Shown in pieces: positions 1 through 64,000 of a stretch of DNA of 64,000 bases. This stretch comes from Gemmatimonas aurantiaca T-27 (GTDB lineage: Bacteria > Gemmatimonadota > Gemmatimonadetes > Gemmatimonadales > Gemmatimonadaceae). Below the pieces are notes generated by a model. The model did no database searches. It saw only the letters and a list, made by a program, of their open reading frames with translations, and was not told where the DNA came from. The first letter of the stretch is position 1, and each line of letters opens with the position of its first letter. Position numbers and translations under genes: made by a program. Location of the stretch: the NCBI RefSeq assembly GCF_000010305.1, contig NC_012489.1, forward strand, positions 2,673,646 through 2,737,645, written 5' to 3'.

Positions 1-174
1 CACACCACGCACATCGTTCTGCAGTGCGTTGTCGGCGGTCGTCCGCTCCGTGCGCTCCGTGGAGAGCGCCACCCGCTGCTCTTCGAGACCACGACGGACG
101 AAGCCCTTCGTGGCACAGGCGCTCAACGTGGTGGCCGCGAGCACCGCTGTGGCTGCAAACTTGACGTATCGCAT
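1..174 (-). CDS. Lipoprotein, N-terminal part only (gene runs off the window)
   Basis: The gene starts with ATG at 174 on the minus strand and runs off the left edge, so only 58 residues are visible. It opens with a hydrophobic signal ending in a lipobox (LSAC, Cys at residue 20), so the product should be a lipid-anchored envelope protein. After the Cys the chain is charged and heptad-like, rich in Glu, Arg and Thr, which suggests a coiled coil. A strong Shine-Dalgarno sequence (AGAGGAG) lies just upstream of the ATG and fixes the start. OmpA-type peptidoglycan-binding lipoproteins often begin this way, but the diagnostic C-terminus is outside the window, so the function is left open. Confidence 0.7.
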   Translation of the reverse strand, partial: MRYVKFAATAVLAATTLSACATKGFVRRGLEEQRVALSTERTERTTADNALQNDVRGV

Positions 175-407
175 GGGTGATCTCCTCTGTTTCGTGTAGG
201 CCTGCACACCAGCTTTACTCGGTGTGATCGGGGTTGGCGTCCGGCGTTGAGCGCGCCGACGTGCGCGCTGCGTTGGGTGCCAACCACAGGCTGAAAGTGC
301 TCACGAACAGAGGGCAGCGAAGTGCTTCATATCACGAATTCCGTCCCATTTTCCATCGTCCGTGATAACAATCACCCGGAAAGGGGGGATTTTTTCGTTT
401 TTGGGCG

Positions 408-434
408 AAAACATGACGCACGCGTCGCGTCATG
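408..434 (-). terminator. Probable terminator of the rplS-rnhB-SDR unit
   Basis: An 8-bp stem (CATGACGC/GCGTCATG) is followed by a T run when read on the minus strand. It sits 19 nt downstream of the SDR stop codon. Confidence 0.6.
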
Positions 435-452
435 GGCCGTGTTCGGGGCTTT

Positions 453-1298
453 TCAGGGGCCCTGACGGCCGCCTTTGGAGAGCCATTCGCCGCCGTCCAC
501 CACAAAGATCGCGCCCGTGATCCAGTCGCCGGCGGGTGACGCCAGGAAGGCCACCATATTGGCGATATCGCGTGGCGTGCCCCATCGCCCGAGGGGAATC
601 CCGGTCCGCGCATACTCCGCCATCTTCTCTTCGGCCGCCGCAAACAGATCCGGCACGCCACTCTCGGCGGGTGGCGTGAACGCCTTCTTGACGCCCTCGG
701 TGGGAATGGGGCCCGGGGCAATGGCATTCATCCGAATGCGCTCCGGCGCCCACTCCACGGCCAGCGTGCGGGTCAGCGCATCCACACCGGCTTTGGCAGC
801 CGTCGCATGGGCCATCAGTGGCCAGCCGCGGTAATGCAGCGTCATCGACGTGCTGATGATGCGACCGCCGCCCTGCCCGGCCATGACGGGATACACGGCC
901 TGCGAGCAGTGAAAGGTGCCGTACAGGTCGATCTCCACCACGCTCTTCCAGGCATTCGGCGAGAGCGTCGCACTGGGCGCATAAAAATTGCCGGCGGCGT
1001 TGTTCACCAGCACATCGATGCGACCGAGTCGCTGCGCGATGTCCTGCACCACCTGCTTCACCTGGTCGGCATTCCGCACATCGAGCGTCACGGCGCTGGC
1101 CGACTGGCCGCGCGCCACGATGCCCTGCACCGCACGCTCCACGTTGTCGGCTTTGCGGCTCGCAATGACCACATGCGCTCCGAGCTCGGCCAACAGTTCG
1201 GAGATTCCGAGTCCGATCCCGGTCCCACCTCCGGTCACGAGTGCAACCTGGCCATTGAGCAGGCCGGGACGAAACACGGACGCGAGCGACTCAATCAT
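453..1298 (-). CDS. SDR family oxidoreductase, 2,4-dienoyl-CoA reductase type
   Basis: This is a 281-residue short-chain dehydrogenase/reductase. The Rossmann glycine motif TGGGTGIG lies near residue 25 and an NNAAGNF segment follows in the middle. The usual YxxxK tyrosine is replaced: the active-site segment reads HATAAKAGVDALTR. That substitution, with LAVEW and NAIAPGPIPTEG downstream, is characteristic of peroxisomal/FadH-type 2,4-dienoyl-CoA reductases, which use NADPH in oxidation of unsaturated fatty acids. The chosen start (MIESLASVF, 1298) overlaps the last 8 nt of rnhB, implying translational coupling; a longer frame up to 1343 adds residues not typical of the family. The substrate is inferred from the active-site signature and not proven. 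Confidence 0.85.
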   Translation of the reverse strand: MIESLASVFRPGLLNGQVALVTGGGTGIGLGISELLAELGAHVVIASRKADNVERAVQGIVARGQSASAVTLDVRNADQVKQVVQDIAQRLGRIDVLVNNAAGNFYAPSATLSPNAWKSVVEIDLYGTFHCSQAVYPVMAGQGGGRIISTSMTLHYRGWPLMAHATAAKAGVDALTRTLAVEWAPERIRMNAIAPGPIPTEGVKKAFTPPAESGVPDLFAAAEEKMAEYARTGIPLGRWGTPRDIANMVAFLASPAGDWITGAIFVVDGGEWLSKGGRQGP

Positions 1299-1977
1299 CG
1301 GACAGTTCCGGAAGGAGGAGGAGTTCATCGCCGTGCGGCGCAACTGGGTCGAGGGCCAGCGATGTCTGCACGTTGAGACAGAAGCTCCGGCGATGGTGTG
1401 CCGTCAAACCATGCTGACTGATGCCATCACGATGCTGCGTGGTGCCATACCCCGCGTTGCGTTCCCAGGCATAGTGCCCATGGCGCTGCGCGAGGGCCGT
1501 CATCAGCCGATCGCGGGTCACTTTGGCCACGATCGATGCGCAGGCAATGCCATAACACTTGGCATCGCCCTTCACGACCGCCGTATGCACAACGCCCAGG
1601 GTGCGCAGCGGCTTGCCGTCCACCACCACATGATGAGGCTCCGCGCCGAGTCGCTGCGGAATGCGCGCCAGCGCCCGCTGCATAGCCAGCACGGTGGCGT
1701 GGTAGATGTTGAGGCGATCCACTTCCCGTGCGCTGGCGGCGCCCAGTGACAGCGCCAGGGCGTGGTCGCGGATCCGCGCGGCGAGCGTCACCCGCGTGCG
1801 ATGATCGAGGCGCTTGGAATCGTCCACCCCGGCGATGGCCCGCCGATCGGCCGGCATGACAATGGCACATGCGACGACGGGGCCCGCGAGCGGGCCCCGT
1901 CCGACTTCATCCACCCCGACAAGGAGTGAACCGTATTGTGCACGCAGCGTGCGCTCGATCGGGCTCCAGCGCGCCAT
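1291..1977 (-). CDS. rnhB: Ribonuclease HII
   Basis: The 228-residue product is a normal length for RNase HII, which nicks the RNA strand of RNA/DNA hybrids and removes misincorporated ribonucleotides. The signature GVDEVGRGPLAGPVV contains the metal-binding Asp23-Glu24 pair. The later acidic residues sit in VVVDGKPL and in the CASIVAKVTRDRLM segment. It lies 36 bp downstream of rplS, and the rplS-rnhB pairing is common in bacteria. The downstream reductase start is embedded in its last codons. Confidence 0.96.
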   Translation of the reverse strand: MARWSPIERTLRAQYGSLLVGVDEVGRGPLAGPVVACAIVMPADRRAIAGVDDSKRLDHRTRVTLAARIRDHALALSLGAASAREVDRLNIYHATVLAMQRALARIPQRLGAEPHHVVVDGKPLRTLGVVHTAVVKGDAKCYGIACASIVAKVTRDRLMTALAQRHGHYAWERNAGYGTTQHRDGISQHGLTAHHRRSFCLNVQTSLALDPVAPHGDELLLLPELSDD

Positions 1978-2013
1978 GGCGCAGCCGTTGACTCGACGAA
2001 ACGCGACGGCGTC

Positions 2014-2370
2014 TTACTTCGCGGGGCGAATGACCTTGCGTTCCTTGATGCGGGCCGCCTTGCCCGTCACGTCACGCAGGTAGTACAGCTTCGCGCGGCG
2101 CACGGCACCACGACGCACCACCACGATATCGGCCAGCATCGGGCTGTGCACCGGGAAGATGCGCTCCACGCCGATACCATTCGACACCTTACGCACCGTG
2201 AACGACTCGCTCACACCGGCGCCACGGCGCGCGATGCAGACACCTTCGAAGGCCTGGACGCGTTCCTTGTCGCCTTCCTTCACGCGAACACTGACACGCA
2301 CCGTGTCGCCGGGCCGGAACGGCGCCACTTCCTTCATCCACTCCTTCTGGGTCTCGATAAACGGATGCAT
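2014..2370 (-). CDS. rplS: 50S ribosomal protein L19
   Basis: The 118-residue protein matches L19 throughout. Key segments are [13 protein letters not shown], a [12 protein letters not shown] stretch, [13 protein letters not shown] and the basic C-terminus ([16 protein letters not shown]). L19 sits at the 30S/50S interface. The start at 2370 follows a GGAG Shine-Dalgarno with 6-nt spacing. In most bacteria rplS directly follows trmD; here trmD is about 51 kb away on the same strand, so the cluster is split. rnhB follows. Confidence 0.97.
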
Positions 2371-2703
2371 CGTACACTCCAGGGCGCCAACACAGCGGCC
2401 CGTTCAGGTCCTTCGGATTCGAGGTGTCCCGGGCACGCACCACGCGCACCTGGGAGGACTTCGTCGCGAGAGGCCGTCGACGCGGCGCCCGGAAGCGAAT
2501 TCTTCCGAACCGAACAATCGTGGCATCGCCTCCGGACCGATCCGCCTCACGAACCCTCGTGACCACGGTCAACCCGGGACTGGAACGCCCCCGTTTCCGG
2601 GAGAGCTTTGGAACTTAAAAGTGATTGACGCCCACGCGCTAGGGGGCGGTAGCCCAAGGTCCTACGCCCGGTTTTCAATGGCCCCCATTTATGCTTCCGA
2701 CCT
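2371..2703. other. Divergent intergenic region between rplS and prolyl oligopeptidase
   Basis: No gene is supported in these 333 bp. The region must carry the promoter and 5' leader of rplS (minus) and the promoter of the prolyl oligopeptidase gene (plus). A TATGCT at 2690-2695 lies 8 nt before the oligopeptidase ATG. I see no tRNA or clear riboswitch. Confidence 0.6.
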
Positions 2704-4773
2704 ATGTCAATCCGCCCAGAATACCCCGCCACGCGAAAAGACGATTCTGTCGATGTCTATCATGGCACCTCCGTCGCGGATCCGTTCCGCTGGCTGGAGG
2801 ACGATCGGTCGGCCGAAACGGCGGCCTGGGTGGGTGCACAGAATGCGGTCACGTCCTCCTACCTGCAGGGGATCCCGTTCCGCAATGCGTTGCGGGACCG
2901 GATGACCTCCTTGGTGGACTACCCTCGCAGTTCGGCCCCCGAACGACGCGGTCCATGGCTGCTGTTCGCCCGTAATGAGGGACTTCAGAACCAGCCCGTC
3001 TACTACCTGCAGGCCGGTGAGGAAGGGACGGCCGAGGTCCTGATCGACCCGAATACCCTGTCGGACGACGGGACCACCCGCGTGGCGGGCCTCACGTTCG
3101 ATGGTCAGGCTCGCTACATCGCCTACATGATCAGTCATGCCGGCTCGGATTGGCAGCAGATCCAGGTGCTCGATCTCGCCACCCGCACCGCACTTCCTGA
3201 TACCATCGACTGGGTGAAAGTGTCGGCGATCGCCTGGCAGGGCGACGGTTTTTATTACAGCCGATACCCGGAGCCGGCTGCGGAAGACGGGGTCTTTTCG
3301 TCCAAGAACGAGGATCACCAGGTCTACTACCATGCCCTGGGCACGAGCCAGGCGGACGACCGGCTGATCTATCACGACGCCGAACACCCGCAGCGTTTTC
3401 ACGTACTGGGGACCACCGAGGACGAACGGTTTGCCGTGCTCGAGATCAGTGACCGCGGCCAGGGCAAGGATGGCAATGCGGTGCTGGTGCAGGACGCGCG
3501 GCACCCTGAGTTGGGATGGCTGCCGATCTGGACGGATTTCGACGATCAGCTCCGGGTGCTCGACAACGATGGGGATGCGTTGTTGATCCTCACCAATCGT
3601 GGAGCCCCCAACCAGCGGGTGGTGCGCGTGGATCCGCATCATCCGTCGGAAGACCAGTGGCAGGTGATCATCGCGGAGCGAGACGAGCCGCTGGAGTCGG
3701 TGCACACGGCCGGTGGACGCCTGTTCACGCTGCACCTGCGTGATGTCACGTCACGCGTGGCGATGCACACCTACAGTGGCACCCACATCCGCGACGTCGA
3801 CCTGCCCGGATTGGGAACGGCCATCGGCTTCGATGGCGAACGCGAGACGCAGACGGTGTTCTACACCTTCACCTCGTTCACCGCGCCGGCGACCGTATAC
3901 AAGTACGATCTCGCGAGCGGGGTGAGTTCGGTCTACCGCGCTGTGACCCTGCCGTTCGACCCTTCGCAATTCGAAACCCGTCAGGTCTTTGTCACGAGCA
4001 AGGATGGCACGCGGGTTCCCGCGTTCATCGTGGCGCGAAAGGGGTTGGTGCTCGACGGGAACAACCCGACGCTGATGTACGGATACGGTGGCTTCAACGT
4101 CTCGCTGCCCCCGGCCTTCAGCGCGCTGCGGGTGGCGTTTCTCGAGCAGGGTGGCGTGTTCGTACAGGCCAACCTGCGTGGTGGTGGCGAGTATGGCGAG
4201 GCCTGGCACCAGGCGGGCATGAAGGAACACAAGCAGAACGTGTTCGATGACTTTGTCGCCGTGGCGGAGTGGCTGATCGCCAACCGATACACGCGCAGCG
4301 AGCGCCTGGCGATACAGGGCGGTTCGAACGGCGGGTTGCTTGTCGGCGCGGTGATGACACAGCGTCCGGAGCTCGCGGCCGTGGCGCTGCCGGCGGTGGG
4401 CGTGATGGACATGCTGCGCTTCCATACGTTCACGATCGGCTGGAACTGGATTGCCGACTACGGCTCGAGTGCAGACCCTGATGCGTTCCGCTACCTGTAC
4501 GCCTACTCGCCCCTACACAATTTGCGCGATGGCGTGCGGTATCCGGCCACATTGATCACAACGGCCGATCACGACGACCGCGTGGTACCCGCACACTCCT
4601 TCAAGTTTGCGGCACGTCTGCAGGAGGCCCACCGAGGTGATGCGCCGGTGCTCATCCGCATCGAGACCCAGTCTGGCCACGGCAGCTCGTCGCTCGGCAA
4701 GCAGATCGAGGAGACGGCCGACGTGTATGCGTTCGTGTTCGATCAGATGGGAGTGACGCCGGTGTTCCGCTGA
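2704..4773 (+). CDS. Prolyl oligopeptidase (S9A), cytoplasmic
   Basis: The 689-residue product is a typical S9A prolyl endopeptidase, cleaving short peptides after proline. An N-terminal seven-bladed beta-propeller (about 70-410) is followed by an alpha/beta-hydrolase domain. The catalytic Ser is S541 in GGSNGG. The catalytic Asp is most likely D624 in ADHDDRVVP, and the His is H659 in SGHGSSS. The family motifs GYGGFN and NLRGGGEYGE are present. There is no signal peptide, so it should be cytosolic and act on imported peptides. No Shine-Dalgarno is evident, and a TATGCT box only 8 nt upstream of the ATG suggests a leaderless or very short-leader transcript. It stands alone. Confidence 0.93.
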   Translation: MSIRPEYPATRKDDSVDVYHGTSVADPFRWLEDDRSAETAAWVGAQNAVTSSYLQGIPFRNALRDRMTSLVDYPRSSAPERRGPWLLFARNEGLQNQPVYYLQAGEEGTAEVLIDPNTLSDDGTTRVAGLTFDGQARYIAYMISHAGSDWQQIQVLDLATRTALPDTIDWVKVSAIAWQGDGFYYSRYPEPAAEDGVFSSKNEDHQVYYHALGTSQADDRLIYHDAEHPQRFHVLGTTEDERFAVLEISDRGQGKDGNAVLVQDARHPELGWLPIWTDFDDQLRVLDNDGDALLILTNRGAPNQRVVRVDPHHPSEDQWQVIIAERDEPLESVHTAGGRLFTLHLRDVTSRVAMHTYSGTHIRDVDLPGLGTAIGFDGERETQTVFYTFTSFTAPATVYKYDLASGVSSVYRAVTLPFDPSQFETRQVFVTSKDGTRVPAFIVARKGLVLDGNNPTLMYGYGGFNVSLPPAFSALRVAFLEQGGVFVQANLRGGGEYGEAWHQAGMKEHKQNVFDDFVAVAEWLIANRYTRSERLAIQGGSNGGLLVGAVMTQRPELAAVALPAVGVMDMLRFHTFTIGWNWIADYGSSADPDAFRYLYAYSPLHNLRDGVRYPATLITTADHDDRVVPAHSFKFAARLQEAHRGDAPVLIRIETQSGHGSSSLGKQIEETADVYAFVFDQMGVTPVFR

Positions 4774-4840
4774 GCCGGGAAGGCACGCTTCGAGTCGGAT
4801 TGGTGGCGGAGGCGAGGTTCAGGGGCGCCCCTACGGGGCG

Positions 4841-5017
4841 CGATACCTGCAGGATCAACGGCCGGATACCTGCAAGATTGCATTGGTGATTGCCACAAGT
4901 TCACCGCTGTTCAACTCAAAATGTTCTTTGTTGTTGAACAGCGGTTTCTGACCGGCGCCGAGGGCATCCTGCTTTTATCCCGCGGTTGATCCTGCAGGTA
5001 TCGCCGCCGAAGGCGGC
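4841..5017. repeat. Nested inverted-repeat element between convergent genes
   Basis: Outer arms of 19 bp, CGATACCTGCAGGATCAAC at 4841-4859 and its perfect reverse complement at 4985-5003, enclose inner 12-bp arms (CCGCTGTTCAAC 4904-4915 and GTTGAACAGCGG 4933-4944). A third, imperfect copy of the outer motif lies at 4864-4877. A short GCCGCC-GAA-GGCGGC hairpin follows at 5003-5017. It occupies most of the gap between the convergent oligopeptidase and GxxExxY genes. It may be a bidirectional terminator or a REP-like element. Confidence 0.7.
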
Positions 5018-5062
5018 CACGCCAGGCCAGTCACGTTCCCCCACCTGTCCGCAACCGCTCCC

Positions 5063-5428
5063 TCAGAGCACGATCCGCCGCACCTCCGCCCGATCGCCGA
5101 AGTTCAGCAACAGCCCAACCGGCAAATTTGAGATCTTCAGATACCGCGTCAGTTGTTCTCGATGCACCTGAACCAGCCGATCTGCGCACTTGGTCTCCAC
5201 CAACACCACATCGTTGACGACCAGATCGGCTCGATATCGGCCAATGCACCGAGCTCGGTACCAGACATCGAACGCGCACTCTCGCTGCACGGTCAGTGGG
5301 AAACCTTCGAGTTCGATCGCCAATGCTCTTTGATAGAGCACTTCGGTGAGGCCGCGCGGCAGGGTGTTGTACACGACGTAGTACGCATTGATGACGAGAC
5401 TGGTGATGTCGTCATGTGGCAGGGCCAT
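5063..5428 (-). CDS. GxxExxY family protein
   Basis: The 121-residue protein carries the family signature GLTEVLY near its N-terminus, followed by the conserved pattern YRADLVVNDVVLVETKC. That region resembles the D-(E/D)xK core of PD-(D/E)XK nuclease folds. GxxExxY proteins are widespread small proteins of unknown role. The start at 5428 is supported by a GGAG Shine-Dalgarno; frames from 5458 or 5488 would read through a hairpin. The gene is isolated, with palindromic elements on both sides, in keeping with the patchy, mobile distribution of the family. Confidence 0.85.
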   Translation of the reverse strand: MALPHDDITSLVINAYYVVYNTLPRGLTEVLYQRALAIELEGFPLTVQRECAFDVWYRARCIGRYRADLVVNDVVLVETKCADRLVQVHREQLTRYLKISNLPVGLLLNFGDRAEVRRIVL

Positions 5429-5438
5429 GAAATGCTCC

Positions 5439-5473
5439 GGGGACAGGTGCCATATCATTGGCACGCTGTCCCC
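5439..5473. repeat. REP-like hairpin upstream of the GxxExxY gene
   Basis: The arms GGGGACAG and GTGCCA pair with TGGCAC and CTGTCCCC, with a single bulged G and a TATCAT loop, giving a 14-bp stem. It abuts the Shine-Dalgarno of the GxxExxY gene. It may be regulatory or a REP-type palindrome. Confidence 0.65.
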
Positions 5474-5504
5474 GCTGACTCTCACCACTTCAACGCCATC
5501 GTCA

Positions 5505-7475
5505 TCATTTCACCGGAAATGGCCGAGGCGCTGGCAACTCCTCGGCGAAACGCCATGGTGCCGCGCCGTCGCGGGTGAGCGGTGTTTTGGCCAGGCGCGC
5601 ACGTACCATGGAAATGGGCATCGGACCACCTTGCAGAATCGCATCATGGAACTGACGATCGGTCATCTTCTTGGACATCACCAGCTCCTTGTACAGCGCA
5701 CGGAACTGCAGCCCCCCGAGCATATAGGCCGCCTGATAGATCGGCGAATAGCTGCCATTGAACGAGCGTCGCACTTCCGCCTCGGAGTTGGCCCGCTCGA
5801 ACGGGACCTTGTCGACGAGATACTCGATGCACTGCTCCGGCGTCATCTTGCCGAGATGGAAGCTGAGTGAGAACACGATGCGGGCACTGCGATGCATGCG
5901 CCACGCCAATGCGCCGAGCCGGTCTTCCGGGCGCACATGGAAATCGTGATCCCACAGGAACATCTCCCAGTACAGCGCGTTGCCTTCGTTCCAGAACGGC
6001 GTGGAGAACATGCGACGATGTGCGTTGTAGCGCGCCGTCATGAACCCCTGGAGGTGATGCCCCGGGTTGAGCTCGTGGAACACCACCGCACGTGAGAAAT
6101 GCGGATTGTTTCCCTTGAGGCTCATCAACTTCTCTTCTTCCGTCATGTCGTTCGTGGGATACGACACGAGGATGTTCTCGCCACCAAGGAAGAAAGGGCT
6201 CACGCGCTGCCGCTCCGGCGACAACATCTCCATGCGCCAGTCCTCGCGCGCGAGCGCCGGGATGGTCACCCAGTCGTGCCGTTCGAAGAAGGCCTCGGCT
6301 TCGTTGGCCAGATCGCGAATGAGATCGGGTTGTTTGCCCGGCTCCACATAGGAGTCCTTGATCTTCTCCATCGCCGCCTTCCAGTTGTCACCAAACCCCA
6401 TCTGGCGTGCGGCCTTCTTGGCCTCCGCCTCACTGAAGGCATACTCTTTTTCGGCGATCGCAATCAGTTCCTCCGCCGAATAGGGGATCATGGCATGGCG
6501 CAGATCCATGGCCAGCCCTTCGGTGCCAATCGGGTCACCAATGATCGGCTCGTTGGCACCCGCCGCGTTACGTGCCCCAGCCGCCTGCGCAGCGGCCCCT
6601 GCCCCACCCGGTGCCGCAGTCGCGACCGCTGGAGCCGCCGTGGCGACCTGAATCCCCACCAGCCGCTGCCGCACCGTTTGCGCATAACGTCGCAGGGACT
6701 CATCGAGGCGCTGCCACGGGTTGCTCACCCACCACGAGAACAGTGGATCGTAGCCGTTGTAGTAGCGATACCAGGTGGTCACCACATTGCGCACCTGATC
6801 CACCTCTTCGGCCGCCCGATTTGCCACCGTACGCGACACCCGTGGCGGCGCAGGCCGCGCTGCGCGGGTGGTGGTGTCTCCTGCTGGTCGCGCGGGCACC
6901 GGCTCGAGCAACGTCCTCAGGCTGTCCACCTGCTTGGTGATATCGGCCAGCAAACGTGCCGCCTTCTGGCCGTCCATGGTCAGCAACTCACGGCGGTCTT
7001 CCTGCAGCTTCAGCAGCGCCGAGGCAAAGGGCAGCAACGCGGCCGTCTCCGCGAGGTCCTTGTCCTCCCGTCCCATGAGGTCGAGCTGGTATCGCAGGTG
7101 ATTGTCGAGCAACACGTAGTCGACCTTCCCCTCCTGCGACAACTTCCCGAAATCGAGCTCGGTGAGTCGCTGGCGCCATGTTGTGTAAAACACGCGCAAC
7201 CGATTGCGGCGAGACGGCGAGTCCGGCGTATCGTAGCGACGCTGTAGGGCACCCGCATCTGCCGAGTAGCGGGAAATGATATCGGCCATCTCGCCCGACG
7301 TGCTCGTCATGATCGAGGTCAGGGCGGGCACGCTGGCCTTCGGATCAGCGGGGAACACCTGCCGCGTTGTGGCGGGAATTCCTGCGCTTTGTGCCGAACC
7401 GACATGCGACCACAGCGTCAATGCTGAAGCCGCAGCAACAATCATCGAATGAGAAACGGCAGTGCGACCACGCAT
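5505..7475 (-). CDS. Exported DUF885 family protein, likely metallopeptidase-like
   Basis: The 656-residue protein begins with a signal peptide (cleavage near GSAQSAG). It contains the DUF885 hallmark HELNPGHHLQ near residue 467, a zinc-binding-like helix, followed by GNALYWE and the C-terminal RRSFNGSYSPIYQAAYMLGGLQ block. DUF885 proteins are thought to be zinc carboxypeptidase or dipeptidase relatives. Here it would be periplasmic or lipid-facing and take part in peptide degradation like several neighbours. An Ala/Gly-rich low-complexity linker (about residues 276-305) splits the N- and C-terminal parts. It is monocistronic, 95 bp downstream of uup on the same strand. Confidence 0.88.
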   Translation of the reverse strand: MRGRTAVSHSMIVAAASALTLWSHVGSAQSAGIPATTRQVFPADPKASVPALTSIMTSTSGEMADIISRYSADAGALQRRYDTPDSPSRRNRLRVFYTTWRQRLTELDFGKLSQEGKVDYVLLDNHLRYQLDLMGREDKDLAETAALLPFASALLKLQEDRRELLTMDGQKAARLLADITKQVDSLRTLLEPVPARPAGDTTTRAARPAPPRVSRTVANRAAEEVDQVRNVVTTWYRYYNGYDPLFSWWVSNPWQRLDESLRRYAQTVRQRLVGIQVATAAPAVATAAPGGAGAAAQAAGARNAAGANEPIIGDPIGTEGLAMDLRHAMIPYSAEELIAIAEKEYAFSEAEAKKAARQMGFGDNWKAAMEKIKDSYVEPGKQPDLIRDLANEAEAFFERHDWVTIPALAREDWRMEMLSPERQRVSPFFLGGENILVSYPTNDMTEEEKLMSLKGNNPHFSRAVVFHELNPGHHLQGFMTARYNAHRRMFSTPFWNEGNALYWEMFLWDHDFHVRPEDRLGALAWRMHRSARIVFSLSFHLGKMTPEQCIEYLVDKVPFERANSEAEVRRSFNGSYSPIYQAAYMLGGLQFRALYKELVMSKKMTDRQFHDAILQGGPMPISMVRARLAKTPLTRDGAAPWRFAEELPAPRPFPVK

Positions 7476-7515
7476 CGTGGCAAGCTCCGGGCACGTGAGG
7501 GACCATCAACGTGAA

Positions 7516-7546
7516 GGCGGTCCATCAGGAAACCCGACGGACCGCC
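7516..7546 (-). terminator. Possible terminator hairpin after uup
   Basis: An 8-bp GC-rich stem (GGCGGTCC/GGACCGCC) lies 25 nt downstream of the uup stop on the minus strand. It has no strong T run, so it is a weak call. Confidence 0.4.
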
Positions 7547-7570
7547 GCAGAACTTGCCTCGCCCGAAGAG

Positions 7571-9469
7571 TCAGCGCAACGACTCCAGGGCCTCCCACCG
7601 CTCCATCATGGCCAACACCGACGCTTCGAGCTCCGCCACTCGCGACTGCAGCGCCACCACGCGGGCGCCGTCTCGCAATACTGTGGGATCCGCGAGGTCA
7701 CGGTAACACTGATCGCGCTCCACTTCCGCAGCCGTGATGCGATCCGGCAGCGCATCGAGTTCCGCCGCCTCCTTGAACGACAGCTTGCGCTTTTTCTCCT
7801 TCGCCGACGGCGCAGTGGCCGGCTGCACCGGCGTGCTCGCCACGCGCGTCGGCGCGGGCACGGCCTCGATCGGCGCAGGACGCTGCCGAAGCCAGTCTGA
7901 GTAGCCACCGACATATTCGTTCACGGCCCCTGGTGCATCGAACACCAGCGTGCTGGTCACCACCGCGTCGAGAAACTCACGATCGTGTGAGACCAGCAAC
8001 ACCGTGCCCCCGAAGCCAAGCAGGAGCGACTCGAGCACATCGAGCGTCTCCATGTCGAGATCGTTGGTGGGTTCGTCGAGTACCAGCACATTGAAACGGC
8101 GCGTGAACAGCCGCGCGAGCAACAAACGATTGCGCTCACCACCGCTGAGAGCTCGCACCGGGGTGCGGGCTCGCTCGGTGGAGAACAGGAAGTCCTGCAG
8201 ATATCCGTGCACATGCCGGCGTTCGTTGCCGATGAGCACCCATTCACTGCCATCACCGATGCTGTCGAACACCGACTGTTCGGGATCGAGCTGCTCGCGC
8301 AACTGATCGAAGTAGGCAATCTCGAGATTGGTGCCGTGTCGCACCGAACCCGATTGTGGCGCCAGTTCACCCAACAGCAAACGAATGAGCGTGGTCTTGC
8401 CGGAGCCATTGGGACCGACGAGCCCCACGCGATCTCCACGCATGATGGTGGTGCTCAGATCATCGACGATGGTCCGATCACCGTGCGCGAAGGTGAGGCC
8501 CTGCGTTTCGATGACCAGACGCCCGGAGCGTTCAGCCTCCTGCACCTGCGCCCGCGTGGTGCCCAGACGCTCCCGGCGCACACCACGTTCGACCCGCATT
8601 GCTTCCAGCGAACGCACGCGACCTTCATTGCGCGTCCGACGAGCCTGGATGCCGGTGCGAATCCACACCTCCTCCTGTGCCAACCGACGGTCGAAATCCT
8701 CCCAGGCTTTCGACTCCGCGTGCAGCATCGCGTCCTTGCGCTCGAGATAGGTCTCGTAGCTGTTGCCGAAGTCCACGAGCTGGCCGCGGTCGAGTTCCAC
8801 CACGCGCGTGGCCACCCGCCGCAAAAACGCGCGATCGTGCGTGACAAAAACGAGCGTGATACCCTGGGCAATGAGGAACTCCTCCATCCACTCGATCGCA
8901 TCGATATCGAGGTGGTTGGTGGGCTCATCCAGCAGCAGCACATCGGGCGCACTGACCAGGGCACGCGCCAGCAGGGTCTGACGTGTGCGTCCACCCGATG
9001 CCTGCTCGATCAACGCATCGGCATCGAGCGCCAGGTGCTGCAGCACGGTCTCCACGCGACGGTGCAACTGCCACCCATCGGCCGCATCGATCTGGCGGTG
9101 ACGCCGATCGAGCTCCGCCAGCGCCGCCTCCGAGTGATCAGTGCTCAGGCGCTGCGACGCCTCGTGGTACGCCGTCAGCAGTCGCCCGCGTTCGCCGAGG
9201 CCGGACGCCACGATGTCGAAGATGGAGCCCGTCAGCGTGCGTGGCACATCCTGCTCGAGGCGCGCCACCGTGACCCCACCCTGTCGTACGACGATGCCCT
9301 GATCGGCCGTGAGGGTACCATCGAGCACCTGCATGAACGTGCTCTTTCCCGCGCCGTTGCGGCCCAACAGACAGACACGCTCTCCACGCTCGATGGCAAA
9401 ATTCGCCCCATCGAGCACTGCCGGCCCGCCGAATGCGACGGTCACCTCTTGCAGCGAAATCAGCGCCAT
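7571..9469 (-). CDS. uup: ABC-F family ATPase, Uup type
   Basis: The 632-residue protein has two ABC ATPase domains in tandem and no membrane segments, the ABC-F layout. Domain 1 has Walker A GRNGAGKST, signature SGGRTRQ and Walker B LLLDEPTNHLD. Domain 2 has GPNGSGKTT, LSGGERNR and LVLDEPTNDLD. The linker between them (about 240-310) is charged and coiled, and the C-terminus (about 540-632) is a lysine/glutamate coiled coil as in Uup, which binds DNA or ribosomes. Length matches E. coli Uup. The start at 9469 has an AGGGGA Shine-Dalgarno; the frame stays open far upstream, but that extension is non-homologous antisense read-through. Confidence 0.93.
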   Translation of the reverse strand: MALISLQEVTVAFGGPAVLDGANFAIERGERVCLLGRNGAGKSTFMQVLDGTLTADQGIVVRQGGVTVARLEQDVPRTLTGSIFDIVASGLGERGRLLTAYHEASQRLSTDHSEAALAELDRRHRQIDAADGWQLHRRVETVLQHLALDADALIEQASGGRTRQTLLARALVSAPDVLLLDEPTNHLDIDAIEWMEEFLIAQGITLVFVTHDRAFLRRVATRVVELDRGQLVDFGNSYETYLERKDAMLHAESKAWEDFDRRLAQEEVWIRTGIQARRTRNEGRVRSLEAMRVERGVRRERLGTTRAQVQEAERSGRLVIETQGLTFAHGDRTIVDDLSTTIMRGDRVGLVGPNGSGKTTLIRLLLGELAPQSGSVRHGTNLEIAYFDQLREQLDPEQSVFDSIGDGSEWVLIGNERRHVHGYLQDFLFSTERARTPVRALSGGERNRLLLARLFTRRFNVLVLDEPTNDLDMETLDVLESLLLGFGGTVLLVSHDREFLDAVVTSTLVFDAPGAVNEYVGGYSDWLRQRPAPIEAVPAPTRVASTPVQPATAPSAKEKKRKLSFKEAAELDALPDRITAAEVERDQCYRDLADPTVLRDGARVVALQSRVAELEASVLAMMERWEALESLR

Positions 9470-9532
9470 CCGTCCCCTGTCCATCTCATCATGGGGCGCA
9501 AGCTCGCCCGTGCCATCGCTCCACGCAACGCC

Positions 9533-9564
9533 TTGACCGGACGCCCGGGTCCAGCCCCTATACT
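9533..9564 (+). promoter_or_regulatory. Candidate promoter for the DCC-amidase pair
   Basis: TTGACC at 9533-9538 and TATACT at 9559-9564 resemble -35 and -10 boxes, though the 20-bp spacer is long. The -10 box ends only 6 nt before the ATG, so the transcript would be leaderless or nearly so. Confidence 0.4.
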
Positions 9565-9570
9565 TCTCCA

Positions 9571-10044
9571 ATGGCCGGCATTGTCCCCTTCCCCGACCCA
9601 GCGGTCGCCCCGCAGGCGGCGCTCGCGCCGGTGCTGCTCTACGACGGGGAATGTGGTGTCTGCGCCGAATCGGTGCAGTTTGTGCTGGCGCATGAACGCC
9701 CCTCGGGCAGGGCCGGTCGCCCGCCGCTGCACTTTGCGCCGTTGCAGGGCACGTTCGGACGGACCACACAGGCCGCAGTGACCGCGCTGCAGGGTGTCGA
9801 CTCCGTGGTGTGGGTGCAACCGCAGCGTTCAGGCCCGGCACACATGTTGGTGAAGAGCGATGCCGTGCTGGCGGTGCTGCACTACCTCGGCGGTGTCTGG
9901 TCTGTCCTCGGTGTCCTGGGCCGTGGTCTGCCTCGCCGCTGGCGCGATGCCCTCTACGACGCCGTGGCGCGCCGACGTCTCGGACTGCGTGCGCCGCGTT
10001 GCCTGCTGCCCTTCGTTGTCGGCCCCTCGCGATTTCTCGATTGA
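9571..10044 (+). CDS. DCC family thiol-disulfide oxidoreductase-like protein (DUF393)
   Basis: The 157-residue protein carries the family-defining motif YDGECGVC (Asp25, Cys28, Cys31), followed by a thioredoxin-like strand pattern and a C-terminal YDAVARRR segment. DUF393/DCC proteins are predicted thiol-disulfide exchange proteins; physiological partners are unknown. The start at 9571 has no Shine-Dalgarno but follows a TATACT box by 6 nt. It is 16 bp upstream of the amidase gene and probably co-transcribed. Confidence 0.87.
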   Translation: MAGIVPFPDPAVAPQAALAPVLLYDGECGVCAESVQFVLAHERPSGRAGRPPLHFAPLQGTFGRTTQAAVTALQGVDSVVWVQPQRSGPAHMLVKSDAVLAVLHYLGGVWSVLGVLGRGLPRRWRDALYDAVARRRLGLRAPRCLLPFVVGPSRFLD

Positions 10045-10060
10045 CGGAGCAGCATTCCGC

Positions 10061-11569
10061 ATGGCCCTGCCGATTCCCGAATACGATGCGCTCGACGGTC
10101 TGGCGCTCGCCGATCTCATTGCCCGCCGTGAACTCTCTGCAGCGGAGGTGACGGAGGCCGCACTGGCCCGCATCGCGTTGCGAAATCCGGCACTGAATGC
10201 CGTAGTGCGACCGCTGGATACGCTGGCTCGGCAGATGGTCGCCAACGTGCCCAGCGATGCGCCGTTCGCGGGCGTCCCGATGTTGATCAAAGACCTGCTG
10301 GCGACGATTGCCGGGGTGCCAACAAGCTCCGGCACGCGCGTACTGCAGCAGGTCATCCCACCATCCGATACCGAACTCGTGGCGCGCTACCGTCGTGCTG
10401 GCGCGGTGTTCGTGGGAAAGACCAACACGCCGGAGTTTGGCCTCACACCGTTCACGGAAAGTGAAGCCCTCGGCCCCGCACGGAGTCCTTGGAATGTGGA
10501 GCGTACGCCAGGTGGATCGAGTGGCGGGTCCGGTGCGGCGGTCGCCGCCCGCATGGTGCCCATTGCCCATGGTGGTGACGGCGGCGGTTCGCTGCGCATT
10601 CCCGCCTCGTGCAATGGCGTGTTCTCGATCAAACCCTCGCGCGGCCGACTACCCATGGGCCCCGACATCGGTGACTCGTGGCGTGGGTTCGTGCAGGAGC
10701 ATGTCATCACCCGGTCGGTGCGTGACAGTGCGGCCATGCTCGATGCCACCATGGGTGAAGACGTGGGCACACCGGTAGCCATGCCCACATTCAACGGCCG
10801 CTATCTCGACGAAGTCTCGCGGGATCCCGGCCCGCTGAGCATCGCGGTCACGTCCACGCCATTCTTTGGCGACGTGGTGCATCCGGATTGTGATGCCGCA
10901 CTCACCGATGCCGAATCGTTGCTGTCGGGACTCGGTCATGACGTTGAGCGCGCCGCTCCTGTTCTGGACGGCCGCACACTCGCCCGCGACTTTCTCACGA
11001 TCGTGGCCGCGGAAGCGCGAGCCGATATCGAATGGCTTGGCGACCAACTGCGCCGTGCTCCGCGATCGGACGATGTGGAAGTGGCGACGTGGGCGTTGGG
11101 GCTGGTCGGACGCAGCTTCAGTGCCTCCGACTACGCCGTCAGCGTGCGACGCCTGCAGCACGCCGGGCGCATCGTGGGCGCATTCTTCACGCGCTACGAT
11201 CTGCTGATCACGCCCACCGTGGCGATGCCGCCGTTCCCGATCGGAGCGCTGCAGCCCAGCGGGGCCGAACGATTTGCGCTGGCGCTGTTTGGCCGTATGC
11301 GACTCGGTGGTGCCCTGCGCATGGCCGGCCTGCTCGACGAAACGGCGAAGAAGGTGTTCGCCTTCATGCCGTACACGCCGTTGTTCAACGTGACGGGGCA
11401 ACCGGCCATGTCCGTGCCACTGTACTGGAATGCCGAGGGACTGCCCATCGGCACGCAGGTGGTGGGTCGTTTTGGTGAGGAGGCCACACTCTTCCGCGTG
11501 GCCGGACAACTGGAACAGGCACGCCCGTGGGCCACGCGCGTGCCGCCGATGGTGACGGACACGCGCTGA
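10061..11569 (+). CDS. Amidase signature family hydrolase
   Basis: The 502-residue enzyme has the Ser-cisSer-Lys amidase core. The Lys is in MLIKDLLA, the glycine/serine-rich signature reads [13 protein letters not shown], and the nucleophile region is [16 protein letters not shown]. It most resembles the branch containing 6-aminohexanoate-cyclic-dimer hydrolase (NylA) and broad aryl/alkyl amidases rather than GatA, because it lies outside any gat cluster. There is no signal peptide. The start at 10061 is preceded by GGAG with a rather long spacer. The substrate cannot be deduced from sequence. Confidence 0.9.
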
Positions 11570-11581
11570 CCCGATTGCGTT

Positions 11582-12835
11582 CTACTTCTTCACCGTCGCA
11601 CCAACGAGCTTCGCCACCGCACCCAGTGTCGTCTGCGCCGCATTGAGACCAAGACGGAAATCGGCGTCACTAAAGGTGATGAACAGGTCCGTGGGCTGAT
11701 GCCAGTGCGGATCCCACCCACTGCCCACCTGCGTTCCGCGTTCGTTCTCTCGCAGGCTCACCGACGCGATGAGATCCTGGAACGGTCCAGAATCGGTGTT
11801 CGTCATGTGCGGCCCCACCTGCGCGGGGTGATCGGTCGCATACTTCGCATTGGCGCCGTGCAGCAACCACGCGAGCTCTGCCGACTTCGCGGCCATCTTC
11901 GAGTTGGACTGGAACTCGATGTTCACATCCGCTTCGGGACGCTGATCCTTCGGGATGCTGCCATCGGCCTTGGGCATGCCATGATCGAACATCATCATGT
12001 CGTGCTGGATCATGCCAAGCCACTTCGGTTCCGGGTACTTGCCGGATCCCTTTGGTTCTTCGATGCCCTGCAGCTTGGCCCGTTGGTCCACGTATGCGCG
12101 CGCACCATTGAGTCCGGTCTCTTCATTGTTCCACAGGACAAAACGCACGGAGCGTTCGGTCTGCACTCGGGGATCGGCAAAGATGCGCGCAAGCTCCATG
12201 ACAATCGCCGAGCCCGACGCATCATCGTTGGCGGCTTCGCCCCAACCGATACCATCCATGTGTCCGCCGACGATGTACATCTCGTCGGGACGGGTGGTGC
12301 CCACCTTCGTGCAATACACTTCCTGACGCATCCCCGGCGTGCTCGGCTCGGCATTCAGGGCGCGTAGACGTGGATCGGTCTGACGAAGCGAGTCGTTGTT
12401 CACGCCCGTCCGAGTGCGGATGCCGCGAGCGCGACCACCACCAGCCGCGACAGGATTGGCCGGTGGCCGATTGGCCGGTGCGCCGGCCGCAGCAGCCGGT
12501 CGCGGGGTCGGCGCGGGTGGATTGTACTCGTAGGTGATACGCTCGGTGTTGGTGCAGCCGTAGCTCTTGAGCTGTGCCTCGATCCAATCCACGGCGTCGC
12601 GGTTGCGCTTGGTGCCCTGGCGGCGGTCACCGAATTGCGTGAGTCCCTTGATGGTGGCCTTGTAGCGCCCGAGTTCGAGCTGCGACACCATCAGCGCCAC
12701 GGGATCCGTGGAGTCGATGACGGCTGGCGTGGCCGGCAACACCACGCCTTGCGCGCCCGCCGATGAAGGCAACAGGGGCGCCAGCCATACGGCGGCGACC
12801 GGCGCGATGGAAGCACAGAAGCGGCGAGAGAGCAT
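11582..12835 (-). CDS. Exported M28 family zinc aminopeptidase-like protein
   Basis: The 417-residue product has a signal peptide (MLSRRFCASIAPVAAVW, cleaved near SSAGAQG). M28 zinc-ligand segments are present: GGHMDGIGWG (His192, Asp194), ANDDASGSA, NNEETGLNG with the adjacent Glu pair, and a late DPHWHQPTD. Such enzymes release N-terminal residues from peptides outside the cytoplasm. A Pro/Ala/Gly-rich insert lies between about residues 125 and 160. The start at 12835 is chosen because it begins the signal peptide; ATGs at 12889 and further upstream are open but have no ribosome binding site. Confidence 0.88.
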   Translation of the reverse strand: MLSRRFCASIAPVAAVWLAPLLPSSAGAQGVVLPATPAVIDSTDPVALMVSQLELGRYKATIKGLTQFGDRRQGTKRNRDAVDWIEAQLKSYGCTNTERITYEYNPPAPTPRPAAAAGAPANRPPANPVAAGGGRARGIRTRTGVNNDSLRQTDPRLRALNAEPSTPGMRQEVYCTKVGTTRPDEMYIVGGHMDGIGWGEAANDDASGSAIVMELARIFADPRVQTERSVRFVLWNNEETGLNGARAYVDQRAKLQGIEEPKGSGKYPEPKWLGMIQHDMMMFDHGMPKADGSIPKDQRPEADVNIEFQSNSKMAAKSAELAWLLHGANAKYATDHPAQVGPHMTNTDSGPFQDLIASVSLRENERGTQVGSGWDPHWHQPTDLFITFSDADFRLGLNAAQTTLGAVAKLVGATVKK

Positions 12836-13038
12836 GGTCGGGGAGGAGGGAAGCGTCGTGGGGAGGGAAACACGCCTGGGGCAACGCATGAACGGAATCG
12901 GCGGTCCGTTCAAACCCTGCTGACGGAAGGCTCTGTCGAAACGTTGGCAGGACCGCAGCGCCCTGCCCTTCCTCAACTGAAACCTGCCACGGCCGACGCG
13001 GTCCTGTCAGGGTGCAATCCACTGCCACTCCCGGTCTC

Positions 13039-14187
13039 ATGCCCCGAATCCTGCCCACCCGCCCCAGCCCCCGCGCCGACATCGGCAGCTCGGCCACGCG
13101 GTCCCCGCATTCCACGGCCATGGTCATCGCCGGCACCGTCGCGAGTGCACTGCTGGTGGCGGTGTTCCCCGTCTTCAGTCCGCTGGCCGCACAAACCGAG
13201 CGTCAGACATTGAGTGGGAGTCGCGTGGCCCTCTACAATCTCGTGGGTGAGGTCCGTATTGAACGAGGTCGAGGACGCAGCGTGGAGTTCGAGATCACGC
13301 GCCGTGGTGCGGATGCACGCCAACTGCGCATCGAAACCGGCGACGTGCGTGGTATCCCCACATTGCGCGTGATCTATCCCGACGATCAGATCGTGTATGA
13401 TCGTGGTGGTGAACGGTCCTGGGGGTCGACGGATTCACGCATTCGTTCCGACGGCACCTGGGGCGGTGACAACGGATGGCGTGATGGTCGTCGGGTGCGC
13501 ATCAGTTCGCGGGGCAATGGTCTCGAAGCCTGGGCCGATATTCGTGTGCTCGTGCCGGACGGTCAGAAATTCGACGCGAATCTCCTCGTGGGCGAACTCA
13601 AGGCCTACGATGTGGATGCCGACCTCTCACTCGATGCGGCATCGGCGCGCATCACGGCCGAGCGTGTGCAGGGTAACCTGGATATCGACAACGGCTCCGG
13701 CAGCATCGTGGTGCGTGATACGCGCGGTACATCGCTGCGACTGGACACCGGCTCGGGCGGTGTGACCTTCGATCGCGTGAAAGCCGATGACTGCTCCATC
13801 GATACAGGCTCTGGCAGTGTGACCGGGATCGGTGCGGCCTGCGAGCGGCTCGACATCGATATCGGCTCGGGCGGCGTGCGACTCGCCGAAACGTCCGCCG
13901 GATCGATCAGTGTGGACGCCGGCAGTGGCGGTGTCACGCTCGATCTCCGGCAGTCGCCGCGTTCCGTCTCGGTGGAATCGGGCTCCGGATCGGTGACCAT
14001 CACCGTGCCATCCAACTTCGGCGCCACGGTCGATATCGAAACCGGCAGCGGTGGCATCACCACGGACTTCCCGATCACCACCAACCGCTTCGCGCGGCGC
14101 GAGTTGCACGGAACCATCGGCGATGGTCGTGGTCGGCTGCGCGTGGAAACCGGCTCGGGCGGCGTGCGACTGTTGCGGGGCAATTGA
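13039..14187 (+). CDS. Exported DUF4097-type beta-helix protein
   Basis: The 382-residue protein has an N-terminal export signal (hydrophobic stretch about 28-50, ending FSPLAAQ). Its C-terminal half is a series of repeats built around GSGS and GSGG, spaced about 20 residues apart (for example DIDNGSGSIVV, RLDTGSGGVTF, DVDAGSGGVTL-like units). This is the pattern of the DUF4097/'putative adhesin' right-handed beta-helix. The role is unknown and surface display or polymer binding is only a guess. The start is uncertain: GTG at 13012, ATG at 13039 or ATG at 13120 are all possible. Confidence 0.8.
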   Translation: MPRILPTRPSPRADIGSSATRSPHSTAMVIAGTVASALLVAVFPVFSPLAAQTERQTLSGSRVALYNLVGEVRIERGRGRSVEFEITRRGADARQLRIETGDVRGIPTLRVIYPDDQIVYDRGGERSWGSTDSRIRSDGTWGGDNGWRDGRRVRISSRGNGLEAWADIRVLVPDGQKFDANLLVGELKAYDVDADLSLDAASARITAERVQGNLDIDNGSGSIVVRDTRGTSLRLDTGSGGVTFDRVKADDCSIDTGSGSVTGIGAACERLDIDIGSGGVRLAETSAGSISVDAGSGGVTLDLRQSPRSVSVESGSGSVTITVPSNFGATVDIETGSGGITTDFPITTNRFARRELHGTIGDGRGRLRVETGSGGVRLLRGN

Positions 14188-14225
14188 ACGCCAGTCGCAC
14201 GCGGAAACGCAGTGTGCGAATGACC

Positions 14226-14257
14226 AACGGGGCGTGCCGCTATCGGCTCGCCCCGTT
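14226..14257. terminator. Bidirectional terminator between convergent genes
   Basis: A near-perfect 14-position stem runs from AACGGGGCG (14226-14234) through GCCG to CGGC and CGCCCCGTT (14249-14257), with one T-T mismatch and a CTAT loop. It serves the DUF4097 gene (plus) and the lipoprotein gene (minus). Confidence 0.65.
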
Positions 14258-14262
14258 GTGCA

Positions 14263-14817
14263 TCATGGCACGCTGTACAACACCTCGAGCAGCCGTCCCG
14301 TGAACCCGAACTCCCATCCAGCGCCGTAGCGAATATCGGCTACCACCAGACGACCATTGAACGGGGTCACCACAATCGTGTCGCGCCAATTCACCGCCGG
14401 ACGCTGTGTTTTGTTGGAGAATGCCATGACCACCAGTGCGGTGTCACCGCGCATCACCACCGTGTCGGGGCGCGCCTCGGTGCGTCCTTCGAACAGACTG
14501 CTGAAGGGATCTCCGTCGGCAAACGGTGGCTTGTCGTCGGGCGCCTCCTGCACCGCCACCCGCCGTTCTGCATCGGCATGAGCGAGGGCATCGGCGAGCG
14601 AGTCGGTGAGAAACGGACGCAACGCACGCAACGCGTCTTCATCGGGCACCCCACGCACGCCGAGAGCATCGAGCATGGCGTACAGTTGCATCGCGGTCTG
14701 CGACGGGGTGGTCGATCCCTTGGGTGCGCAGCCGGCGGTGAACATCAGGGCTGCGGCAGCCCCTCCAGCGAATCGGCGCAGTCTCGCGCCAACGGCCGTC
14801 GTCGGATGTTGTGCCAT
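14263..14817 (-). CDS. Small lipoprotein of unknown function
   Basis: The 184-residue protein has an N-terminal hydrophobic segment ending in a lipobox (MFTAGC), so it should be lipid-anchored. The rest is a small alpha/beta domain with an N-terminal helical half (YAMLDALGVRGVPDE, FLTDSLADAL) and a C-terminal beta half ending in GAGWEFGFTGRLLEVLY. The overall layout is reminiscent of DUF3828-like lipoproteins, but this is not secure. The ATG at 14817 overlaps the MATE stop in a TGATG, so it is translationally coupled to the exporter. Confidence 0.75.
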   Translation of the reverse strand: MAQHPTTAVGARLRRFAGGAAAALMFTAGCAPKGSTTPSQTAMQLYAMLDALGVRGVPDEDALRALRPFLTDSLADALAHADAERRVAVQEAPDDKPPFADGDPFSSLFEGRTEARPDTVVMRGDTALVVMAFSNKTQRPAVNWRDTIVVTPFNGRLVVADIRYGAGWEFGFTGRLLEVLYSVP

Positions 14818-16289
14818 CACGCGGGCACCGTTTCGCGTTTCACGGCTTCACGCCGCGCGAGTTCGTTGCGCAGCAGCCAGACCGCAAACACCGCCTGCAC
14901 CATGGTCGTGACCACCGAGAGCCACCAAAGGTGGCGCAGCTTGAAAGACGCCTGACGGGACAGCCACAGGGCCGGCAGGGCGAAGGTCAGCAGACGGGAC
15001 GCGCTGCTGAGCAAGGATGGCAAGGTGTTGCCAAGTGCCTGAAACATGCCACTGCACGTGAAGTTGATACCGGTGGTGACGAAGTTCCACGAGATGATGT
15101 GCAGGAACTCCGCCGCCACGATCACGACCGCCGCTTCGTTGGTGAAACCCTGCACGAAGAGCTCCGGGTGCCACTGACACACCAGCGTCAGGACCACCAT
15201 GAGTGCACTGCCCAAGATCGCCGCCCATCGGAACGTCTCGCGCACCCGATCGAGATGCCCAGCCCCCATGTTCTGGCCGGCGAGTGGCGCAGCGGAAAAC
15301 GCGATCGCCATCGCGGGCAGGAAGATCGACTGCATGACGCGCGCGCCGATACCATAGCCCGCCTGCGCCGCCGCGCCAAAGTCACGGATGACATAGTAGT
15401 TGACGGCGGTGAACACGAACATCAACGCAAACTCCGCCCCCGGCGGCACACCGATCTTGAGCATCCGCCGCAGCACATCCATGCGCACCGTGAGCAGCGC
15501 CCGCTGGAAATACACATAGTGCTCGAGCCGAAAAAAATAGCCCAGCATGAGCAATACACCGGCGGCGATGGCAATCGTGCTGGCCAGGCCGGCGCCTGCC
15601 ACTCCCAGGGCCCGTCCCGTACCCCAACCGGCGATGAGCACCGGTGCGAGCACGATGTTCAGGATGACGGTGAGAATCTGCACGAGCATCATCGGCTTCA
15701 CGATGCCGGTGCCCCGCAGCGCGGCGCCCATCGACACGAGCGCGAACTGCAGTCCGAGTCCGGGGATGAACCAGCGCAGATAGGTCACACCGGCATCGTG
15801 CGTGGCCGCATCGGCGCCGACAGTACTCATGTAGTACTCACACAGCAGATACCCACCGATGACTGTGACGACGGCGCACACGGCGGCCCATACCACACTC
15901 TGATTGAAGATCAGGTTGGCGTCGTCCCGATCTTTCCGACCGACGGCGTGTGAAATGAGTGCCATGGTGCCGACCCCAAGCACCTGCGTGAGCGCCATGA
16001 CGATGTACTGCACATTGCCCGCCGCGCCCACCCCAGCGACGGCCGCATCCCCGAGTCTGGCGACAAACCAGAGGTCGACCAGGAAATAGAGGGTCTGGAA
16101 GATCATCCCGGCCGCCATCGGCAGCGCGAGGCGCACGATGTGTTTCGGGATGGAGCCCTGTGTGAGATCGCGCACGAGAACGGTAGACAAGGTGGTTGCC
16201 CGGTCGACACGTCGATGCGGCCGCGAGCGTGTGGGAAGGCTGGCGTGTCGGGACAGGTCGCGCAATATCACTGCCGTCGATTCGTACAT
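14817..16289 (-). CDS. MATE family efflux transporter
   Basis: The 490-residue protein has about 12 hydrophobic helices in two related halves, each beginning with the MATE pattern (N-half LALPMAAGMIFQTLYFLVD; C-half IGVPPGAEFALMFVF). MATE proteins export drugs and other organic cations using a Na+ or H+ gradient. GQNMGAG near the middle of the C-half is the conserved GQN motif. The start is uncertain: ATG 16289 gives about 45 extra residues before the conserved LTQGSIPKHIVRL, and no good ribosome binding site was found. The lipoprotein gene overlaps its stop codon. Confidence 0.88.
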   Translation of the reverse strand: MYESTAVILRDLSRHASLPTRSRPHRRVDRATTLSTVLVRDLTQGSIPKHIVRLALPMAAGMIFQTLYFLVDLWFVARLGDAAVAGVGAAGNVQYIVMALTQVLGVGTMALISHAVGRKDRDDANLIFNQSVVWAAVCAVVTVIGGYLLCEYYMSTVGADAATHDAGVTYLRWFIPGLGLQFALVSMGAALRGTGIVKPMMLVQILTVILNIVLAPVLIAGWGTGRALGVAGAGLASTIAIAAGVLLMLGYFFRLEHYVYFQRALLTVRMDVLRRMLKIGVPPGAEFALMFVFTAVNYYVIRDFGAAAQAGYGIGARVMQSIFLPAMAIAFSAAPLAGQNMGAGHLDRVRETFRWAAILGSALMVVLTLVCQWHPELFVQGFTNEAAVVIVAAEFLHIISWNFVTTGINFTCSGMFQALGNTLPSLLSSASRLLTFALPALWLSRQASFKLRHLWWLSVVTTMVQAVFAVWLLRNELARREAVKRETVPA

Positions 16290-16368
16290 TGCCGAGTGCC
16301 GGCCGGTCATCCATGTTCCTGATTCTGTTGCCGTTCGCACCGACGCCCGTCCCTCCCTCCCGCCTTCC

Positions 16369-17412
16369 ATGCGTCGTCTTACTGTGGCCGCGGCCCTCGC
16401 CGCATTCGCCTCCCCGGCGATGGGGCAGTCCAGCCCCTCCATGCCTGCCGTCAACGACCGCCCCAATCCGTTCCAGACGGTCGAGGGGTGGGCGAAGCTT
16501 CCCAGTGGTCGCACCTGGGGTTCCACCAGCGCCGTCGCGATCGACAAGGATGGCAAGAGCATCTGGGTCGCCGAACGCTGTGGCGTGAATTCCTGCGCCA
16601 ATTCGACGCTGCCATCGGTGCTCAAGTTCGACGAACGGGGCACGCTCGTGACGTCGTTCGGCGCGGGCATGATTCTCTCACCGCACGGCATTCATGTGGA
16701 CCGTGACGGCAACATCTGGGTGGTCGACTGTGCCTGCACGGGTGGCGGTGGCGCACCGGCTCCGCAGGGCAAGGGGCACCAGATCTACAAGTTCTCACCG
16801 AAGGGCGATCTACTGATGACGCTCGGCGCGCCGGGCGGCGGCCGGGACAGCGCGTTCTTCTGGCAGCCGAATGCGGTGATCACGGCGCGCAACGGCGACA
16901 TCTATGTCGCTGAGGGCCATTCGTCGCGCGCCGGTGCGAACGCCCGTGTGCTGGTGTTCGACAAGCAGGGCAAGCTCAAGCGAACCTGGGGCACCTTCGG
17001 CAAAGGCGAGGGGCAGCTCGACCAGCCACATGCACTCGCCATCGATTCGCGTGGCCGTCTGTTCATCGGTGATCGTGGCAATGACCGCATCCTGATCGTC
17101 GACGAACAGTTCAAGGTGCTCGACACCTGGTACCAGTTCAGCCGCCCGAGCGGTATCTGGATCGACGCACGCGATTCGATCTATGTGGCCGATTCAGAAT
17201 CGGGCTCGGTGAACCCGCCACACGCCGCCTGGGTGCGCGGTATCCGCATCGGCAGTGCACGCACCGGCGTGGTCACCGCGTTCATTCCCGACCCGGAAGC
17301 CAAGCCGCCCAGCACCTCCAGTGCAGAAGGCGTGGCTGTTGATGCGGCCGGCAACATTTATGGTGCAGAGGTCGGTCAGAAGGCACTCAAGCGCTACGAA
17401 CGCAAAAAGTAG
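16369..17412 (+). CDS. Exported NHL-repeat beta-propeller protein
   Basis: The 347-residue protein has a signal peptide (MRRLTVAAALAAFASPAMG, cleaved before QSS). It then has about six NHL-type repeats: PHGIHVDRDGNIWVVD, WQPNAVITARNGDIYVAEG, QPHALAIDSRGRLFIGDRG, RPSGIWIDARDSIYVAD and others. NHL propellers include peptidyl-hydroxyglycine amidating lyases, which this arrangement resembles, but lyase activity cannot be claimed. It lies upstream of and convergent with the PQQ dehydrogenase. A second NHL protein flanks the far side of that locus, which suggests they belong together. Confidence 0.85.
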   Translation: MRRLTVAAALAAFASPAMGQSSPSMPAVNDRPNPFQTVEGWAKLPSGRTWGSTSAVAIDKDGKSIWVAERCGVNSCANSTLPSVLKFDERGTLVTSFGAGMILSPHGIHVDRDGNIWVVDCACTGGGGAPAPQGKGHQIYKFSPKGDLLMTLGAPGGGRDSAFFWQPNAVITARNGDIYVAEGHSSRAGANARVLVFDKQGKLKRTWGTFGKGEGQLDQPHALAIDSRGRLFIGDRGNDRILIVDEQFKVLDTWYQFSRPSGIWIDARDSIYVADSESGSVNPPHAAWVRGIRIGSARTGVVTAFIPDPEAKPPSTSSAEGVAVDAAGNIYGAEVGQKALKRYERKK

Positions 17413-17422
17413 TCTCGAGAAA

Positions 17423-17536
17423 CAGCGGGGGGAACACAGAGCACACAAAAACAAACAGATCAGCACAGATACAAAACTTCTTGGTTGTATCTGTGCCATC
17501 TCGCCTGTTTTTGTGTGCTCTGTGTTCCCCCCGCTG
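17423..17536. terminator. Long nested inverted repeat, bidirectional terminator
   Basis: Perfect 31-bp outer arms (17423-17453 and 17506-17536) enclose perfect 12-bp inner arms (GCACAGATACAA 17463-17474, TTGTATCTGTGC 17485-17496). A 9-T run follows directly on the plus strand. It separates the convergent NHL and PQQ genes. The arms contain AACACAGAGCACACA, similar in style to 'CTCTGTGTT' intergenic repeats seen in many bacteria. Confidence 0.8.
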
Positions 17537-17563
17537 TTTTTTTTTGTTATTCCCGATCTCTGC

Positions 17564-19753
17564 CTAGCGCTTGCGCGGCAACTTCAGCGCCACGAGGCTG
17601 GTGTTCTCCTCGGCGCCGGTCGCGAAGACGATGTACTGATCGCCCTTGTGCAGGAATGTCATCGGCACGGCCGTGGTCTTGGCCGGAATTTCCAGCGCGC
17701 CCACCTGCTTGCCGGTCTTCTTGTCGAGCGCGAAGAGTTTGGCCGGTTCACCTGGCAAGCCACCGCTGCGCCCTGTGCCGTAGATGACCAAAGTCTTGGT
17801 GGTGATGGCCTGTGCCTGCCCACGTCCCGGAAGGGGCGGGATGGTGACACCACTCCAGATCGGATCGCGGCTGGTCTGCTTGATGAAGCCCGCGTTTGGC
17901 ATCCACCAGGCCTTGTCACCGGACTTCATGTCGTACGCCGTGATGCCGCCGTACTCCTTCGGCTTCACGATGGAGATGCCGCCGATCATCGAGCCCGAGG
18001 CGCGTCCTGCAAAACCGACATTCTCCGGCCGCTTGTAGCCGGCCGGCGCAGGCAACGCACCAATCAGTCCACAGTTGGCAGCCGGTGAGCTGTAGGCAAA
18101 TTCCGAGCACGGATCGTTGGCCAAGGCGGTGGTGCTCAATCCGGTGATCGACGCGAGATACAACAGCCCCGTCTCCGGGTCCACCGTCGCACCACCATCG
18201 ATGTTCACGCCACCACTCGCACCCGGTGCATACCACGCGCAGCGGAAGCCGGTGCTGTCCTTGCCATCGTTGGCCGCCGGTGGGATGTAGTACGGTCCCA
18301 TACGGCACTTCCGGGCCAGTGCCAGCGCGGAGTCCTTGATGGCGGGCGTGTAGTCGATCAGATCGGCCTCCACCAACCCCTGCTGCGAATACGGCGCCGG
18401 CTTGGAGGGAATGGGCTGCGTCGGTGCCGACTTTTCACCCGGCACGCCGCTCTGCAGCACCGGCTTCTCCTCGATCGGCCAAATGGGTTCACCCGTGGCA
18501 CGATCAAACACATAGAGCCAACCCTGCTTCGTCGGCTGCGCCACCACCTTACGGGCACGACCGTCCACCGTGACATCCATGATGTTGGGTGCCATCGGCG
18601 CGTCGTAGTCCCAGATGTCATGGTGCACCATCTGGAAGTGCCACTTCCGCTTGCCCGTCTTCACGTCGAGAGCGACGAGGCTGTTGCCGAACAGATTGTC
18701 GCCCGGACGATGACCACCGTATTCGTCCATGAGCGGCATGCCCACCGGGATGTACACAAGACCAAGCTGCTCATCGGCTGCATACGGTGCCCACGCATCC
18801 ACCTTGCCCACGCCCTTCGTGCCCTGCTTGGAGCCGTTCTTCCAACTGTCGGCGCCATACTCACCCGGCTGCGGAATGAGATTGAACTTCCACAGCAAGC
18901 GGCCTGTCGGAATGTCGAACGCGCGCACCGTGCCGATCGGATTGCTCGCCTTGATCGGGTAATAACCGTGAATCGACGAGTTGCCGACGATCAGGACATT
19001 GCCCACCACCATCGCCGGAGAACTCGCCGCGATCTGGCTTTCGATGCCCACCGTGCCATCGGCGCCGATCTTCTTCACCGGGTCCCATGTTTCGCCCGGC
19101 TTGGCTTTGCGATACGGCGCCGCATCCGAGATGATCAGCGGCCCTGAGTCGTCAACGGCCAGCGGCACCATGGGGTAGCCCAGCCCTTCCATCAGATCGA
19201 CAACACCACTCTTGCCGAACGCGGCATCGGGCTTGCCCGTCTTCGCATCGAGCGACACGAGGTGATATCCCGGCGTCACGAGCAGCACCCGTTCACGGGT
19301 GCCATCGGTCCAGTATGACACGCCGCGCCCCGCAAACTGGCGCGGTGCCTTCTGCCACCGGATGCCTTCATCCAGGCGATACATCCACAACGTCTCGCCC
19401 GTGGACGGATCGAGCGCCGTGGCCACGCGGCGCGTGCTCGCCACCGTGAACAGGCGACCGTTGGCATACAACGGCGTGGTGCGGTAGTACTCGTCCTTGC
19501 CGAACGCACCCCCCTTCCACTCCCACGCCACCTGCAGGGAATCAAAGTTCTGAGCGGTGATCTGCTCGAGCGGCGAGTAGCGGGTGCTCCATTGATCAGC
19601 GCCCCAGTGCCGCCATTCGCCGTACGCATTGCCGCGCGCAATCGGCTTGCCCGGCTGCGCCGTCGACGTGCCCGCCTGCACGAGGAGAGCAGCTCCCACT
19701 GTTGCGGCAACCGTTGCCAGTGCCACGAGCTTCGCGGTCCCACGACGCGTCAT
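17564..19753 (-). CDS. PQQ-type quinoprotein dehydrogenase, periplasmic
   Basis: The 729-residue protein has a signal peptide and an eight-bladed quinoprotein propeller with tryptophan-docking motifs, for example ALDPSTGETLWMYRLDEG near the N-terminus and LDVKTGKRKWHFQ in the middle. It resembles glucose/alcohol-type PQQ-dependent dehydrogenases, which pass electrons to cytochrome c or quinone. The substrate is unknown. The ATG at 19753 has a GGGAG Shine-Dalgarno 5 nt away and begins 2 nt after the stop of the upstream HupE-cytochrome c gene. The two are surely co-expressed, and the cytochrome domain is a plausible electron acceptor. No PQQ synthesis genes are in the window. Confidence 0.88.
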   Translation of the reverse strand: MTRRGTAKLVALATVAATVGAALLVQAGTSTAQPGKPIARGNAYGEWRHWGADQWSTRYSPLEQITAQNFDSLQVAWEWKGGAFGKDEYYRTTPLYANGRLFTVASTRRVATALDPSTGETLWMYRLDEGIRWQKAPRQFAGRGVSYWTDGTRERVLLVTPGYHLVSLDAKTGKPDAAFGKSGVVDLMEGLGYPMVPLAVDDSGPLIISDAAPYRKAKPGETWDPVKKIGADGTVGIESQIAASSPAMVVGNVLIVGNSSIHGYYPIKASNPIGTVRAFDIPTGRLLWKFNLIPQPGEYGADSWKNGSKQGTKGVGKVDAWAPYAADEQLGLVYIPVGMPLMDEYGGHRPGDNLFGNSLVALDVKTGKRKWHFQMVHHDIWDYDAPMAPNIMDVTVDGRARKVVAQPTKQGWLYVFDRATGEPIWPIEEKPVLQSGVPGEKSAPTQPIPSKPAPYSQQGLVEADLIDYTPAIKDSALALARKCRMGPYYIPPAANDGKDSTGFRCAWYAPGASGGVNIDGGATVDPETGLLYLASITGLSTTALANDPCSEFAYSSPAANCGLIGALPAPAGYKRPENVGFAGRASGSMIGGISIVKPKEYGGITAYDMKSGDKAWWMPNAGFIKQTSRDPIWSGVTIPPLPGRGQAQAITTKTLVIYGTGRSGGLPGEPAKLFALDKKTGKQVGALEIPAKTTAVPMTFLHKGDQYIVFATGAEENTSLVALKLPRKR

Positions 19754-19755
19754 CG

Positions 19756-21600
19756 TCACTCCCTGTTGCGTTCAGTGTGTTCCCCACCGCGCGCAGTCGG
19801 CGCTTTCGCCGTATCCACGCGTACCGCCTTGAGCCATGCCGGTTCGGCCGACAACTCCGTCTTGCCTGCCGGCATGCCATTCAGCCGCAGGATGTACGCC
19901 GTCACCCACACATACTCGTCTTCCGTGAGCGTGCCCGGTGCGGTCTTCGGCATCAGTTGGCTCAGGTAGTCGTACAGATCGAACAGTGGCCGACCGAACC
20001 ACTTGAGTTCGAACGCGGTGCCCATATGCGACGCCGTCGTATGGCACCCCAGACACGAACTGGCAAAAACCTCCTTGCCCTTGGTCGCCTGCGCGGCGGT
20101 GTACACACCGGCCATGGTGGAGCGTGGCGCGGCCTGCGCCTGCACGTCCGAAGCACGACCTGACAACGCGGTGCCGAGGAGCAACAGCATGAGCAGCACC
20201 GGCATCTTCTGCACCGCCCCTTTGGGTTGCTGCAATCGTGACATCACTCCGGACAACGCCCACATCAAACCCACGAGCACGAGCAGGATCATCACCACAC
20301 GAATCACCACGAGCCAGAAGTCGATATCAAACGCCGGCCAGGCCAGCGTCATCCCTTGCAGCGCAGCGCTGCGATCACCCATCCAGTGCCAGGCTTCATG
20401 GGCGATCAAGGCCGACGCCACGATCACACCGGGACGTTCGGGGATCATTTTGGCAAAGACATAGTCGAGCACCGGCACGGCCACGAGCAACAACGCCACC
20501 TGCGCCAGCTCCACGCCCACATTGAACGCCGCCAGCGCCGTGAGCAGATGACCGCCGGCAAACTGCAGTTCTTCCTGCAGCACAGACGAAAACCCGAATC
20601 CGTGCACGAGGCCGAATACGAACGCCATCATCCATCGACGCTCGAGTTTGGCCCCCACGATGTTCTCGAGCGCCAGCACCACGATCGATGCGGCGATCAC
20701 CACTTCAACGAGCGGCGAAAACCATTGTGCGTCCGGCGCGTAGCCCAGCGCCGCGGCCGCCAGCGTCATGGAGTGCGCGAGCGTGAACGCCGTGATGATA
20801 CCGATCAATGGACGCACCCGTCGAAACGGCAGCACCAGGCACAACACGAACAGCACATGATCGATACCACCGAACATGTGCAGCGCGCCCTGCCCTACAA
20901 ACCGGGAGGCGGCATGCCACCACGACGGATCGAGCCGCACGTCTCCCGGATCGCCATCCCATGTGAAATAGCGTTTCACCCCATTCGGCAACACGAGACG
21001 CATCACGGTGGTGGTCTGTACGCCGAGATGCGCCCACTGCGGCTCCAGTACCAGATCCGTCACCGGCTTCGTGATCGGCACGTCGAGCAGCACGTCGAGT
21101 GAAAGCTGCAGGGGCGGAATGCGTACCGAATCGGCCAGCGCCTGCGTCTGCACAGCCGTCAGCGCGGTGCTCCAGTTGTCGAAGGCCCGGTCCGCCGGCA
21201 GCACAGCCCGCACGGCCACGATTTCGGGCGTGGGCAGTGCGGTGGATCCATCGCGCAGTCGAATCCCATCGGCGACCCAGAGCCGCGCGGCATCATGTAG
21301 AAAGGGCGCGAGGCGCACGACATCCACGGCCCCATCGCGCGGTCCATCCGTGCGCAACGGGAACTCCACGTCGCGCACGGCGTCCATGGGAATGCGCACC
21401 AGCAGACGCACGCGGTCCGGGAGCGGCGCCACATAGGCCCGCACCGCCACGTGTCTGGGGATTTCATGCGCCGAAGCCGTCGATCGTGGGAAGACACTCA
21501 CCACGAACGCAACGAGCAACGCGATTGTGATTCGGGAGGGAGACGACACGCGCAACTGCACGTTGCTGGACAGGTGGGGACGGGCGGGTAACTTCCGCAA
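19756..21600 (-). CDS. HupE/UreJ-type membrane protein fused to cytochrome c
   Basis: The 614-residue protein has three parts. A signal peptide and periplasmic beta-rich domain (about 1-230) come first. Next is a HupE/UreJ-2 membrane domain of about seven helices (about 235-470) with FGGIDHVLFVLCLVLPF, TLAHSMTLAAAALG and FGLVHGFGFSSVL. The C-terminus (about 490-614) is a class I cytochrome c with CLGCH (Cys516, Cys519, His520) and a probable Met ligand in QLMPKTAPG. A second signal-like stretch (KMPVLLMLLLLGTALSG) joins membrane and cytochrome parts. The TTG start at 21600 is supported by a strong GGAGG 7 nt upstream. The fused cytochrome likely serves the downstream PQQ dehydrogenase. Confidence 0.85.
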   Translation of the reverse strand: MRKLPARPHLSSNVQLRVSSPSRITIALLVAFVVSVFPRSTASAHEIPRHVAVRAYVAPLPDRVRLLVRIPMDAVRDVEFPLRTDGPRDGAVDVVRLAPFLHDAARLWVADGIRLRDGSTALPTPEIVAVRAVLPADRAFDNWSTALTAVQTQALADSVRIPPLQLSLDVLLDVPITKPVTDLVLEPQWAHLGVQTTTVMRLVLPNGVKRYFTWDGDPGDVRLDPSWWHAASRFVGQGALHMFGGIDHVLFVLCLVLPFRRVRPLIGIITAFTLAHSMTLAAAALGYAPDAQWFSPLVEVVIAASIVVLALENIVGAKLERRWMMAFVFGLVHGFGFSSVLQEELQFAGGHLLTALAAFNVGVELAQVALLLVAVPVLDYVFAKMIPERPGVIVASALIAHEAWHWMGDRSAALQGMTLAWPAFDIDFWLVVIRVVMILLVLVGLMWALSGVMSRLQQPKGAVQKMPVLLMLLLLGTALSGRASDVQAQAAPRSTMAGVYTAAQATKGKEVFASSCLGCHTTASHMGTAFELKWFGRPLFDLYDYLSQLMPKTAPGTLTEDEYVWVTAYILRLNGMPAGKTELSAEPAWLKAVRVDTAKAPTARGGEHTERNRE

Positions 21601-21656
21601 GAACTTACCTCCCCGCCCCGGAATTGAACACGGGGCCCCACCTCACGGAGCACCCG

Positions 21657-22829
21657 ATGCGGAAGGTCCGCCTCTCAGCGCGCTGGACCGCGCTGCTCGT
21701 GGCCCTCGCGGCGCTTGGCGGTCTGCACACCACGCTGCAGGCCGATAGTCGACAGACGGTACAAGCCCCACGATTCGAAGTCGACCCGCTGTGGCCGCGG
21801 CCCATGCCCAACCACTGGATCCTCGGCTCGGTGATCGGTGTGGGCGTGGACAGCCGCGATCATGTGTTCATCATCCACCGCGGCGATTCCACGCTCAACC
21901 AGCGTACGGAATCCACCGCCAAGGGCGCTGTGGATGAGTGCTGCTCGTCAGCGCCACCGATCGTGGAATTCGATCCGCAAGGCAACTTCGTGCGTGCCTG
22001 GGGCGGTCCTGGCGCGGGCTATGAATGGCCGTCGTCCAACCACGGCATCACGCTCGACGACAAGGACAACGTCTGGATCGGCGGCAATGGCGCCAACGAT
22101 TCACACATCCTCAAGTTCACCCGCGACGGCAAGTTCCTGGCGCAGATCGGCACGCCCGGCAAGGCGGCCAACAGCAACGACAGCACCCACTTCGGGCGCG
22201 TCGCCAAGATCTCGTTCGATACCAAGGCGGGCGAGGCGTTCGTATCGGACGGTTACGGCAACCGGCGTGTGGCCGTGCTCGATATGGGCACCGGAAAGCT
22301 CAAGCGGTACTGGGGGGCCTACGGCAACAAGCCCGATGACGCCCGGACGCCGCCGTACGATCCGTCAGCGCCGCTCATTCAGCAGTTCCGCAATCCGGTA
22401 CACTGCGCCGAGCCCACGTCTGATGGTTTGGTGTACGTGTGCGACCGGCCCAACGATCGCATCCAGGTGTTCCGCAAGGACGGCAGCTTCGTGAAAGAAG
22501 TGCGCGTGGCCCCCAACACCCGTGGCGATGGCTCGGTGTGGGACATCGCGTTTTCACGCGACGCGGCGCAGAAGTACCTCTATCTGGCCGACGGGAAAAA
22601 CGAGCGGGTGTATGTGATGGATCGGCAGTCGCTCGAGATCCTCACGTGGTTCGGCGACGGCGGCCGCCAGCCGGGCCAGTTCTTTGCCGTGCACAGCATT
22701 GCCACCGACTCGAAGGGCAACATCTACACAACCGAGACCTACGAAGGCAAGCGCCTTCAGAAGTTCAGCTACAAGGGCATTGGCGCGGTGAAGCGGGGCA
22801 GCCAGGGCCCCGTATGGCCCGCCCGTTGA
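21657..22829 (+). CDS. Exported NHL-repeat beta-propeller protein, second copy
   Basis: The 390-residue protein has a signal peptide (MRKVRLSARWTALLVALAAL) followed by NHL-like repeats: SSNHGITLDDKDNVWIGG, FGRVAKISFDTKAGEAFVSD, CDRPNDRIQVFRKDGSFVKE and SIATDSKGNIYTTETYEGK. It is related in layout to the protein at 16369-17412. It is transcribed divergently from the HupE-cytochrome c gene, with 56 bp between starts, so the two may share control. The start has GGAG at 21647-21650. Its role is unknown, and amidating-lyase-like or sensor functions are possible. Confidence 0.85.
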   Translation: MRKVRLSARWTALLVALAALGGLHTTLQADSRQTVQAPRFEVDPLWPRPMPNHWILGSVIGVGVDSRDHVFIIHRGDSTLNQRTESTAKGAVDECCSSAPPIVEFDPQGNFVRAWGGPGAGYEWPSSNHGITLDDKDNVWIGGNGANDSHILKFTRDGKFLAQIGTPGKAANSNDSTHFGRVAKISFDTKAGEAFVSDGYGNRRVAVLDMGTGKLKRYWGAYGNKPDDARTPPYDPSAPLIQQFRNPVHCAEPTSDGLVYVCDRPNDRIQVFRKDGSFVKEVRVAPNTRGDGSVWDIAFSRDAAQKYLYLADGKNERVYVMDRQSLEILTWFGDGGRQPGQFFAVHSIATDSKGNIYTTETYEGKRLQKFSYKGIGAVKRGSQGPVWPAR

Positions 22830-22846
22830 GTAGGCAGTAAGAGGTT

Positions 22847-23001
22847 GCAGGACAGCCTGTGAAATCGGCTGTCCTGCTCCCTTCGGCCTCTCCAACTGCT
22901 CCCTGTTTCCTCTAGAAACCAATGACGCCGTGGAACCAGGTCTCGGTTCCACGGCGTCATTGGTTTCTAGAGGGAGCAGTCGGCAGTTGGAGAGGCCGAA
23001 G
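22847..23001. repeat. Three-part inverted-repeat cluster at a convergent junction
   Basis: There are three elements. First is an 11-bp hairpin (22847-22857/22867-22877). Next are perfect 28-bp arms 22910-22937 and 22945-22972 with a 7-nt loop. These are enclosed by perfect 19-bp arms at 22881-22899 and 22983-23001. It lies between the convergent NHL and RidA genes and resembles the nested element at 17423-17536. There is no long T run, so a cruciform or terminator role is inferred. Confidence 0.8.
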
Positions 23002-23020
23002 ATCAATAGGACAGCGGGTA

Positions 23021-23476
23021 TTACGGAATCATGCCTTGGCACTCGATCTCGACCTTGGCGCTGGGCACGACCAGAGCCGCCACGACCACCGTGGAGCGAG
23101 CGGGCGGGTTGCTCGGGAAGAACTTCGTGTAGGCACCGTTCATGCCCTGAAAGTCCTTCACGTCGGTCAGGAAGACCGTGCACTTCACCGCGTTGGCCAG
23201 CGTCGTGCCGGCGGCCTTGAAGACCTTCTCGGTATTCTCGAGCGACCGGGTCGTCTGACCGGCAATCGTGGTATCATTCGGGGAGGTGCCCAACTGCCCC
23301 GACGCGAAGATCATGTTGCCAACGCGGATACCGGGGGAGAGCGTAGCACTCACACGCTGGCCCTCACCGACCACCACCTGACGCGCTGGGTTCGCCTGCG
23401 CGGTGAGGGTGGAGGCACCCACCAGCGACAGTGCGAGTGACATCAGGGTCAGGGTGGAACGTCGCGTGCGCAGCAT
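23021..23476 (-). CDS. Exported RidA/YjgF family protein
   Basis: The 151-residue protein is a RidA-fold enzyme (enamine/imine deaminase family). ASGQLG, the long central helix and the substrate-binding Arg in NPPARSTVVVAAL are present. Unusually, it has an N-terminal signal peptide (MLRTRRSTLTLMSLALSLVG, cleaved near TAQAN), so it should act outside the cytoplasm, unlike classical RidA. The ATG at 23476 has GGAGG with 6-nt spacing. It is divergent from the FmdB gene, with 54 bp between. Confidence 0.87.
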   Translation of the reverse strand: MLRTRRSTLTLMSLALSLVGASTLTAQANPARQVVVGEGQRVSATLSPGIRVGNMIFASGQLGTSPNDTTIAGQTTRSLENTEKVFKAAGTTLANAVKCTVFLTDVKDFQGMNGAYTKFFPSNPPARSTVVVAALVVPSAKVEIECQGMIP

Positions 23477-23530
23477 CACTATCCTCCGATTTCGATCCGG
23501 GATTCAGGTACTTCTACGGGAGACGTCAAT

Positions 23531-23776
23531 ATGCCCATGTTCGACTTCGTCTGCACCTCCTGCGAGCACACCTTTGATGCGCTCGTGCGTAATGACGTGT
23601 TACCCGCCTGCCCGGCCTGTGGTGCGGTCACGATCGAAAAGCTGCTGTCGGTGCCAGCGATCAAGACGTCCGGCACGCATGGCAAGGCGCTCGCCGCCGC
23701 CAAGCGCCGCGACAAGGCGCAGGGCGCCGAACGCATGCATGCACAGCACCAGTACGAGCTGAGTCACGACGACTGA
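23531..23776 (+). CDS. FmdB family zinc-ribbon protein
   Basis: This 81-residue protein has two CxxC knuckles (Cys8/Cys11 in CTSC and Cys27/Cys30 in CPAC) forming the FmdB-type zinc ribbon. A charged tail rich in Lys, Arg and His follows. Members are short putative regulatory or nucleic-acid-binding proteins of uncertain function. It has a GGGAG ribosome binding site and its own terminator. Confidence 0.88.
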   Translation: MPMFDFVCTSCEHTFDALVRNDVLPACPACGAVTIEKLLSVPAIKTSGTHGKALAAAKRRDKAQGAERMHAQHQYELSHDD

Positions 23777-23794
23777 AACAGCGGAGAAACGCAA

Positions 23795-23824
23795 ACGCCC
23801 GATGCATGCGCATCGGGCGTTTTT
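23795..23824. terminator. Rho-independent terminator
   Basis: A perfect 10-bp stem, ACGCCCGATG/CATCGGGCGT, is followed by TTTT on the plus strand after the FmdB gene. The palindrome can also stop the convergent ankyrin operon. Confidence 0.8.
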
Positions 23825-23848
23825 CGTATCACACTGCGCTGATCAGGA

Positions 23849-25822
23849 TCAGCAGGACTTGCACTTGTTGCTGTTCTTCGAGCCGAGCTTCACCAGCAGG
23901 TCCACGCTCTCGAGGAACGGTGTGATGCGCTGCACCGGGCCGTTGGCCATGTCGGCTGTGGTCTGACCGCGACGGCTGACCGCGGTGATATCGGTGCCCT
24001 TCGACACGAGGTACTGGATCAACTCGTTGTCGCCACGCGCAGCCGCGTGGTGCAGCGGATTGTAGCCGTTGAAGTCGCGCTGATTGGGATCCATCTTGAG
24101 CTCCTCGATCAGGTACTTCACCGACGACATCCAGGCTTCCGGTGCATGGCGATGCGCGTTGGCCGCAAACCCTTCGCCATAGCCCACGCCCGACGCCGCG
24201 TGCAGCGCGTACACACCAGGTCCGCCATCCGGGATCGGCGCCAGACCTGACGGATCCGCACCAGCGCCACCTTCTTCCGGTGAATCATCACCGGGCAGGC
24301 GACCCGTCGGCTTGATCGTCGGAATGTTCGGATCAGCACCATACTGCATGAGCAACTTCATGGCCGGCACGTCGAGGCCGTACGCGGCACGCCAGAAGGC
24401 CGTCGCGCCAACGGTGTTCACGCCGAGCAGATCGAAGTTGTACGACATGAACCACAGGTGCTTCTTAAGGCGCACGTTCGGATCGGCGCCCGCCTTGAGC
24501 ATGCTCTCCATCAGCTCGAGGTGCGACACCTTCTGCTGCAACTGCGCCGTGGGCTGCGGATACAGTGACTTCGGCGCCCACTGCGTGTTGATCACCGCGT
24601 ACAGCGGCGCGGCGCCGGCATCACTCTGCAGCTTCACATCGGCACCCTTCGACATCAGCATCTTGGCCATGTCGAAGCGTCCGTTGACGATGGCCATGAG
24701 CAGCGGGCTGGTATGATCGCCTTCGCTCACATGATTGATCTGCGCACCGGCGGCCAGCAGATGGGCCACCGCTTCATCATTGCCTTCGCGCACCGCGAAC
24801 AGGAGCGGCGTCAGACCACCCTTGTTGCCGATCAGATCACCGTACGACGGACCACGCTGCTGGAAGCCCGTGGCGGGGCGTGTAGCAGCCGAGTCACCTG
24901 CAGCGCGGGTACCGGCGGCCGGCGGTGTACCACGACCCACCGGCGCCGTGCCACTCGCCGCCGGTGCTGCCGGCGCGTTGGCCGCAACCTGAGCGCCACG
25001 AGCCGGCGCGGCAGGAGCCGGAGCCGGAGCCGCTGATACTGGAGCCGCCGCCGGCGCAGCGGGAGCTGCAGCGACGGGCGTGATGTTCGGCGTCACCGTG
25101 GTGGGCGCGAGCGGCGATTCTGCCGCCTTGAGCGCCGCCACGCGACGATTGCGAGCGGCCATCTCCGTACGAAGCTCGCGTTCCTGCTTCGGCACATCTT
25201 CGATCTTGGAAGCCGCTTCGATACCGGCGCCACGCTTGATCAGCATGTCGAGCGCGGCCACGCGGTTGTAGGCAGCCGCCCACATCAGTGGCGTCTGCCC
25301 CCAGGCCGCTTCCCGAACATCCACCACGGCGCCCTTGTCGAGCAGCGCCGCGACACTGGCGGAATCACCGTGACCGGCTGCGAAATGCAGCGCTGTGGCC
25401 CCACCGGACGTGGTCGAGGCGGTGGTGCTGGCACCGTTCTGCAGCAGCACCTTGATCACACTCGCCCGTCCACCACGCGCCGCCAGATGCAGCGGGGTGT
25501 AGTTGCCGTTGCGCGTGACCGCATCCACGCGGGCGCCCGCATACACGAGCATCTGCGCAGCGTTCAGATCACCACGCTGGGCCGCCCAGTGCAGCGCCGA
25601 CATGCCGTCGGGCTGCGAGGCGTTCACATCCATGCCCTGCTTGATCAACGCACGTACACGTGCGCTGTCGCCGCGCATGACGGCGTCGGCCACGGGGGCC
25701 TCGACCGGGTTCTCGCGAGCCGCTCCAAGAGTCAGCGTAGCGATGCAAGCCGCCGCGCCAACCGCAACCCGCGACGCGCGCCACAATGGCGCGCGCTGCG
25801 ACTGCTGAAGGGAATCAGGCAT
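23849..25822 (-). CDS. Ankyrin-repeat protein, exported
   Basis: The 657-residue protein starts with a signal peptide, followed by ankyrin repeats: five in the N-terminal block (about residues 45-205, for example GMSALHWAAQRGDLNAAQML and NYTPLHLAARGG). A Pro/Ala-rich linker (about 240-320) follows, then further repeats in the C-terminal half. It ends with a cysteine-rich KCKSC. The signal peptide indicates an envelope-located binding scaffold. The ATG at 25822 overlaps the last 8 nt of the DUF1552 gene, so it is translated with the two upstream genes. The ligand is unknown, and cysteines at the very end could bind metal or form a disulfide. Confidence 0.85.
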   Translation of the reverse strand: MPDSLQQSQRAPLWRASRVAVGAAACIATLTLGAARENPVEAPVADAVMRGDSARVRALIKQGMDVNASQPDGMSALHWAAQRGDLNAAQMLVYAGARVDAVTRNGNYTPLHLAARGGRASVIKVLLQNGASTTASTTSGGATALHFAAGHGDSASVAALLDKGAVVDVREAAWGQTPLMWAAAYNRVAALDMLIKRGAGIEAASKIEDVPKQERELRTEMAARNRRVAALKAAESPLAPTTVTPNITPVAAAPAAPAAAPVSAAPAPAPAAPARGAQVAANAPAAPAASGTAPVGRGTPPAAGTRAAGDSAATRPATGFQQRGPSYGDLIGNKGGLTPLLFAVREGNDEAVAHLLAAGAQINHVSEGDHTSPLLMAIVNGRFDMAKMLMSKGADVKLQSDAGAAPLYAVINTQWAPKSLYPQPTAQLQQKVSHLELMESMLKAGADPNVRLKKHLWFMSYNFDLLGVNTVGATAFWRAAYGLDVPAMKLLMQYGADPNIPTIKPTGRLPGDDSPEEGGAGADPSGLAPIPDGGPGVYALHAASGVGYGEGFAANAHRHAPEAWMSSVKYLIEELKMDPNQRDFNGYNPLHHAAARGDNELIQYLVSKGTDITAVSRRGQTTADMANGPVQRITPFLESVDLLVKLGSKNSNKCKSC

Positions 25823-27206
25823 TGGCGCTGTTGAGGTTGAGGACACCGTTGCTGTCGCCGAATGACGTCAGGTCGTCCATGCCGAGCGTGTGCATCATGC
25901 TGAGCATCGCGTTCGCCATCGGCGTGCCATCCGCCGCCTTGATATGCAGGTTGCCATTCAGGCGGTTCTCCGCCTTGCCCAGCACGAGGAGCGGGCAACG
26001 GCGGTGGTTGTGCAGGTTCGAGTCACCCATCGGCGAGCCGTAGAGGATCATCGTCTTGTCGAGCATGTTCGACTCGCCTTCCTGAATGCTCTTCAGCTTG
26101 TCCAGGAAATACGGCAGCATCGACACGTGATACTTGTTGATCGTGTTGAAGTCGCGCACGCCGCGCTCCGTGCCGCCATGGTGCGAGGCCGGGTGGAACG
26201 GCTTGTCCGTGCCGCTTTCCGGGTAGGTACGGCTGGAGCCGTCGCGACCCATCTTGAACGAGAACACGCGCGTGATGTCGGCCGCGAATGCCAGGGCCTG
26301 GATGTCGAACATCAGCTTGACGTGATCCGCGAACGAATCGGGCACGCCGGCCGGTGCTTCGGGCAGTTCGCGCACTTCACCGCTGGAGTTGCGCGCTTCC
26401 ACCGCCTGAATGCGACGCTCGACTTCACGGATGTCCGTGAGGTAGCGATCGAGACGGTGCTTGTCTTCCGGTCCGAGCGTGGCCTTGAGGCCCGACATTT
26501 CGCCCGAGATGAAATCGAGAATGCTGCGGCGCGTACGACGACGCTCCGCGCGTTCGGCCGACGTGCCGCCGACGCCGAACAGCTTTTCGAACGCCACGCG
26601 CGGATCGCGAATCACCGGCAGCGGCTCGTTCGGCGACGCCCACGAGATGGAGTCGGTGTACACGCAGGCATAACCGTACGCGCAACCACCGGCCTGATCG
26701 ACGTTCTCGATGCAGAGCTGCATCGACGGGATCGGCGTGCTCTGGCCATACCGCTTGGCGTACATCTGATCGAGCGACGTGCCCACCTTCACATCCGAAC
26801 CTTCCGTCTGCTTCGGATGCATGTGCGTCAGGTACACGGCGCTGGAACGGAAGTGATCGCCACCGATTTCATTCGGCGACGTGGGTTCCGCTTCACGCAC
26901 ATCCGTGTTGCTGATGATCGTGAGGTAGTCGCGGTAGTTCTCCAGCGACGTCAGCGCCGTCGGCGACAGATCGTACTTGCTGCCCGCCGCGGCCGGCGAC
27001 CACAGGTTCTGCTTGGCACCCCATTCGTTGCAACCGGCGGCGCCGTGCACCATTTCGATCGCCACGAGACGCGGAGCGGCCTTGGCATCGAACAGACCAC
27101 GACGACCCACCGGGATCATCGCGTCGAGGTACGGCAGCGCAATCGTGGCACTCATCCCCTGCAGGAACTGGCGGCGGGGCATCGCCTTTCCGCTCAAGAA
27201 GTACAT
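25815..27206 (-). CDS. DUF1552 domain protein, Tat-type export signal
   Basis: The 463-residue protein begins with a twin-arginine-like signal (RRQFLQG near residue 11) and matches DUF1552 throughout, for example VHGAAGCNEWG, IGGDHFRSSAVYLT and the terminal NAMLSMMHTLGM. DUF1552 proteins are paired with DUF1592-type cytochrome-like proteins in Planctomycetes and related groups; their reaction is unknown. GGAG lies 8 nt upstream of the ATG. The upstream DUF1592 gene is 35 bp away, and the downstream ankyrin gene overlaps by 8 nt. Confidence 0.88.
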   Translation of the reverse strand: MYFLSGKAMPRRQFLQGMSATIALPYLDAMIPVGRRGLFDAKAAPRLVAIEMVHGAAGCNEWGAKQNLWSPAAAGSKYDLSPTALTSLENYRDYLTIISNTDVREAEPTSPNEIGGDHFRSSAVYLTHMHPKQTEGSDVKVGTSLDQMYAKRYGQSTPIPSMQLCIENVDQAGGCAYGYACVYTDSISWASPNEPLPVIRDPRVAFEKLFGVGGTSAERAERRRTRRSILDFISGEMSGLKATLGPEDKHRLDRYLTDIREVERRIQAVEARNSSGEVRELPEAPAGVPDSFADHVKLMFDIQALAFAADITRVFSFKMGRDGSSRTYPESGTDKPFHPASHHGGTERGVRDFNTINKYHVSMLPYFLDKLKSIQEGESNMLDKTMILYGSPMGDSNLHNHRRCPLLVLGKAENRLNGNLHIKAADGTPMANAMLSMMHTLGMDDLTSFGDSNGVLNLNSANA

Positions 27207-27241
27207 AGCTGTGTCTCCGAGTCAGTTGAAAGTCGAGCGAA

Positions 27242-29845
27242 TCAGCGAGTCCGGCTGTCAGCCGGCGTGGGGATGGTTTCGTGCGTCGCCGGCGTGGCGT
27301 GGGCGACCAGGCTCCGCTTGCGGAACGCGTCGCTCTTCACCACACCGTAAATGAAGTCGTGCATCTTGTAGTTCGAGGCGCGGGCCGCCACCTCGATCTT
27401 GCGCACGGCCGGTGCGTCCGCGTACTCGACGCGACGACCCAGTGCGTACGCCATCAGGTTCTGCGTGAACGAGCGCATCAGCGGCACCGGGCGCTTGAGC
27501 AGCGCGGCCTGGAGCTCACCGGGGCTCGACACCTTCGTGCCATCGTAGAAATCACCACGCGTATCGAGCGGCGTGCCGTTTTCGCGGATGCGCCAGCGAC
27601 CCATCACGTCGAAGTTGTCGAGCGCCAGACCGATCGGGTCGATGAACTGGTGGCAGGAATTGCACGACACGTTCTCGCGGTGCATTTCCATGCGCTCACG
27701 CGTGGTGAGCATCCGGCCGTCCTTGGCTTCGCCCGTCTTTTCGAGGTCAGGCACGTTCGGCGGCGGCGGTGGCGGCGGTGAACCCATGAGCACTTCCATG
27801 ACCCACTTGCCGCGCAGCACGGGCGACGTGCGGTTGGCCACCGACGTCAGCGTGAGCACACTGCCATGACCGAGGATACCGGCACGATGCGATTCCTTCG
27901 GGTACGTGACCTTCCGGAAATTCGCCCCAACCACGCCGGGGATCTCGTAGTGCTTGGCCAGCGATTCGTTCAGGAACGTGTAGTCGGCCGAGAACACATC
28001 GAGGACACTGCGGTTCTCGCGCACGATGTGATTGAAGAAGAGTTCGGTCTCCTCCACCATTTCATCAGCCAACTGCTCGCGGAAGTCCGGATACTGGTTG
28101 GCATCCGGGTGCACGAGCTCCACGTCCTGCAGACGCAGCCACTGCGAGGCAAACCGCGTGGACAGCGCGATCGAGCGCGGGTCCTTGAGCAGACGCTTGG
28201 TCTGCGCCAGCAACACCGTCGTATCCTGCAGACGGCCGCTGCGGCCCAGAGCCACGAGCTGTGAATCGGGCGGCGCGCCCCAGAGGAAGAACGACAGACG
28301 TGAGGCGAGATCGAGGCCGGCCACGGCCACCGAACCCTTCGCGGTGGCCGGCACTTCTTCGATACGGAAGATGAAGTGCGGGCTCGACAGCATCGCTTCC
28401 AGCGCCTGACGCACACCGAGCTCGAAGCCGCCGTCCTTCGCGCCTTCGTCATAGAACGCCATCAGTCCCTTCACGTCGTTCGCCGACAGCGGACGACGGT
28501 AAGCCTGCGCGCCAAGGCGCTGCACAATGCGCTCAGCGCACGGACGGGCTTCCGTCGCGGCCAGCGGGCGGCAACTGAAGATCCTGCGGCGCGTCGGCGT
28601 GTCGGACACACCGGTCGGATTGTACGGGCCGGTGACCGCGAAGTTCTGGATGTGCGCCTGCACCGTGATGCCGGACTGCGCACCGATCTGGGTGTCGGCG
28701 ATGCTGTGACCGAGCGGCGTGATGTTGTCGTTCACCGGTCCTTCGAACGTGCGAAGGAAGGTGGCGGAGATCCGCTGCGGGCCGGCACGCACCAGCACCG
28801 GCTTGGTGCGGATGTCCATGCCCTGCGGATCGGCCTGCGACATGCCACGATCGATATCGAGAATGGCTACGCGCTCGCCGTTCACCGCGATTTCGATCTT
28901 CTCATCGAACGGCGCCGTGGACGCAAACAACTGACCCGTCGGAATCGCGTGCAGCGCCACCGTGAACACGTACTCACCGTCGGCCGGGAAGTTGTGTGTC
29001 ACCGAGGTGCCACCACGTGTGCCCGCTGGGGCGCCGTCCACTTCCACAAGCTGCGACGCGAGGCGTGCAATCTTGTAGGTGCTGGTGGAGACGTTCGCCT
29101 TCGGATCACCCACGGCGAGACGGCTGATTTCGCTGGCCGCATCGAGGTAGGAATCGAGCAGCGTCGCCGACGGCATCTGCACGTCCGCGATGTTGTCGAA
29201 GTTCGCGCTCTTGGTGTCGAGCGGCAGCCAGGAGCTGGCCTTGATTTCGAGCCCGAGCACGTCGCGCACCGCGCGCTCGTATTCGGCACGATTCAGACGC
29301 TGAAACGCGCGCGAACCCGGATTCGGATTCGCCGCGTACCGGGCATCCATGCTGCGCTCGAGCGTTTCCATCAACACCTGCAGCGTATCGCCGGCAGGCT
29401 TGGCCCGTCCCGGGGGAGGCATCATCCCGGTGCGCAGCTTGTTGATCATCTTCTCGGCCACATCGGGCGCCGTCTGACCGATGGTGGCCAGATCGAAGTT
29501 GGACAACGAGAGGTTGCCCTGCTTGCGCGAGTCACTGTGACAACCCGCACAGCTCTTCTTCACGACGGCGTCGAGCGCCGCGCTGTTCATGACGGTGGCA
29601 CCTGGGCGCAGCACCGGATGACCCGTCGCGCGCGCAGGAGCAGCAGTCGTGGGCGCCGTCACGGCATCCACGAAACGATCATAAGAACCATCATATGCGA
29701 CGGGCACAGTAGGTGTGCCAGACACAGTGGGCGCAGTTGCGGCATCGGCAGGCGCGCGATCCACGCGCGGATCGGACGACCGATCGAGCGACGCGATGGC
29801 GAGCAATACCAGACAACCGGAACCAGCGGCAACCAACGACTTCAT
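27242..29845 (-). CDS. DUF1592-type multidomain protein with cytochrome c-like N-terminus
   Basis: The 867-residue protein has the planctomycete-type arrangement. A signal anchor at about 1-20 is followed by a PSCyt1-like heme-binding CAGCH near residue 98 and a DUF1587 region (RLNRAEYERAVRDVLGLE). The DUF1592/DUF1595 core comes next, then DUF1588 (HRAGILGHGSVLTLTSVANR) and a C-terminal DUF1585 stretch (YALGRRVEYAD). It is probably exported and redox-linked. GGAGG with 7-nt spacing supports the ATG at 29845. It heads the DUF1592-DUF1552-ankyrin operon. A proline run (SPPPPPPPNVPD) lies near residue 690. Confidence 0.88.
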   Translation of the reverse strand: MKSLVAAGSGCLVLLAIASLDRSSDPRVDRAPADAATAPTVSGTPTVPVAYDGSYDRFVDAVTAPTTAAPARATGHPVLRPGATVMNSAALDAVVKKSCAGCHSDSRKQGNLSLSNFDLATIGQTAPDVAEKMINKLRTGMMPPPGRAKPAGDTLQVLMETLERSMDARYAANPNPGSRAFQRLNRAEYERAVRDVLGLEIKASSWLPLDTKSANFDNIADVQMPSATLLDSYLDAASEISRLAVGDPKANVSTSTYKIARLASQLVEVDGAPAGTRGGTSVTHNFPADGEYVFTVALHAIPTGQLFASTAPFDEKIEIAVNGERVAILDIDRGMSQADPQGMDIRTKPVLVRAGPQRISATFLRTFEGPVNDNITPLGHSIADTQIGAQSGITVQAHIQNFAVTGPYNPTGVSDTPTRRRIFSCRPLAATEARPCAERIVQRLGAQAYRRPLSANDVKGLMAFYDEGAKDGGFELGVRQALEAMLSSPHFIFRIEEVPATAKGSVAVAGLDLASRLSFFLWGAPPDSQLVALGRSGRLQDTTVLLAQTKRLLKDPRSIALSTRFASQWLRLQDVELVHPDANQYPDFREQLADEMVEETELFFNHIVRENRSVLDVFSADYTFLNESLAKHYEIPGVVGANFRKVTYPKESHRAGILGHGSVLTLTSVANRTSPVLRGKWVMEVLMGSPPPPPPPNVPDLEKTGEAKDGRMLTTRERMEMHRENVSCNSCHQFIDPIGLALDNFDVMGRWRIRENGTPLDTRGDFYDGTKVSSPGELQAALLKRPVPLMRSFTQNLMAYALGRRVEYADAPAVRKIEVAARASNYKMHDFIYGVVKSDAFRKRSLVAHATPATHETIPTPADSRTR

Positions 29846-30162
29846 CCCCGAACCTCCAGGCTCAGGCGGGTTGGCGAAGCGGCGCAGGCAGGAGGCGCGC
29901 CACAACACGGCGGGAGAACAACTTTAGTGCTGACCGGAATCTACGTAGCAAGCAACAATTTCGTTCAACCTCTGAAACAAATATCATCCAGCGATCTGAC
30001 TCCCTCATCCGTTTGGGAGCCATATGGATAGTGGTGGGTACATCGGTTTCGCGGTGTGTTGAACGCGGCTGTCCCTTCCGCTGCACTATCCATCCCACCT
30101 TTCCGCGTCGTCCAACGGGCGTCTCGTCCCGCGGAACGCACTTTCCCCACCTGGAGGACCTC
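29846..30162. other. Divergent regulatory region
   Basis: This 317-bp gap separates the DUF1592 operon (minus) and the aldolase gene (plus). Its middle (about 29930-30000) is notably AT-rich compared with the rest of the window, as expected for divergent promoters. I could not place -35/-10 boxes with confidence. No gene is supported. Confidence 0.55.
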
Positions 30163-31140
30163 GTGCGACCCTGCTGGATGCTGGCAGCCGCTGCCGCTGT
30201 TTCGCTGAGTGCCCTGCCCGACACGGCGCAGGCCCAGACCCGCCTCAACCCGGTCATCGACCTGCTGGCGGCCAACAAGCCCGTCTTCGGGCTCTACGCG
30301 CCGGCCAATCCGCGGGCGCGCCCCGGACAGCCCGCCCCGACCGGACCGGTCAAGAGCATGGCCGAACTGGGTCAGGAAGCGCTGGCCTACAAGAAGCTGG
30401 ACTACATCTTCGAAGGCACGATGGAGTACAACTTCGACCAGTCCTTTCCGCTCTTTCAGGAATTTGCGAAAGCGCTGGACACGGGCGGATCGCTGCAAAA
30501 GGGTAAGGCGCCCCGCTTCACGCATCCCGTGTTCGTGAAGACCCCGGAAATCGCGCCCGACCCGGCGGTGGCCTCGGCCCGTATCGGCAAGCAGCTCAAT
30601 GAAGGCGTGAGCGGTATCATGTTCGTGGACGTGCAGAGTGCCGACGAACTCAAGAAGGGCGTCGCGGCCCTGCGCTTCAAGAGCAAGGGTGGCACGCGGT
30701 CTGACGATGTCGGCGGTGCGCCTGCGCGCTGGGGCATGACCGAGAAGGAGTACAAGGAACGCGCCGACCTGTGGCCGCTCAACCCGAAGGGTGAACTGGT
30801 GACGTTCACCATCGTGGAAAGCAAGGAAGGACTGGCCAAGGTGCGCGAGATCGCCGCCGTGCCAGGTGTGGGTGTGCTGTTCCCGGGTGCCGGAACGCTG
30901 CGTGGCGTATTCAGCACCACCGACGCGAGCGGTCAGCGCAAGTTCGACGAACCGGCGTGGGAAGCGGCCATTCAGTCGGTCCTCGCGGCGTGCAAGGAGT
31001 TCAAGGTGCCGTGTGGGTATCCGGCAGGCGCAGCGGACATCGAGATGCGCATGAAGCAAGGCTTCAGCGTGTTTGTGATCGGCTGGGGTGAGCCGGGCTT
31101 CAAGGCGGTTGATCTTGGACGGGCTGCCGGCGGGCGCTGA
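30163..31140 (+). CDS. Exported HpcH/HpaI-type aldolase/citrate lyase family protein
   Basis: The 325-residue product begins with GTG (30163), backed by GGAGG 5 nt upstream. It carries a signal peptide (MLAAAAAVSLSALPDTAQAQ), unusual for this normally cytosolic class II aldolase family. The body has the TIM-barrel features: PVFGLYAPANPR, the VPGVGVLFPGAGTLRG loop and the terminal RMKQGFSVFVIGWG. Members cleave beta-hydroxy acids or citrate-like substrates. Export and catalysis need testing, and it may have been recruited to another role. Confidence 0.83.
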   Translation: MRPCWMLAAAAAVSLSALPDTAQAQTRLNPVIDLLAANKPVFGLYAPANPRARPGQPAPTGPVKSMAELGQEALAYKKLDYIFEGTMEYNFDQSFPLFQEFAKALDTGGSLQKGKAPRFTHPVFVKTPEIAPDPAVASARIGKQLNEGVSGIMFVDVQSADELKKGVAALRFKSKGGTRSDDVGGAPARWGMTEKEYKERADLWPLNPKGELVTFTIVESKEGLAKVREIAAVPGVGVLFPGAGTLRGVFSTTDASGQRKFDEPAWEAAIQSVLAACKEFKVPCGYPAGAADIEMRMKQGFSVFVIGWGEPGFKAVDLGRAAGGR

Positions 31141-31172
31141 GTTTTTAGCGGTCTTGGATAACAACACAATCG

Positions 31173-31209
31173 AGGGAAGCCGACCGATAGGGGGCGGCCT
31201 CCCTTTTTT
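31173..31209 (+). terminator. Rho-independent terminator of the aldolase gene
   Basis: A 10-bp stem (AGGGAAGCCG/CGGCCTCCCT, one mismatch) is followed by six T residues, 33 bp after the stop codon. Confidence 0.75.
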
Positions 31210-31342
31210 GTGTTAGCCGCACCCGCTTCCGGCGCTCAGTAGTCCAAAGGGATGAGAAGGGTTGCCAGCCGTGGCGCCGCTGCGCGGCGCGAATACAGCA
31301 TGAGCGCAAGGGAAAGCGGCAAGAGCTCTCCAAAAGGCAAAA

Positions 31343-31370
31343 GGGCCGCCGGACACATGTCCGGCGGCCC
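31343..31370. terminator. Terminator of the susCD unit
   Basis: Perfect 13-bp arms GGGCCGCCGGACA/TGTCCGGCGGCCC have a 2-nt centre. A T run (TTTT) follows on the minus strand, 33 bp after the SusD stop. Confidence 0.8.
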
Positions 31371-31403
31371 TTCGTCATCAGCTACGACTCTTCAGCCGCG
31401 AGC

Positions 31404-32753
31404 TTAGTCCGCGCAACCCTTGAAGTTCGGGTTGTTCCGCTCACGCACCGGCACCATCAGGCTCGTACGTGTGCCATACTGCACGCTACGATAGCGCATC
31501 GTACCGACGGGGAACACCGTCGCCGCCGTCCGGTTGTACTGCGTGATCAGGCGGCGCATGTCGCCAAGGCGATGCCCGGTCAGCCACAGCCAGTACGCGC
31601 GCTCCTTGAACAGCATGTCCACCGCAGCGGCGTGCGTCGTGGGCGAAGTGAGCGGCGCAATGGCCGTCGACAAGCCCGTTGCGCGCAGCGTGTTGAGGAT
31701 CGCAACCATCGCATCACGATCAGCCTGCGTGCCACCCGTGGCACCACCCAGACGCGCTTCGGCTTCGATCAGGCGCGCTTCGATGCCATCAGCCAGCGTG
31801 AAGGGTGCGGCTTGCGAGGTGTACTTCTGCTGCGTCGGCAGGTTGAGGCTGGTACCGTCGAAGCCCTGACGTGCCGAAGGAACCCAAGGCACACGCGGAT
31901 CAGCCGGGGTCACGAGATAGTCGAGACCATTCGTGCCTTCCAGCGTGCCGGCCGTGTAGCGGGAGCCGCTCACAAACGTCCCGGCCCATATGCCGTTGTT
32001 CTGGCGGGGAGTAGCGATGGAGTGGCTAAGAACGTACCGGTAGTTCGTGGCCACACCGGTAACCGCTGCCGCCGCCTGGGCATACTGCCCCTGGTTGAGA
32101 AGGATGCGGCCCTTCGCGATGGAGGCGAGGCTGCGGATGTTTGCCGCCGTTGCACTGGCGAGCGCGGAATCCGCCGTAGCAGCTGCCGTGGTGAACATCT
32201 GGGCATTGGTGAGCGGCTGGCCGTACTCGAACTCCCCGTTATCACCCACACGGCTGAACGGCACACCCGAGCAGAACCCTTCGCCGAAGGCGAGTTCGGA
32301 GTATGCGCGGATCGCGTACATCTCACCCAGCGAATCGTTGGTGGCGGCGGACGCGGTCTTCGCGGCCTTCCACCGAACGATGGACGTCGTCATGCCGGCA
32401 CGTGCGCGCTGAAGACCCTCATAGTTGGTGTTCAGTGCGCCACCCAGAGCCTCCACAGCCGTACGTTGATCGGTGGCGTACCGATCGGCAAAAGTATCAG
32501 TCGTCTGAATCTCATCAGCCAGATTGCCGCTCGACACCACATAACCGTCCTGGGTGCCCGAGTAGGCAACGATGAAATCCATCACCGAGCCGTTGCGCAA
32601 GGTGGTGGCTCCCAAGGAGCCACCGAGCGCGCTCTCGGCGATGACGTTGGGCGTCTCGACATTGAGGATGTCCGTGGTGCATCCGCTCACGGCCACTGCA
32701 GCCGCGAGCGCACTCACTGGACGAACCACACGTCGTGTGTTGAAAAATCGCAT
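31404..32753 (-). CDS. SusD/RagB-like outer-membrane lipoprotein
   Basis: The 449-residue lipoprotein has its lipobox at AVSGC and the SusD/RagB TPR-like fold, for example YEGLQRARAGMTTSIVRWKA, AIRAYSELAFGEGFCSG and the C-terminal LYxxRAYWLWLTGHRLGDMRR-like segment. SusD sits on the SusC barrel and captures a polymer or peptide for import. It follows SusC by 11 bp. Substrate specificity cannot be read from the sequence. The Gemmatimonadota-style SusC/D are often peptide- rather than glycan-directed, which is only inference. Confidence 0.9.
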   Translation of the reverse strand: MRFFNTRRVVRPVSALAAAVAVSGCTTDILNVETPNVIAESALGGSLGATTLRNGSVMDFIVAYSGTQDGYVVSSGNLADEIQTTDTFADRYATDQRTAVEALGGALNTNYEGLQRARAGMTTSIVRWKAAKTASAATNDSLGEMYAIRAYSELAFGEGFCSGVPFSRVGDNGEFEYGQPLTNAQMFTTAAATADSALASATAANIRSLASIAKGRILLNQGQYAQAAAAVTGVATNYRYVLSHSIATPRQNNGIWAGTFVSGSRYTAGTLEGTNGLDYLVTPADPRVPWVPSARQGFDGTSLNLPTQQKYTSQAAPFTLADGIEARLIEAEARLGGATGGTQADRDAMVAILNTLRATGLSTAIAPLTSPTTHAAAVDMLFKERAYWLWLTGHRLGDMRRLITQYNRTAATVFPVGTMRYRSVQYGTRTSLMVPVRERNNPNFKGCAD

Positions 32754-32764
32754 GGAGTCTCGTC

Positions 32765-35700
32765 TCAGAAGGAGAAGTTCATACGGAGCATCAGGATGCG
32801 AAGCGGCGGCGTCGAGAAGTACTCCTCACCACCACGCTGATCGGAGTTCGCCGCGGAGGCCTCCGGATCCACACCCTTGTAGTCGGTCATCACGCCGAGA
32901 TTGCGGCCCGTAAGCACGATGTTCCACCGCGTCGTGCGAAGCTTGTTCGCCCAGGCGGTCGGCATCTCGTACGACACCGACAGTTCGCGCCAACGGATGA
33001 AATCACCGTTTTCCATCTGACCCGTGTAGATGGCGTCAGCCGTGGCGTAGGCATACGCCTGCTCCTGCAGCGACACCGACTTGTCGTAACGACCACGGCA
33101 GGTGACACCGTTCTGGCACTGGTGGCGGAGCGTGTTGTTGAACTTGGTGATGCCCCACTTGCCATCGAACTGCGAGGTGATGCGGAGCTTCTTGTTGAGC
33201 AGTTCCAGCGTCGGCGTGAACGCCATTTCCTTCGTCGGGAACGACGAGCCCTGATAGATAGCCGTATCGCTGTAGACCACTTCGCTGCGACCCGCGATGA
33301 TCCCGTCGTTGTTCACGTCGCGCGGCGTGACCGTGCGGTCCCACAGACCGTAGATCGGGTAGCCCGGGCGGTTCTGCTGCGTGTTGCGATTGCCTGACGG
33401 GATCGTGGCCACACCCTCGGCCAGCTTCGTCATGCGGTTCTTCAGCGTCGAACCCGTCAGCGCGAAAGACAGGCCCACGGCGTCGCTTTCGATGATGCGC
33501 TGGTTCCAGGTGAGTTCAACACCCGAGTTCTTGATGTTGCCGATGTTCACGATCTGCGACTGCAGACCCGACAGCGACGGGGCGATGTCACGCAGGATGA
33601 GCGCGTCCGTGGTGGACTTGTTGTACGACGTCAGTTCGATGTTGGTACGACCCGAGAACATCTGCAGGTCGAAACCGAACTCGGTTTCCGCCGAGTATTC
33701 CGGCTTGAGATTCGCGTTGCCCAACGAGCTGAGCGTAGCGCCCGGCGTTTCGCCGGAGGCCAGCGTGAGCGCACCCGGCGAGTACGCCTTGATGGACGCG
33801 GTATCGGCCGGAATCTGACCAGAGGCGCCGTAGGTACCACGCAGACGCAGGCTGTTCAGCCAGTCGCCCTTCGGGAAGAACGCTTCGTCGGAGATGAGCC
33901 ACGACGCGCCGACCTTCGGGTAGTACACCGCGCGGGTGTTGGCACCGAACGCGCTGGCGGCGTCACGACGCAGACCGCCGGTGAGGAACAGCTTGTCCCG
34001 GATACCAAACTGCTGCTCAACGTAGTAACCGAGCGTACGACGATCGGTGATGTTCTGCGTGCTGCTACGCGTGGCCGCAGCCGTCACCGTCACACCACCC
34101 GGCGGGAGACCGATGCCGGTGCTCTGCTGCAGCGTGCGGAAGTTGCGCACGTACTGCATACCGACTGACGTCTTGGAGTTGAGCCAATCGAGCAGCTGGA
34201 ACGTGCCGGTGGCGCCGTAGTCAGCCGTCTGCTGGTTGGTTTCCACACGGTTGGCCGTGATGTTACCCGACCGCACCGTACCCGTATTCGGGCCTTCGCC
34301 GACCTTCGAGATGAACAGGTCGTTGCGGAACGTGATGTCCGAGCCAAGGGCCGCGCGCGTCGCCAGCCACGACACCGGGTTCCACTGCGCCGTCGCCGTG
34401 TTGATGAAACGATTGATGTTCTGCGAGGTGGTCTGCGCCAGCACGTCACCCATCATGAACGAGCGGTAGCCGCGCAGATTGTTGCCCTGCGAATCCTTCA
34501 GATCGCCGCGCCAGTTACCGCCCAGTGCCGCCACCATCAGACCGTTGCCGTTGTCTTCGTTCTGCGGCAGACGCAAGTCGGAATTGATGAAACCCGACGA
34601 CACCTGCAGGAACAGATTGGGACGCAGCTCCGCGCTCACGTTGGCGCGGAAGCTGTTACGCGCCAGTGCATTCGGACGCATGATGTCGCTCGGGAGCGAC
34701 GTGACGCCGCGCTGTGTTTCGAGGCGCGTGACTTCGGAGCTCGGCATCTTGTAGATGCCCGTCTCGCTCTCCGTCTGGCCGGAGACGAAGAACTGCACCT
34801 TGTCGTTACCGCCCGACGACTGGAGGTTGTACTGCTGGCGATTACCCGTGCCGATCGGCGTCAGGTCCGACTGGTTGAGCACGTTGCCGCGCGACAACGA
34901 GTCGGTCACGCCTGCAACGCAGCGGCCGTCAACCATTTCCTGCAGTGTGCAGATGGCGGAAACGTTCGGTGCCGTGGCACGGCGACCCCACAGCGACCAC
35001 AGGTCCGGATACTCTGCCGTGTTGTTGATACGGCCGTTTTCCGCCGACAGGTTCCACGTGGTGCGACCCGACTTACCGCGCTTCGTGGTGATCACGATAA
35101 CGCCGTTGGCCGCTTCCGTGCCGTACAGCGTGGCGGCCGAGGGGCCCTTGATGATCTCGAGGCTTTCGATCTCGTTCGGATTGATATCATCGAGACGCGA
35201 CGGGCCCGAACCACCAACGCCCAGACCGTCGCCCGTGGCGCCGGAGGCACGCACACCGTCGATCACGATGATCGGATCGTTGGAGAGCGAGAAGGAGTTC
35301 TGGCCGCGGATACGCACGCGTGAGCCGGTGCCGGTGGCGCCGGTCTGCACGACCTGCACACCCGACGAACGGCCGGACAGCAGGGCGCCCATGTTGCTCA
35401 CGGGCAGTTCGGCGATCTTCTCGGCGACGTTCACCTGCGTGGTGGCGTTGGCCAGTTCGACCTTACGCTGCTGACCGGTCACCGTGGTCACGACGGCGGC
35501 GAGCGAAAATGCCGCCTGGCCCAGCTTCACATCAGCCACCACCGGGGCGCCTTCGGTCACGTTCACCGTGACACGCTGCGCTTCAAAACCGATGCGGCTC
35601 ACTTCGAGCGTCACGGAGCCCGTGTTGGGAACACGCAGCGTATAGCGCCCATTCTCGCCCGTCAGCGTGCCGATCTGCGTGCCGGCAACAAGGACGCGAG

Positions 35701-35920
35701 CCTGCTGGATGGGCTGACCGGTGCCACCATCGGTAACCGTACCGGTGACAGTGCCGCCGCCTTGCGCGGCCGCCGTTGGCGGCGCGAACAGGCTGAGGCT
35801 CGCCGCGAGGGCCAGCAAAGAAGTGGTCAACCGACGCCGCAGCACTTGCGGACGTGTGGCGACCGGTGGCGAGCAGCCGCGCTCTCCACGGGTGAACGCA
35901 GCGGGTACGAACAATCGCAT
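32765..35920 (-). CDS. SusC/RagA-like TonB-dependent outer-membrane receptor
   Basis: The 1051-residue receptor has a signal peptide, then a carboxypeptidase-regulatory domain (about 55-135). The plug follows, with GRSSGVQVVQTGATGTGSRV and the SusC signature PSAATLYGTEAANGVIVITTKRG (near 255). A 22-strand-type barrel ends in aromatic Phe (RMNFSF). It imports a bound nutrient using TonB/ExbBD energy with its SusD partner. GGGGAG 7 nt upstream fixes the start. A long 5' leader with a terminator hairpin suggests attenuation. Confidence 0.93.
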   Translation of the reverse strand: MRLFVPAAFTRGERGCSPPVATRPQVLRRRLTTSLLALAASLSLFAPPTAAAQGGGTVTGTVTDGGTGQPIQQARVLVAGTQIGTLTGENGRYTLRVPNTGSVTLEVSRIGFEAQRVTVNVTEGAPVVADVKLGQAAFSLAAVVTTVTGQQRKVELANATTQVNVAEKIAELPVSNMGALLSGRSSGVQVVQTGATGTGSRVRIRGQNSFSLSNDPIIVIDGVRASGATGDGLGVGGSGPSRLDDINPNEIESLEIIKGPSAATLYGTEAANGVIVITTKRGKSGRTTWNLSAENGRINNTAEYPDLWSLWGRRATAPNVSAICTLQEMVDGRCVAGVTDSLSRGNVLNQSDLTPIGTGNRQQYNLQSSGGNDKVQFFVSGQTESETGIYKMPSSEVTRLETQRGVTSLPSDIMRPNALARNSFRANVSAELRPNLFLQVSSGFINSDLRLPQNEDNGNGLMVAALGGNWRGDLKDSQGNNLRGYRSFMMGDVLAQTTSQNINRFINTATAQWNPVSWLATRAALGSDITFRNDLFISKVGEGPNTGTVRSGNITANRVETNQQTADYGATGTFQLLDWLNSKTSVGMQYVRNFRTLQQSTGIGLPPGGVTVTAAATRSSTQNITDRRTLGYYVEQQFGIRDKLFLTGGLRRDAASAFGANTRAVYYPKVGASWLISDEAFFPKGDWLNSLRLRGTYGASGQIPADTASIKAYSPGALTLASGETPGATLSSLGNANLKPEYSAETEFGFDLQMFSGRTNIELTSYNKSTTDALILRDIAPSLSGLQSQIVNIGNIKNSGVELTWNQRIIESDAVGLSFALTGSTLKNRMTKLAEGVATIPSGNRNTQQNRPGYPIYGLWDRTVTPRDVNNDGIIAGRSEVVYSDTAIYQGSSFPTKEMAFTPTLELLNKKLRITSQFDGKWGITKFNNTLRHQCQNGVTCRGRYDKSVSLQEQAYAYATADAIYTGQMENGDFIRWRELSVSYEMPTAWANKLRTTRWNIVLTGRNLGVMTDYKGVDPEASAANSDQRGGEEYFSTPPLRILMLRMNFSF

Positions 35921-36161
35921 CTCGTGACTCCCCAGATCAGGATCACACGCCGACCACCCAGATGTGGTCGGTCGATGGCCACATCACCCCATCGCGTCGT
36001 TGGTGCGCGGTGGAGTGAACGGGCCATTGCTACACGGAGACGGGTATCTCCGGAAAGCTCAGAGGAGAACAGGGTATCGCGGTACTCGCGCACACCTGTG
36101 ACGGCGGGAGGCGCTGGGGAAGCGCCGGGTGGTGGAGGGGGACAGCGGTATCGCAGAGGGG

Positions 36162-36199
36162 AACAACAAAGGGCCGATTCGCGTCACGCGGATCGGCCC
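36162..36199 (-). terminator. Candidate attenuator terminator in the susCD leader
   Basis: On the minus strand a 13-position stem (36199-36171, GGGCCGATCCGCG with CGCGAATCGGCCC, one wobble) is followed by TTTGTTGTT. It lies about 60 nt after the predicted transcription start and about 240 nt before SusC. Confidence 0.65.
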
Positions 36200-36200
36200 T

Positions 36201-36227
36201 GATGCGCGCGTTGCCGCGCGGAGCATC
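36201..36227 (-). promoter_or_regulatory. Leader hairpin preceding the attenuator
   Basis: The arms GATG-CGCGCG and CGCGCG-GAG-CATC form a stem with a 3-nt bulge and TTGC/GCAA loop. It lies between the predicted start and the terminator and could be an anti-structure or sRNA domain. Confidence 0.5.
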
Positions 36228-36264
36228 CCGGAACCTCACTGCTGACAAATCTTAGCCGCGGCAG

Positions 36265-36293
36265 AGGGTACGGAATACGAGCACAACTGTCAA
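36265..36293 (-). promoter_or_regulatory. Sigma-70-like promoter for susCD
   Basis: On the minus strand TTGACA (36293-36288) and TACCCT (36270-36265) are separated by exactly 17 bp. Transcription would start near 36258. Confidence 0.6.
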
Positions 36294-36347
36294 TAGCGTA
36301 TCGTCATCCGGATCGGTGAGTTACGCGATGCACATTCACTCGATGCC

Positions 36348-36818
36348 TCAGGGAGCGGAGGCCGGCAGCTTGAACGTGATGGCCGACAATGCGACCGAAT
36401 CGGTGGCGAGACGTGTTGTTCCGGCGGGCAAGCCGTTCAACTTGAGGATATAGGCCACCGTCGCGCCGTACTCTTCCCGCGGCAACGTGCCCGGATCTCC
36501 GTCCGGCATGGTCGTGCGAATCTGTTCGAACAATTCGAACAACGGACGGCCAACCCACTTCCCCTTGAAGTCACTGTTGGTGAATTCGTCGAGTTCGTGG
36601 CACTCGGCGCAGGACTTTTTGTACACGGCCTGCCCTTCGGTGGCCTGTTCTTCGGAATAGACCGCCACGCTGTCGCCGGTATCTCGGACCACGATAGGGC
36701 GGTTCTGCGCCGCCAGCCGGGCACCCGGCTGCTGGGCGGTCATGCGGCTACCCGCAAAGACACTTGCCGCAACCACGGCAAGAAGAAAGGCACTCGGGAG
36801 ATGTGTGTGCTTGTGCAT
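36348..36818 (-). CDS. Small exported c-type cytochrome
   Basis: The 156-residue protein has a signal peptide and one CxxCH heme site, CAECH (Cys70, Cys73, His74). A likely axial Met is in RTTMPDGDPG. Its C-terminal segment AYILKLNGLPAG closely matches the cytochrome domain of the HupE fusion (AYILRLNGMPAG), so the two are paralogous. It is probably a periplasmic electron carrier for a dehydrogenase. It is not obviously linked to SusCD, which has its own promoter. No Shine-Dalgarno supports the ATG. Confidence 0.85.
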   Translation of the reverse strand: MHKHTHLPSAFLLAVVAASVFAGSRMTAQQPGARLAAQNRPIVVRDTGDSVAVYSEEQATEGQAVYKKSCAECHELDEFTNSDFKGKWVGRPLFELFEQIRTTMPDGDPGTLPREEYGATVAYILKLNGLPAGTTRLATDSVALSAITFKLPASAP

Positions 36819-37025
36819 GGCGATTCAACGTGCAAGGTGGGGGTTTCGCTGGTCCGGGGAGCTTTTGCTGGCTGATCCATACCCCGAAGTCTCGTGGAAA
36901 GATTTCGGAAAGATTGCGGAGCCCGGAAGCCCCGAACATCTTGGCGTGCACGCGCTTGGCGGCCGCACGCGGCAATCAGGAACGTGACCGTGCGCACACA
37001 AAGCCCCCTCCCCCGATCCCGCTTC

Positions 37026-38498
37026 ATGGACTCCACGGATTCCGCCACCACGTCCAACGACGCCGGCCTGCCAGAGGCTGACCGACCTGAAGCCGGCTTC
37101 CCGCGGCCTGTGGTCGACGACCTGCCCCGCCGCGACTTTCTGCGGGTCGCTGGCAGTGCCGGCCTGCTGCTCGCCGGCGGCTGTGCCCCGCCGATCGCGT
37201 TTGCCAATGCCCCGGCCAAGGGCATCGAGCGGGGGCGAGGCGCGACGAGTTCCAGCAGCCATGTGGTGGTGATCGGCGCCGGCGCCTGGGGTGGCTGGAC
37301 GGCCTATCACCTGCGGTCCCGCGGTGTCCAGGTCACGCTCATCGACGCCTATGGTCCGGGGAACTCCCGCTCCACCAGCGGCGACGAGACCCGCGGTATC
37401 CGTTCGTCCTACGGCGACCGCGCCGTCGGTGAACTCTGGACGCCATGGGCCCGCACGGCCATTCAGCGCTGGAATCTGTTCGAACAGGAATGGGGCCCGG
37501 TCTTCCGCACGAAGTTCTTTCACCAGACGGGGGATGTGATCATGCGTCCCACCCGCGAGCCCTTCATCACCAAGACCATCGATCTGTGGACCGCCAACAA
37601 GGTCCCGCACGAGGTCCTGAGCGGCGATGAAGCACGGAAGCGCTGGCCGGTCATCAAGGCCGACGATATCACCGTGGCCATCACCGAGCCCGACGCCGGT
37701 GTGGTACGCTGCCGCGCCGCGACACAGGCGGTGGCGGCGATCGGCCAGAAGATGGGTGTCAAGTTGGTCATCGGCCGCGTCAAGCCGGGTGACATCCGCA
37801 ACAACATGATGGACGGTGTCACCCTCGAAGATGGCACCGTGATCCGCGGCGACTCCTATGTGTTCGCCTGTGGCCCCTGGCTGCGCAAACTCTTCCCGTA
37901 CCTCGAGAATCGGATGCGGGTGCCAATCGGACACGCCCTGTATTTCGGGGTGCCGGTGGCCGATTCGCGCTTCAGTTTCCCGAACCTGCCGAGCTACAAC
38001 TTTCCGGGTGTCACCGGGTGGCCCATGCTGCCGGTGGACAGCCGCGGGTTCCGCGTGCGTGGCGCCATCGCCGCACCAGCGTCGGCGTCGGCGTCGGCCG
38101 CACCGGCTGGCGGCGCACCAGCCAATTCCCCGGCTGCCACCGCAACACCGCCGGCCGATCCGGCGCAGCAGGATCCGGATCTGAGTTCACGGTGGACCAA
38201 TCAGGATCGTGTCGACGGGGCGCGGCGTTTCCTGGCGGCGCGTTTCCCATTGCTCGCCAACGCGCCGTTGCTCGAAACACGGGCCTGCCACTACGAATCG
38301 AGCATCAACGGGAATTTCATCATCGACAACGTACCCGGCACGACCAACGCCTGGATTGCCGGCGTGGGCCAGGCCGAAGGCTTCAAATTCGGCCCGGTCG
38401 TGGGCGACTATGTCGCCCAGCGTGTGCTCGGCATCAATGGTGACCCTGAGCTGGTGAAGGCGTTCAAGCTACCGACGACGGAGTACACACCGGGCTGA
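37026..38498 (+). CDS. FAD-dependent oxidoreductase (DAO family), Tat lipoprotein-like
   Basis: The 490-residue protein begins with a twin-arginine signal RRDFLRVAGS and a possible lipobox LAGGC, suggesting Tat export and lipid anchoring. The FAD-binding dinucleotide motif VVVIGAGAWGGWTAYHL starts near residue 78 and matches sarcosine/amino-acid oxidase-type DAO proteins. An Ala/Pro-rich insert lies near residues 345-385. The C-terminal ACHYESSINGNFIIDNVPG resembles family sequence. A start at a GTG upstream (36991) is possible. The substrate is unknown. Confidence 0.85.
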   Translation: MDSTDSATTSNDAGLPEADRPEAGFPRPVVDDLPRRDFLRVAGSAGLLLAGGCAPPIAFANAPAKGIERGRGATSSSSHVVVIGAGAWGGWTAYHLRSRGVQVTLIDAYGPGNSRSTSGDETRGIRSSYGDRAVGELWTPWARTAIQRWNLFEQEWGPVFRTKFFHQTGDVIMRPTREPFITKTIDLWTANKVPHEVLSGDEARKRWPVIKADDITVAITEPDAGVVRCRAATQAVAAIGQKMGVKLVIGRVKPGDIRNNMMDGVTLEDGTVIRGDSYVFACGPWLRKLFPYLENRMRVPIGHALYFGVPVADSRFSFPNLPSYNFPGVTGWPMLPVDSRGFRVRGAIAAPASASASAAPAGGAPANSPAATATPPADPAQQDPDLSSRWTNQDRVDGARRFLAARFPLLANAPLLETRACHYESSINGNFIIDNVPGTTNAWIAGVGQAEGFKFGPVVGDYVAQRVLGINGDPELVKAFKLPTTEYTPG

Positions 38499-38527
38499 TC
38501 TCCGGTGTGTTCCGCCCGTGGTATCCC

Positions 38528-39055
38528 TCAAGCGTCGCCGGCTTCCCGGCGGCGCTTGTTGGCTTTGGCCCGGTATGGCAACAGGAACAGATAGATGCCG
38601 GTGATCCAGAGCCCCAGCACGATGATGCCCGACGGCAGGAAGACCCAGAGCTTCGCCGCGTCGGCAAACCACGACCCGTCGTGCATGGTCTCGATGAGAT
38701 CCGAACGACGATAGGCGCTCTGCAGCACCGCGCCGGTGCCGATGTCGACCTGGATCTCCCAATGATCGACCGTGGCGACCTTGGCCAGTCCCTTCCCCGG
38801 TCGCACGTCGATCCGGTCGATGCTCGTCCAGTCAACGATCTTCGCTTCCGGCACCGACTTCGCCGCATCGAAGATCTGCTGCATGCTGACCGTGGGCGTC
38901 GTGTTCTTGGTCTTCTGTTCAGGAGGCTGCACCCATTCGATCTGCTTCTTGAGCTGCAGTAGCAGCCCCGTCACGATCACGATGAGGAAGGGGATCGATA
39001 CGGCAATCGATCCCCAACGATGCAGCTTGCGGTTCAGGAGGCGGGGGTTGGTCAT
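38528..39055 (-). CDS. PepSY-domain membrane protein
   Basis: The 175-residue protein has two membrane helices: an N-terminal one (WGSIAVSIPFLIVIVTGLLL) and a C-terminal one (VFLPSGIIVLGLWITGIYLF). A PepSY-type periplasmic domain lies between them, with the HDGSWFADAAK motif found in PepSY_TM proteins. PepSY proteins often associate with iron/siderophore uptake and reductases. The start has no strong ribosome site. The FAD oxidoreductase ends only 29 bp away on the opposite strand. Confidence 0.85.
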   Translation of the reverse strand: MTNPRLLNRKLHRWGSIAVSIPFLIVIVTGLLLQLKKQIEWVQPPEQKTKNTTPTVSMQQIFDAAKSVPEAKIVDWTSIDRIDVRPGKGLAKVATVDHWEIQVDIGTGAVLQSAYRRSDLIETMHDGSWFADAAKLWVFLPSGIIVLGLWITGIYLFLLPYRAKANKRRREAGDA

Positions 39056-39104
39056 TTTGCATTCTACCCCCGCGCTCCATGGTCAGCCAACCAATGCGCG
39101 CGAT

Positions 39105-42100
39105 CTATCGACCGCGGCGTCCCCATACCGGAGCATCCGGCTCCTGATTGGCGCGCTCGTTCTTGTAGGTGCCGAGCAGACGCATCGCTTCCTGCACGGC
39201 CCGCTCGAGCTGCGGGTCACGGCCGGAAATCACCTCTCGTGGAAAGTTCTCCACGTCGATGTCCGGGGCGACACCTTCATTCTCCACGGCGAACTTGGGA
39301 TCGCGTGAGAAGAATCCAAAGCGGGGGGCGATCATCGAACCGCCGTCCACGAACGGCGGTGTGTCGGTGGTGGCCACGAGGCCGCCCCACGTGCGGGAGC
39401 CCACCAACGGCCCCAGCTTGCGGCGCTTGAACATGAACGGCATGAGATCACCGCCCGAGCCGGCCATCTCATTGATGATCATCACCTTCGGCCCCCAGAT
39501 ACCGTTGGCCGGGCTCGTGTACGGATAGCGATCACCGACGGGATTGTTGAAGTAGCCGTCGTAATCGCGCCCCAGCATATCGACGATGTAGTCCGCCGCC
39601 GATCCACCACCATTGTACCGTTCATCAACGACCACCCCCACACGATCCTGCTGCGCGAAGTAGTAGCGATTGAAGCTCACATAACCCGGCGCACCGGTGT
39701 TGGGCACGTACACGTACGCGATCTTGCCACCGGAGAGTGAATCGACCATGCGTCGATTGTGCTCCACCCAGGCACGCGTGCGCAGCCCCTGCTCGTTGGC
39801 CACCGGCACAACGGTGATCTGCCGCGCGCCCTGCAGATCGGGACGCGAATTCACCGTGAGCACCGTCTGCCGGTTCGCCGTGCCATCGAGCAGGCGATAG
39901 ATATTCTCCGGTGCTCGCAGCTCCTGCCCGTTGATGGCCAGGATGTAGTCGCCGCGGGACACGTTCACCCCCGGCATCACCAGCGGCGCCCGCAACTCCG
40001 GGTTCCAGCTCTCGGCGTCGTAGATACGCGACAAACGATAGCGGCCGTTCTCGATCGAGAAGTCCGCACCGAGCAACCCGCCATTCGCATCCGGCACTTC
40101 GGGCAGATCACCACCACGCACATACGAGTGCCCGATCGCGATCTCGGCGCCCATGTTGTCGAGCAGGTAGTTGAGATCGGCCCGGTGATTCACATGCGCC
40201 AGCAACGGCTCGTACATCTTCTTCATGGCCGGCCAGTCGCTGCCCTGCATGTTCTTCACGTACAGGTTGTTGCGCTGATTGCGCCAACCTTCGTCGAAGA
40301 TCTGCCGGAACTCGGCTTTGGGATCGACGAAGGTGCGCAGCGTGGCGTTGAGACGCCCGGTGCCTGCCGCAGGAATCGCACGATCGCCATCGACAAGGAA
40401 CAGCGCACCGTTCGCGCCGGTGGTGCGATACAACACCTTGCGGCCATCGCCACTGGTCGTGAACTGCGACACGCCCTGCGCAAACACGGCCGCACGACGC
40501 GCGCCGAGCTGGTAGCGATGCAGCGTGTTGCCACCACCCTGCCCTCCTCCCGCCGCGCCGGTGCCTGTCCCGGTGGTGGGAATGGGCTCCAGGAAAAACA
40601 CCGTGCCTGCAGGACCGGCACGCAGGGCATCGTAGTCGCGCTCGATGACGCCCTGCACCGTCAGGATGCGCTGGGCAATACCGTCATAGTCGATGCGCAC
40701 CGGACGCACCGGTGCCGACGCGACACGGGTCGTATCGGCCGCACGCGGCGCGCTGCGTGTGGAATCGCGCATGGCATCGCGCGCACTCTCATCGTCGCTC
40801 TCGGGTAGCAGCGGCGACGGCTCGGCTTTGCTCAGTACGGCCAGGTAGAGCGCCCGCGTTTCCGGACGATCGAACTTGGACATATCGAGCAACGACGAGT
40901 TGAGCCCGAAGTTGGTGGAGGCCAGGAACCAGAGATACTTGCCACTGGCATCCCACGCCGGATTGCTCGCGTCGGCCATACCATCGGTGAGCTGCTTCAC
41001 CGCGCCAGTCTCCACTTCATAGACAAAAATCGCCCGCAACAACGACTTGAGTCGCTTGGGATACGCCAGGCACCGCGAATCCGGACTCCAGACCGGCACG
41101 ATGGACCGATCCATCATGAAGTACGGATCGGTGTCGGCCACCTTGGCCTTGCCACTCGCCACATCCACCAACCAGATGCGGAAATGCGTGTCCTGGAACG
41201 CAATCGTTTTCCCGTCCGGCGACCAGCTCGGCGAGTACGGGCGGCTCGGTTCCGGCAACACGATCTCGCGCGTCGCCCCAACACCCTCCTGCGGCGCGAT
41301 CACCAACTGGTACTCACCACTGCGATCACTGAACCACGCGATCGATTTGCCATCCGGCGACCAGATCGGCGCGATTTCGGCAGAGGCACTGCTGTTGGTC
41401 AGATTGCGCACATCCCCCTTTTCTGCCGGGATGGTGAACACTTCGCCACGCGCTTCCACCGCCGCGCGCTTGCCCGTGGCCGAGAGTGTGAGACCCGTGG
41501 CGCGCGCGGTGACATCCTTCCACTGCGGCATCATCCACGGGAAATCGCCCGCAGCCGAGATGTTCACAATCTTGTGTGTGCCAGCACGCGCATCGAGTTC
41601 ATGCACGTAGCCGGCCTGCTCGAACACCACACTGTTGCCGGACGCGTCGAGTGTCTTGACGTCGAAATCCTTGAACGTGGTGATCTGCTTGAGCGCCCGC
41701 CCTTTGGTGTCGTACGACCACACATTCGACACGCCGTCGCGATCGGACAGGAAATACACCGCATCCCCGACCCACACCGGATCCATTTCCTTGCTGCCGG
41801 AAAAGGGCGTGGTGTCGAGCGCAAACGATGCGAGGTCGAGAATCCAGATCGGCTTGTTCTGCCCACCGCGATAGTTGCGGCGTTCTTCGTCCCATGACGA
41901 CGGCATGCGGTACGCCACACGCTTGCCATCTGTGGAGATCTTGCCCTGGAAGGCGCGTGGCATGGGCATGGCCGTTTCCACACCTCCTCCGACGGGCACA
42001 GTCCAGAATCGTGGTGCACCACTGGGCGCCCAGGTCGCGCGCGGCGAGGCAAACACCACGCTCTTGCCGTCCGGCGTCCATCCTTGCACCACATCCGCGG

Positions 42101-42446
42101 AGGGATGCCAGGTGAGCCGCGTCGGCTGGCCTCCTTCCACCGGCACCACGTACACATCGGTGTTGCCCGCATACTCCGCACTGAACGCCACCTGACGTCC
42201 GTCCGGCGAGAGCTTGGGGTTTTGCGTCACCCCCTGAAAGGAAGTGAGACGCCGGGCGGCACCACCGGCGCGCTCCACCACCCAGATGTTGTTGGCATAC
42301 GCAAAAGCAATGGACTGCGCACTCACACTCGGCGAACGCAGCATGCGCGTACCCGACTGTGCGGATGCCGATGTAGCCAGCGTGAAGGGCGTCGCCAGCA
42401 CAGCGAGACGCAGCGTGCGCGCGATGGGGACAGAAAGTCGTACCAT
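39105..42446 (-). CDS. Tricorn-like S41 protease with N-terminal propeller
   Basis: The 1113-residue protein has a signal peptide. An N-terminal WD40/TolB-like propeller (about 30-650) has blades such as NPKLSPDGRQVAFSAEY and IWSPDGKSIAWFSDRSG. A PDZ domain follows (near 840-900, LRAPLVMPGVNVSRGDYI), then an S41/tricorn core with NEMAGSGGDLMPF. The nucleophile Ser is likely S997. Such enzymes degrade oligopeptides, and export makes this a periplasmic version. It lies 43 bp downstream of the phosphodiesterase gene on the same strand. Confidence 0.9.
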   Translation of the reverse strand: MVRLSVPIARTLRLAVLATPFTLATSASAQSGTRMLRSPSVSAQSIAFAYANNIWVVERAGGAARRLTSFQGVTQNPKLSPDGRQVAFSAEYAGNTDVYVVPVEGGQPTRLTWHPSADVVQGWTPDGKSVVFASPRATWAPSGAPRFWTVPVGGGVETAMPMPRAFQGKISTDGKRVAYRMPSSWDEERRNYRGGQNKPIWILDLASFALDTTPFSGSKEMDPVWVGDAVYFLSDRDGVSNVWSYDTKGRALKQITTFKDFDVKTLDASGNSVVFEQAGYVHELDARAGTHKIVNISAAGDFPWMMPQWKDVTARATGLTLSATGKRAAVEARGEVFTIPAEKGDVRNLTNSSASAEIAPIWSPDGKSIAWFSDRSGEYQLVIAPQEGVGATREIVLPEPSRPYSPSWSPDGKTIAFQDTHFRIWLVDVASGKAKVADTDPYFMMDRSIVPVWSPDSRCLAYPKRLKSLLRAIFVYEVETGAVKQLTDGMADASNPAWDASGKYLWFLASTNFGLNSSLLDMSKFDRPETRALYLAVLSKAEPSPLLPESDDESARDAMRDSTRSAPRAADTTRVASAPVRPVRIDYDGIAQRILTVQGVIERDYDALRAGPAGTVFFLEPIPTTGTGTGAAGGGQGGGNTLHRYQLGARRAAVFAQGVSQFTTSGDGRKVLYRTTGANGALFLVDGDRAIPAAGTGRLNATLRTFVDPKAEFRQIFDEGWRNQRNNLYVKNMQGSDWPAMKKMYEPLLAHVNHRADLNYLLDNMGAEIAIGHSYVRGGDLPEVPDANGGLLGADFSIENGRYRLSRIYDAESWNPELRAPLVMPGVNVSRGDYILAINGQELRAPENIYRLLDGTANRQTVLTVNSRPDLQGARQITVVPVANEQGLRTRAWVEHNRRMVDSLSGGKIAYVYVPNTGAPGYVSFNRYYFAQQDRVGVVVDERYNGGGSAADYIVDMLGRDYDGYFNNPVGDRYPYTSPANGIWGPKVMIINEMAGSGGDLMPFMFKRRKLGPLVGSRTWGGLVATTDTPPFVDGGSMIAPRFGFFSRDPKFAVENEGVAPDIDVENFPREVISGRDPQLERAVQEAMRLLGTYKNERANQEPDAPVWGRRGR

Positions 42447-42489
42447 GGCACTCGAGGGGTGGGAGAAACAGAAGAGGCCGCAGACCGGC

Positions 42490-44313
42490 CTAATATCGCC
42501 AGAGAACACCATCGTTGGCGGCACGGAGCGGCAACGTGAGCACCGTTCTGGACCCGCCAGGTTGCCATTGTCCGTCACGCAGCACGCGACGGTCCAGCCA
42601 GATCCGCACCAGATATTGTGCACCGGGCTCGAGTCCCGTGAGGTGCAACGCGGCTCCCGGCAGCGCCAGTTCCTGTCCATTGTCCGAGACACTCCAGTCG
42701 GACAAGGCAATGCGGTGCTCACCGACCACGACATCTTTCCGGCCGGCGGTGCTACGCCTGGACACCTGGAGGTTCACATGCGCGGAGTCACCGGCCCAGC
42801 GGCGTTCTTTGTCCGACAGCACGAGCTGGGCGATCGGCGTGGTATCACTGAGATTAGCGAGCGGCCCGTGCCAGCGGGTGAGGGCAAAGCGATTGGCGCG
42901 TACCACCGTGGCGGTGGCCAGGGCAAACGTGGCGCGGCGTGCGGGTGGCACGCGCAAGTCGTCGAATCCTCCGAACTGCCGGCGCACGGTCATGGCGAGA
43001 TCGTCCGGTGTGTCCTGGAAATTCGACATCACCATGCCCACCGCACTGCTCGCACTCAGCGCTCCATGCGTGCCTCCCAGCGGGCGCATGCGGTTGGCCA
43101 CCGAAACCATGCCGAGCCCCACCCGATGATCGTCGCGGAGTGACACGAGAATGGGTGCCGGATTGCGGGTGGCGTCACGATGCCCGTGCACAATGCGCAC
43201 GACGGCGGCGGGGTACCACGCATCGGCCGTGGCACGCACCCATGCCGCGGTCGGTGCAAACCCATCGGCGCGCATGGCTCCACTCTCCCGCATCGCCTGC
43301 ATGACCGTCGTCAATCGCAAGGGATCGCCAGCAATCGACGAATACCGATAGAGATCCTGATTGTCTTCGTGTCGCCACACAATCTCTGCGCGTCCGCTGT
43401 CGGAGGCCACGAGGTAGCGCTCGCCGCCAAGGCGACGGGTGACCACATCGACGCCAGGCGTGGCCACCAGCAGCTCCATCACACGAGCTTCCGAATCCGG
43501 CAGACAGAACACACCGAAACCGGTCGTGACACCATCCACACTGAACGCCACATCAGTGGGGGATGTCAGCGTGCGCGCGAGACGAAAGCCATGCGCGCGC
43601 AACACATCGGCGATCGGGAGGAACGTGGCATCGGAAGCGCGATTGTGCCCATGGTCGGACAGCAACACGATCTCGAGATCACGGCCGGTCTGTTCACGAT
43701 ACCGGCGATTCAGTTCTGTCAGTGAGCGATCGAGGTGTGTGAGATACTGCGCCACATTGCCACGCATGTGCTGCAGCGCGTCCGGTCCCACGTTGTAGAT
43801 GTACACGGTATGCCGGCCACGACTGCGCAGCACGGCTTTGACATCCGTATCGACCTCCCGCCGCGCCGTCGGCCAGGACATGAGGTAGGCGCCGAGATGG
43901 TGGAACTTGGCATCGAAGGCAAAGTCCATCCGCTCTTCGTATTCGATGGGACGAATCGCGTCGAGCGCATCACCAATGACCGCATTGTGTCGCGTGCTGT
44001 AGTACACACGCTGATAGCCCGCCGGCGGTTGCACCCCAAAGATGGCGTGCCACGCGATGTCACTGATCGATGGAAAGGTGGAGATCAGCCGTCCCGGGGG
44101 ACGAAACGCAGCGAACTGTCCACGAGCGCGGGCGTCCTGCACATCCCGGAAATCCAGGCCATCCAGCGCTAGGACGAGGCGTCGGGGCAACTCTTCAGGA
44201 GCCGGTGTGGGCGCAGGGCGTCTGATCGGGAGACAACCGGACACAACACACAAGGCACTCCAGAGCAGAATGCGACCGACGATGAGCTTGCCCCGATTGA
44301 GAATGACCCGCAT
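42490..44313 (-). CDS. Type I phosphodiesterase/nucleotide pyrophosphatase-like lipoprotein
   Basis: The 607-residue protein has a lipoprotein signal (lipobox VSGC) and an alkaline-phosphatase-superfamily domain. It has LALDGLDFRDV near the N-terminus, FPSISDIAWHAIFG and the metal-binding LLSDHGHNRA near residue 215. A C-terminal Gly/Pro-rich beta region has no clear homology. It probably hydrolyses phosphodiester or sulfate-like bonds outside the cytoplasm. It precedes the tricorn gene and diverges from the plug-protein operon, with starts 16 bp apart. Confidence 0.85.
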   Translation of the reverse strand: MRVILNRGKLIVGRILLWSALCVVSGCLPIRRPAPTPAPEELPRRLVLALDGLDFRDVQDARARGQFAAFRPPGRLISTFPSISDIAWHAIFGVQPPAGYQRVYYSTRHNAVIGDALDAIRPIEYEERMDFAFDAKFHHLGAYLMSWPTARREVDTDVKAVLRSRGRHTVYIYNVGPDALQHMRGNVAQYLTHLDRSLTELNRRYREQTGRDLEIVLLSDHGHNRASDATFLPIADVLRAHGFRLARTLTSPTDVAFSVDGVTTGFGVFCLPDSEARVMELLVATPGVDVVTRRLGGERYLVASDSGRAEIVWRHEDNQDLYRYSSIAGDPLRLTTVMQAMRESGAMRADGFAPTAAWVRATADAWYPAAVVRIVHGHRDATRNPAPILVSLRDDHRVGLGMVSVANRMRPLGGTHGALSASSAVGMVMSNFQDTPDDLAMTVRRQFGGFDDLRVPPARRATFALATATVVRANRFALTRWHGPLANLSDTTPIAQLVLSDKERRWAGDSAHVNLQVSRRSTAGRKDVVVGEHRIALSDWSVSDNGQELALPGAALHLTGLEPGAQYLVRIWLDRRVLRDGQWQPGGSRTVLTLPLRAANDGVLWRY

Positions 44314-44329
44314 GATTCATCATCGTAGC

Positions 44330-45541
44330 ATGTCGAAGCGACCACACAAGCCCGCGTCGCCAATGCGTTCCCGCCCCCTGTATGTCAGCGCCGCCTTCTT
44401 GGGTGGCATCTTGTGCCTCGCCCCTGCCTCTGCGAGTGCGCAATCCGGTTCCGCCAGCGCCAACCCGCCTGGCACGGGCACTGTGCGTGGTGCCATCACC
44501 ACGCTGGATGGCGTGCCAGTGGGTGGTGCGACGGTACGCCTGGTCAGTGAGCGCGCCGTCCTGACGATCGTGTCGGAGTCTGATGACAACGGCAATGTGA
44601 TCTTCACCAAGGTGCCCGAAGGGCGCGGGTGGATGCATGCGCGTCGCATCGGCTTCCGTCCGGATTCGATTCCAGTGACCATCTCCGGCGATCAACCTCC
44701 ACTGGCCACACTGAGCATGACGCGCGTGGCGGTGGAACTGAGCGCCGTGCGTGTGCTCGGCCGTCGTGAGATCCCCGGTCCCATGGGCGGATTCTTCCGT
44801 CGCATGCAGCAGAACGGTGGCGGGCACTTTTTTTCGGCCGCAGAACTCGAACGCCGTAATCCGTCGAACATGACCGACGTGTTCCGGCACATTCCCGGCA
44901 TGCGCATCGAATCGAATGGACCGATCAATCGGGTCCGCATGCGCAACAGCCGCTGCGCGCCATTGGTGTGGCTCGATGGACAGCCTCTGTTCGCCGGAGA
45001 AGTGGACCTCGACGGTTTTGATCCCCGCACCTTCGAGGGGATCGAGATCTACAGTGGTCCGGCCTCCGTGCCGGTGGAGTTCCAGGGCAATCAGCGCATG
45101 AGCAGTGCCTGCGGCACCATCGTGCTGTGGTCCAAGCGCGGTGAGCTGCGCCCGAAGCGACGCAAGAAGGACGACCCCACACCATCGGCATTGATCGCCC
45201 AGTTGGTGGAAAAGGGTGAAGCATTTGTCGCCAACGACGTGGATGGCGCAGCCTATCCCGATTCGTCATCGCTGGTGAAACCTCTCTATCCGGACTCCCT
45301 GTTCGAGGCGCAGATTCCAGGAGCGGTGCTCGTGGAATTCGTGGTGGACCTCAAGGGGCGGGCCATGATGGAGACCTTCAGTGCGGTCACCACCACACAC
45401 CGACAATTGGTGGAACCCGTACGACGCGCGGTGCAACAGCAGGAGTTCTATCCTGCCAGCCGCCGAGGAAAGGTGGTGCAGCAAGTGATGCAGCTACCGT
45501 TCCTTTTTGTTCCTGACTCCACGGCCAGACGGAGACGCTGA
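44330..45541 (+). CDS. Plug-domain protein with carboxypeptidase-regulatory and TonB-C-like domains
   Basis: The 403-residue protein has a signal peptide (cleaved near SASAQSG), a carboxypeptidase-regulatory domain (about 40-130, GTVRGAITTLDGVPVGG), and a TonB-receptor plug. The plug runs from about 145 to 270: AELERRNPSNMTDVFRHIPGMRI, APLVWLDGQPLF, SACGTIVLWS. No barrel follows. The C-terminal part (about 305-395, GAVLVEFVVDLKGRAMMETF) resembles the TonB C-terminal/energy-transducer fold. A receptor plug fused to a TonB-C-like domain in one exported protein is unusual. The next gene starts directly after its stop codon. Confidence 0.8.
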   Translation: MSKRPHKPASPMRSRPLYVSAAFLGGILCLAPASASAQSGSASANPPGTGTVRGAITTLDGVPVGGATVRLVSERAVLTIVSESDDNGNVIFTKVPEGRGWMHARRIGFRPDSIPVTISGDQPPLATLSMTRVAVELSAVRVLGRREIPGPMGGFFRRMQQNGGGHFFSAAELERRNPSNMTDVFRHIPGMRIESNGPINRVRMRNSRCAPLVWLDGQPLFAGEVDLDGFDPRTFEGIEIYSGPASVPVEFQGNQRMSSACGTIVLWSKRGELRPKRRKKDDPTPSALIAQLVEKGEAFVANDVDGAAYPDSSSLVKPLYPDSLFEAQIPGAVLVEFVVDLKGRAMMETFSAVTTTHRQLVEPVRRAVQQQEFYPASRRGKVVQQVMQLPFLFVPDSTARRRR

Positions 45542-45964
45542 GTGGTTTGTGCAACACGATGGGGACGAGGAGTGTTGGCAATGACCGCACTCCTCGGTGG
45601 TACACGAATCGCGCATGGACAGTCGGCCAGCGCCCTCAAGGAAATCGGTAAGACCTCGGTAGGCACGCCGGTTTTTCTTGAAACGAAGTCGGTATCCCGG
45701 GCGGGGGATGTGGTCACCGCCACCGTGCGCGTGAAATTGCAGCCGCCGATCAAGAACGGCGCACAGGAGTTGCGTAGTTCGCGGGCGATCGGCATGTACG
45801 ACTGCGTCAAACAAACCGTGGCGACCAAAGAAAGCTGGTACTTCACGGATGATGCCGGACGCAAGGAAGGCATGCACCGCACGGTCAAGGTGCCCGGATT
45901 CGGGCCAGCCCTCAAAGGATCTCTCGCCGATGTGGTATTGAAACACTTATGCACAAAGCCCTAA
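45542..45964 (+). CDS. Exported surface-adhesin E-like domain protein
   Basis: The 140-residue protein starts with a signal-like region and has the pattern of adhesin-E-type domains. VFLETKSVSRAGDVV is followed by YDCVKQTVATKESWYFTDDAG and a C-terminal SLADVVLKHLCTK with paired Cys. GTG at 45542 abuts the preceding stop, and an ATG at 45581 with a GGAG site is an alternative. It overlaps the next gene by 16 nt. The function is a surface or binding role by family analogy only. Confidence 0.7.
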   Translation: MVCATRWGRGVLAMTALLGGTRIAHGQSASALKEIGKTSVGTPVFLETKSVSRAGDVVTATVRVKLQPPIKNGAQELRSSRAIGMYDCVKQTVATKESWYFTDDAGRKEGMHRTVKVPGFGPALKGSLADVVLKHLCTKP

Positions 45965-47406
45965 CGCGATTCGCGCTTTCCCTGATCGGGTCGACGGTCT
46001 TCTGGTCGACCCCCGTCGCGGCGCAGCCCATGCGCGCGCTGGGAACGGTGCGAGGTATTGTATTCGACAGTCTCACACGGAAACCGCTGACAGACGCGGT
46101 CGTGGAAGTACGGGAGACCGCACGACTCGCCTATACCGATAAACAAGGTCGGTTCACGCTGGACTCGGTACCGATCGGGGCGCAGCAACTGTCGTTCTCC
46201 TCGCCGACGCTCGATTCGCTCGGGGTCTACGGGTTTGCGCGGGAGATCGACGTCACGTCCGACACCCGGGGGGTGGCGTTGTCGACGCCGTCGTTCCGCA
46301 CTGTGTACGATCGCCTGTGCCCCGCGGCCGGCAACGCGCCACGGGACAGCGCCATCGTGTTTGGCACCGTGTATGATGCCGCGACTCGCGCCCCCATCAG
46401 CAAGGCGAGCGTCACGCTGCGCTGGTATGAAACCGGGGGCGACGGTCGCGATTTCCTGATCCTCACGCCGGAACGCAGCACGTTCACCGCAGACGACGGT
46501 GTGTATGGCATCTGCGGTGTACCCTCCGATCTCGCGCTGAGCACATCGGCGGCTCACGATTCCGCGACCAGCGGCACATTCAGCACGGTCGTCGGAGCCA
46601 GTCGCCTGCTGCGCCGCGATCTGTATGTCAGCCGCGAACTCACCAGTGCGGTAGCGGCAGACACGGGCACTCGTGCGCCGCAGGGAACAGGTGTGGTGCG
46701 CGGGACCGTGCGGGATGAAAGTGGCAATGCGCTGGTGGGGGCTTTGGTTGTGCTCACCACGGTGGATCGCACTACGCACACCGATTCACTGGGTCGCTAC
46801 CGCTTTGGCAACGTACCGCTTGGCACGCAGGAACTCAGTGTGCGGCAGCTGGGACGTGGCGCACTGTATCGCGTCATTGATGTCACAAGGGTGGAGGGCA
46901 GCACGCATGACTTCGTGTTGCCGGTGGCCACGGTACTGGCCACGATGAATGTGCGCGGCACAGCGCGGATGGGCGTGGACCAGGCCGGCTTCCTGCGACG
47001 CAAGCGCCAGGGGTTTGCGAGGATCATCGAACATGAGGAAATCCAGAAGCGCTACGACATTGGTTCGGCGCTGGCACGGATACCGGGACTTCGCGTGAAT
47101 CGTTCGATGGGGGGAACGGAGGTCGTGGGTTCCCGCGCGGTCTGCAATTCTCCGATTCCGATCGTCCTGGACGGGGTGCCCATGCGTATGTACGGGAACA
47201 ACTCCACCATCTCGCGTGAAGCCAACTCTGCGGTGCCTCAGATGCCGACCAACGGCTCACGACTCGACGCATTGGCTGTCAGCGATGTGGTAGCCATCGA
47301 GTATCATCCGGGGGGCGCCACCATCCCGATGGAGTATTGGCAGGGCATGCCCCCGACATGTGGACTTATTCTCATATGGACCGTCTTCTCCCGCCGGCAA
47401 CAATGA
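45949..47406 (+). CDS. Three carboxypeptidase-regulatory domains + plug, no barrel (copy A)
   Basis: The 485-residue protein has a signal peptide (cleaved near VAAQP). Three carboxypeptidase-regulatory-like domains follow, beginning near residues 31, 137 and 247 (GTVRGIVFDSLTRKPL, IVFGTVYDAATRAPI, GVVRGTVRDESGNAL). A plug-like domain (about 325-480) has AGFLRRKRQGFARII, RIPGLRVNRSMGG and the end motif MPPTCGLILIWT. There is no TonB-dependent barrel, so it cannot be a channel itself. It overlaps the preceding gene by 16 nt. It is paralogous to the next gene and to the decayed copy beyond. Confidence 0.82.
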   Translation: MHKALTRFALSLIGSTVFWSTPVAAQPMRALGTVRGIVFDSLTRKPLTDAVVEVRETARLAYTDKQGRFTLDSVPIGAQQLSFSSPTLDSLGVYGFAREIDVTSDTRGVALSTPSFRTVYDRLCPAAGNAPRDSAIVFGTVYDAATRAPISKASVTLRWYETGGDGRDFLILTPERSTFTADDGVYGICGVPSDLALSTSAAHDSATSGTFSTVVGASRLLRRDLYVSRELTSAVAADTGTRAPQGTGVVRGTVRDESGNALVGALVVLTTVDRTTHTDSLGRYRFGNVPLGTQELSVRQLGRGALYRVIDVTRVEGSTHDFVLPVATVLATMNVRGTARMGVDQAGFLRRKRQGFARIIEHEEIQKRYDIGSALARIPGLRVNRSMGGTEVVGSRAVCNSPIPIVLDGVPMRMYGNNSTISREANSAVPQMPTNGSRLDALAVSDVVAIEYHPGGATIPMEYWQGMPPTCGLILIWTVFSRRQQ

Positions 47407-47414
47407 GGAGTTTT

Positions 47415-48920
47415 ATGCGCACCATACAGCCAATCCCGTTCAGACTGCTGCTGTCCGCCGTATTGCTCGCCCCCTGTGCCCTGCCAGCCCAACCGCGTGG
47501 ACCCGTCGGTAGTGTGCGCGGCACCGTGTACGACAGTCTCACACGCAAGCCGATTGTCGATGCCGTGATCGAAGTGCAAGCGACCGCACAGATCACCTAT
47601 TCCGATGCGCAAGGTCGCTTCACGCTCGACTCGGTACCGCTTGGGGTCCAGCAACTGACTTTCTCGTCGGCGACGCTCGACTCCCTTGGCCTCTATGGGT
47701 TTGCGCGCGAAGTGGATGTCACCAGCGATACACGCGGTGTGTTACTGACCACTCCGTCGTTCGGCACGATGTACGGCCGTCTCTGCGCGACCGCAGGGAG
47801 TCCGTCCAGAGACAGTGCTATCGTCTTCGGCACGGTCTACGACGCCGCCAGTCGCACCCCGTTGAGCAAAGCGCAGGTTTCATTGCGGTGGCTTCAGTCC
47901 AGTGAAGGCGGAAAGGAGTTGAGCAACCCGGAACGTACCACCGCCACCGGAGACGATGGCGTGTACGGCATCTGCGGGCTTCCCGCGGATGTCGCGCTCA
48001 CCACGACGGCCCAACACGACGCGATCGTCAGTGGTGCGTTCAACACGGTCGTTGGACCGAGCCGAATGCTGCGGCGTGACTTCTACATCAGTCGCGAACT
48101 GGGGCAGGCGGCCGACGTCCGGACCAACGCCACGCCCTCATCGGGATCAGGTATCGTCCGTGGAACCGTGCGCTACGAACGGGGCAAAGCATTGCCGGGT
48201 GCACTCGTTTCGCTAATCGCCGGCAATCGTTCGACCGAGACCGACGCTGAGGGGCAATTCCGTTTGACGGGTGTGCCGCTGGGTACGCAGGAACTGAACG
48301 TTCAGCAGATCGGACGCGGCGGAGTCAGCCGCGCCATCGACGTCACGGCGCGTGACGATGGCACACACGATTTCGTGCTGCGGGGCACCACGGTGCTCGC
48401 CACCATGAACGTGCGTGGGAAGGTCGGCGCGGATCAGGCCGGGTTTCTCCGACGCAAGCAGGACGGCATGGTCAGGGTCGTCGAACGCGAGGAAATCCTG
48501 AAGCGCAGTGATATCGGTTCGGCGCTGAAGCGTCTGCCGGGCCTGCGCGTGGCACAAAAACTGGGGGGCACGGTGATTGAGGCCACGCGACCGATGTGCG
48601 TCGGGCAGGTACCCATCGTGATTGATGGCGCCCTCATACCAAATCCACGAAACACCACCACCTTCAGCGTCCCGCAGGCATTGTCCGGGACGACAGCGAT
48701 CCCGCGCGCAACAACCACCCCTGCCCCGTCCCGAGCTGCGCAAAGCAGCGTCGTTTCAGCCGCCAATAACGCGCGTGTTGACCAGTTGATGGTCAACGAT
48801 GTCCTGGCGATCGAGTTCCATCCTGGACCGGCTTCTGTTCCCATGGAGTATTGGCCAGGCCCACCGCCACAGTGCGGCCTGCTGCTCATTTGGACGGTGG
48901 CTTCGAACTGGGACAAGTGA
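47415..48920 (+). CDS. Carboxypeptidase-regulatory + plug protein, no barrel (copy B)
   Basis: The 501-residue protein is a close paralogue of copy A with the same order: signal peptide, three regulatory-like domains (GSVRGTVYDSLTRKPI, IVFGTVYDAASRTPL, GIVRGTVRYERGKAL) and a plug-like end (FLRRKQDGMVRVVE, RLPGLRVAQKLGG, MEYWPGPPPQCGLL). It has an extra Ala/Ser/Pro-rich stretch before the last motif. The ATG at 47415 follows GAGGAG closely; an ATG at 47403 overlapping the previous stop is the alternative. A decayed third copy starts in its stop codon (TGATG). Confidence 0.82.
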   Translation: MRTIQPIPFRLLLSAVLLAPCALPAQPRGPVGSVRGTVYDSLTRKPIVDAVIEVQATAQITYSDAQGRFTLDSVPLGVQQLTFSSATLDSLGLYGFAREVDVTSDTRGVLLTTPSFGTMYGRLCATAGSPSRDSAIVFGTVYDAASRTPLSKAQVSLRWLQSSEGGKELSNPERTTATGDDGVYGICGLPADVALTTTAQHDAIVSGAFNTVVGPSRMLRRDFYISRELGQAADVRTNATPSSGSGIVRGTVRYERGKALPGALVSLIAGNRSTETDAEGQFRLTGVPLGTQELNVQQIGRGGVSRAIDVTARDDGTHDFVLRGTTVLATMNVRGKVGADQAGFLRRKQDGMVRVVEREEILKRSDIGSALKRLPGLRVAQKLGGTVIEATRPMCVGQVPIVIDGALIPNPRNTTTFSVPQALSGTTAIPRATTTPAPSRAAQSSVVSAANNARVDQLMVNDVLAIEFHPGPASVPMEYWPGPPPQCGLLLIWTVASNWDK

Positions 48921-49269
48921 TGCGCATTCACGCTTGGCTCACCATGCCCTTGCTACTGGTTCCCACGTTGGCGGCCGCGCAGCCGCAGTGATCGGTCGGA
49001 ACCGTGCGAGGCATCGTATATGACAGTCTTACGCGTCGACCGCTACGAGAGCCGTGATCGAGGTGCGGGAGACCGCGCAGATCACCTACAGCGATGCACA
49101 GGGTCGCTTCACGATCGACTCCGTGCCGCTCGGGGCGCAACAGTTGACCTTTTCGTCGCCGACACTCGACTTGCTTGGCCTCTATGGGTTTGCCCGCGAC
49201 GTGATGGGTACCCCACCTTCGTGTGGCCTGATCATCATCTGGACCACATTCTCCCGCTGGTCCCGCTGA
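48920..49269 (+). pseudogene. Decayed third copy of the plug-protein family
   Basis: The frame starts at 48920 with a recognisable signal peptide (MRIHAWLTMPLLLVPTLAAA), then meets a TGA where a family codon should be, just before SVGTVRG. A one-base deletion follows near 49050 after RRPLR, shifting the frame. The regulatory domain resumes (VIEVRETAQITYSDAQGRF to GFARDV) and then jumps directly to the family C-terminus (TPPSCGLIIIWTTFS). About 350 codons are missing. These three lesions show a pseudogene rather than a small gene. Confidence 0.88.
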
Positions 49270-49305
49270 AAAAGACGGCCCCGATGCACATCGCACCGAG
49301 GCCGT
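49269..49305 (-). terminator. Terminator of icd
   Basis: On the minus strand an interrupted stem (ACGGCC, CG, TGC paired with GCA, CG, GGCCGT) is followed by five T. It lies 23 nt after the icd stop. Confidence 0.6.
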
Positions 49306-49327
49306 TCTTCCATCTGCGCCGAGCGCC

Positions 49328-50545
49328 TTACGCCATCTTCGCCTGCAACCGGCGATCGATCGCGTCGAGGAAATTCTCCGTGTGCAGATACGGCGTGTCC
49401 TTGGAAATGAGGATCGCCAGATCCTTGGTCATCTCGCCGGCTTCCACCGCTTCAATGCACACCTGCTCCAGCGTCTCCGCGAAGCGCACCACATCAGGCG
49501 TGCCGTCCACCTTGCCGCGGTGCATGAGACCACGCGTCCACGCGAAGATGCTCGCGATGGGGTTGGTCGACGTCTTGTTGCCCTTCTGGTGCTCACGGTA
49601 GTGACGCGTCACCGTGCCGTGCGCCGCCTCGGCTTCCATCGTCTTGCCGTCAGGGGTGAGCAGCACCGACGTCATGAGACCGAGTGAACCGAAGCCCTGC
49701 GCCACGATGTCCGACTGCACGTCGCCATCGTAGTTCTTGCACGCCCACACGTAGCCGCCTTCCCACTTGAGCGCCGAGGCGACCATGTCGTCGATCAGGC
49801 GGTGCTCATACGTGATGCCGGCCTTCTCGAACTCCGCCTTGAACTCGGCGTCGAACACGTCCTCGAAGAGGTCCTTGAATTGGCCATCATAGGCCTTGAG
49901 GATGGTGTTCTTCGTGGAGAGGTACACCGGGAAGTTGCGCTGCAGACCGTAACGGAACGATGCGCGCGCAAAGTCCTTGATGGAGTCGTTGTAGTTGTAC
50001 ATGCCCATCGCCACGCCGCCGTCCTGGCCGAACTTGGCCACGTCGAATTGCATCGGCGCGCTGCCGTCGGCCGGCTGGTAGGTGATGGTCACCGTGCCAG
50101 GACCCGGCACCTTGAAGTCCGTCGCCTTGTACTGATCACCATGCGCATGACGGCCCACGACAATGGGCTTGGTCCAGTGCGGCACGAGGCGCGGAATGTT
50201 TGAAATGATGATCGGCTCGCGGAAGATCACGCCGCCGAGGATGTTGCGGATGGTGCCGTTGGGGCTCTTCCACATCTTCTTGAGCCCGAACTCCTTCACA
50301 CGCGCTTCATCGGGCGTGATGGTCGCACACTTCACCGCCACACCGTGTTTCTTGGTGGCTTCGGCGGAGTCGATCGTGACCTGATCGCCCGTCGCGTCGC
50401 GGTGCTCGATGCCGAGGTCGTAGTAGTCGAGTTCGACGTCGAGATACGGCAGGATGAGCTTGTCTTTGATGAACTGCCAGATGATGCGGGTCATCTCGTC
50501 GCCGTCCATCTCGACGACAGGATTCACGACCTTGATCTTCGCCAT
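49328..50545 (-). CDS. icd: NADP-dependent isocitrate dehydrogenase
   Basis: The 405-residue enzyme converts isocitrate to 2-oxoglutarate in the TCA cycle. It is the homodimeric, eukaryote-like type (about 405-410 residues). Key features are [13 protein letters not shown], the substrate loop [20 protein letters not shown], the metal-binding [24 protein letters not shown], and the NADP-binding [18 protein letters not shown]. The start ([12 protein letters not shown]) at 50545 is set by the normal family N-terminus; the frame is open farther upstream but not conserved. It stands alone. Confidence 0.96.
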
Positions 50546-50862
50546 ACGCAGAATGCCGGGTGGGGCTGAAGAGGGACCGTGCACCGCCACCGAGGCGGCC
50601 ACGAGGAAAACGTCGACGTTCTCCATGCCGGCCAAAGCGGTATTGCGAGCCTCGCAACATGGGGAACACCGCAAGATGCGCCCGGAACCGCGATGGAGCC
50701 AGTAGTGGGGCCCGGTCTCGCGAGCTGCGGCCATAGGAGGGTCCTATAGGGGATTCCACGATTGCGCCGTGGCGTGCGTTGAACCAGTGATGGAGTGCGC
50801 ATCGGCATCTGTATGCCTACGCCCGCGCATCCTTTCCAGACTCCCCTTTCGCCGTCCGCGAT
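50546..50862. other. Divergent intergenic region icd / S15 hydrolase
   Basis: These 317 bp contain no supported gene. They must hold both divergent promoters. I could not assign boxes reliably. Confidence 0.5.
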
Positions 50863-52851
50863 ATGTCCGTCCTATTCCGCCGCTGTGCATCGCCCAGAGT
50901 GGGCCGTGTGGCGGCTACTCTCGCCCTGGCCCTCGCCGGGCTCTCTCCATCACTGCAGGCTCAGGCGCCTGCCCCCAATGCTGAGCTCATTGCCACCCGC
51001 CATGCGCAGGAGGCGGAGTTGCAGCAGTTGGCCGACGTGCACCGCTCCGTCATGATGCCGATGCGCGATGGTGTCCGCCTCATGACGGACATTTATGTGC
51101 CCAAAGGTCGCTCGGGTGGTGTGCCGCTCATTCTGAGCAAGACGCCGTACAACATGAACTGGTGGGATGTGCGCAATGGGGCGCCACGCGACGTCTCCGC
51201 TGTGCTCGGTGCCATCAAGCGTGGCTACGCCTACGCATTGCAGAACGAACGCGGTCACTTCTACAGCGAAGGTCAGTACGACATCCTCGGCCCGCCGGCA
51301 ACCGACGGGCATGACGCGGTGGATTGGTTCACCAAGCAGTCATGGAGCAACGGCCGTGTGGGGATGATCGGCTGCTCGAGCACGGCCGAATACCAGATGG
51401 CCGTGGCCGGCACAAAACCCAAGGGGCTCGCCGCACTGGTACCGCAGGGCTACGGCGCCGGCGTGGGCCGCGTCGGTGGCTGGTATGAGCAGGGCAACTG
51501 GTATCGCGGTGGTGCGGTGCAGATGTTGTTCATCACCTGGATCAATTCGCAGCAGAACGCGCAGCGCCCGATGTTCGCTCCGAACCTCAGTCAGTCCGAC
51601 CTGACCCGTCTGCGCAAGTCATTTGATCTGGCGTGGCAGGGCCCCAGCATCGATTGGTCGAAGGCGCTGTGGCATCTGCCGGTGCAGGACATCCTGAAGG
51701 CGGTGGACGGTCCGCCGGGCGTGTTCGCCGACAAGATGCCCGTGGCCACCGGTGGGGAAATGATCAAGCGCACCCCCAACGATCCGCGCTGGGACAAGGG
51801 TGGCTTGTACAACGACAGCATGCCGTTCGACACGCCGGCGCTGTGGTTCATGTCGTGGTACGACGTATCGGTGGGCCCGAACATCGCGATGTGGCAGCAC
51901 GCCATGAAGGTGGCGTCGCCCGAGGTAGCCAAGCAGCAGTACGCGGTGATCGCGCCGGTGGCGCACTGCTCGTACACGCGTGCCACCGAGAACACGGTGG
52001 TGGGCGAACGCAGCATGGGCGATGCACGTCTGGACTATGACGCGCTCACCTACGGCTGGTTCGATACGTTCCTCAAGACCAGCACCAAGACCGGCCTGTT
52101 GGATACGCTGCCGCGCATCCGCTACTTCACGATGGGCTCCAACACTTGGCAGTCGAGCGACGTGTGGCCGCCAAAGGGTGCGACGCCCACCACGTGGTAC
52201 CTCACGAGCGGTGGTTCGGCGAACACGATGAACGGCAACGGGGCGCTGGTCGCCAAGCTGCCCAAGGCCCAGCGCGACACGTTCACGTACGACCCGATGA
52301 AGCCAGTGACCAGCTATGGCGGCAACGTCTGCTGCACGGGCACGGCCATCCAGGCGGGGTCGTTCGACCAGCGAGTGCGCGAGACCAACCCCGCGATCCT
52401 CGTGTACACCTCCGAGCCGCTCAAGGAAGGCATCGAGGTGAGTGGCCCGATCTCGGTCACGTTGTACGTGGGCAGTGACGCCAAGGACACCGACTTCACG
52501 GTGAAACTCATCGACGTGGACACCGAAGGGCGCGCCTGGAATCTCGATGAAACCATCCAGCGCATGCGGTACCACACGGGCTACGACAAGCCGGAAACGC
52601 GCATGGAAGTCGGCAAGAAGTACAAGGTCACGCTTGGGCCGCTCAACACGAGCAACTTCTTCAAGGCCGGTCACCGTGTACGCGTTGAAGTGTCGAGCAG
52701 CAACTTCCCGCGCTTCGACCGCAACCTGAACACGGGTGGCGACAACTTCAGCGAGACGACTGGCGTGGTCGCGCACAACATCGTGTTCCACGGCGGCAAG
52801 GACACGCCGTCCAGCATCACCCTGCCCATCGTACGCGCCGTGAAGAAGTAA
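50863..52851 (+). CDS. Exported CocE/NonD-type S15 family hydrolase
   Basis: The 662-residue protein has a signal peptide (cleaved near LQAQAP). An alpha/beta-hydrolase of the X-Pro dipeptidyl-peptidase/cocaine esterase type follows, with [24 protein letters not shown] and [20 protein letters not shown]. The nucleophile motif GCSSTAEYQ (likely Ser172) departs from the usual GxSYxG. A C-terminal jelly-roll binding domain ends in PSSITLPIV. Candidates are acyl-peptide, amide or ester bonds in exported peptides. Confidence 0.88.
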
Positions 52852-52864
52852 CCGGCGCGTGCCG

Positions 52865-53374
52865 TCAGTCCTGCGAGGTCGGTGGATTCGGGGACTCCTC
52901 GAACACACCGACCTCGCGGTTTTTCATGACGTGCCCCGCCGCGAAATACCGACCATTCATGGCGATGTACACCCCTTCCGGCAACGTCTGCGCGAAACTC
53001 AGCGCACTGCCCAGATTGAACAATCCGTCGGAGCTGCCAAAGGCGTATGGCACCATGGCACCGGTGAGCACGATGGTCTTGCCGGTGATGGTCGCCGCCA
53101 GATGCTGTGCGGTTTCCGGCATGGTGTCGGTACCATGCGTGATCACCAGCCGCGACTCGGGGGCGCGGGCACAGGCCTCGGCAATCTGCTGCCGATGACT
53201 GCCCAGCATCTCCAGTGAGTCGATCATCATCAGCACTTCGACTTGCACATCGAGCATGCTGCGTCCACGTCGCAGCATTTCGGGCAGATGCGTCTCGCGG
53301 AACCGCAGCGTCCCGGTGAGTTCGTCGTACTCCTTGTCGAACGTGCCGCCGGTGACAAACACGCGCAGGCTCAT
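52865..53374 (-). CDS. Short asparaginase-domain protein
   Basis: The 169-residue protein contains the N-terminal asparaginase catalytic domain only. TGGTFDKEYD holds the first Thr nucleophile (Thr11), and HGTDTMPETAQHL the second Thr with the Asp. Full L-asparaginases are about 330 residues, so half is missing, as in the known short asparaginase-like branch. It overlaps trmD by ATGA and is coupled to it. Amide hydrolysis is probable but not proven. Confidence 0.85.
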   Translation of the reverse strand: MSLRVFVTGGTFDKEYDELTGTLRFRETHLPEMLRRGRSMLDVQVEVLMMIDSLEMLGSHRQQIAEACARAPESRLVITHGTDTMPETAQHLAATITGKTIVLTGAMVPYAFGSSDGLFNLGSALSFAQTLPEGVYIAMNGRYFAAGHVMKNREVGVFEESPNPPTSQD

Positions 53375-54252
53375 GCCGACTCTCCGCTGGACTCGCCCGA
53401 AGCGTCCGATGCATCGGTCGGTGTATTGGCCGATGTATTGGCCGATGTATTGGCGCGGTGTTTCGCCGCGCGGCCACGCCGCGCCTTCTCACGCGCTTTC
53501 TTGGCCGCCTTGTCCGCGGCCCGACGCTCCAGATCCGCGATGGCCGCATCACGCGCGGCACTCTCGGCTTCGCGCCGTGTCCAATCGGCCCGATCACGCC
53601 CCTCGGCCTCTCGTGTACGTCGCAAGCTCTCCGCATCACGCCACGCCGCCACCTTGGCGTGATCACCGCCCATCAGCACGTCGGGTACAGTGTGCCCTTC
53701 GTACGAAGCAGGCCGTGTATAGCTCGGCGCACTGATGCCCCGATCGAAGAACGAATCGGTGCGGGCGCTCTCGAGGTCACTCATCGCACCAGGCAGGAGT
53801 CGCACAGTGGCATCGACAATGGCCAGCGCCGCCGGTTCCCCACCACTGAGCACAAAATCGCCCAGTGAGAGTTCTTCGGTGGCCAGATGCTGGGCAACCC
53901 GCTCGTCGATGTCCTTGTAGTGACCACACAGCAGCGTGAGCTCAGTGCCCGCCGCAAAGCGCACCGCATCGGCATGCGAGAAACGCCGTCCGCGCGGTGA
54001 GAGCAACACGATCGGCGAGGTCGCCTGCACCGACGCCACGGCCTCGAAGAACGGGCCAGGCTTCATCACCATGCCGGGGCCACCACCGAAGGGGTAGTCA
54101 TCGACCGTGCGATGTTTGTCATGCGTGAAGTCACGCAGATCGATGAGCGAGTACTGCACACCACCGGCTGCCGCGGCCTTGGCAGGGATGCTCAGGGACA
54201 GCGGCCCCGCAAAAAACTCGGGGAAGATGGTGATGATGTTGATGCGCAGCAT
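53371..54252 (-). CDS. trmD: tRNA (guanine-37-N1)-methyltransferase
   Basis: The 293-residue enzyme methylates G37 of tRNA with S-adenosylmethionine using the SPOUT knot. Its motifs are FPEFFAGPLSLSI, DDYPFGGGPGMVM, LLCGHYKDIDERV, EELSLGDFVLSGGEPAA and PSYTRPASYEGHTVPDVLMGGDH. The usual length is about 240; here there is a C-terminal tail of about 80 residues, Lys/Arg/Glu-rich and then Thr/Asn/Ser-rich, carrying a 12-bp repeat. MLRINIITIFP is the normal start. It lies 31 bp after rimM, and the asparaginase gene overlaps its stop. Confidence 0.95.
   Translation of the reverse strand: MLRINIITIFPEFFAGPLSLSIPAKAAAAGGVQYSLIDLRDFTHDKHRTVDDYPFGGGPGMVMKPGPFFEAVASVQATSPIVLLSPRGRRFSHADAVRFAAGTELTLLCGHYKDIDERVAQHLATEELSLGDFVLSGGEPAALAIVDATVRLLPGAMSDLESARTDSFFDRGISAPSYTRPASYEGHTVPDVLMGGDHAKVAAWRDAESLRRTREAEGRDRADWTRREAESAARDAAIADLERRAADKAAKKAREKARRGRAAKHRANTSANTSANTPTDASDASGESSGESA
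53423..53455. repeat. Short tandem repeat in the trmD tail
   Basis: GTATTGGCCGAT is repeated at 53423-53434 and 53435-53446, with a third partial copy to 53455. On the minus strand it encodes tandem ANTS units, so the tail length may vary between strains. Confidence 0.8.
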
Positions 54253-54283
54253 GGGCGCGAGTGCGTGCAGGGCCTGCGACGAA

Positions 54284-54820
54284 TCAGTCGAGCAGGCCGG
54301 CGAGCGGCGCCAGCACGATCGTACGGGTCTCTTCGTCGATCGAGCGCACGATCTCGTCATGCCACGGCACGAGCGGACGTCCGGTGCTGGTTTCGACTTC
54401 CAGGATGAAGCCCTGCGGCGCGTCGTACACATCACGAACATGGCCCACCAGGCCCTGCCCGTCCACTTCCACGCGCATGCCGATCAGATCGCCGACATAC
54501 ACTTCGTCTTCATCGGCTTCCGGCAGACTGGCCGCATCGGCCAGCAGGTAGCGCCCGCGCCAGGCATCGGAGACATCGCGGTCGGTCACCTCGGTGACGC
54601 GGACCAGCCATTCCCGATTCATCGGACGGCCGTCTTCGATGTGCAGGGGCTGCGGCGCGCCGTCGGCACCCGGCAGCAGGTTGCCCTCGCGATCGCCCGC
54701 AAAAAGCACAGCGCCGGACGCAAAGAGCACGTCCGGCGCATCGTTCAGCGATTCGACAGCCCAGGCACCGCGCACACCATGTGCGCGGCGCACTCGACCG
54801 GCGACGATGTACTCAGCCAG
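54284..54820 (-). CDS. rimM: 16S rRNA processing protein RimM (CTG start proposed)
   Basis: The 178-residue product is RimM, a 30S maturation factor that binds S19. It has the N-terminal domain (YIVAGRVRRAHGVRGAWAVE) and the PRC-barrel C-domain (YVGDLIGMRVEVDGQGLVGHV, VPWHDEIVRSIDEE). No ATG or TTG occurs in frame near the N-terminus; the only GTG is 90 nt upstream (54910), deep inside rpsP and without a ribosome site. A CTG at 54820 has GAGG 6 nt before it and gives a normal N-terminus. The start is therefore unusual and uncertain. Confidence 0.82.
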   Translation of the reverse strand: MAEYIVAGRVRRAHGVRGAWAVESLNDAPDVLFASGAVLFAGDREGNLLPGADGAPQPLHIEDGRPMNREWLVRVTEVTDRDVSDAWRGRYLLADAASLPEADEDEVYVGDLIGMRVEVDGQGLVGHVRDVYDAPQGFILEVETSTGRPLVPWHDEIVRSIDEETRTIVLAPLAGLLD

Positions 54821-54821
54821 C

Positions 54822-55136
54822 TCAGGCCTCGCCCGAGGGCAGTGCGACGGCCGCAGCCTGGAGCTTGGCCGCGAGACGGGCTTCGTGACGCGCCTTGAGG
54901 ATACCGGCACGACGGAGGAGCGAGCGGACCGTATCGGTCGGGAGCGCGCCCACGTTCAGCCAATGGTTCACACGATCGGCCTTGAGCGCGATCGCGTTCT
55001 CGCCGCCACGCGGCTGGTACTGTCCGAGGATTTCAATGAAACGGCCGTCACGCGGGGCCTTGGAATCGGCAACGACAATACGGTACATCGGGGTCTTCTT
55101 CCGGCCTTCGCGGCGGAGACGGATCTTGACGGCCAT
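54822..55136 (-). CDS. rpsP: 30S ribosomal protein S16
   Basis: The 104-residue protein is S16, with [54 protein letters not shown] and a basic/Ala-rich end. It begins the rpsP-rimM-trmD-asparaginase unit. The start at 55136 fixes the standard N-terminus. RimM begins right at its end. Confidence 0.97.
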
Positions 55137-55576
55137 CTGATTCTCGGACGAGTGGTGTGGTACTGCGTGGGCTCCAAGCCGCTGAGCTGCTGGCACCCAC
55201 TTCCGGGCTCATCGCGACGCCGGTACTCCCGGCTCGCACCCGGCCCCCGCTATCGGGGAGCCTTGGAAGCTATTCACCCTGCTGGCCGGATACAACTGGC
55301 GCTGGAACGGGCTTCCGTGAAGCCCTGAAGACTAGTTGGGAATGGAAGGGTTGCCTGCCTATGGGAAGACGGCAGGACTGTGAAGGGAATGGCCGGGACG
55401 CTGGCGCTTCCGCTCTTCTACGAAAAAATTGACCAATCGGCCTAGATTGTGGTGGTCTGGTTGCCCGGCCCCACCATTCCTGCGGCTTTCCCTTCCCGTC
55501 ATGCGGTTGGTCGCGCCGCCCGGCGGCGCCCACGCGGTTGCCCTTCCCATCCCTTCCCTTCCCGCTCACCCGTCCC
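55137..55576. other. Divergent regulatory region rpsP / gamma-glutamyltransferase
   Basis: This 440-bp gap has no supported gene. It must contain the rpsP promoter and leader and the upstream region of the transferase gene. A weak TTGTAT-17-TAGCTT match lies on the minus strand at 55267-55295. A CCCC-CGGGG hairpin follows it in the leader. Confidence 0.5.
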
Positions 55577-57289
55577 ATGCGCCAGTGCTCCCTCCCCGGG
55601 ATCGCCGCGGCGGCCCTGTTGGCCGTCCCGGCTGTCGCGCCCGCCCAAAGCCCTCCGCCTGCCCAACCCAAGGCGGCCGTCGAAGCCCCGCGAGGCATGG
55701 TGGTGTCGGCCAGTGCCATCGCCAGTGACGTCGGGCGCAACGTGCTGGCCGCCGGCGGCAATGCGGTAGATGCCGCCATTGCCACCGGCTTTGCCCTGGC
55801 GGTCACCTACCCCACGGCCGGCAATATCGGCGGCGGCGGATTCATGGTGATCCGCTTCCCGGATGGACGCGCCACCACGATCGACTTCCGCGAAAAGGCA
55901 CCGGCCGCCTCGTCGCCGACCATGTTCACCGATTCGACCGGCAACTACTCCTCGCGCATTCACCACAACTCGCACAAGAGTGTCGGGGTGCCGGGCACCG
56001 TGGCCGGATTTGCACTGGCCCACCAGAAGTACGGAAAGGCCAAATGGAACGGGCTGGTTGGTCCATCGGCCACCCTGGCCGACACCGGCTTCATCGTGCC
56101 GACTGGGCTCGCCGCTTCCCTGGCCGGCGTACGCACCAAGTTGTCCACCGATTCCGGATCGCTGGCCGCCTACTACAAAGCAGGCCAGCCATATTCTGCC
56201 GGCGATCGGCTGGTACTCGGTGACCTGGGCAAGACGCTCGGCCGCATCCGCGATCAGGGCCGCGACGGCTTCTACAAAGGCACCACCGCGCAGCTCATCG
56301 CCGCTGAAATGCGTCGCGGTGGTGGGCTGATCACTGAAGCGGATCTGGTGGCCTACCAGGCCGCCGAACGGGCAGCGGTGCGTGGCACCTTCAACGGATA
56401 CGACATCATCTCCATGCCCCCGCCAAGCTCCGGCGGCGTGGCGATGATCGAGATGCTCAACATCCTCGAAGGGATGGACCTCAAGGCGATGGGGCACAAC
56501 TCGCCGCAGTATGTGCATTCGTTGGTGGAGAGCATGCGTCGCGCCTTCCGTGATCGGGCGCTGTATCTGGGCGATCCCGACTTCACGCAACCGCCCATCG
56601 CCAAGCTCACCAGCAAGACGTACGCCAAAGAACTCCGCGCCACCATCGACCCGAACAAGGCATCTCCCTCATCGCCCGCCGACGTGGCGCAGGGGTATGA
56701 GAGCGATGAAACCACGCACTATTCAGTCGTGGACAAGGATGGCATGGCCGTGTCGGTGACCTACACCCTTGAAGCGGGCTACGGCCTCGGCGCCGTTGTG
56801 GATGGCGCGGGCTTCCTGCTGAACAACGAGATGGGTGATTTCAACGGCAAGCCCGGACTCACCGACTCCACGGGACTCATCGGCACCACACCAAACATCG
56901 CGCAGCCCGGCAAACGCATGCTGTCGAGCATGACGCCGACCATTGTGGCGCGTGATGGCAAGTTGGTCGCCGTCGTGGGCAGCCCGGGCGGACGCACGAT
57001 CATCAACACCGTACTCGAAGTGGTGCTCAACCTCACCGCGTTCGACATGCCCGTGCAGGACGCGGTGAATGCGCCGCGTCTGCATCACCAGTGGCTGCCC
57101 AATACGGTGACGGTCGAACGGGTGGGCTTCTCCGAAGCCACGCTCGACGCGCTGCGGGCGAAGGGTCATGTCGTCCGTGTGGGTGGCCAACAGGGCACGG
57201 CACACTCCATCGCCATCGACCCCAAGACCGGCAAACGCCTCGGGGCGGCGGACCCGCGCGATCGCGACGCCGGCGCGTCGGGCCACTGA
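55577..57289 (+). CDS. ggt: Gamma-glutamyltransferase
   Basis: The 570-residue precursor is exported (signal cleaved near VAPAQ) and self-cleaves into two subunits. The N-terminal nucleophile is Thr379 in DETTHYSVVDKDGMAVSV. Also conserved are GGNAVDAAIATGFAL, NIGGGGFMV and GSPGGRTIINT. It hydrolyses or transfers the gamma-glutamyl group of glutathione and peptides in the periplasm. The ATG at 55577 begins the signal peptide; a longer frame begins at 55538. Confidence 0.94.
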   Translation: MRQCSLPGIAAAALLAVPAVAPAQSPPPAQPKAAVEAPRGMVVSASAIASDVGRNVLAAGGNAVDAAIATGFALAVTYPTAGNIGGGGFMVIRFPDGRATTIDFREKAPAASSPTMFTDSTGNYSSRIHHNSHKSVGVPGTVAGFALAHQKYGKAKWNGLVGPSATLADTGFIVPTGLAASLAGVRTKLSTDSGSLAAYYKAGQPYSAGDRLVLGDLGKTLGRIRDQGRDGFYKGTTAQLIAAEMRRGGGLITEADLVAYQAAERAAVRGTFNGYDIISMPPPSSGGVAMIEMLNILEGMDLKAMGHNSPQYVHSLVESMRRAFRDRALYLGDPDFTQPPIAKLTSKTYAKELRATIDPNKASPSSPADVAQGYESDETTHYSVVDKDGMAVSVTYTLEAGYGLGAVVDGAGFLLNNEMGDFNGKPGLTDSTGLIGTTPNIAQPGKRMLSSMTPTIVARDGKLVAVVGSPGGRTIINTVLEVVLNLTAFDMPVQDAVNAPRLHHQWLPNTVTVERVGFSEATLDALRAKGHVVRVGGQQGTAHSIAIDPKTGKRLGAADPRDRDAGASGH

Positions 57290-57391
57290 CGGAGCACGTC
57301 GGCAGCGGCACGAACCCTCGCGATCTTCGTTCTCCTGCCACCCGCCGACCGGACCTGTCAGTTCACCGATTGGCCGCTGCATGACAAACAC

Positions 57392-57423
57392 CGAGAGGCG
57401 CATGATGAGTCATGCGCCTCTCG
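57392..57423 (+). promoter_or_regulatory. Hairpin over the TonB receptor start codon
   Basis: Perfect 14-bp arms (57392-57405 and 57410-57423) have a TGAG loop. The upstream arm contains the SD-like GAGAGG and the downstream arm contains the ATG at 57412. Folding would block initiation. Confidence 0.65.
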
Positions 57424-59592
57424 CATTTGCTACCCATGGTCTTCCTGCTTTGGGGAACCATGCCACTGAACATGCTGCACGCCCAGCAGCCCTCCTCTCC
57501 GACGGCAACCACGGTGACGGGTCGTGTGCATACCGCCGACGGACGTGGGCTCGCGGGTGCGGTGGTCGCCATTCTCGAAACACTCGAGGAGACACACACC
57601 GGCAGCGATGGCCACTTCGTGCTCACGTCCACCCACCGCGGTGTGGCCACCCTCGTTGCACGCGCGGTGGGCTTCGTTCCATCGACGATCGATATGGTGG
57701 TGCCGAGCGACTCGATGTTCGTGTTCCGGCTGGTGCCACGTCCTCCCACGCTCACGCAGTTCGTGGTGGTGGCTGCCGGGGAATACACCATCGGCAGCGG
57801 TCAGACCGCCTCACTCAAGCCACTCGAAGTCGCGCAGACCCCAGGCGCTGCGGCCAATATCGCCCGCGCCATCCAGACATTGCCTGGAGCGCAGAACGTG
57901 GACGAAGGCACGGGGCTCTTTGTGCGCGGCGGCGATGTCACCGAGACGCGCGTGCTGGTTGACGACGCCTGGATGCTGTCTCCCGTGCGCTTCGACAATC
58001 CCACCGGCCACACGACCGTCACGGTCAATCCGTTCCTGCTCGATCGCACCGTGTTTTCATCGGGCGGGTTTGGTGTGCCGCACGGCAACGCGCTCTCGGG
58101 ATTGGTGCGCATGGAAAGTGCAGCAGCGCCCGCGCGACAGACGGCATCGTTGTCGGCCTCCATCGGTGGCGTCAGTGCGGCCTACGGAACACGACTGCAT
58201 CCCCGTGTGGGAATGCGGGCATCGGCCGGACTCAACTCCCTCGCGGCCCTGACCGCCACGTTCGGTGAGGCCCAGCCCTACGAACCACCACCACGCAGTG
58301 GTGACGTCAGTGGCTCGCTCGAGTGGCAATCAGGCGCTGCAGGACGTGTGCGGCTGTTCGCGGTGCGGCAAGGTGGTGTCTTTGGCGTGGGCCAGGCCGG
58401 CGTGGGAAGCACATCCCACTACGGTGCACGATCCGCCGATGGACTGGCTGTGCTCTCGTGGCGCGACAGCAGCACGACATGGCGTCCCGCCGTGACCGTC
58501 GCATACGCGTCCTTCGACCGCAATGAGACATTCGGCACCTTCCAACTGCGCACACGGTTGTCGGCGCCACAGCTATTGGCATCACTCGGCTACGTCACAA
58601 CCGATGGCACGCGGTGGCGTGTGGGCGCCGAACGCGAGGCTCTGTCGGCGGCATACGCTGGACACATGCGCACGACAACCGGCGAATGGTCTCCCGTGTT
58701 CACAGAGCGCACACCGAGCACCCGCATTGGCGCGTTTGTCGAAGGCAGTCGTCGGTTCGCCTCCGGATTTCACGCCACGCTGGGACTGCGCACCGATCAG
58801 AGTTCACTGACCGGGCGGCGCACCTACGACCCGCGTGTATCGTTGGCCTGGCAGCGCGGTGCGTTGGCGCTGACCTCGGCCTGGGGCGTGTACCATCAGG
58901 TGGCGGAGCCCACCTACCGTCGCGCATTGCCGGCCAGTGCCTTCTCCCCCATGCGCGTGCACCAGTTCATCGGCGGCGTGCAATGGGGCGCCGATACACT
59001 GGGGCTCCGCATCGAGTACTTCGACAAACGGTATGCAGATCTCTGGCAGTTTGCCGACCGTCAGGAGCCGGTGGGCAATGGGACGGGTCGGGCGAATGGC
59101 GTGGACATCATGTGGCGATGGCGGTTGGCCCAGGCCACGTCCACACGGGTCACCTACAGCCATGTGCGCTCCCGTCGCACTGATCCGCACAGCGGCCTGA
59201 TGGCGCGCTCCCTGGCCGACATCACACACTCCGTGACATGGATCGGGGAACATGTGCATCGCAGTCTCACGATGGGCACCTCGGTGCGGTATGCGACGGG
59301 AAAGCCCTTCACTGATATCGTCGGCGCAAGACCGGACGAAGGTCTCGCCGCACCGGTGTATGACGATCCGTTTGCGGCCCGTATGCCCGCCTATCTGCGC
59401 AGCGATGTGTCTCTGAGCTGGTATCGCGCGCTCGGCGAACGTCGCGGCCTCGTGCTCTGGGGTAGTCTGTCCAATGTACTTGGCCGTGAAAACGTGATGC
59501 GGTACCGCTGGTCGGAGGACTACTCCGTGCGATTCCCCGTGCATGCGCCCTTCAATCGTTCGATCTTCATCGGCACCACCCTTCTGCTGTGA
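57412..59592 (+). CDS. TonB-dependent receptor
   Basis: The 726-residue receptor has a signal peptide (cleaved near LHAQQ), a carboxypeptidase-regulatory domain (about 35-105) and a plug (TPGAAANIARAIQTLPGAQ, GLFVRGGDVTETRVLVDD). A barrel ends in aromatic-rich strands (RSIFIGTTLLL). It is a stand-alone receptor without SusD. The start is inside a perfect hairpin; ATG 57436 is an alternative. A TPR-like gene follows and overlaps or abuts it, then a two-component pair. Confidence 0.9.
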   Translation: MRLSHLLPMVFLLWGTMPLNMLHAQQPSSPTATTVTGRVHTADGRGLAGAVVAILETLEETHTGSDGHFVLTSTHRGVATLVARAVGFVPSTIDMVVPSDSMFVFRLVPRPPTLTQFVVVAAGEYTIGSGQTASLKPLEVAQTPGAAANIARAIQTLPGAQNVDEGTGLFVRGGDVTETRVLVDDAWMLSPVRFDNPTGHTTVTVNPFLLDRTVFSSGGFGVPHGNALSGLVRMESAAAPARQTASLSASIGGVSAAYGTRLHPRVGMRASAGLNSLAALTATFGEAQPYEPPPRSGDVSGSLEWQSGAAGRVRLFAVRQGGVFGVGQAGVGSTSHYGARSADGLAVLSWRDSSTTWRPAVTVAYASFDRNETFGTFQLRTRLSAPQLLASLGYVTTDGTRWRVGAEREALSAAYAGHMRTTTGEWSPVFTERTPSTRIGAFVEGSRRFASGFHATLGLRTDQSSLTGRRTYDPRVSLAWQRGALALTSAWGVYHQVAEPTYRRALPASAFSPMRVHQFIGGVQWGADTLGLRIEYFDKRYADLWQFADRQEPVGNGTGRANGVDIMWRWRLAQATSTRVTYSHVRSRRTDPHSGLMARSLADITHSVTWIGEHVHRSLTMGTSVRYATGKPFTDIVGARPDEGLAAPVYDDPFAARMPAYLRSDVSLSWYRALGERRGLVLWGSLSNVLGRENVMRYRWSEDYSVRFPVHAPFNRSIFIGTTLLL

Positions 59593-59600
59593 GTGATTCC

Positions 59601-60428
59601 ATGTCGAACCATCGCCCGCTTTGGGTCGCGTTTGTCATGCTGGCGCTCAGTGCGACGTCCCCAGTTCCGGCATCGGCACAGTCCAAACCATCCGGTGCAT
59701 CGACCGCCCCGTCAGCACAGACGGGAGGTGCGGCGTTGACCGGCGCGCTGCGTTGGGCCGACTCGGCGAGTCGCGTGATCGATCGTGGTGTGATTCGCAA
59801 CGATACGACCGCGGTCCTGCAGGGCATTGCCATCGTTGATCGGGCACTGACGGCCTTCCCCGAGCACTTCCTGCTGACGCACTATCGCGGATACGCCGCC
59901 TATCGCCTCGGGCAAATGGCTGGCGTGCGCAAGCAGGCCAACGTGGCGCGGGCCCACTACGAAGACGCCGTGAAGTGGCTCGACCGTTCGATTGCCGCCC
60001 AACCCATCGCCGAGTCGCATGCACTGCGCGCGAGCTGCCTGGGCCAGTTGATCGGCGGCAGCATGATCAGGGGCATGCGACTGGGGCCCCAAGCCAATGA
60101 CGCGGTGGACAAGGCGCGCCTGCTGGACAAGGACAATCCACGCATGCTGTTGCTCGACGCGATTGGCGCGTGGTACAAGCCGTCCATGTTCGGCGGTGGC
60201 AAGGACAAGGCCCGGGCGGCCATGCAGCGCGCACTCGCTGCGTTCGCCGCTGACACTCCGGCGCCCGCGTATCCGTCGTGGGGGTATGCCGAAGCCCTGG
60301 CCTGGCATGGGCAGTGGGAGCAGGAGGCGGGGCGCGGCGCGGCGGCGCGTGCCGCCTACGAACGGGCCCTGGAGCTGGAACCCGAGTACGGCTGGGTGAA
60401 GTACGTGCTGCTGCCGGCAGTGCGCTGA
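59601..60428 (+). CDS. Exported TPR-like protein
   Basis: The 275-residue protein has a signal peptide (cleaved near PASAQ) and helical repeats of TPR type, including ALTAFPEHFLLTHYRGYAAY, YEDAVKWLDRSIAAQP and AAYERALELEPEYGW. It is a likely periplasmic partner of the receptor it follows by 8 bp; an in-frame GTG at 59589 overlaps the receptor's stop codon. Its function is not known. Confidence 0.78.
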   Translation: MSNHRPLWVAFVMLALSATSPVPASAQSKPSGASTAPSAQTGGAALTGALRWADSASRVIDRGVIRNDTTAVLQGIAIVDRALTAFPEHFLLTHYRGYAAYRLGQMAGVRKQANVARAHYEDAVKWLDRSIAAQPIAESHALRASCLGQLIGGSMIRGMRLGPQANDAVDKARLLDKDNPRMLLLDAIGAWYKPSMFGGGKDKARAAMQRALAAFAADTPAPAYPSWGYAEALAWHGQWEQEAGRGAAARAAYERALELEPEYGWVKYVLLPAVR

Positions 60429-60436
60429 TACCGGTA

Positions 60437-60461
60437 GAACACCGCGGAACACCGCGGAACA
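60437..60461. repeat. Short 10-bp tandem repeat in intergenic spacer
   Basis: GAACACCGCG occurs twice, followed by a third partial GAACA. The motif fills most of the 61-bp spacer before the histidine kinase. Confidence 0.6.
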
Positions 60462-60489
60462 CTGCTGAAAACCTGAAGCTCGAGGCGTC

Positions 60490-61551
60490 ATGATGCCCGC
60501 CTGGAATGTGCCCATGCACCACATTCGCAGTACGCTGCTGTACTTCGCGGCGTGGTGCCCCTTTGTGTTGCTCTACGCGGTCCTGGTGGCACACACGGCT
60601 CAGTTGCCCACGACAGTAGCCATCGTGGCCAGTGTGCGCACGGTGGGACTGGGAGCATTGCTTGGTCTGCTGGTCCGCGCCCACGCGCAGCGTTCCCCGT
60701 GGCCTGCGCCCCTCTCGGCGGGATTCATCGTGCGTCAGGCCGTGGGGGCCGTTCTCTATGCCGGCGCCTGGGCGGGGCTCATTCTGGTGACGATGTGGCT
60801 CGACCTGGGCAGTTGGGAACGGGTGGCGTTCGTATCGTCGGACTGGATCGGCTGGCAGGGCTTCAACGGCATCGTGGGGTATGTCGTGATCGCTGGCCTG
60901 ACGTGGATGGGTGTGGCATCGAAACAGTCACAGGAAATGGAGTCGCAACGACACGAGGCCGACGCACTGCGTGTGCGTGCCGAGCTCGAAGCCCTGCGTG
61001 GCCGCCTCGATCCACATTTCCTCTTCAACACGCTGCATTCCCTCATGGCGCTGTCGCGACTCGATCCGGCCCGCACCGAGCAGGCCCTGGGGCAACTGTC
61101 CGACTTGCTGCGATATGTGCTCGACAGCAAACGGGGTGCCCGTGAACAGGTGCAGTTGGCCGACGAGCTGCATTTCGTACGCACCTACCTTGCATTGGAG
61201 GCGCTGCGATACGGGGAACGCCTTCGCGTGTCCATCGATATCGAAGACGACACGCTGGACTTTGTGGTACCGAGCCTGACCGTGCAGCCCATCGTGGAGA
61301 ATGCCATCCGCCACGCCGTCGCACCGCGTGCCGACGGTGGTCATATCGCACTATCCGCACGGTTCGATGCCGAATCGCTGATCCTCACCGTGGCCGACGA
61401 CGGCCCGGCTTCGGCGGCGCCATCCGGCGGCACGGGTATCGGCCTCGACGCCCTGCACCGGCGCTTGCGTTTGTTGTACGGCACACGGGCCCGGGTGGAC
61501 GCGATACATGGCACCAGTGGCTTCACGGTGACGGTACATGTCCCGGCCTGA
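60490..61551 (+). CDS. LytS/YehU-type membrane histidine kinase
   Basis: The 353-residue kinase has four N-terminal membrane helices (about 10-140). A His_kinase domain follows with the phosphoacceptor His176 in LDPHFLFNTLHSLMAL. The ATPase end has QPIVENAIRHAV (N-box) and GGTGIGLDALHRRLR. Such kinases sense envelope signals and phosphorylate LytTR regulators. It overlaps the regulator gene by 14 nt. Confidence 0.92.
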   Translation: MMPAWNVPMHHIRSTLLYFAAWCPFVLLYAVLVAHTAQLPTTVAIVASVRTVGLGALLGLLVRAHAQRSPWPAPLSAGFIVRQAVGAVLYAGAWAGLILVTMWLDLGSWERVAFVSSDWIGWQGFNGIVGYVVIAGLTWMGVASKQSQEMESQRHEADALRVRAELEALRGRLDPHFLFNTLHSLMALSRLDPARTEQALGQLSDLLRYVLDSKRGAREQVQLADELHFVRTYLALEALRYGERLRVSIDIEDDTLDFVVPSLTVQPIVENAIRHAVAPRADGGHIALSARFDAESLILTVADDGPASAAPSGGTGIGLDALHRRLRLLYGTRARVDAIHGTSGFTVTVHVPA

Positions 61552-62356
61552 CGCAGGTGCGCGCACGCTGCGCACTCTCATCGTGGAAGACGAGCCGCTG
61601 GCGCGCATTCACCTGCGCGACCTCGTGCAGGGCAGCATGGCACTGGAACTCGTCGGCGAGGCCGCCAATGGGCGCGATGCGGTGCAGTCGATTGCGCAGC
61701 TCAAGCCGGACGTGCTGTTCCTCGACATTCACCTGCCCGAACTCGATGGCCTGGCGGTTCTCGAGCAGTCGCTGCAACCGCCCCATGTGGTGTTCACCAC
61801 GGCGTACGACGGCTACGCCGTGCATGCCTTTGAACTCGGCGCGGCCGATTATCTCGTCAAACCGTTCACGCGAGAGCGATTCGAGCGGGCGGTGGTGCGC
61901 CTGCTCGCACGGGTCGCACAACACGATGACGCCGGAGCGGGTGACGATGCGCCGCCCGAAGGTCCGGCGTTGATGGAGCGCGTGCGCAGTCTGCACCATC
62001 AGTCATCGGGTGACGCGCGATTGCGGCATGTATACGTACGCGAACGTGGTCGCGTGCTGCCCATCGCAGTGGATACCATCGAGCGCCTGGAAGCCGATGA
62101 TGACTACGTGGTGCTGGTGGTGGGTGGTCGTCGCCACCTGTTGACGGTGCCGCTCAGTGAACTCCTGGGGCGACTCGACGCCGGACGGTTCGTGCGCATA
62201 CACCGGTCGCATGCGGTGAACCTCGATCATGTGCGGGCCATGTTGCCCGCCGACTCGGGGCGATGGGCTGTGGTGATGCAGAGCGGTGAGCGCGTCCTGG
62301 CCAGTCGCACCGGCACCCGACAGCTACGCGAAAGCATGGGCCGCTCTCGGGGATGA
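61538..62356 (+). CDS. LytTR family response regulator
   Basis: The 272-residue protein has a receiver domain (about 10-125) with the phospho-acceptor Asp63 in FLDIHLPELDG, the Thr/Lys switch residues (FTTAYD, LVKPFTRERF) and a C-terminal LytTR DNA-binding domain (about 160-268; RIHRSHAVNLDHV). It forms an operon with the kinase and probably controls genes near the TonB receptor. It overlaps the kinase by 14 nt. Confidence 0.93.
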   Translation: MSRPDAGARTLRTLIVEDEPLARIHLRDLVQGSMALELVGEAANGRDAVQSIAQLKPDVLFLDIHLPELDGLAVLEQSLQPPHVVFTTAYDGYAVHAFELGAADYLVKPFTRERFERAVVRLLARVAQHDDAGAGDDAPPEGPALMERVRSLHHQSSGDARLRHVYVRERGRVLPIAVDTIERLEADDDYVVLVVGGRRHLLTVPLSELLGRLDAGRFVRIHRSHAVNLDHVRAMLPADSGRWAVVMQSGERVLASRTGTRQLRESMGRSRG

Positions 62357-62362
62357 ATGCCA

Positions 62363-62397
62363 AACGGGGGCGACGTCGTGATGACGTCGCCCCCGTT
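62363..62397. terminator. Bidirectional terminator palindrome
   Basis: Perfect 15-bp arms AACGGGGGCGACGTC/GACGTCGCCCCCGTT lie between the convergent LytTR and DUF2911 genes. Confidence 0.65.
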
Positions 62398-62416
62398 GGT
62401 GCAGCAGACCCGCAAA

Positions 62417-62992
62417 TTACTTGACCGTGAACGGCGCCACGGCCTTGTAGTTGTCCCACGACACGATGATCTCGCCACCGTTGCCGGCCGGCTTGACCTG
62501 GATCTCCATCTTCTCGACCACGGCGTTGTTGCTGGTGACCGTCATCGGGATGCGGACCAGATCCTGCTTGGCGTCATAGGCCGTGCCCCACTGCTTCGTC
62601 TGCTTGTTCACGATGAGTTCCCACTTGAGGTTCTCCTGGATCAGCGTGAACAGCGTGTAGGTACCGGCCGGCACGTCCTTGCCACCGAACGACAGCGTCT
62701 TGCTGGTGGTGAGGTGCGTGGCTTCGTTGGCACCCGTGCGCCACACCATGCCCCACTTCATGTCGGACAGGCCGTTGAAGATGACACGGCCACGCTTCGA
62801 CGGGCGGCCGTAGTTCACCTTGATATCGGCGGTGCCGATCTTGGCGCTGAGCGAGTCACGTGGCGAAGCCGGCGCCTGGGCACCGGCCGGAGCCGCGTGA
62901 CTGGCCGCACCCTGCGCGGAAGCGGGAACCGAAAGCAGCGACATGGCAACCAGTGCACCAGCGCCGCGCGTCATCAGACGGGAAACATTCAT
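62417..62992 (-). CDS. Exported DUF2911 family protein
   Basis: The 191-residue protein has a signal peptide (cleaved near ASAQGA), then DUF2911 segments: IKVNYGRPSKRGRVIF, WRTGANEATHLTT, DVPAGTYTLFTLI and a terminal IIVSWDNYKAVAPF. DUF2911 proteins are small exported proteins of unknown role. The start is at MNVSRLM; a frame to 63085 exists without support. Confidence 0.87.
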   Translation of the reverse strand: MNVSRLMTRGAGALVAMSLLSVPASAQGAASHAAPAGAQAPASPRDSLSAKIGTADIKVNYGRPSKRGRVIFNGLSDMKWGMVWRTGANEATHLTTSKTLSFGGKDVPAGTYTLFTLIQENLKWELIVNKQTKQWGTAYDAKQDLVRIPMTVTSNNAVVEKMEIQVKPAGNGGEIIVSWDNYKAVAPFTVK

Positions 62993-63022
62993 GGCGGGAC
63001 TCAGGAGAGGGAGGAAAACATA

Positions 63023-63050
63023 CGGGCGGCGACCACGTGGTCGCCGCCCG
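63023..63050. terminator. Palindromic terminator-like hairpin
   Basis: A perfect 28-bp palindrome (14 bp per arm, CGGGCGGCGACCAC) lies between the 63136 gene stop and the DUF2911 start, with no long T run. Confidence 0.55.
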
Positions 63051-63135
63051 GTGTGTACCATACCGCCCTGATCGAGTTCCGCCAATCGGCACGGCGGGAC
63101 GTTTCACCCCACCATCCTGCGGCTTCCGGCGGAAA

Positions 63136-64000
63136 TCAGGGACGAATTTCCGGCCCCAGCGCCGCGTCCAGATCGCGCTTCACCGTCTGAAGCTCCTTGA
63201 GCAGTACCGTGTACCGATCCGTCGCGTCCCGGCCGATCTTCTGGTCGGCGCGCACGGTCATGCCAGCCAGGTACGTGATGTGCGCCTGCAGGCCCGGCTT
63301 GCCGTAACGGATGGGCTGCGTGTTCACCACGTCGGCCACCTTGCGCACTTTGGCCAGTGTATCCGCCGCCGCGCCCGTCGCATTGCGGAAGCGCTGTTCG
63401 GCGCCCCGGATACGGGTGGTCACGGCATTGATCTCCGCCGTCATCTCGCGCATGCGGGTGTTGTGCGCGAACTGCGCCTGCAGATCGGCTTCGGTGGTGC
63501 CATCAGACGCCAGACGCGGATCGATGCGCACGCGCAGCGGCACGGTGGTGGTGGTGCCACCAGCCGTCACGCGCGCGGTGTACTGCGCCGGCGGCGCCCC
63601 CAGGGTGTTCTGGTGCTGCACGTTCCACACAAACCGGTTCATGCCCGCCTGGTTGGGTACCAGGTTGAGCATCGGACCTGCGGCTGCGCCACCCGGGCGA
63701 CCAACGGCCATGGCCGCTTCCGGATCATCATCATCGGCCGCACGACGACGCGGCGGTGCCGGCGGCACCACGCCGCTCTTGAAGCTGTTCACGACCTTGC
63801 CCGCGGCATCCAGAATCTCGATACGCACGGTGTCCGCCGCGGCCGACGGCAGATAGTAGTCGATCGTGGGGCCAAGGATGGACTGCCCCACATTCGTCCG
63901 ATAGCCATCGCGCGGACGGAACACCGTCACCGCCGCAGTAGCCGTCGTCGGCGTGATCTGACGCAGTGCGCTGATGTTGTCGAGAATCCAGGCGGCGCGA
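63136..64000 (-). CDS. VPS10/BNR-type glycosyl-hydrolase-like protein, C-terminal part
   Basis: The last about 287 residues of a larger minus-strand gene run off the right edge. The visible part begins RAAWILDNISALRQI and includes VTVFRPRDGYRTNVG, a VPNQAGMNRFVWNVQHQNTLG stretch and a C-terminal coiled coil (QFAHNTRMREMTAEI). This matches the end of 'WD40/VPS10 domain glycosyl hydrolase' proteins, usually over 900 residues. The catalytic or propeller part is outside the window. Confidence 0.75.
   Translation of the reverse strand, partial: RAAWILDNISALRQITPTTATAAVTVFRPRDGYRTNVGQSILGPTIDYYLPSAAADTVRIEILDAAGKVVNSFKSGVVPPAPPRRRAADDDDPEAAMAVGRPGGAAAGPMLNLVPNQAGMNRFVWNVQHQNTLGAPPAQYTARVTAGGTTTTVPLRVRIDPRLASDGTTEADLQAQFAHNTRMREMTAEINAVTTRIRGAEQRFRNATGAAADTLAKVRKVADVVNTQPIRYGKPGLQAHITYLAGMTVRADQKIGRDATDRYTVLLKELQTVKRDLDAALGPEIRP

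Follow-up and report, generated by a model that had tools for sequence, protein, structure and literature searches.

Organisation and history of the locus

The window analysed here is a stretch of 64,000 nucleotides from the genome of Gemmatimonas aurantiaca T-27, a soil (environmental) bacterium, and it contains five forward-strand reading frames that all touch or overlap, save for an 8 nt gap between frames 3 and 4. Frame 1 (44363-45541, with an ATG at 44330 as an alternative start) encodes a predicted exported protein of 392 aa in which a carboxypeptidase-regulatory (CPD, TTR-like) domain is followed by a TonB-box-like segment, a plug and, last, a TonB C-terminal domain (TonB_C); its stop at 45541 directly abuts the GTG of frame 2 at 45542. 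Frame 2 (45542-45964) encodes a predicted exported Adhesin_E protein of 140 aa and overlaps by 16 nt (45949-45964) with frame 3 (45949-47406), whose product of 485 aa has three TTR-like domains and a plug-like C-terminus. The 8 nt gap lies between the frame 3 stop (47404-47406) and the ATG of frame 4 at 47415; frame 4 (47415-48920, 501 aa) is a tandem copy of frame 3 and overlaps frame 5 (48920-49269) as TGATG (48918-48922).

The original prediction, which correctly described five adjoining frames, took all of them to encode barrel-less plug proteins. This holds for frames 1, 3 and 4, which are intact and show clear coding constraint, substitutions at third codon positions being about twice as frequent as at first or second ones; it does not hold for the other two. 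Frame 2 matches the whole Adhesin_E domain (Pfam PF16747, 35.8 bits against a cut-off of 23.7), has no plug or CPD domain, and is rejected as a plug protein. Frame 5 is rejected as a gene and is a decayed third copy: a stretch of 228 nt is 77% identical to frame 4 at the DNA level, an early TGA stands at 48989-48991, the frame is shifted by one base and most of the central part of the gene has gone.

The products of frames 3 and 4 are 59% identical (555.6 bits; the next paralogue scores 148.5 bits), and Pfam identifies three CarboxypepD_reg stretches in each. Their Pfam Plug matches are weak and below the cut-off (21.8 and 18.0 bits), and they score 112.9 and 101.5 bits with a profile of the barrel-less plug family described below. 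Residues 248-327 in an AF2 model of frame 3 (pLDDT 76.9) have a TTR-like fold (Z 14.6 against 2nsm), and because TTR-like domains filled the list of structure matches, the assignment of its plug fold rests on the sequence profile and the order of elements.

The proposed tandem duplication is supported for frames 3 and 4 and the frame 5 remnant. The five frames are not an operon of old standing: only frames 1 and 2 form a conserved pair, with the Adhesin_E gene adjoining the frame 1 orthologue at 17 of 27 loci. An ancestral five-gene operon is rejected because relatives have frames 1 and 2 without frames 3 to 5, which are a later local addition beside the old frame 1/Adhesin_E pair. A promoter scan gave nothing beyond the chance level.

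Domains and conserved positions of frame 1

The domain architecture of frame 1 is firm. Its matches lie above the curated Pfam cut-offs for CarboxypepD_reg, Plug (about 40.5 bits against 23.9) and TonB_C (29.2 bits against 24.6), and a Pfam search for the barrel domain PF00593 gave no match. The N-terminus (44363-44440; MRSRPLYVSAAFLGGILCLAPASASA, with Q following) is a putative signal peptide that, on inspection, resembles a cleavable one and not a clear inner-membrane anchor; many of the orthologues likewise start with a hydrophobic stretch that runs up to an AQ-type site.

As modelled by AF2 (pLDDT 83.9), the TTR-like, plug and TonB_C domains all match solved structures. The CPD domain (44480-44719; Pfam residues 40-119, fold match 39-123) matches 5aq0_B (Z 12.5, 1.5 Å) and the SusC NTE 9hfj (Z 11.5). 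The plug domain (44801-45145, matched by Pfam Plug; residues 147-261 in the model) has the fold of SusC, FyuA and OprC plugs, with matches to the plug of the TonB-dependent transporter (TBDT) 6z9a_B (Z 9.9, 3.1 Å, 103 residues aligned), FyuA 4epa (Z 9.4) and OprC 6z91 (Z 9.2). The TonB C-terminal domain (45242-45520; fold match to residues 294-386) matches 6i97_D (Z 10.9, 1.6 Å, 89 of 90 residues aligned). Structure prediction had been set beforehand as the refutation test, and with these plug and TonB folds in frame 1 it did not refute the kinship of the domains with receptor plugs and TonB-C. This domain is 44% identical to that of a TonB encoded in the same genome (C1:2341698), whose N-terminal part has the hydrophobic and proline-rich regions that are canonical for TonB; in frame 1 a basic linker (RPKRRKKDD) joins the plug to TonB_C, and a proline-rich periplasm-spanning linker is absent on inspection.

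The TonB-box-like segment LSAVRVLGRR (44738-44767) aligns with the TBDT TonB-box position LxxVVVTA, and when profiles are compared the alignment with the genome's own TBDT plugs runs from this LxxVxV strand onward (probability 97.9, E 3.9e-13). Positions 1, 4 and 6 have entropies of 0.00, 1.12 and 0.94 against a mean of 2.11 among 93 sequences; LxxVxV is nonetheless a loose motif and could be retained for folding. A family-specific motif before the plug, F..RR..G.G.F, is far better conserved than the TonB-box region (R in 91 of 92 sequences, the glycines in 85 and 83).

Two plug cysteines, Cys198 (44954-44956) and Cys250 (45110-45112, in CGTIVLWS), are invariant in 19 of the 19 family members of this genome and are lost only together: among 94 relatives 87 have both (one of these after correction of a misaligned row), seven have neither and none has a single cysteine. 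Presence or loss of the two as a pair implies a disulfide, Cys198-Cys250, that apparently locks the plug.

The barrel-less plug family and its genomic context

A genome-wide search for plug-only proteins, suggested as a check on the original prediction, recovers at least 19 predicted exported members of a discrete plug family in G. aurantiaca, which score 100-144 bits with the A1 profile, against 28.6 bits for the best TBDT. None has a PF00593 barrel, and the chains either stop within about 25 aa after the plug or run on into TonB_C. The Pfam Plug model hits six of the 19 and misses 13, so the number of plug matches is by itself no measure of the number of receptors. Of 200 sampled genomes of the phylum Gemmatimonadota, 157 contain members, and the barrel-less plug pattern is real, old and phylum-wide. 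Plugs are usually taken as meaningless without a barrel; the family says that a plug can exist and be selected without one. A literature search, with subscription journals mostly outside its scope, turned up no description of such barrel-less proteins from Gemmatimonadota.

TonB_C is absent from 18 of the 19 members, and the fusion therefore cannot explain the family. Among frame 1 orthologues, Plug and CPD matches are present in 28 of 28 and TonB_C in 27, the 28th being cut by a contig end, and more than 50 near-full-length relatives of frame 1 occur in the family. All 47 fused sequences fall inside one 50-row side of a tree (support 100/99), where the three unfused rows represent two contig-end truncations and one loss. 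From these sequence comparisons the plug-TonB_C fusion appears to have a single origin, and some 20 genera belonging to one family still have it. An A4 profile scan of 84,980 species, which finds only close relatives of frame 1, gave 27 loci, nearly all in species named as Gemmatimonadota, and a plasmid search gave matches in Gemmatirosa only.

Roughly 30 receptors and a few TonB_C proteins are encoded in the genome. A search of it for plugless barrels found none, the barrels that were detected lying in reading frames with their own plugs. Two candidate orphan barrels were rejected: one at 57412-59592 of the window has no Pfam plug match but a divergent plug that can be seen by eye, and at the other, C1:3785000-3788800, a SusC-type gene is broken across reading frames. 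Genes for plug-only proteins show no enrichment in the vicinity of TBDTs, which occur in two of 20 regions compared with four of 20 controls, and near two of 13 plug-only clusters in the G. aurantiaca genome with 1.2 expected; this argues against a partner barrel encoded nearby. Around 31 loci, the only recurrent neighbours are other members of the family and, at four loci, a SusC-type receptor. We note that the same genome encodes an M56/BlaR1-type protease with a plug fragment at its end (L142) and another M56-type protein that ends in TonB_C (L052).

Possible roles and likeness to known systems

The reading that we tentatively prefer places frame 1 in the TonB network, as an exported protein without a barrel that would serve as an adaptor or titrator and not as a transporter. 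A link to TonB is suggested by two features, the TonB-box-like segment that has been retained and the TonB_C that has been fused on. The disulfide would keep the plug folded without a barrel, as a rigid binding module instead of a gate; the free TonB_C might then grip TonB boxes, either those of receptors or those of the other 18 plug-only proteins, a TonB of the genome might take hold of its own TonB box, and frame 1 would thereby tune which TonB boxes are occupied. The 18 others, with only one half of the couple, would be TonB clients or competitors. For FepA, the plug on its own is reported to be unfolded in behaviour, and disulfides within the plug blocked transport (PMC11658791); both observations fit a plug that is stapled and does not gate.

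Nearly as probable is that the plug and the TTR-like domains now serve a new purpose in exported proteins, as generic modules for binding a ligand, peptidoglycan, matrix or surface layer, with any TonB role gone and the TonB_C of frame 1 binding peptidoglycan or dimerising. Most of the family is plug-only, structure searches liken the TTR-like repeats to adhesin and pilin modules, the conserved neighbour of frame 1 is an Adhesin_E protein, and the superior conservation of F..RR..G.G.F over the TonB-box region makes a new binding function plausible; yet the TonB-box position is still conserved, and the TonB_C fusion has been retained since its apparently single origin in about 20 genera. Cell-surface signalling, in which TTR-plug proteins would behave like receptor signalling domains, sensing through the plug and addressing anti-sigma factors or sensor proteases, is improbable. 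The two M56-type proteins attach both modules to likely sensors, and a free periplasmic FecA signalling domain competes with intact FecA (PMC9249621), but the 31 loci offer no recurrent neighbour besides the family and the SusC-type receptor. Still less probable is a split receptor whose plug-only proteins enter barrels encoded elsewhere as interchangeable plugs. Separately exported FhuA plug and barrel reportedly reconstitute function; here, however, the barrels found have plugs of their own, receptor enrichment is lacking, and a disulfide inside the plug would prevent gating, as it does in FepA. That these are decaying receptor remnants is scarcely credible: frame 5 is a real remnant, but the idea is already refuted for frames 1, 3 and 4 by coding constraint, the many near-full-length relatives of frame 1, and the invariant cysteine pair and other motifs.

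The preferred TonB-network role has a broader form, which we regard as somewhat doubtful: plugs would be stable, non-transport TonB clients in Gemmatimonadota, and the lineage of frame 1, whose single soluble protein would unite the two halves of the TonB/TonB-box couple, would link TonB in trans to receptors or plug-only proteins as a relay or competitor, a regulatory layer not known elsewhere.

Parts of the locus resemble several known systems. Frame 2 contains the whole domain of surface-adhesin protein E, although the bacterium is environmental and nothing points to adhesion to a host. The myxochelin receptor MxcH (NF038079) likewise has a plug and a TonB_C-like stretch within a single chain, but that model describes a full receptor, and the TonB_C-like match falls at its N-terminal end, ahead of the plug; frame 1 TonB_C (14.7 bits) and the frame 3 plug (16.7 bits) weakly match different parts of it, far below its cut-off of 925. 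With TonB itself (PF03544) frame 1 shares the C-terminal domain fold, and differs in having a signal-peptide-like N-terminus, no clear anchor or proline-rich spacer, and a TTR domain and plug ahead of TonB_C. In arrangement there is likeness to TBDTs of the SusC family and Oar, which have a CPD N-terminal extension (NTE) and the order signal peptide, TTR-like NTE, TonB box and plug, frame 1 having its TonB-box-like strand at the corresponding place; the frame 1 model matches the plug fold of SusC BT1763 and FyuA, and its profile matches the NTE and plug of TBDTs in the PDB (9gbc_A, 1.7e-11; 5t3r_D, 6.1e-11). Unlike these receptors, frame 1 has no 22-strand beta-barrel, the chain ending after the plug in the family or continuing into TonB_C, and the family adds the invariant cysteine pair and F..RR..G.G.F. 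The NTE and plug of Myxococcus xanthus Oar, without its barrel, bind a TonB C-terminal domain in a two-hybrid assay (PMC6434023), and if the G. aurantiaca family binds TonB as well, it would be a natural decoy or relay where receptors may compete for TonB.

Reading frames and neighbourhood

The genome that carries the window is a single contig of 4,636,964 bases (NC_012489.1, with the window at 2673646-2737645), and its window positions 44330-49269 had been described in the original prediction as five adjoining frames for plug proteins, a description that stands for frames 1, 3 and 4. Frame 1 (44363-45541) contains CarboxypepD_reg, Plug and TonB_C domains, each above the curated Pfam cut-off, and lacks a barrel. 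Frame 2 (45542-45964) encodes an Adhesin_E protein in which Pfam finds no plug. In frames 3 (45949-47406) and 4 (47415-48920) three CarboxypepD_reg-type domains precede a plug at the C-terminus; this plug falls under the Pfam cut-off, but a dedicated profile places both frames in the same family, at 112.9 and 101.5 bits respectively. Frame 5 is by its sequence a remnant: it has a stop at 48989-48991 and a one-base shift, has lost most of its middle, and shares 77% DNA identity with frame 4 across 228 bases. The proposed tandem duplication is borne out by this remnant and by frames 3 and 4, which share 59% identity (555.6 bits), the next paralogue scoring only 148.5 bits. Whether frames 3 and 4 are compared with each other or frame 1 with its orthologues, third codon positions change at about double the rate of first or second positions, the pattern of real genes. 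We note that in frame 3 and its relatives with three transthyretin (TTR)-like domains the middle domain holds another pair of conserved cysteines, separated by about 64 residues.

Relatives of frame 1 found by name are nearly all from Gemmatimonadota, and in 17 of 27 such loci the frame 1 orthologue is followed by a frame 2 orthologue; frames 3-5 are absent from those paired loci whose sequence also covers the icd gene. This arrangement indicates that frames 1 and 2 are an old unit and that frames 3-5 are a later addition in this lineage. Few genomes of the genus have close relatives of frame 3, at 47-52% identity. One frame 1-type gene (locus L172) lies in a MAG labelled Candidatus Kuenenia stuttgartiensis, but the tree places it among Gemmatimonadota, and the label or binning is thus doubtful.

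A discrete family of plugs without barrels

Against a profile built from the plug region, 19 proteins of this genome score 100-144 bits and are counted as members, whereas the best genuine receptor reaches 28.6; the Pfam Plug model at E 0.001 detects only six of the 19. The chain ends soon after the plug in every member but frame 1, which goes on into TonB_C. Elsewhere on the contig members lie in tandem at 3570055-3572367 (three) and 1621317-1628306 (three), and as a divergent pair at 1445350-1446190. At least one member is present in 157 of the 200 genomes of a phylum sample, representing 67 of 93 genera, with up to at least 20 per genome among the matches listed.

Other plug arrangements were also seen: a plug-only array (L144, 1610000-1629900) includes two large open frames (651 and 772 aa) that have an additional, uncharacterised domain in the middle; another type of barrel-less plug (L141:585-1274, contig 3415384-3416073) is a lipoprotein-like protein of 230 aa whose plug is SusC-type and lacks the cysteine pair; and an M56/BlaR1-type protein (L142:367-1893, contig 2457866-2459392) has a plug fragment at its end.

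Two cysteines are invariant in all 19 members, one just before an xxVDG turn and one in the last strand, CGxIxxWT. Among 94 different sequences from the loci in hand they co-vary, with both present in 87, neither in seven and a single one in none; the automatic count was 86/7/1, its single-cysteine row (L075) being frame 3 of the window, where both are present and the first was misaligned. On the tree the seven losses sit within two supported clades, one of L119/L120/L121/L178 and one of L123/L127, suggesting about two events. Loss in pairs is what a disulfide predicts, and the two cysteines presumably form one. On its own the FepA plug reportedly behaves like an unfolded protein, and FepA transport is blocked by disulfides engineered within the plug (reviewed in PMC11658791); a plug stapled in this way would therefore be expected to be stable with no barrel, yet to be of no use as a gate.

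Predicted folds and the TonB_C fusion

Frame 1 was modelled with AlphaFold2 from 28 orthologues (mean pLDDT 83.9), and comparison of the model with solved structures recovered both the plug and the TonB C-terminal folds named in the original prediction. Residues 39-123 resemble a TTR-like domain found in carboxypeptidase D (Z 12.5, 1.5 A) as well as the NTE of SusC (Z 11.5); residues 147-261 resemble receptor plugs (SusC BT1763 complex 6z9a_B, Z 9.9, 3.1 A, 103 aligned; FyuA, Z 9.4; OprC, Z 9.2); and residues 294-386 resemble the TonB C-terminal domain (6i97_D, Z 10.9, 1.6 A, 89/90; BtuB-bound TonB 2gsk_B, Z 9.3, 1.6 A). The sequence profile of the frame 1 family alone finds SusC homologues over NTE and plug, and also several TonB chains. 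The frame 3 model (pLDDT 76.9) has three TTR-like domains, which took up the match list of its structure search, followed at lower confidence by the helix and strand order of the frame 1 plug.

The genome has six TonB_C matches in all, and one of its TonBs shares 44% identity with frame 1 in this domain. Among 99 genomes of Gemmatimonadaceae more than 50 matches, from about 20 genera, span the CarboxypepD_reg-type domain through TonB_C, and the fusion thus looks old. In the wider phylum sample the full-length matches among those listed are all from Gemmatimonadaceae, and the rest end after the plug. In a tree of 93 plugs a single side of 50 rows (support 100/99) holds all 47 fused sequences; of its three other rows, two are truncated at contig ends and one is a loss. 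The tree has few columns and weak inner forks. The fusion appears to have arisen once and then been kept in this sample. TonB_C also ends another M56-type protein (L052, 1185182), and a small exported protein (L053/L184, 2117176-2117442) is hardly more than this domain after a signal-peptide-like N-terminus.

A possible role in the TonB network

The family profile matches the receptor plugs of the genome (probability 97.9, E 3.9e-13) in an alignment that begins at an LxxVxV strand, the position of the TonB box in receptors, and few positions of the region are as well conserved as 1, 4 and 6 of this strand. We infer that frame 1 is probably exported, and that it may bind TonB and serve as an adaptor or titrator. 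In the strongest rival reading, the plug and TTR-like domains have been turned into simple binding modules that play no part in TonB function; the Adhesin_E partner is compatible with this too, as is a family-specific motif, F..RR..G.G.F, which is more conserved than the TonB-box strand. A split receptor, its plug and barrel encoded apart, is unlikely: plug-only genes show no enrichment near TonB-dependent transporters, either in 20-kb regions (2 of 20, against 4 of 20 control regions) or within 6 kb in this genome (2 of 13 clusters, 1.2 expected). No other gene family recurs beside the plug-only genes. In one Gemmatimonadaceae MAG, a SusC-type receptor gene is immediately preceded by two tandem frame 1-type genes (L183:5854-11614). 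Separately, the coding sequence of a SusC-type receptor at 3785000-3788800 (L140) is broken into overlapping frames of 346 and 662 aa by a frameshift, either in the gene itself or in the assembly.

For TonB binding by a plug that lacks its barrel, the N-terminal part of Myxococcus xanthus Oar (NTE and plug) provides an experimental precedent, as it binds the TonB1 CTD in a two-hybrid assay (PMC6434023). The component domains of frame 1 are likewise known, and it is this variant of their architecture that is new.
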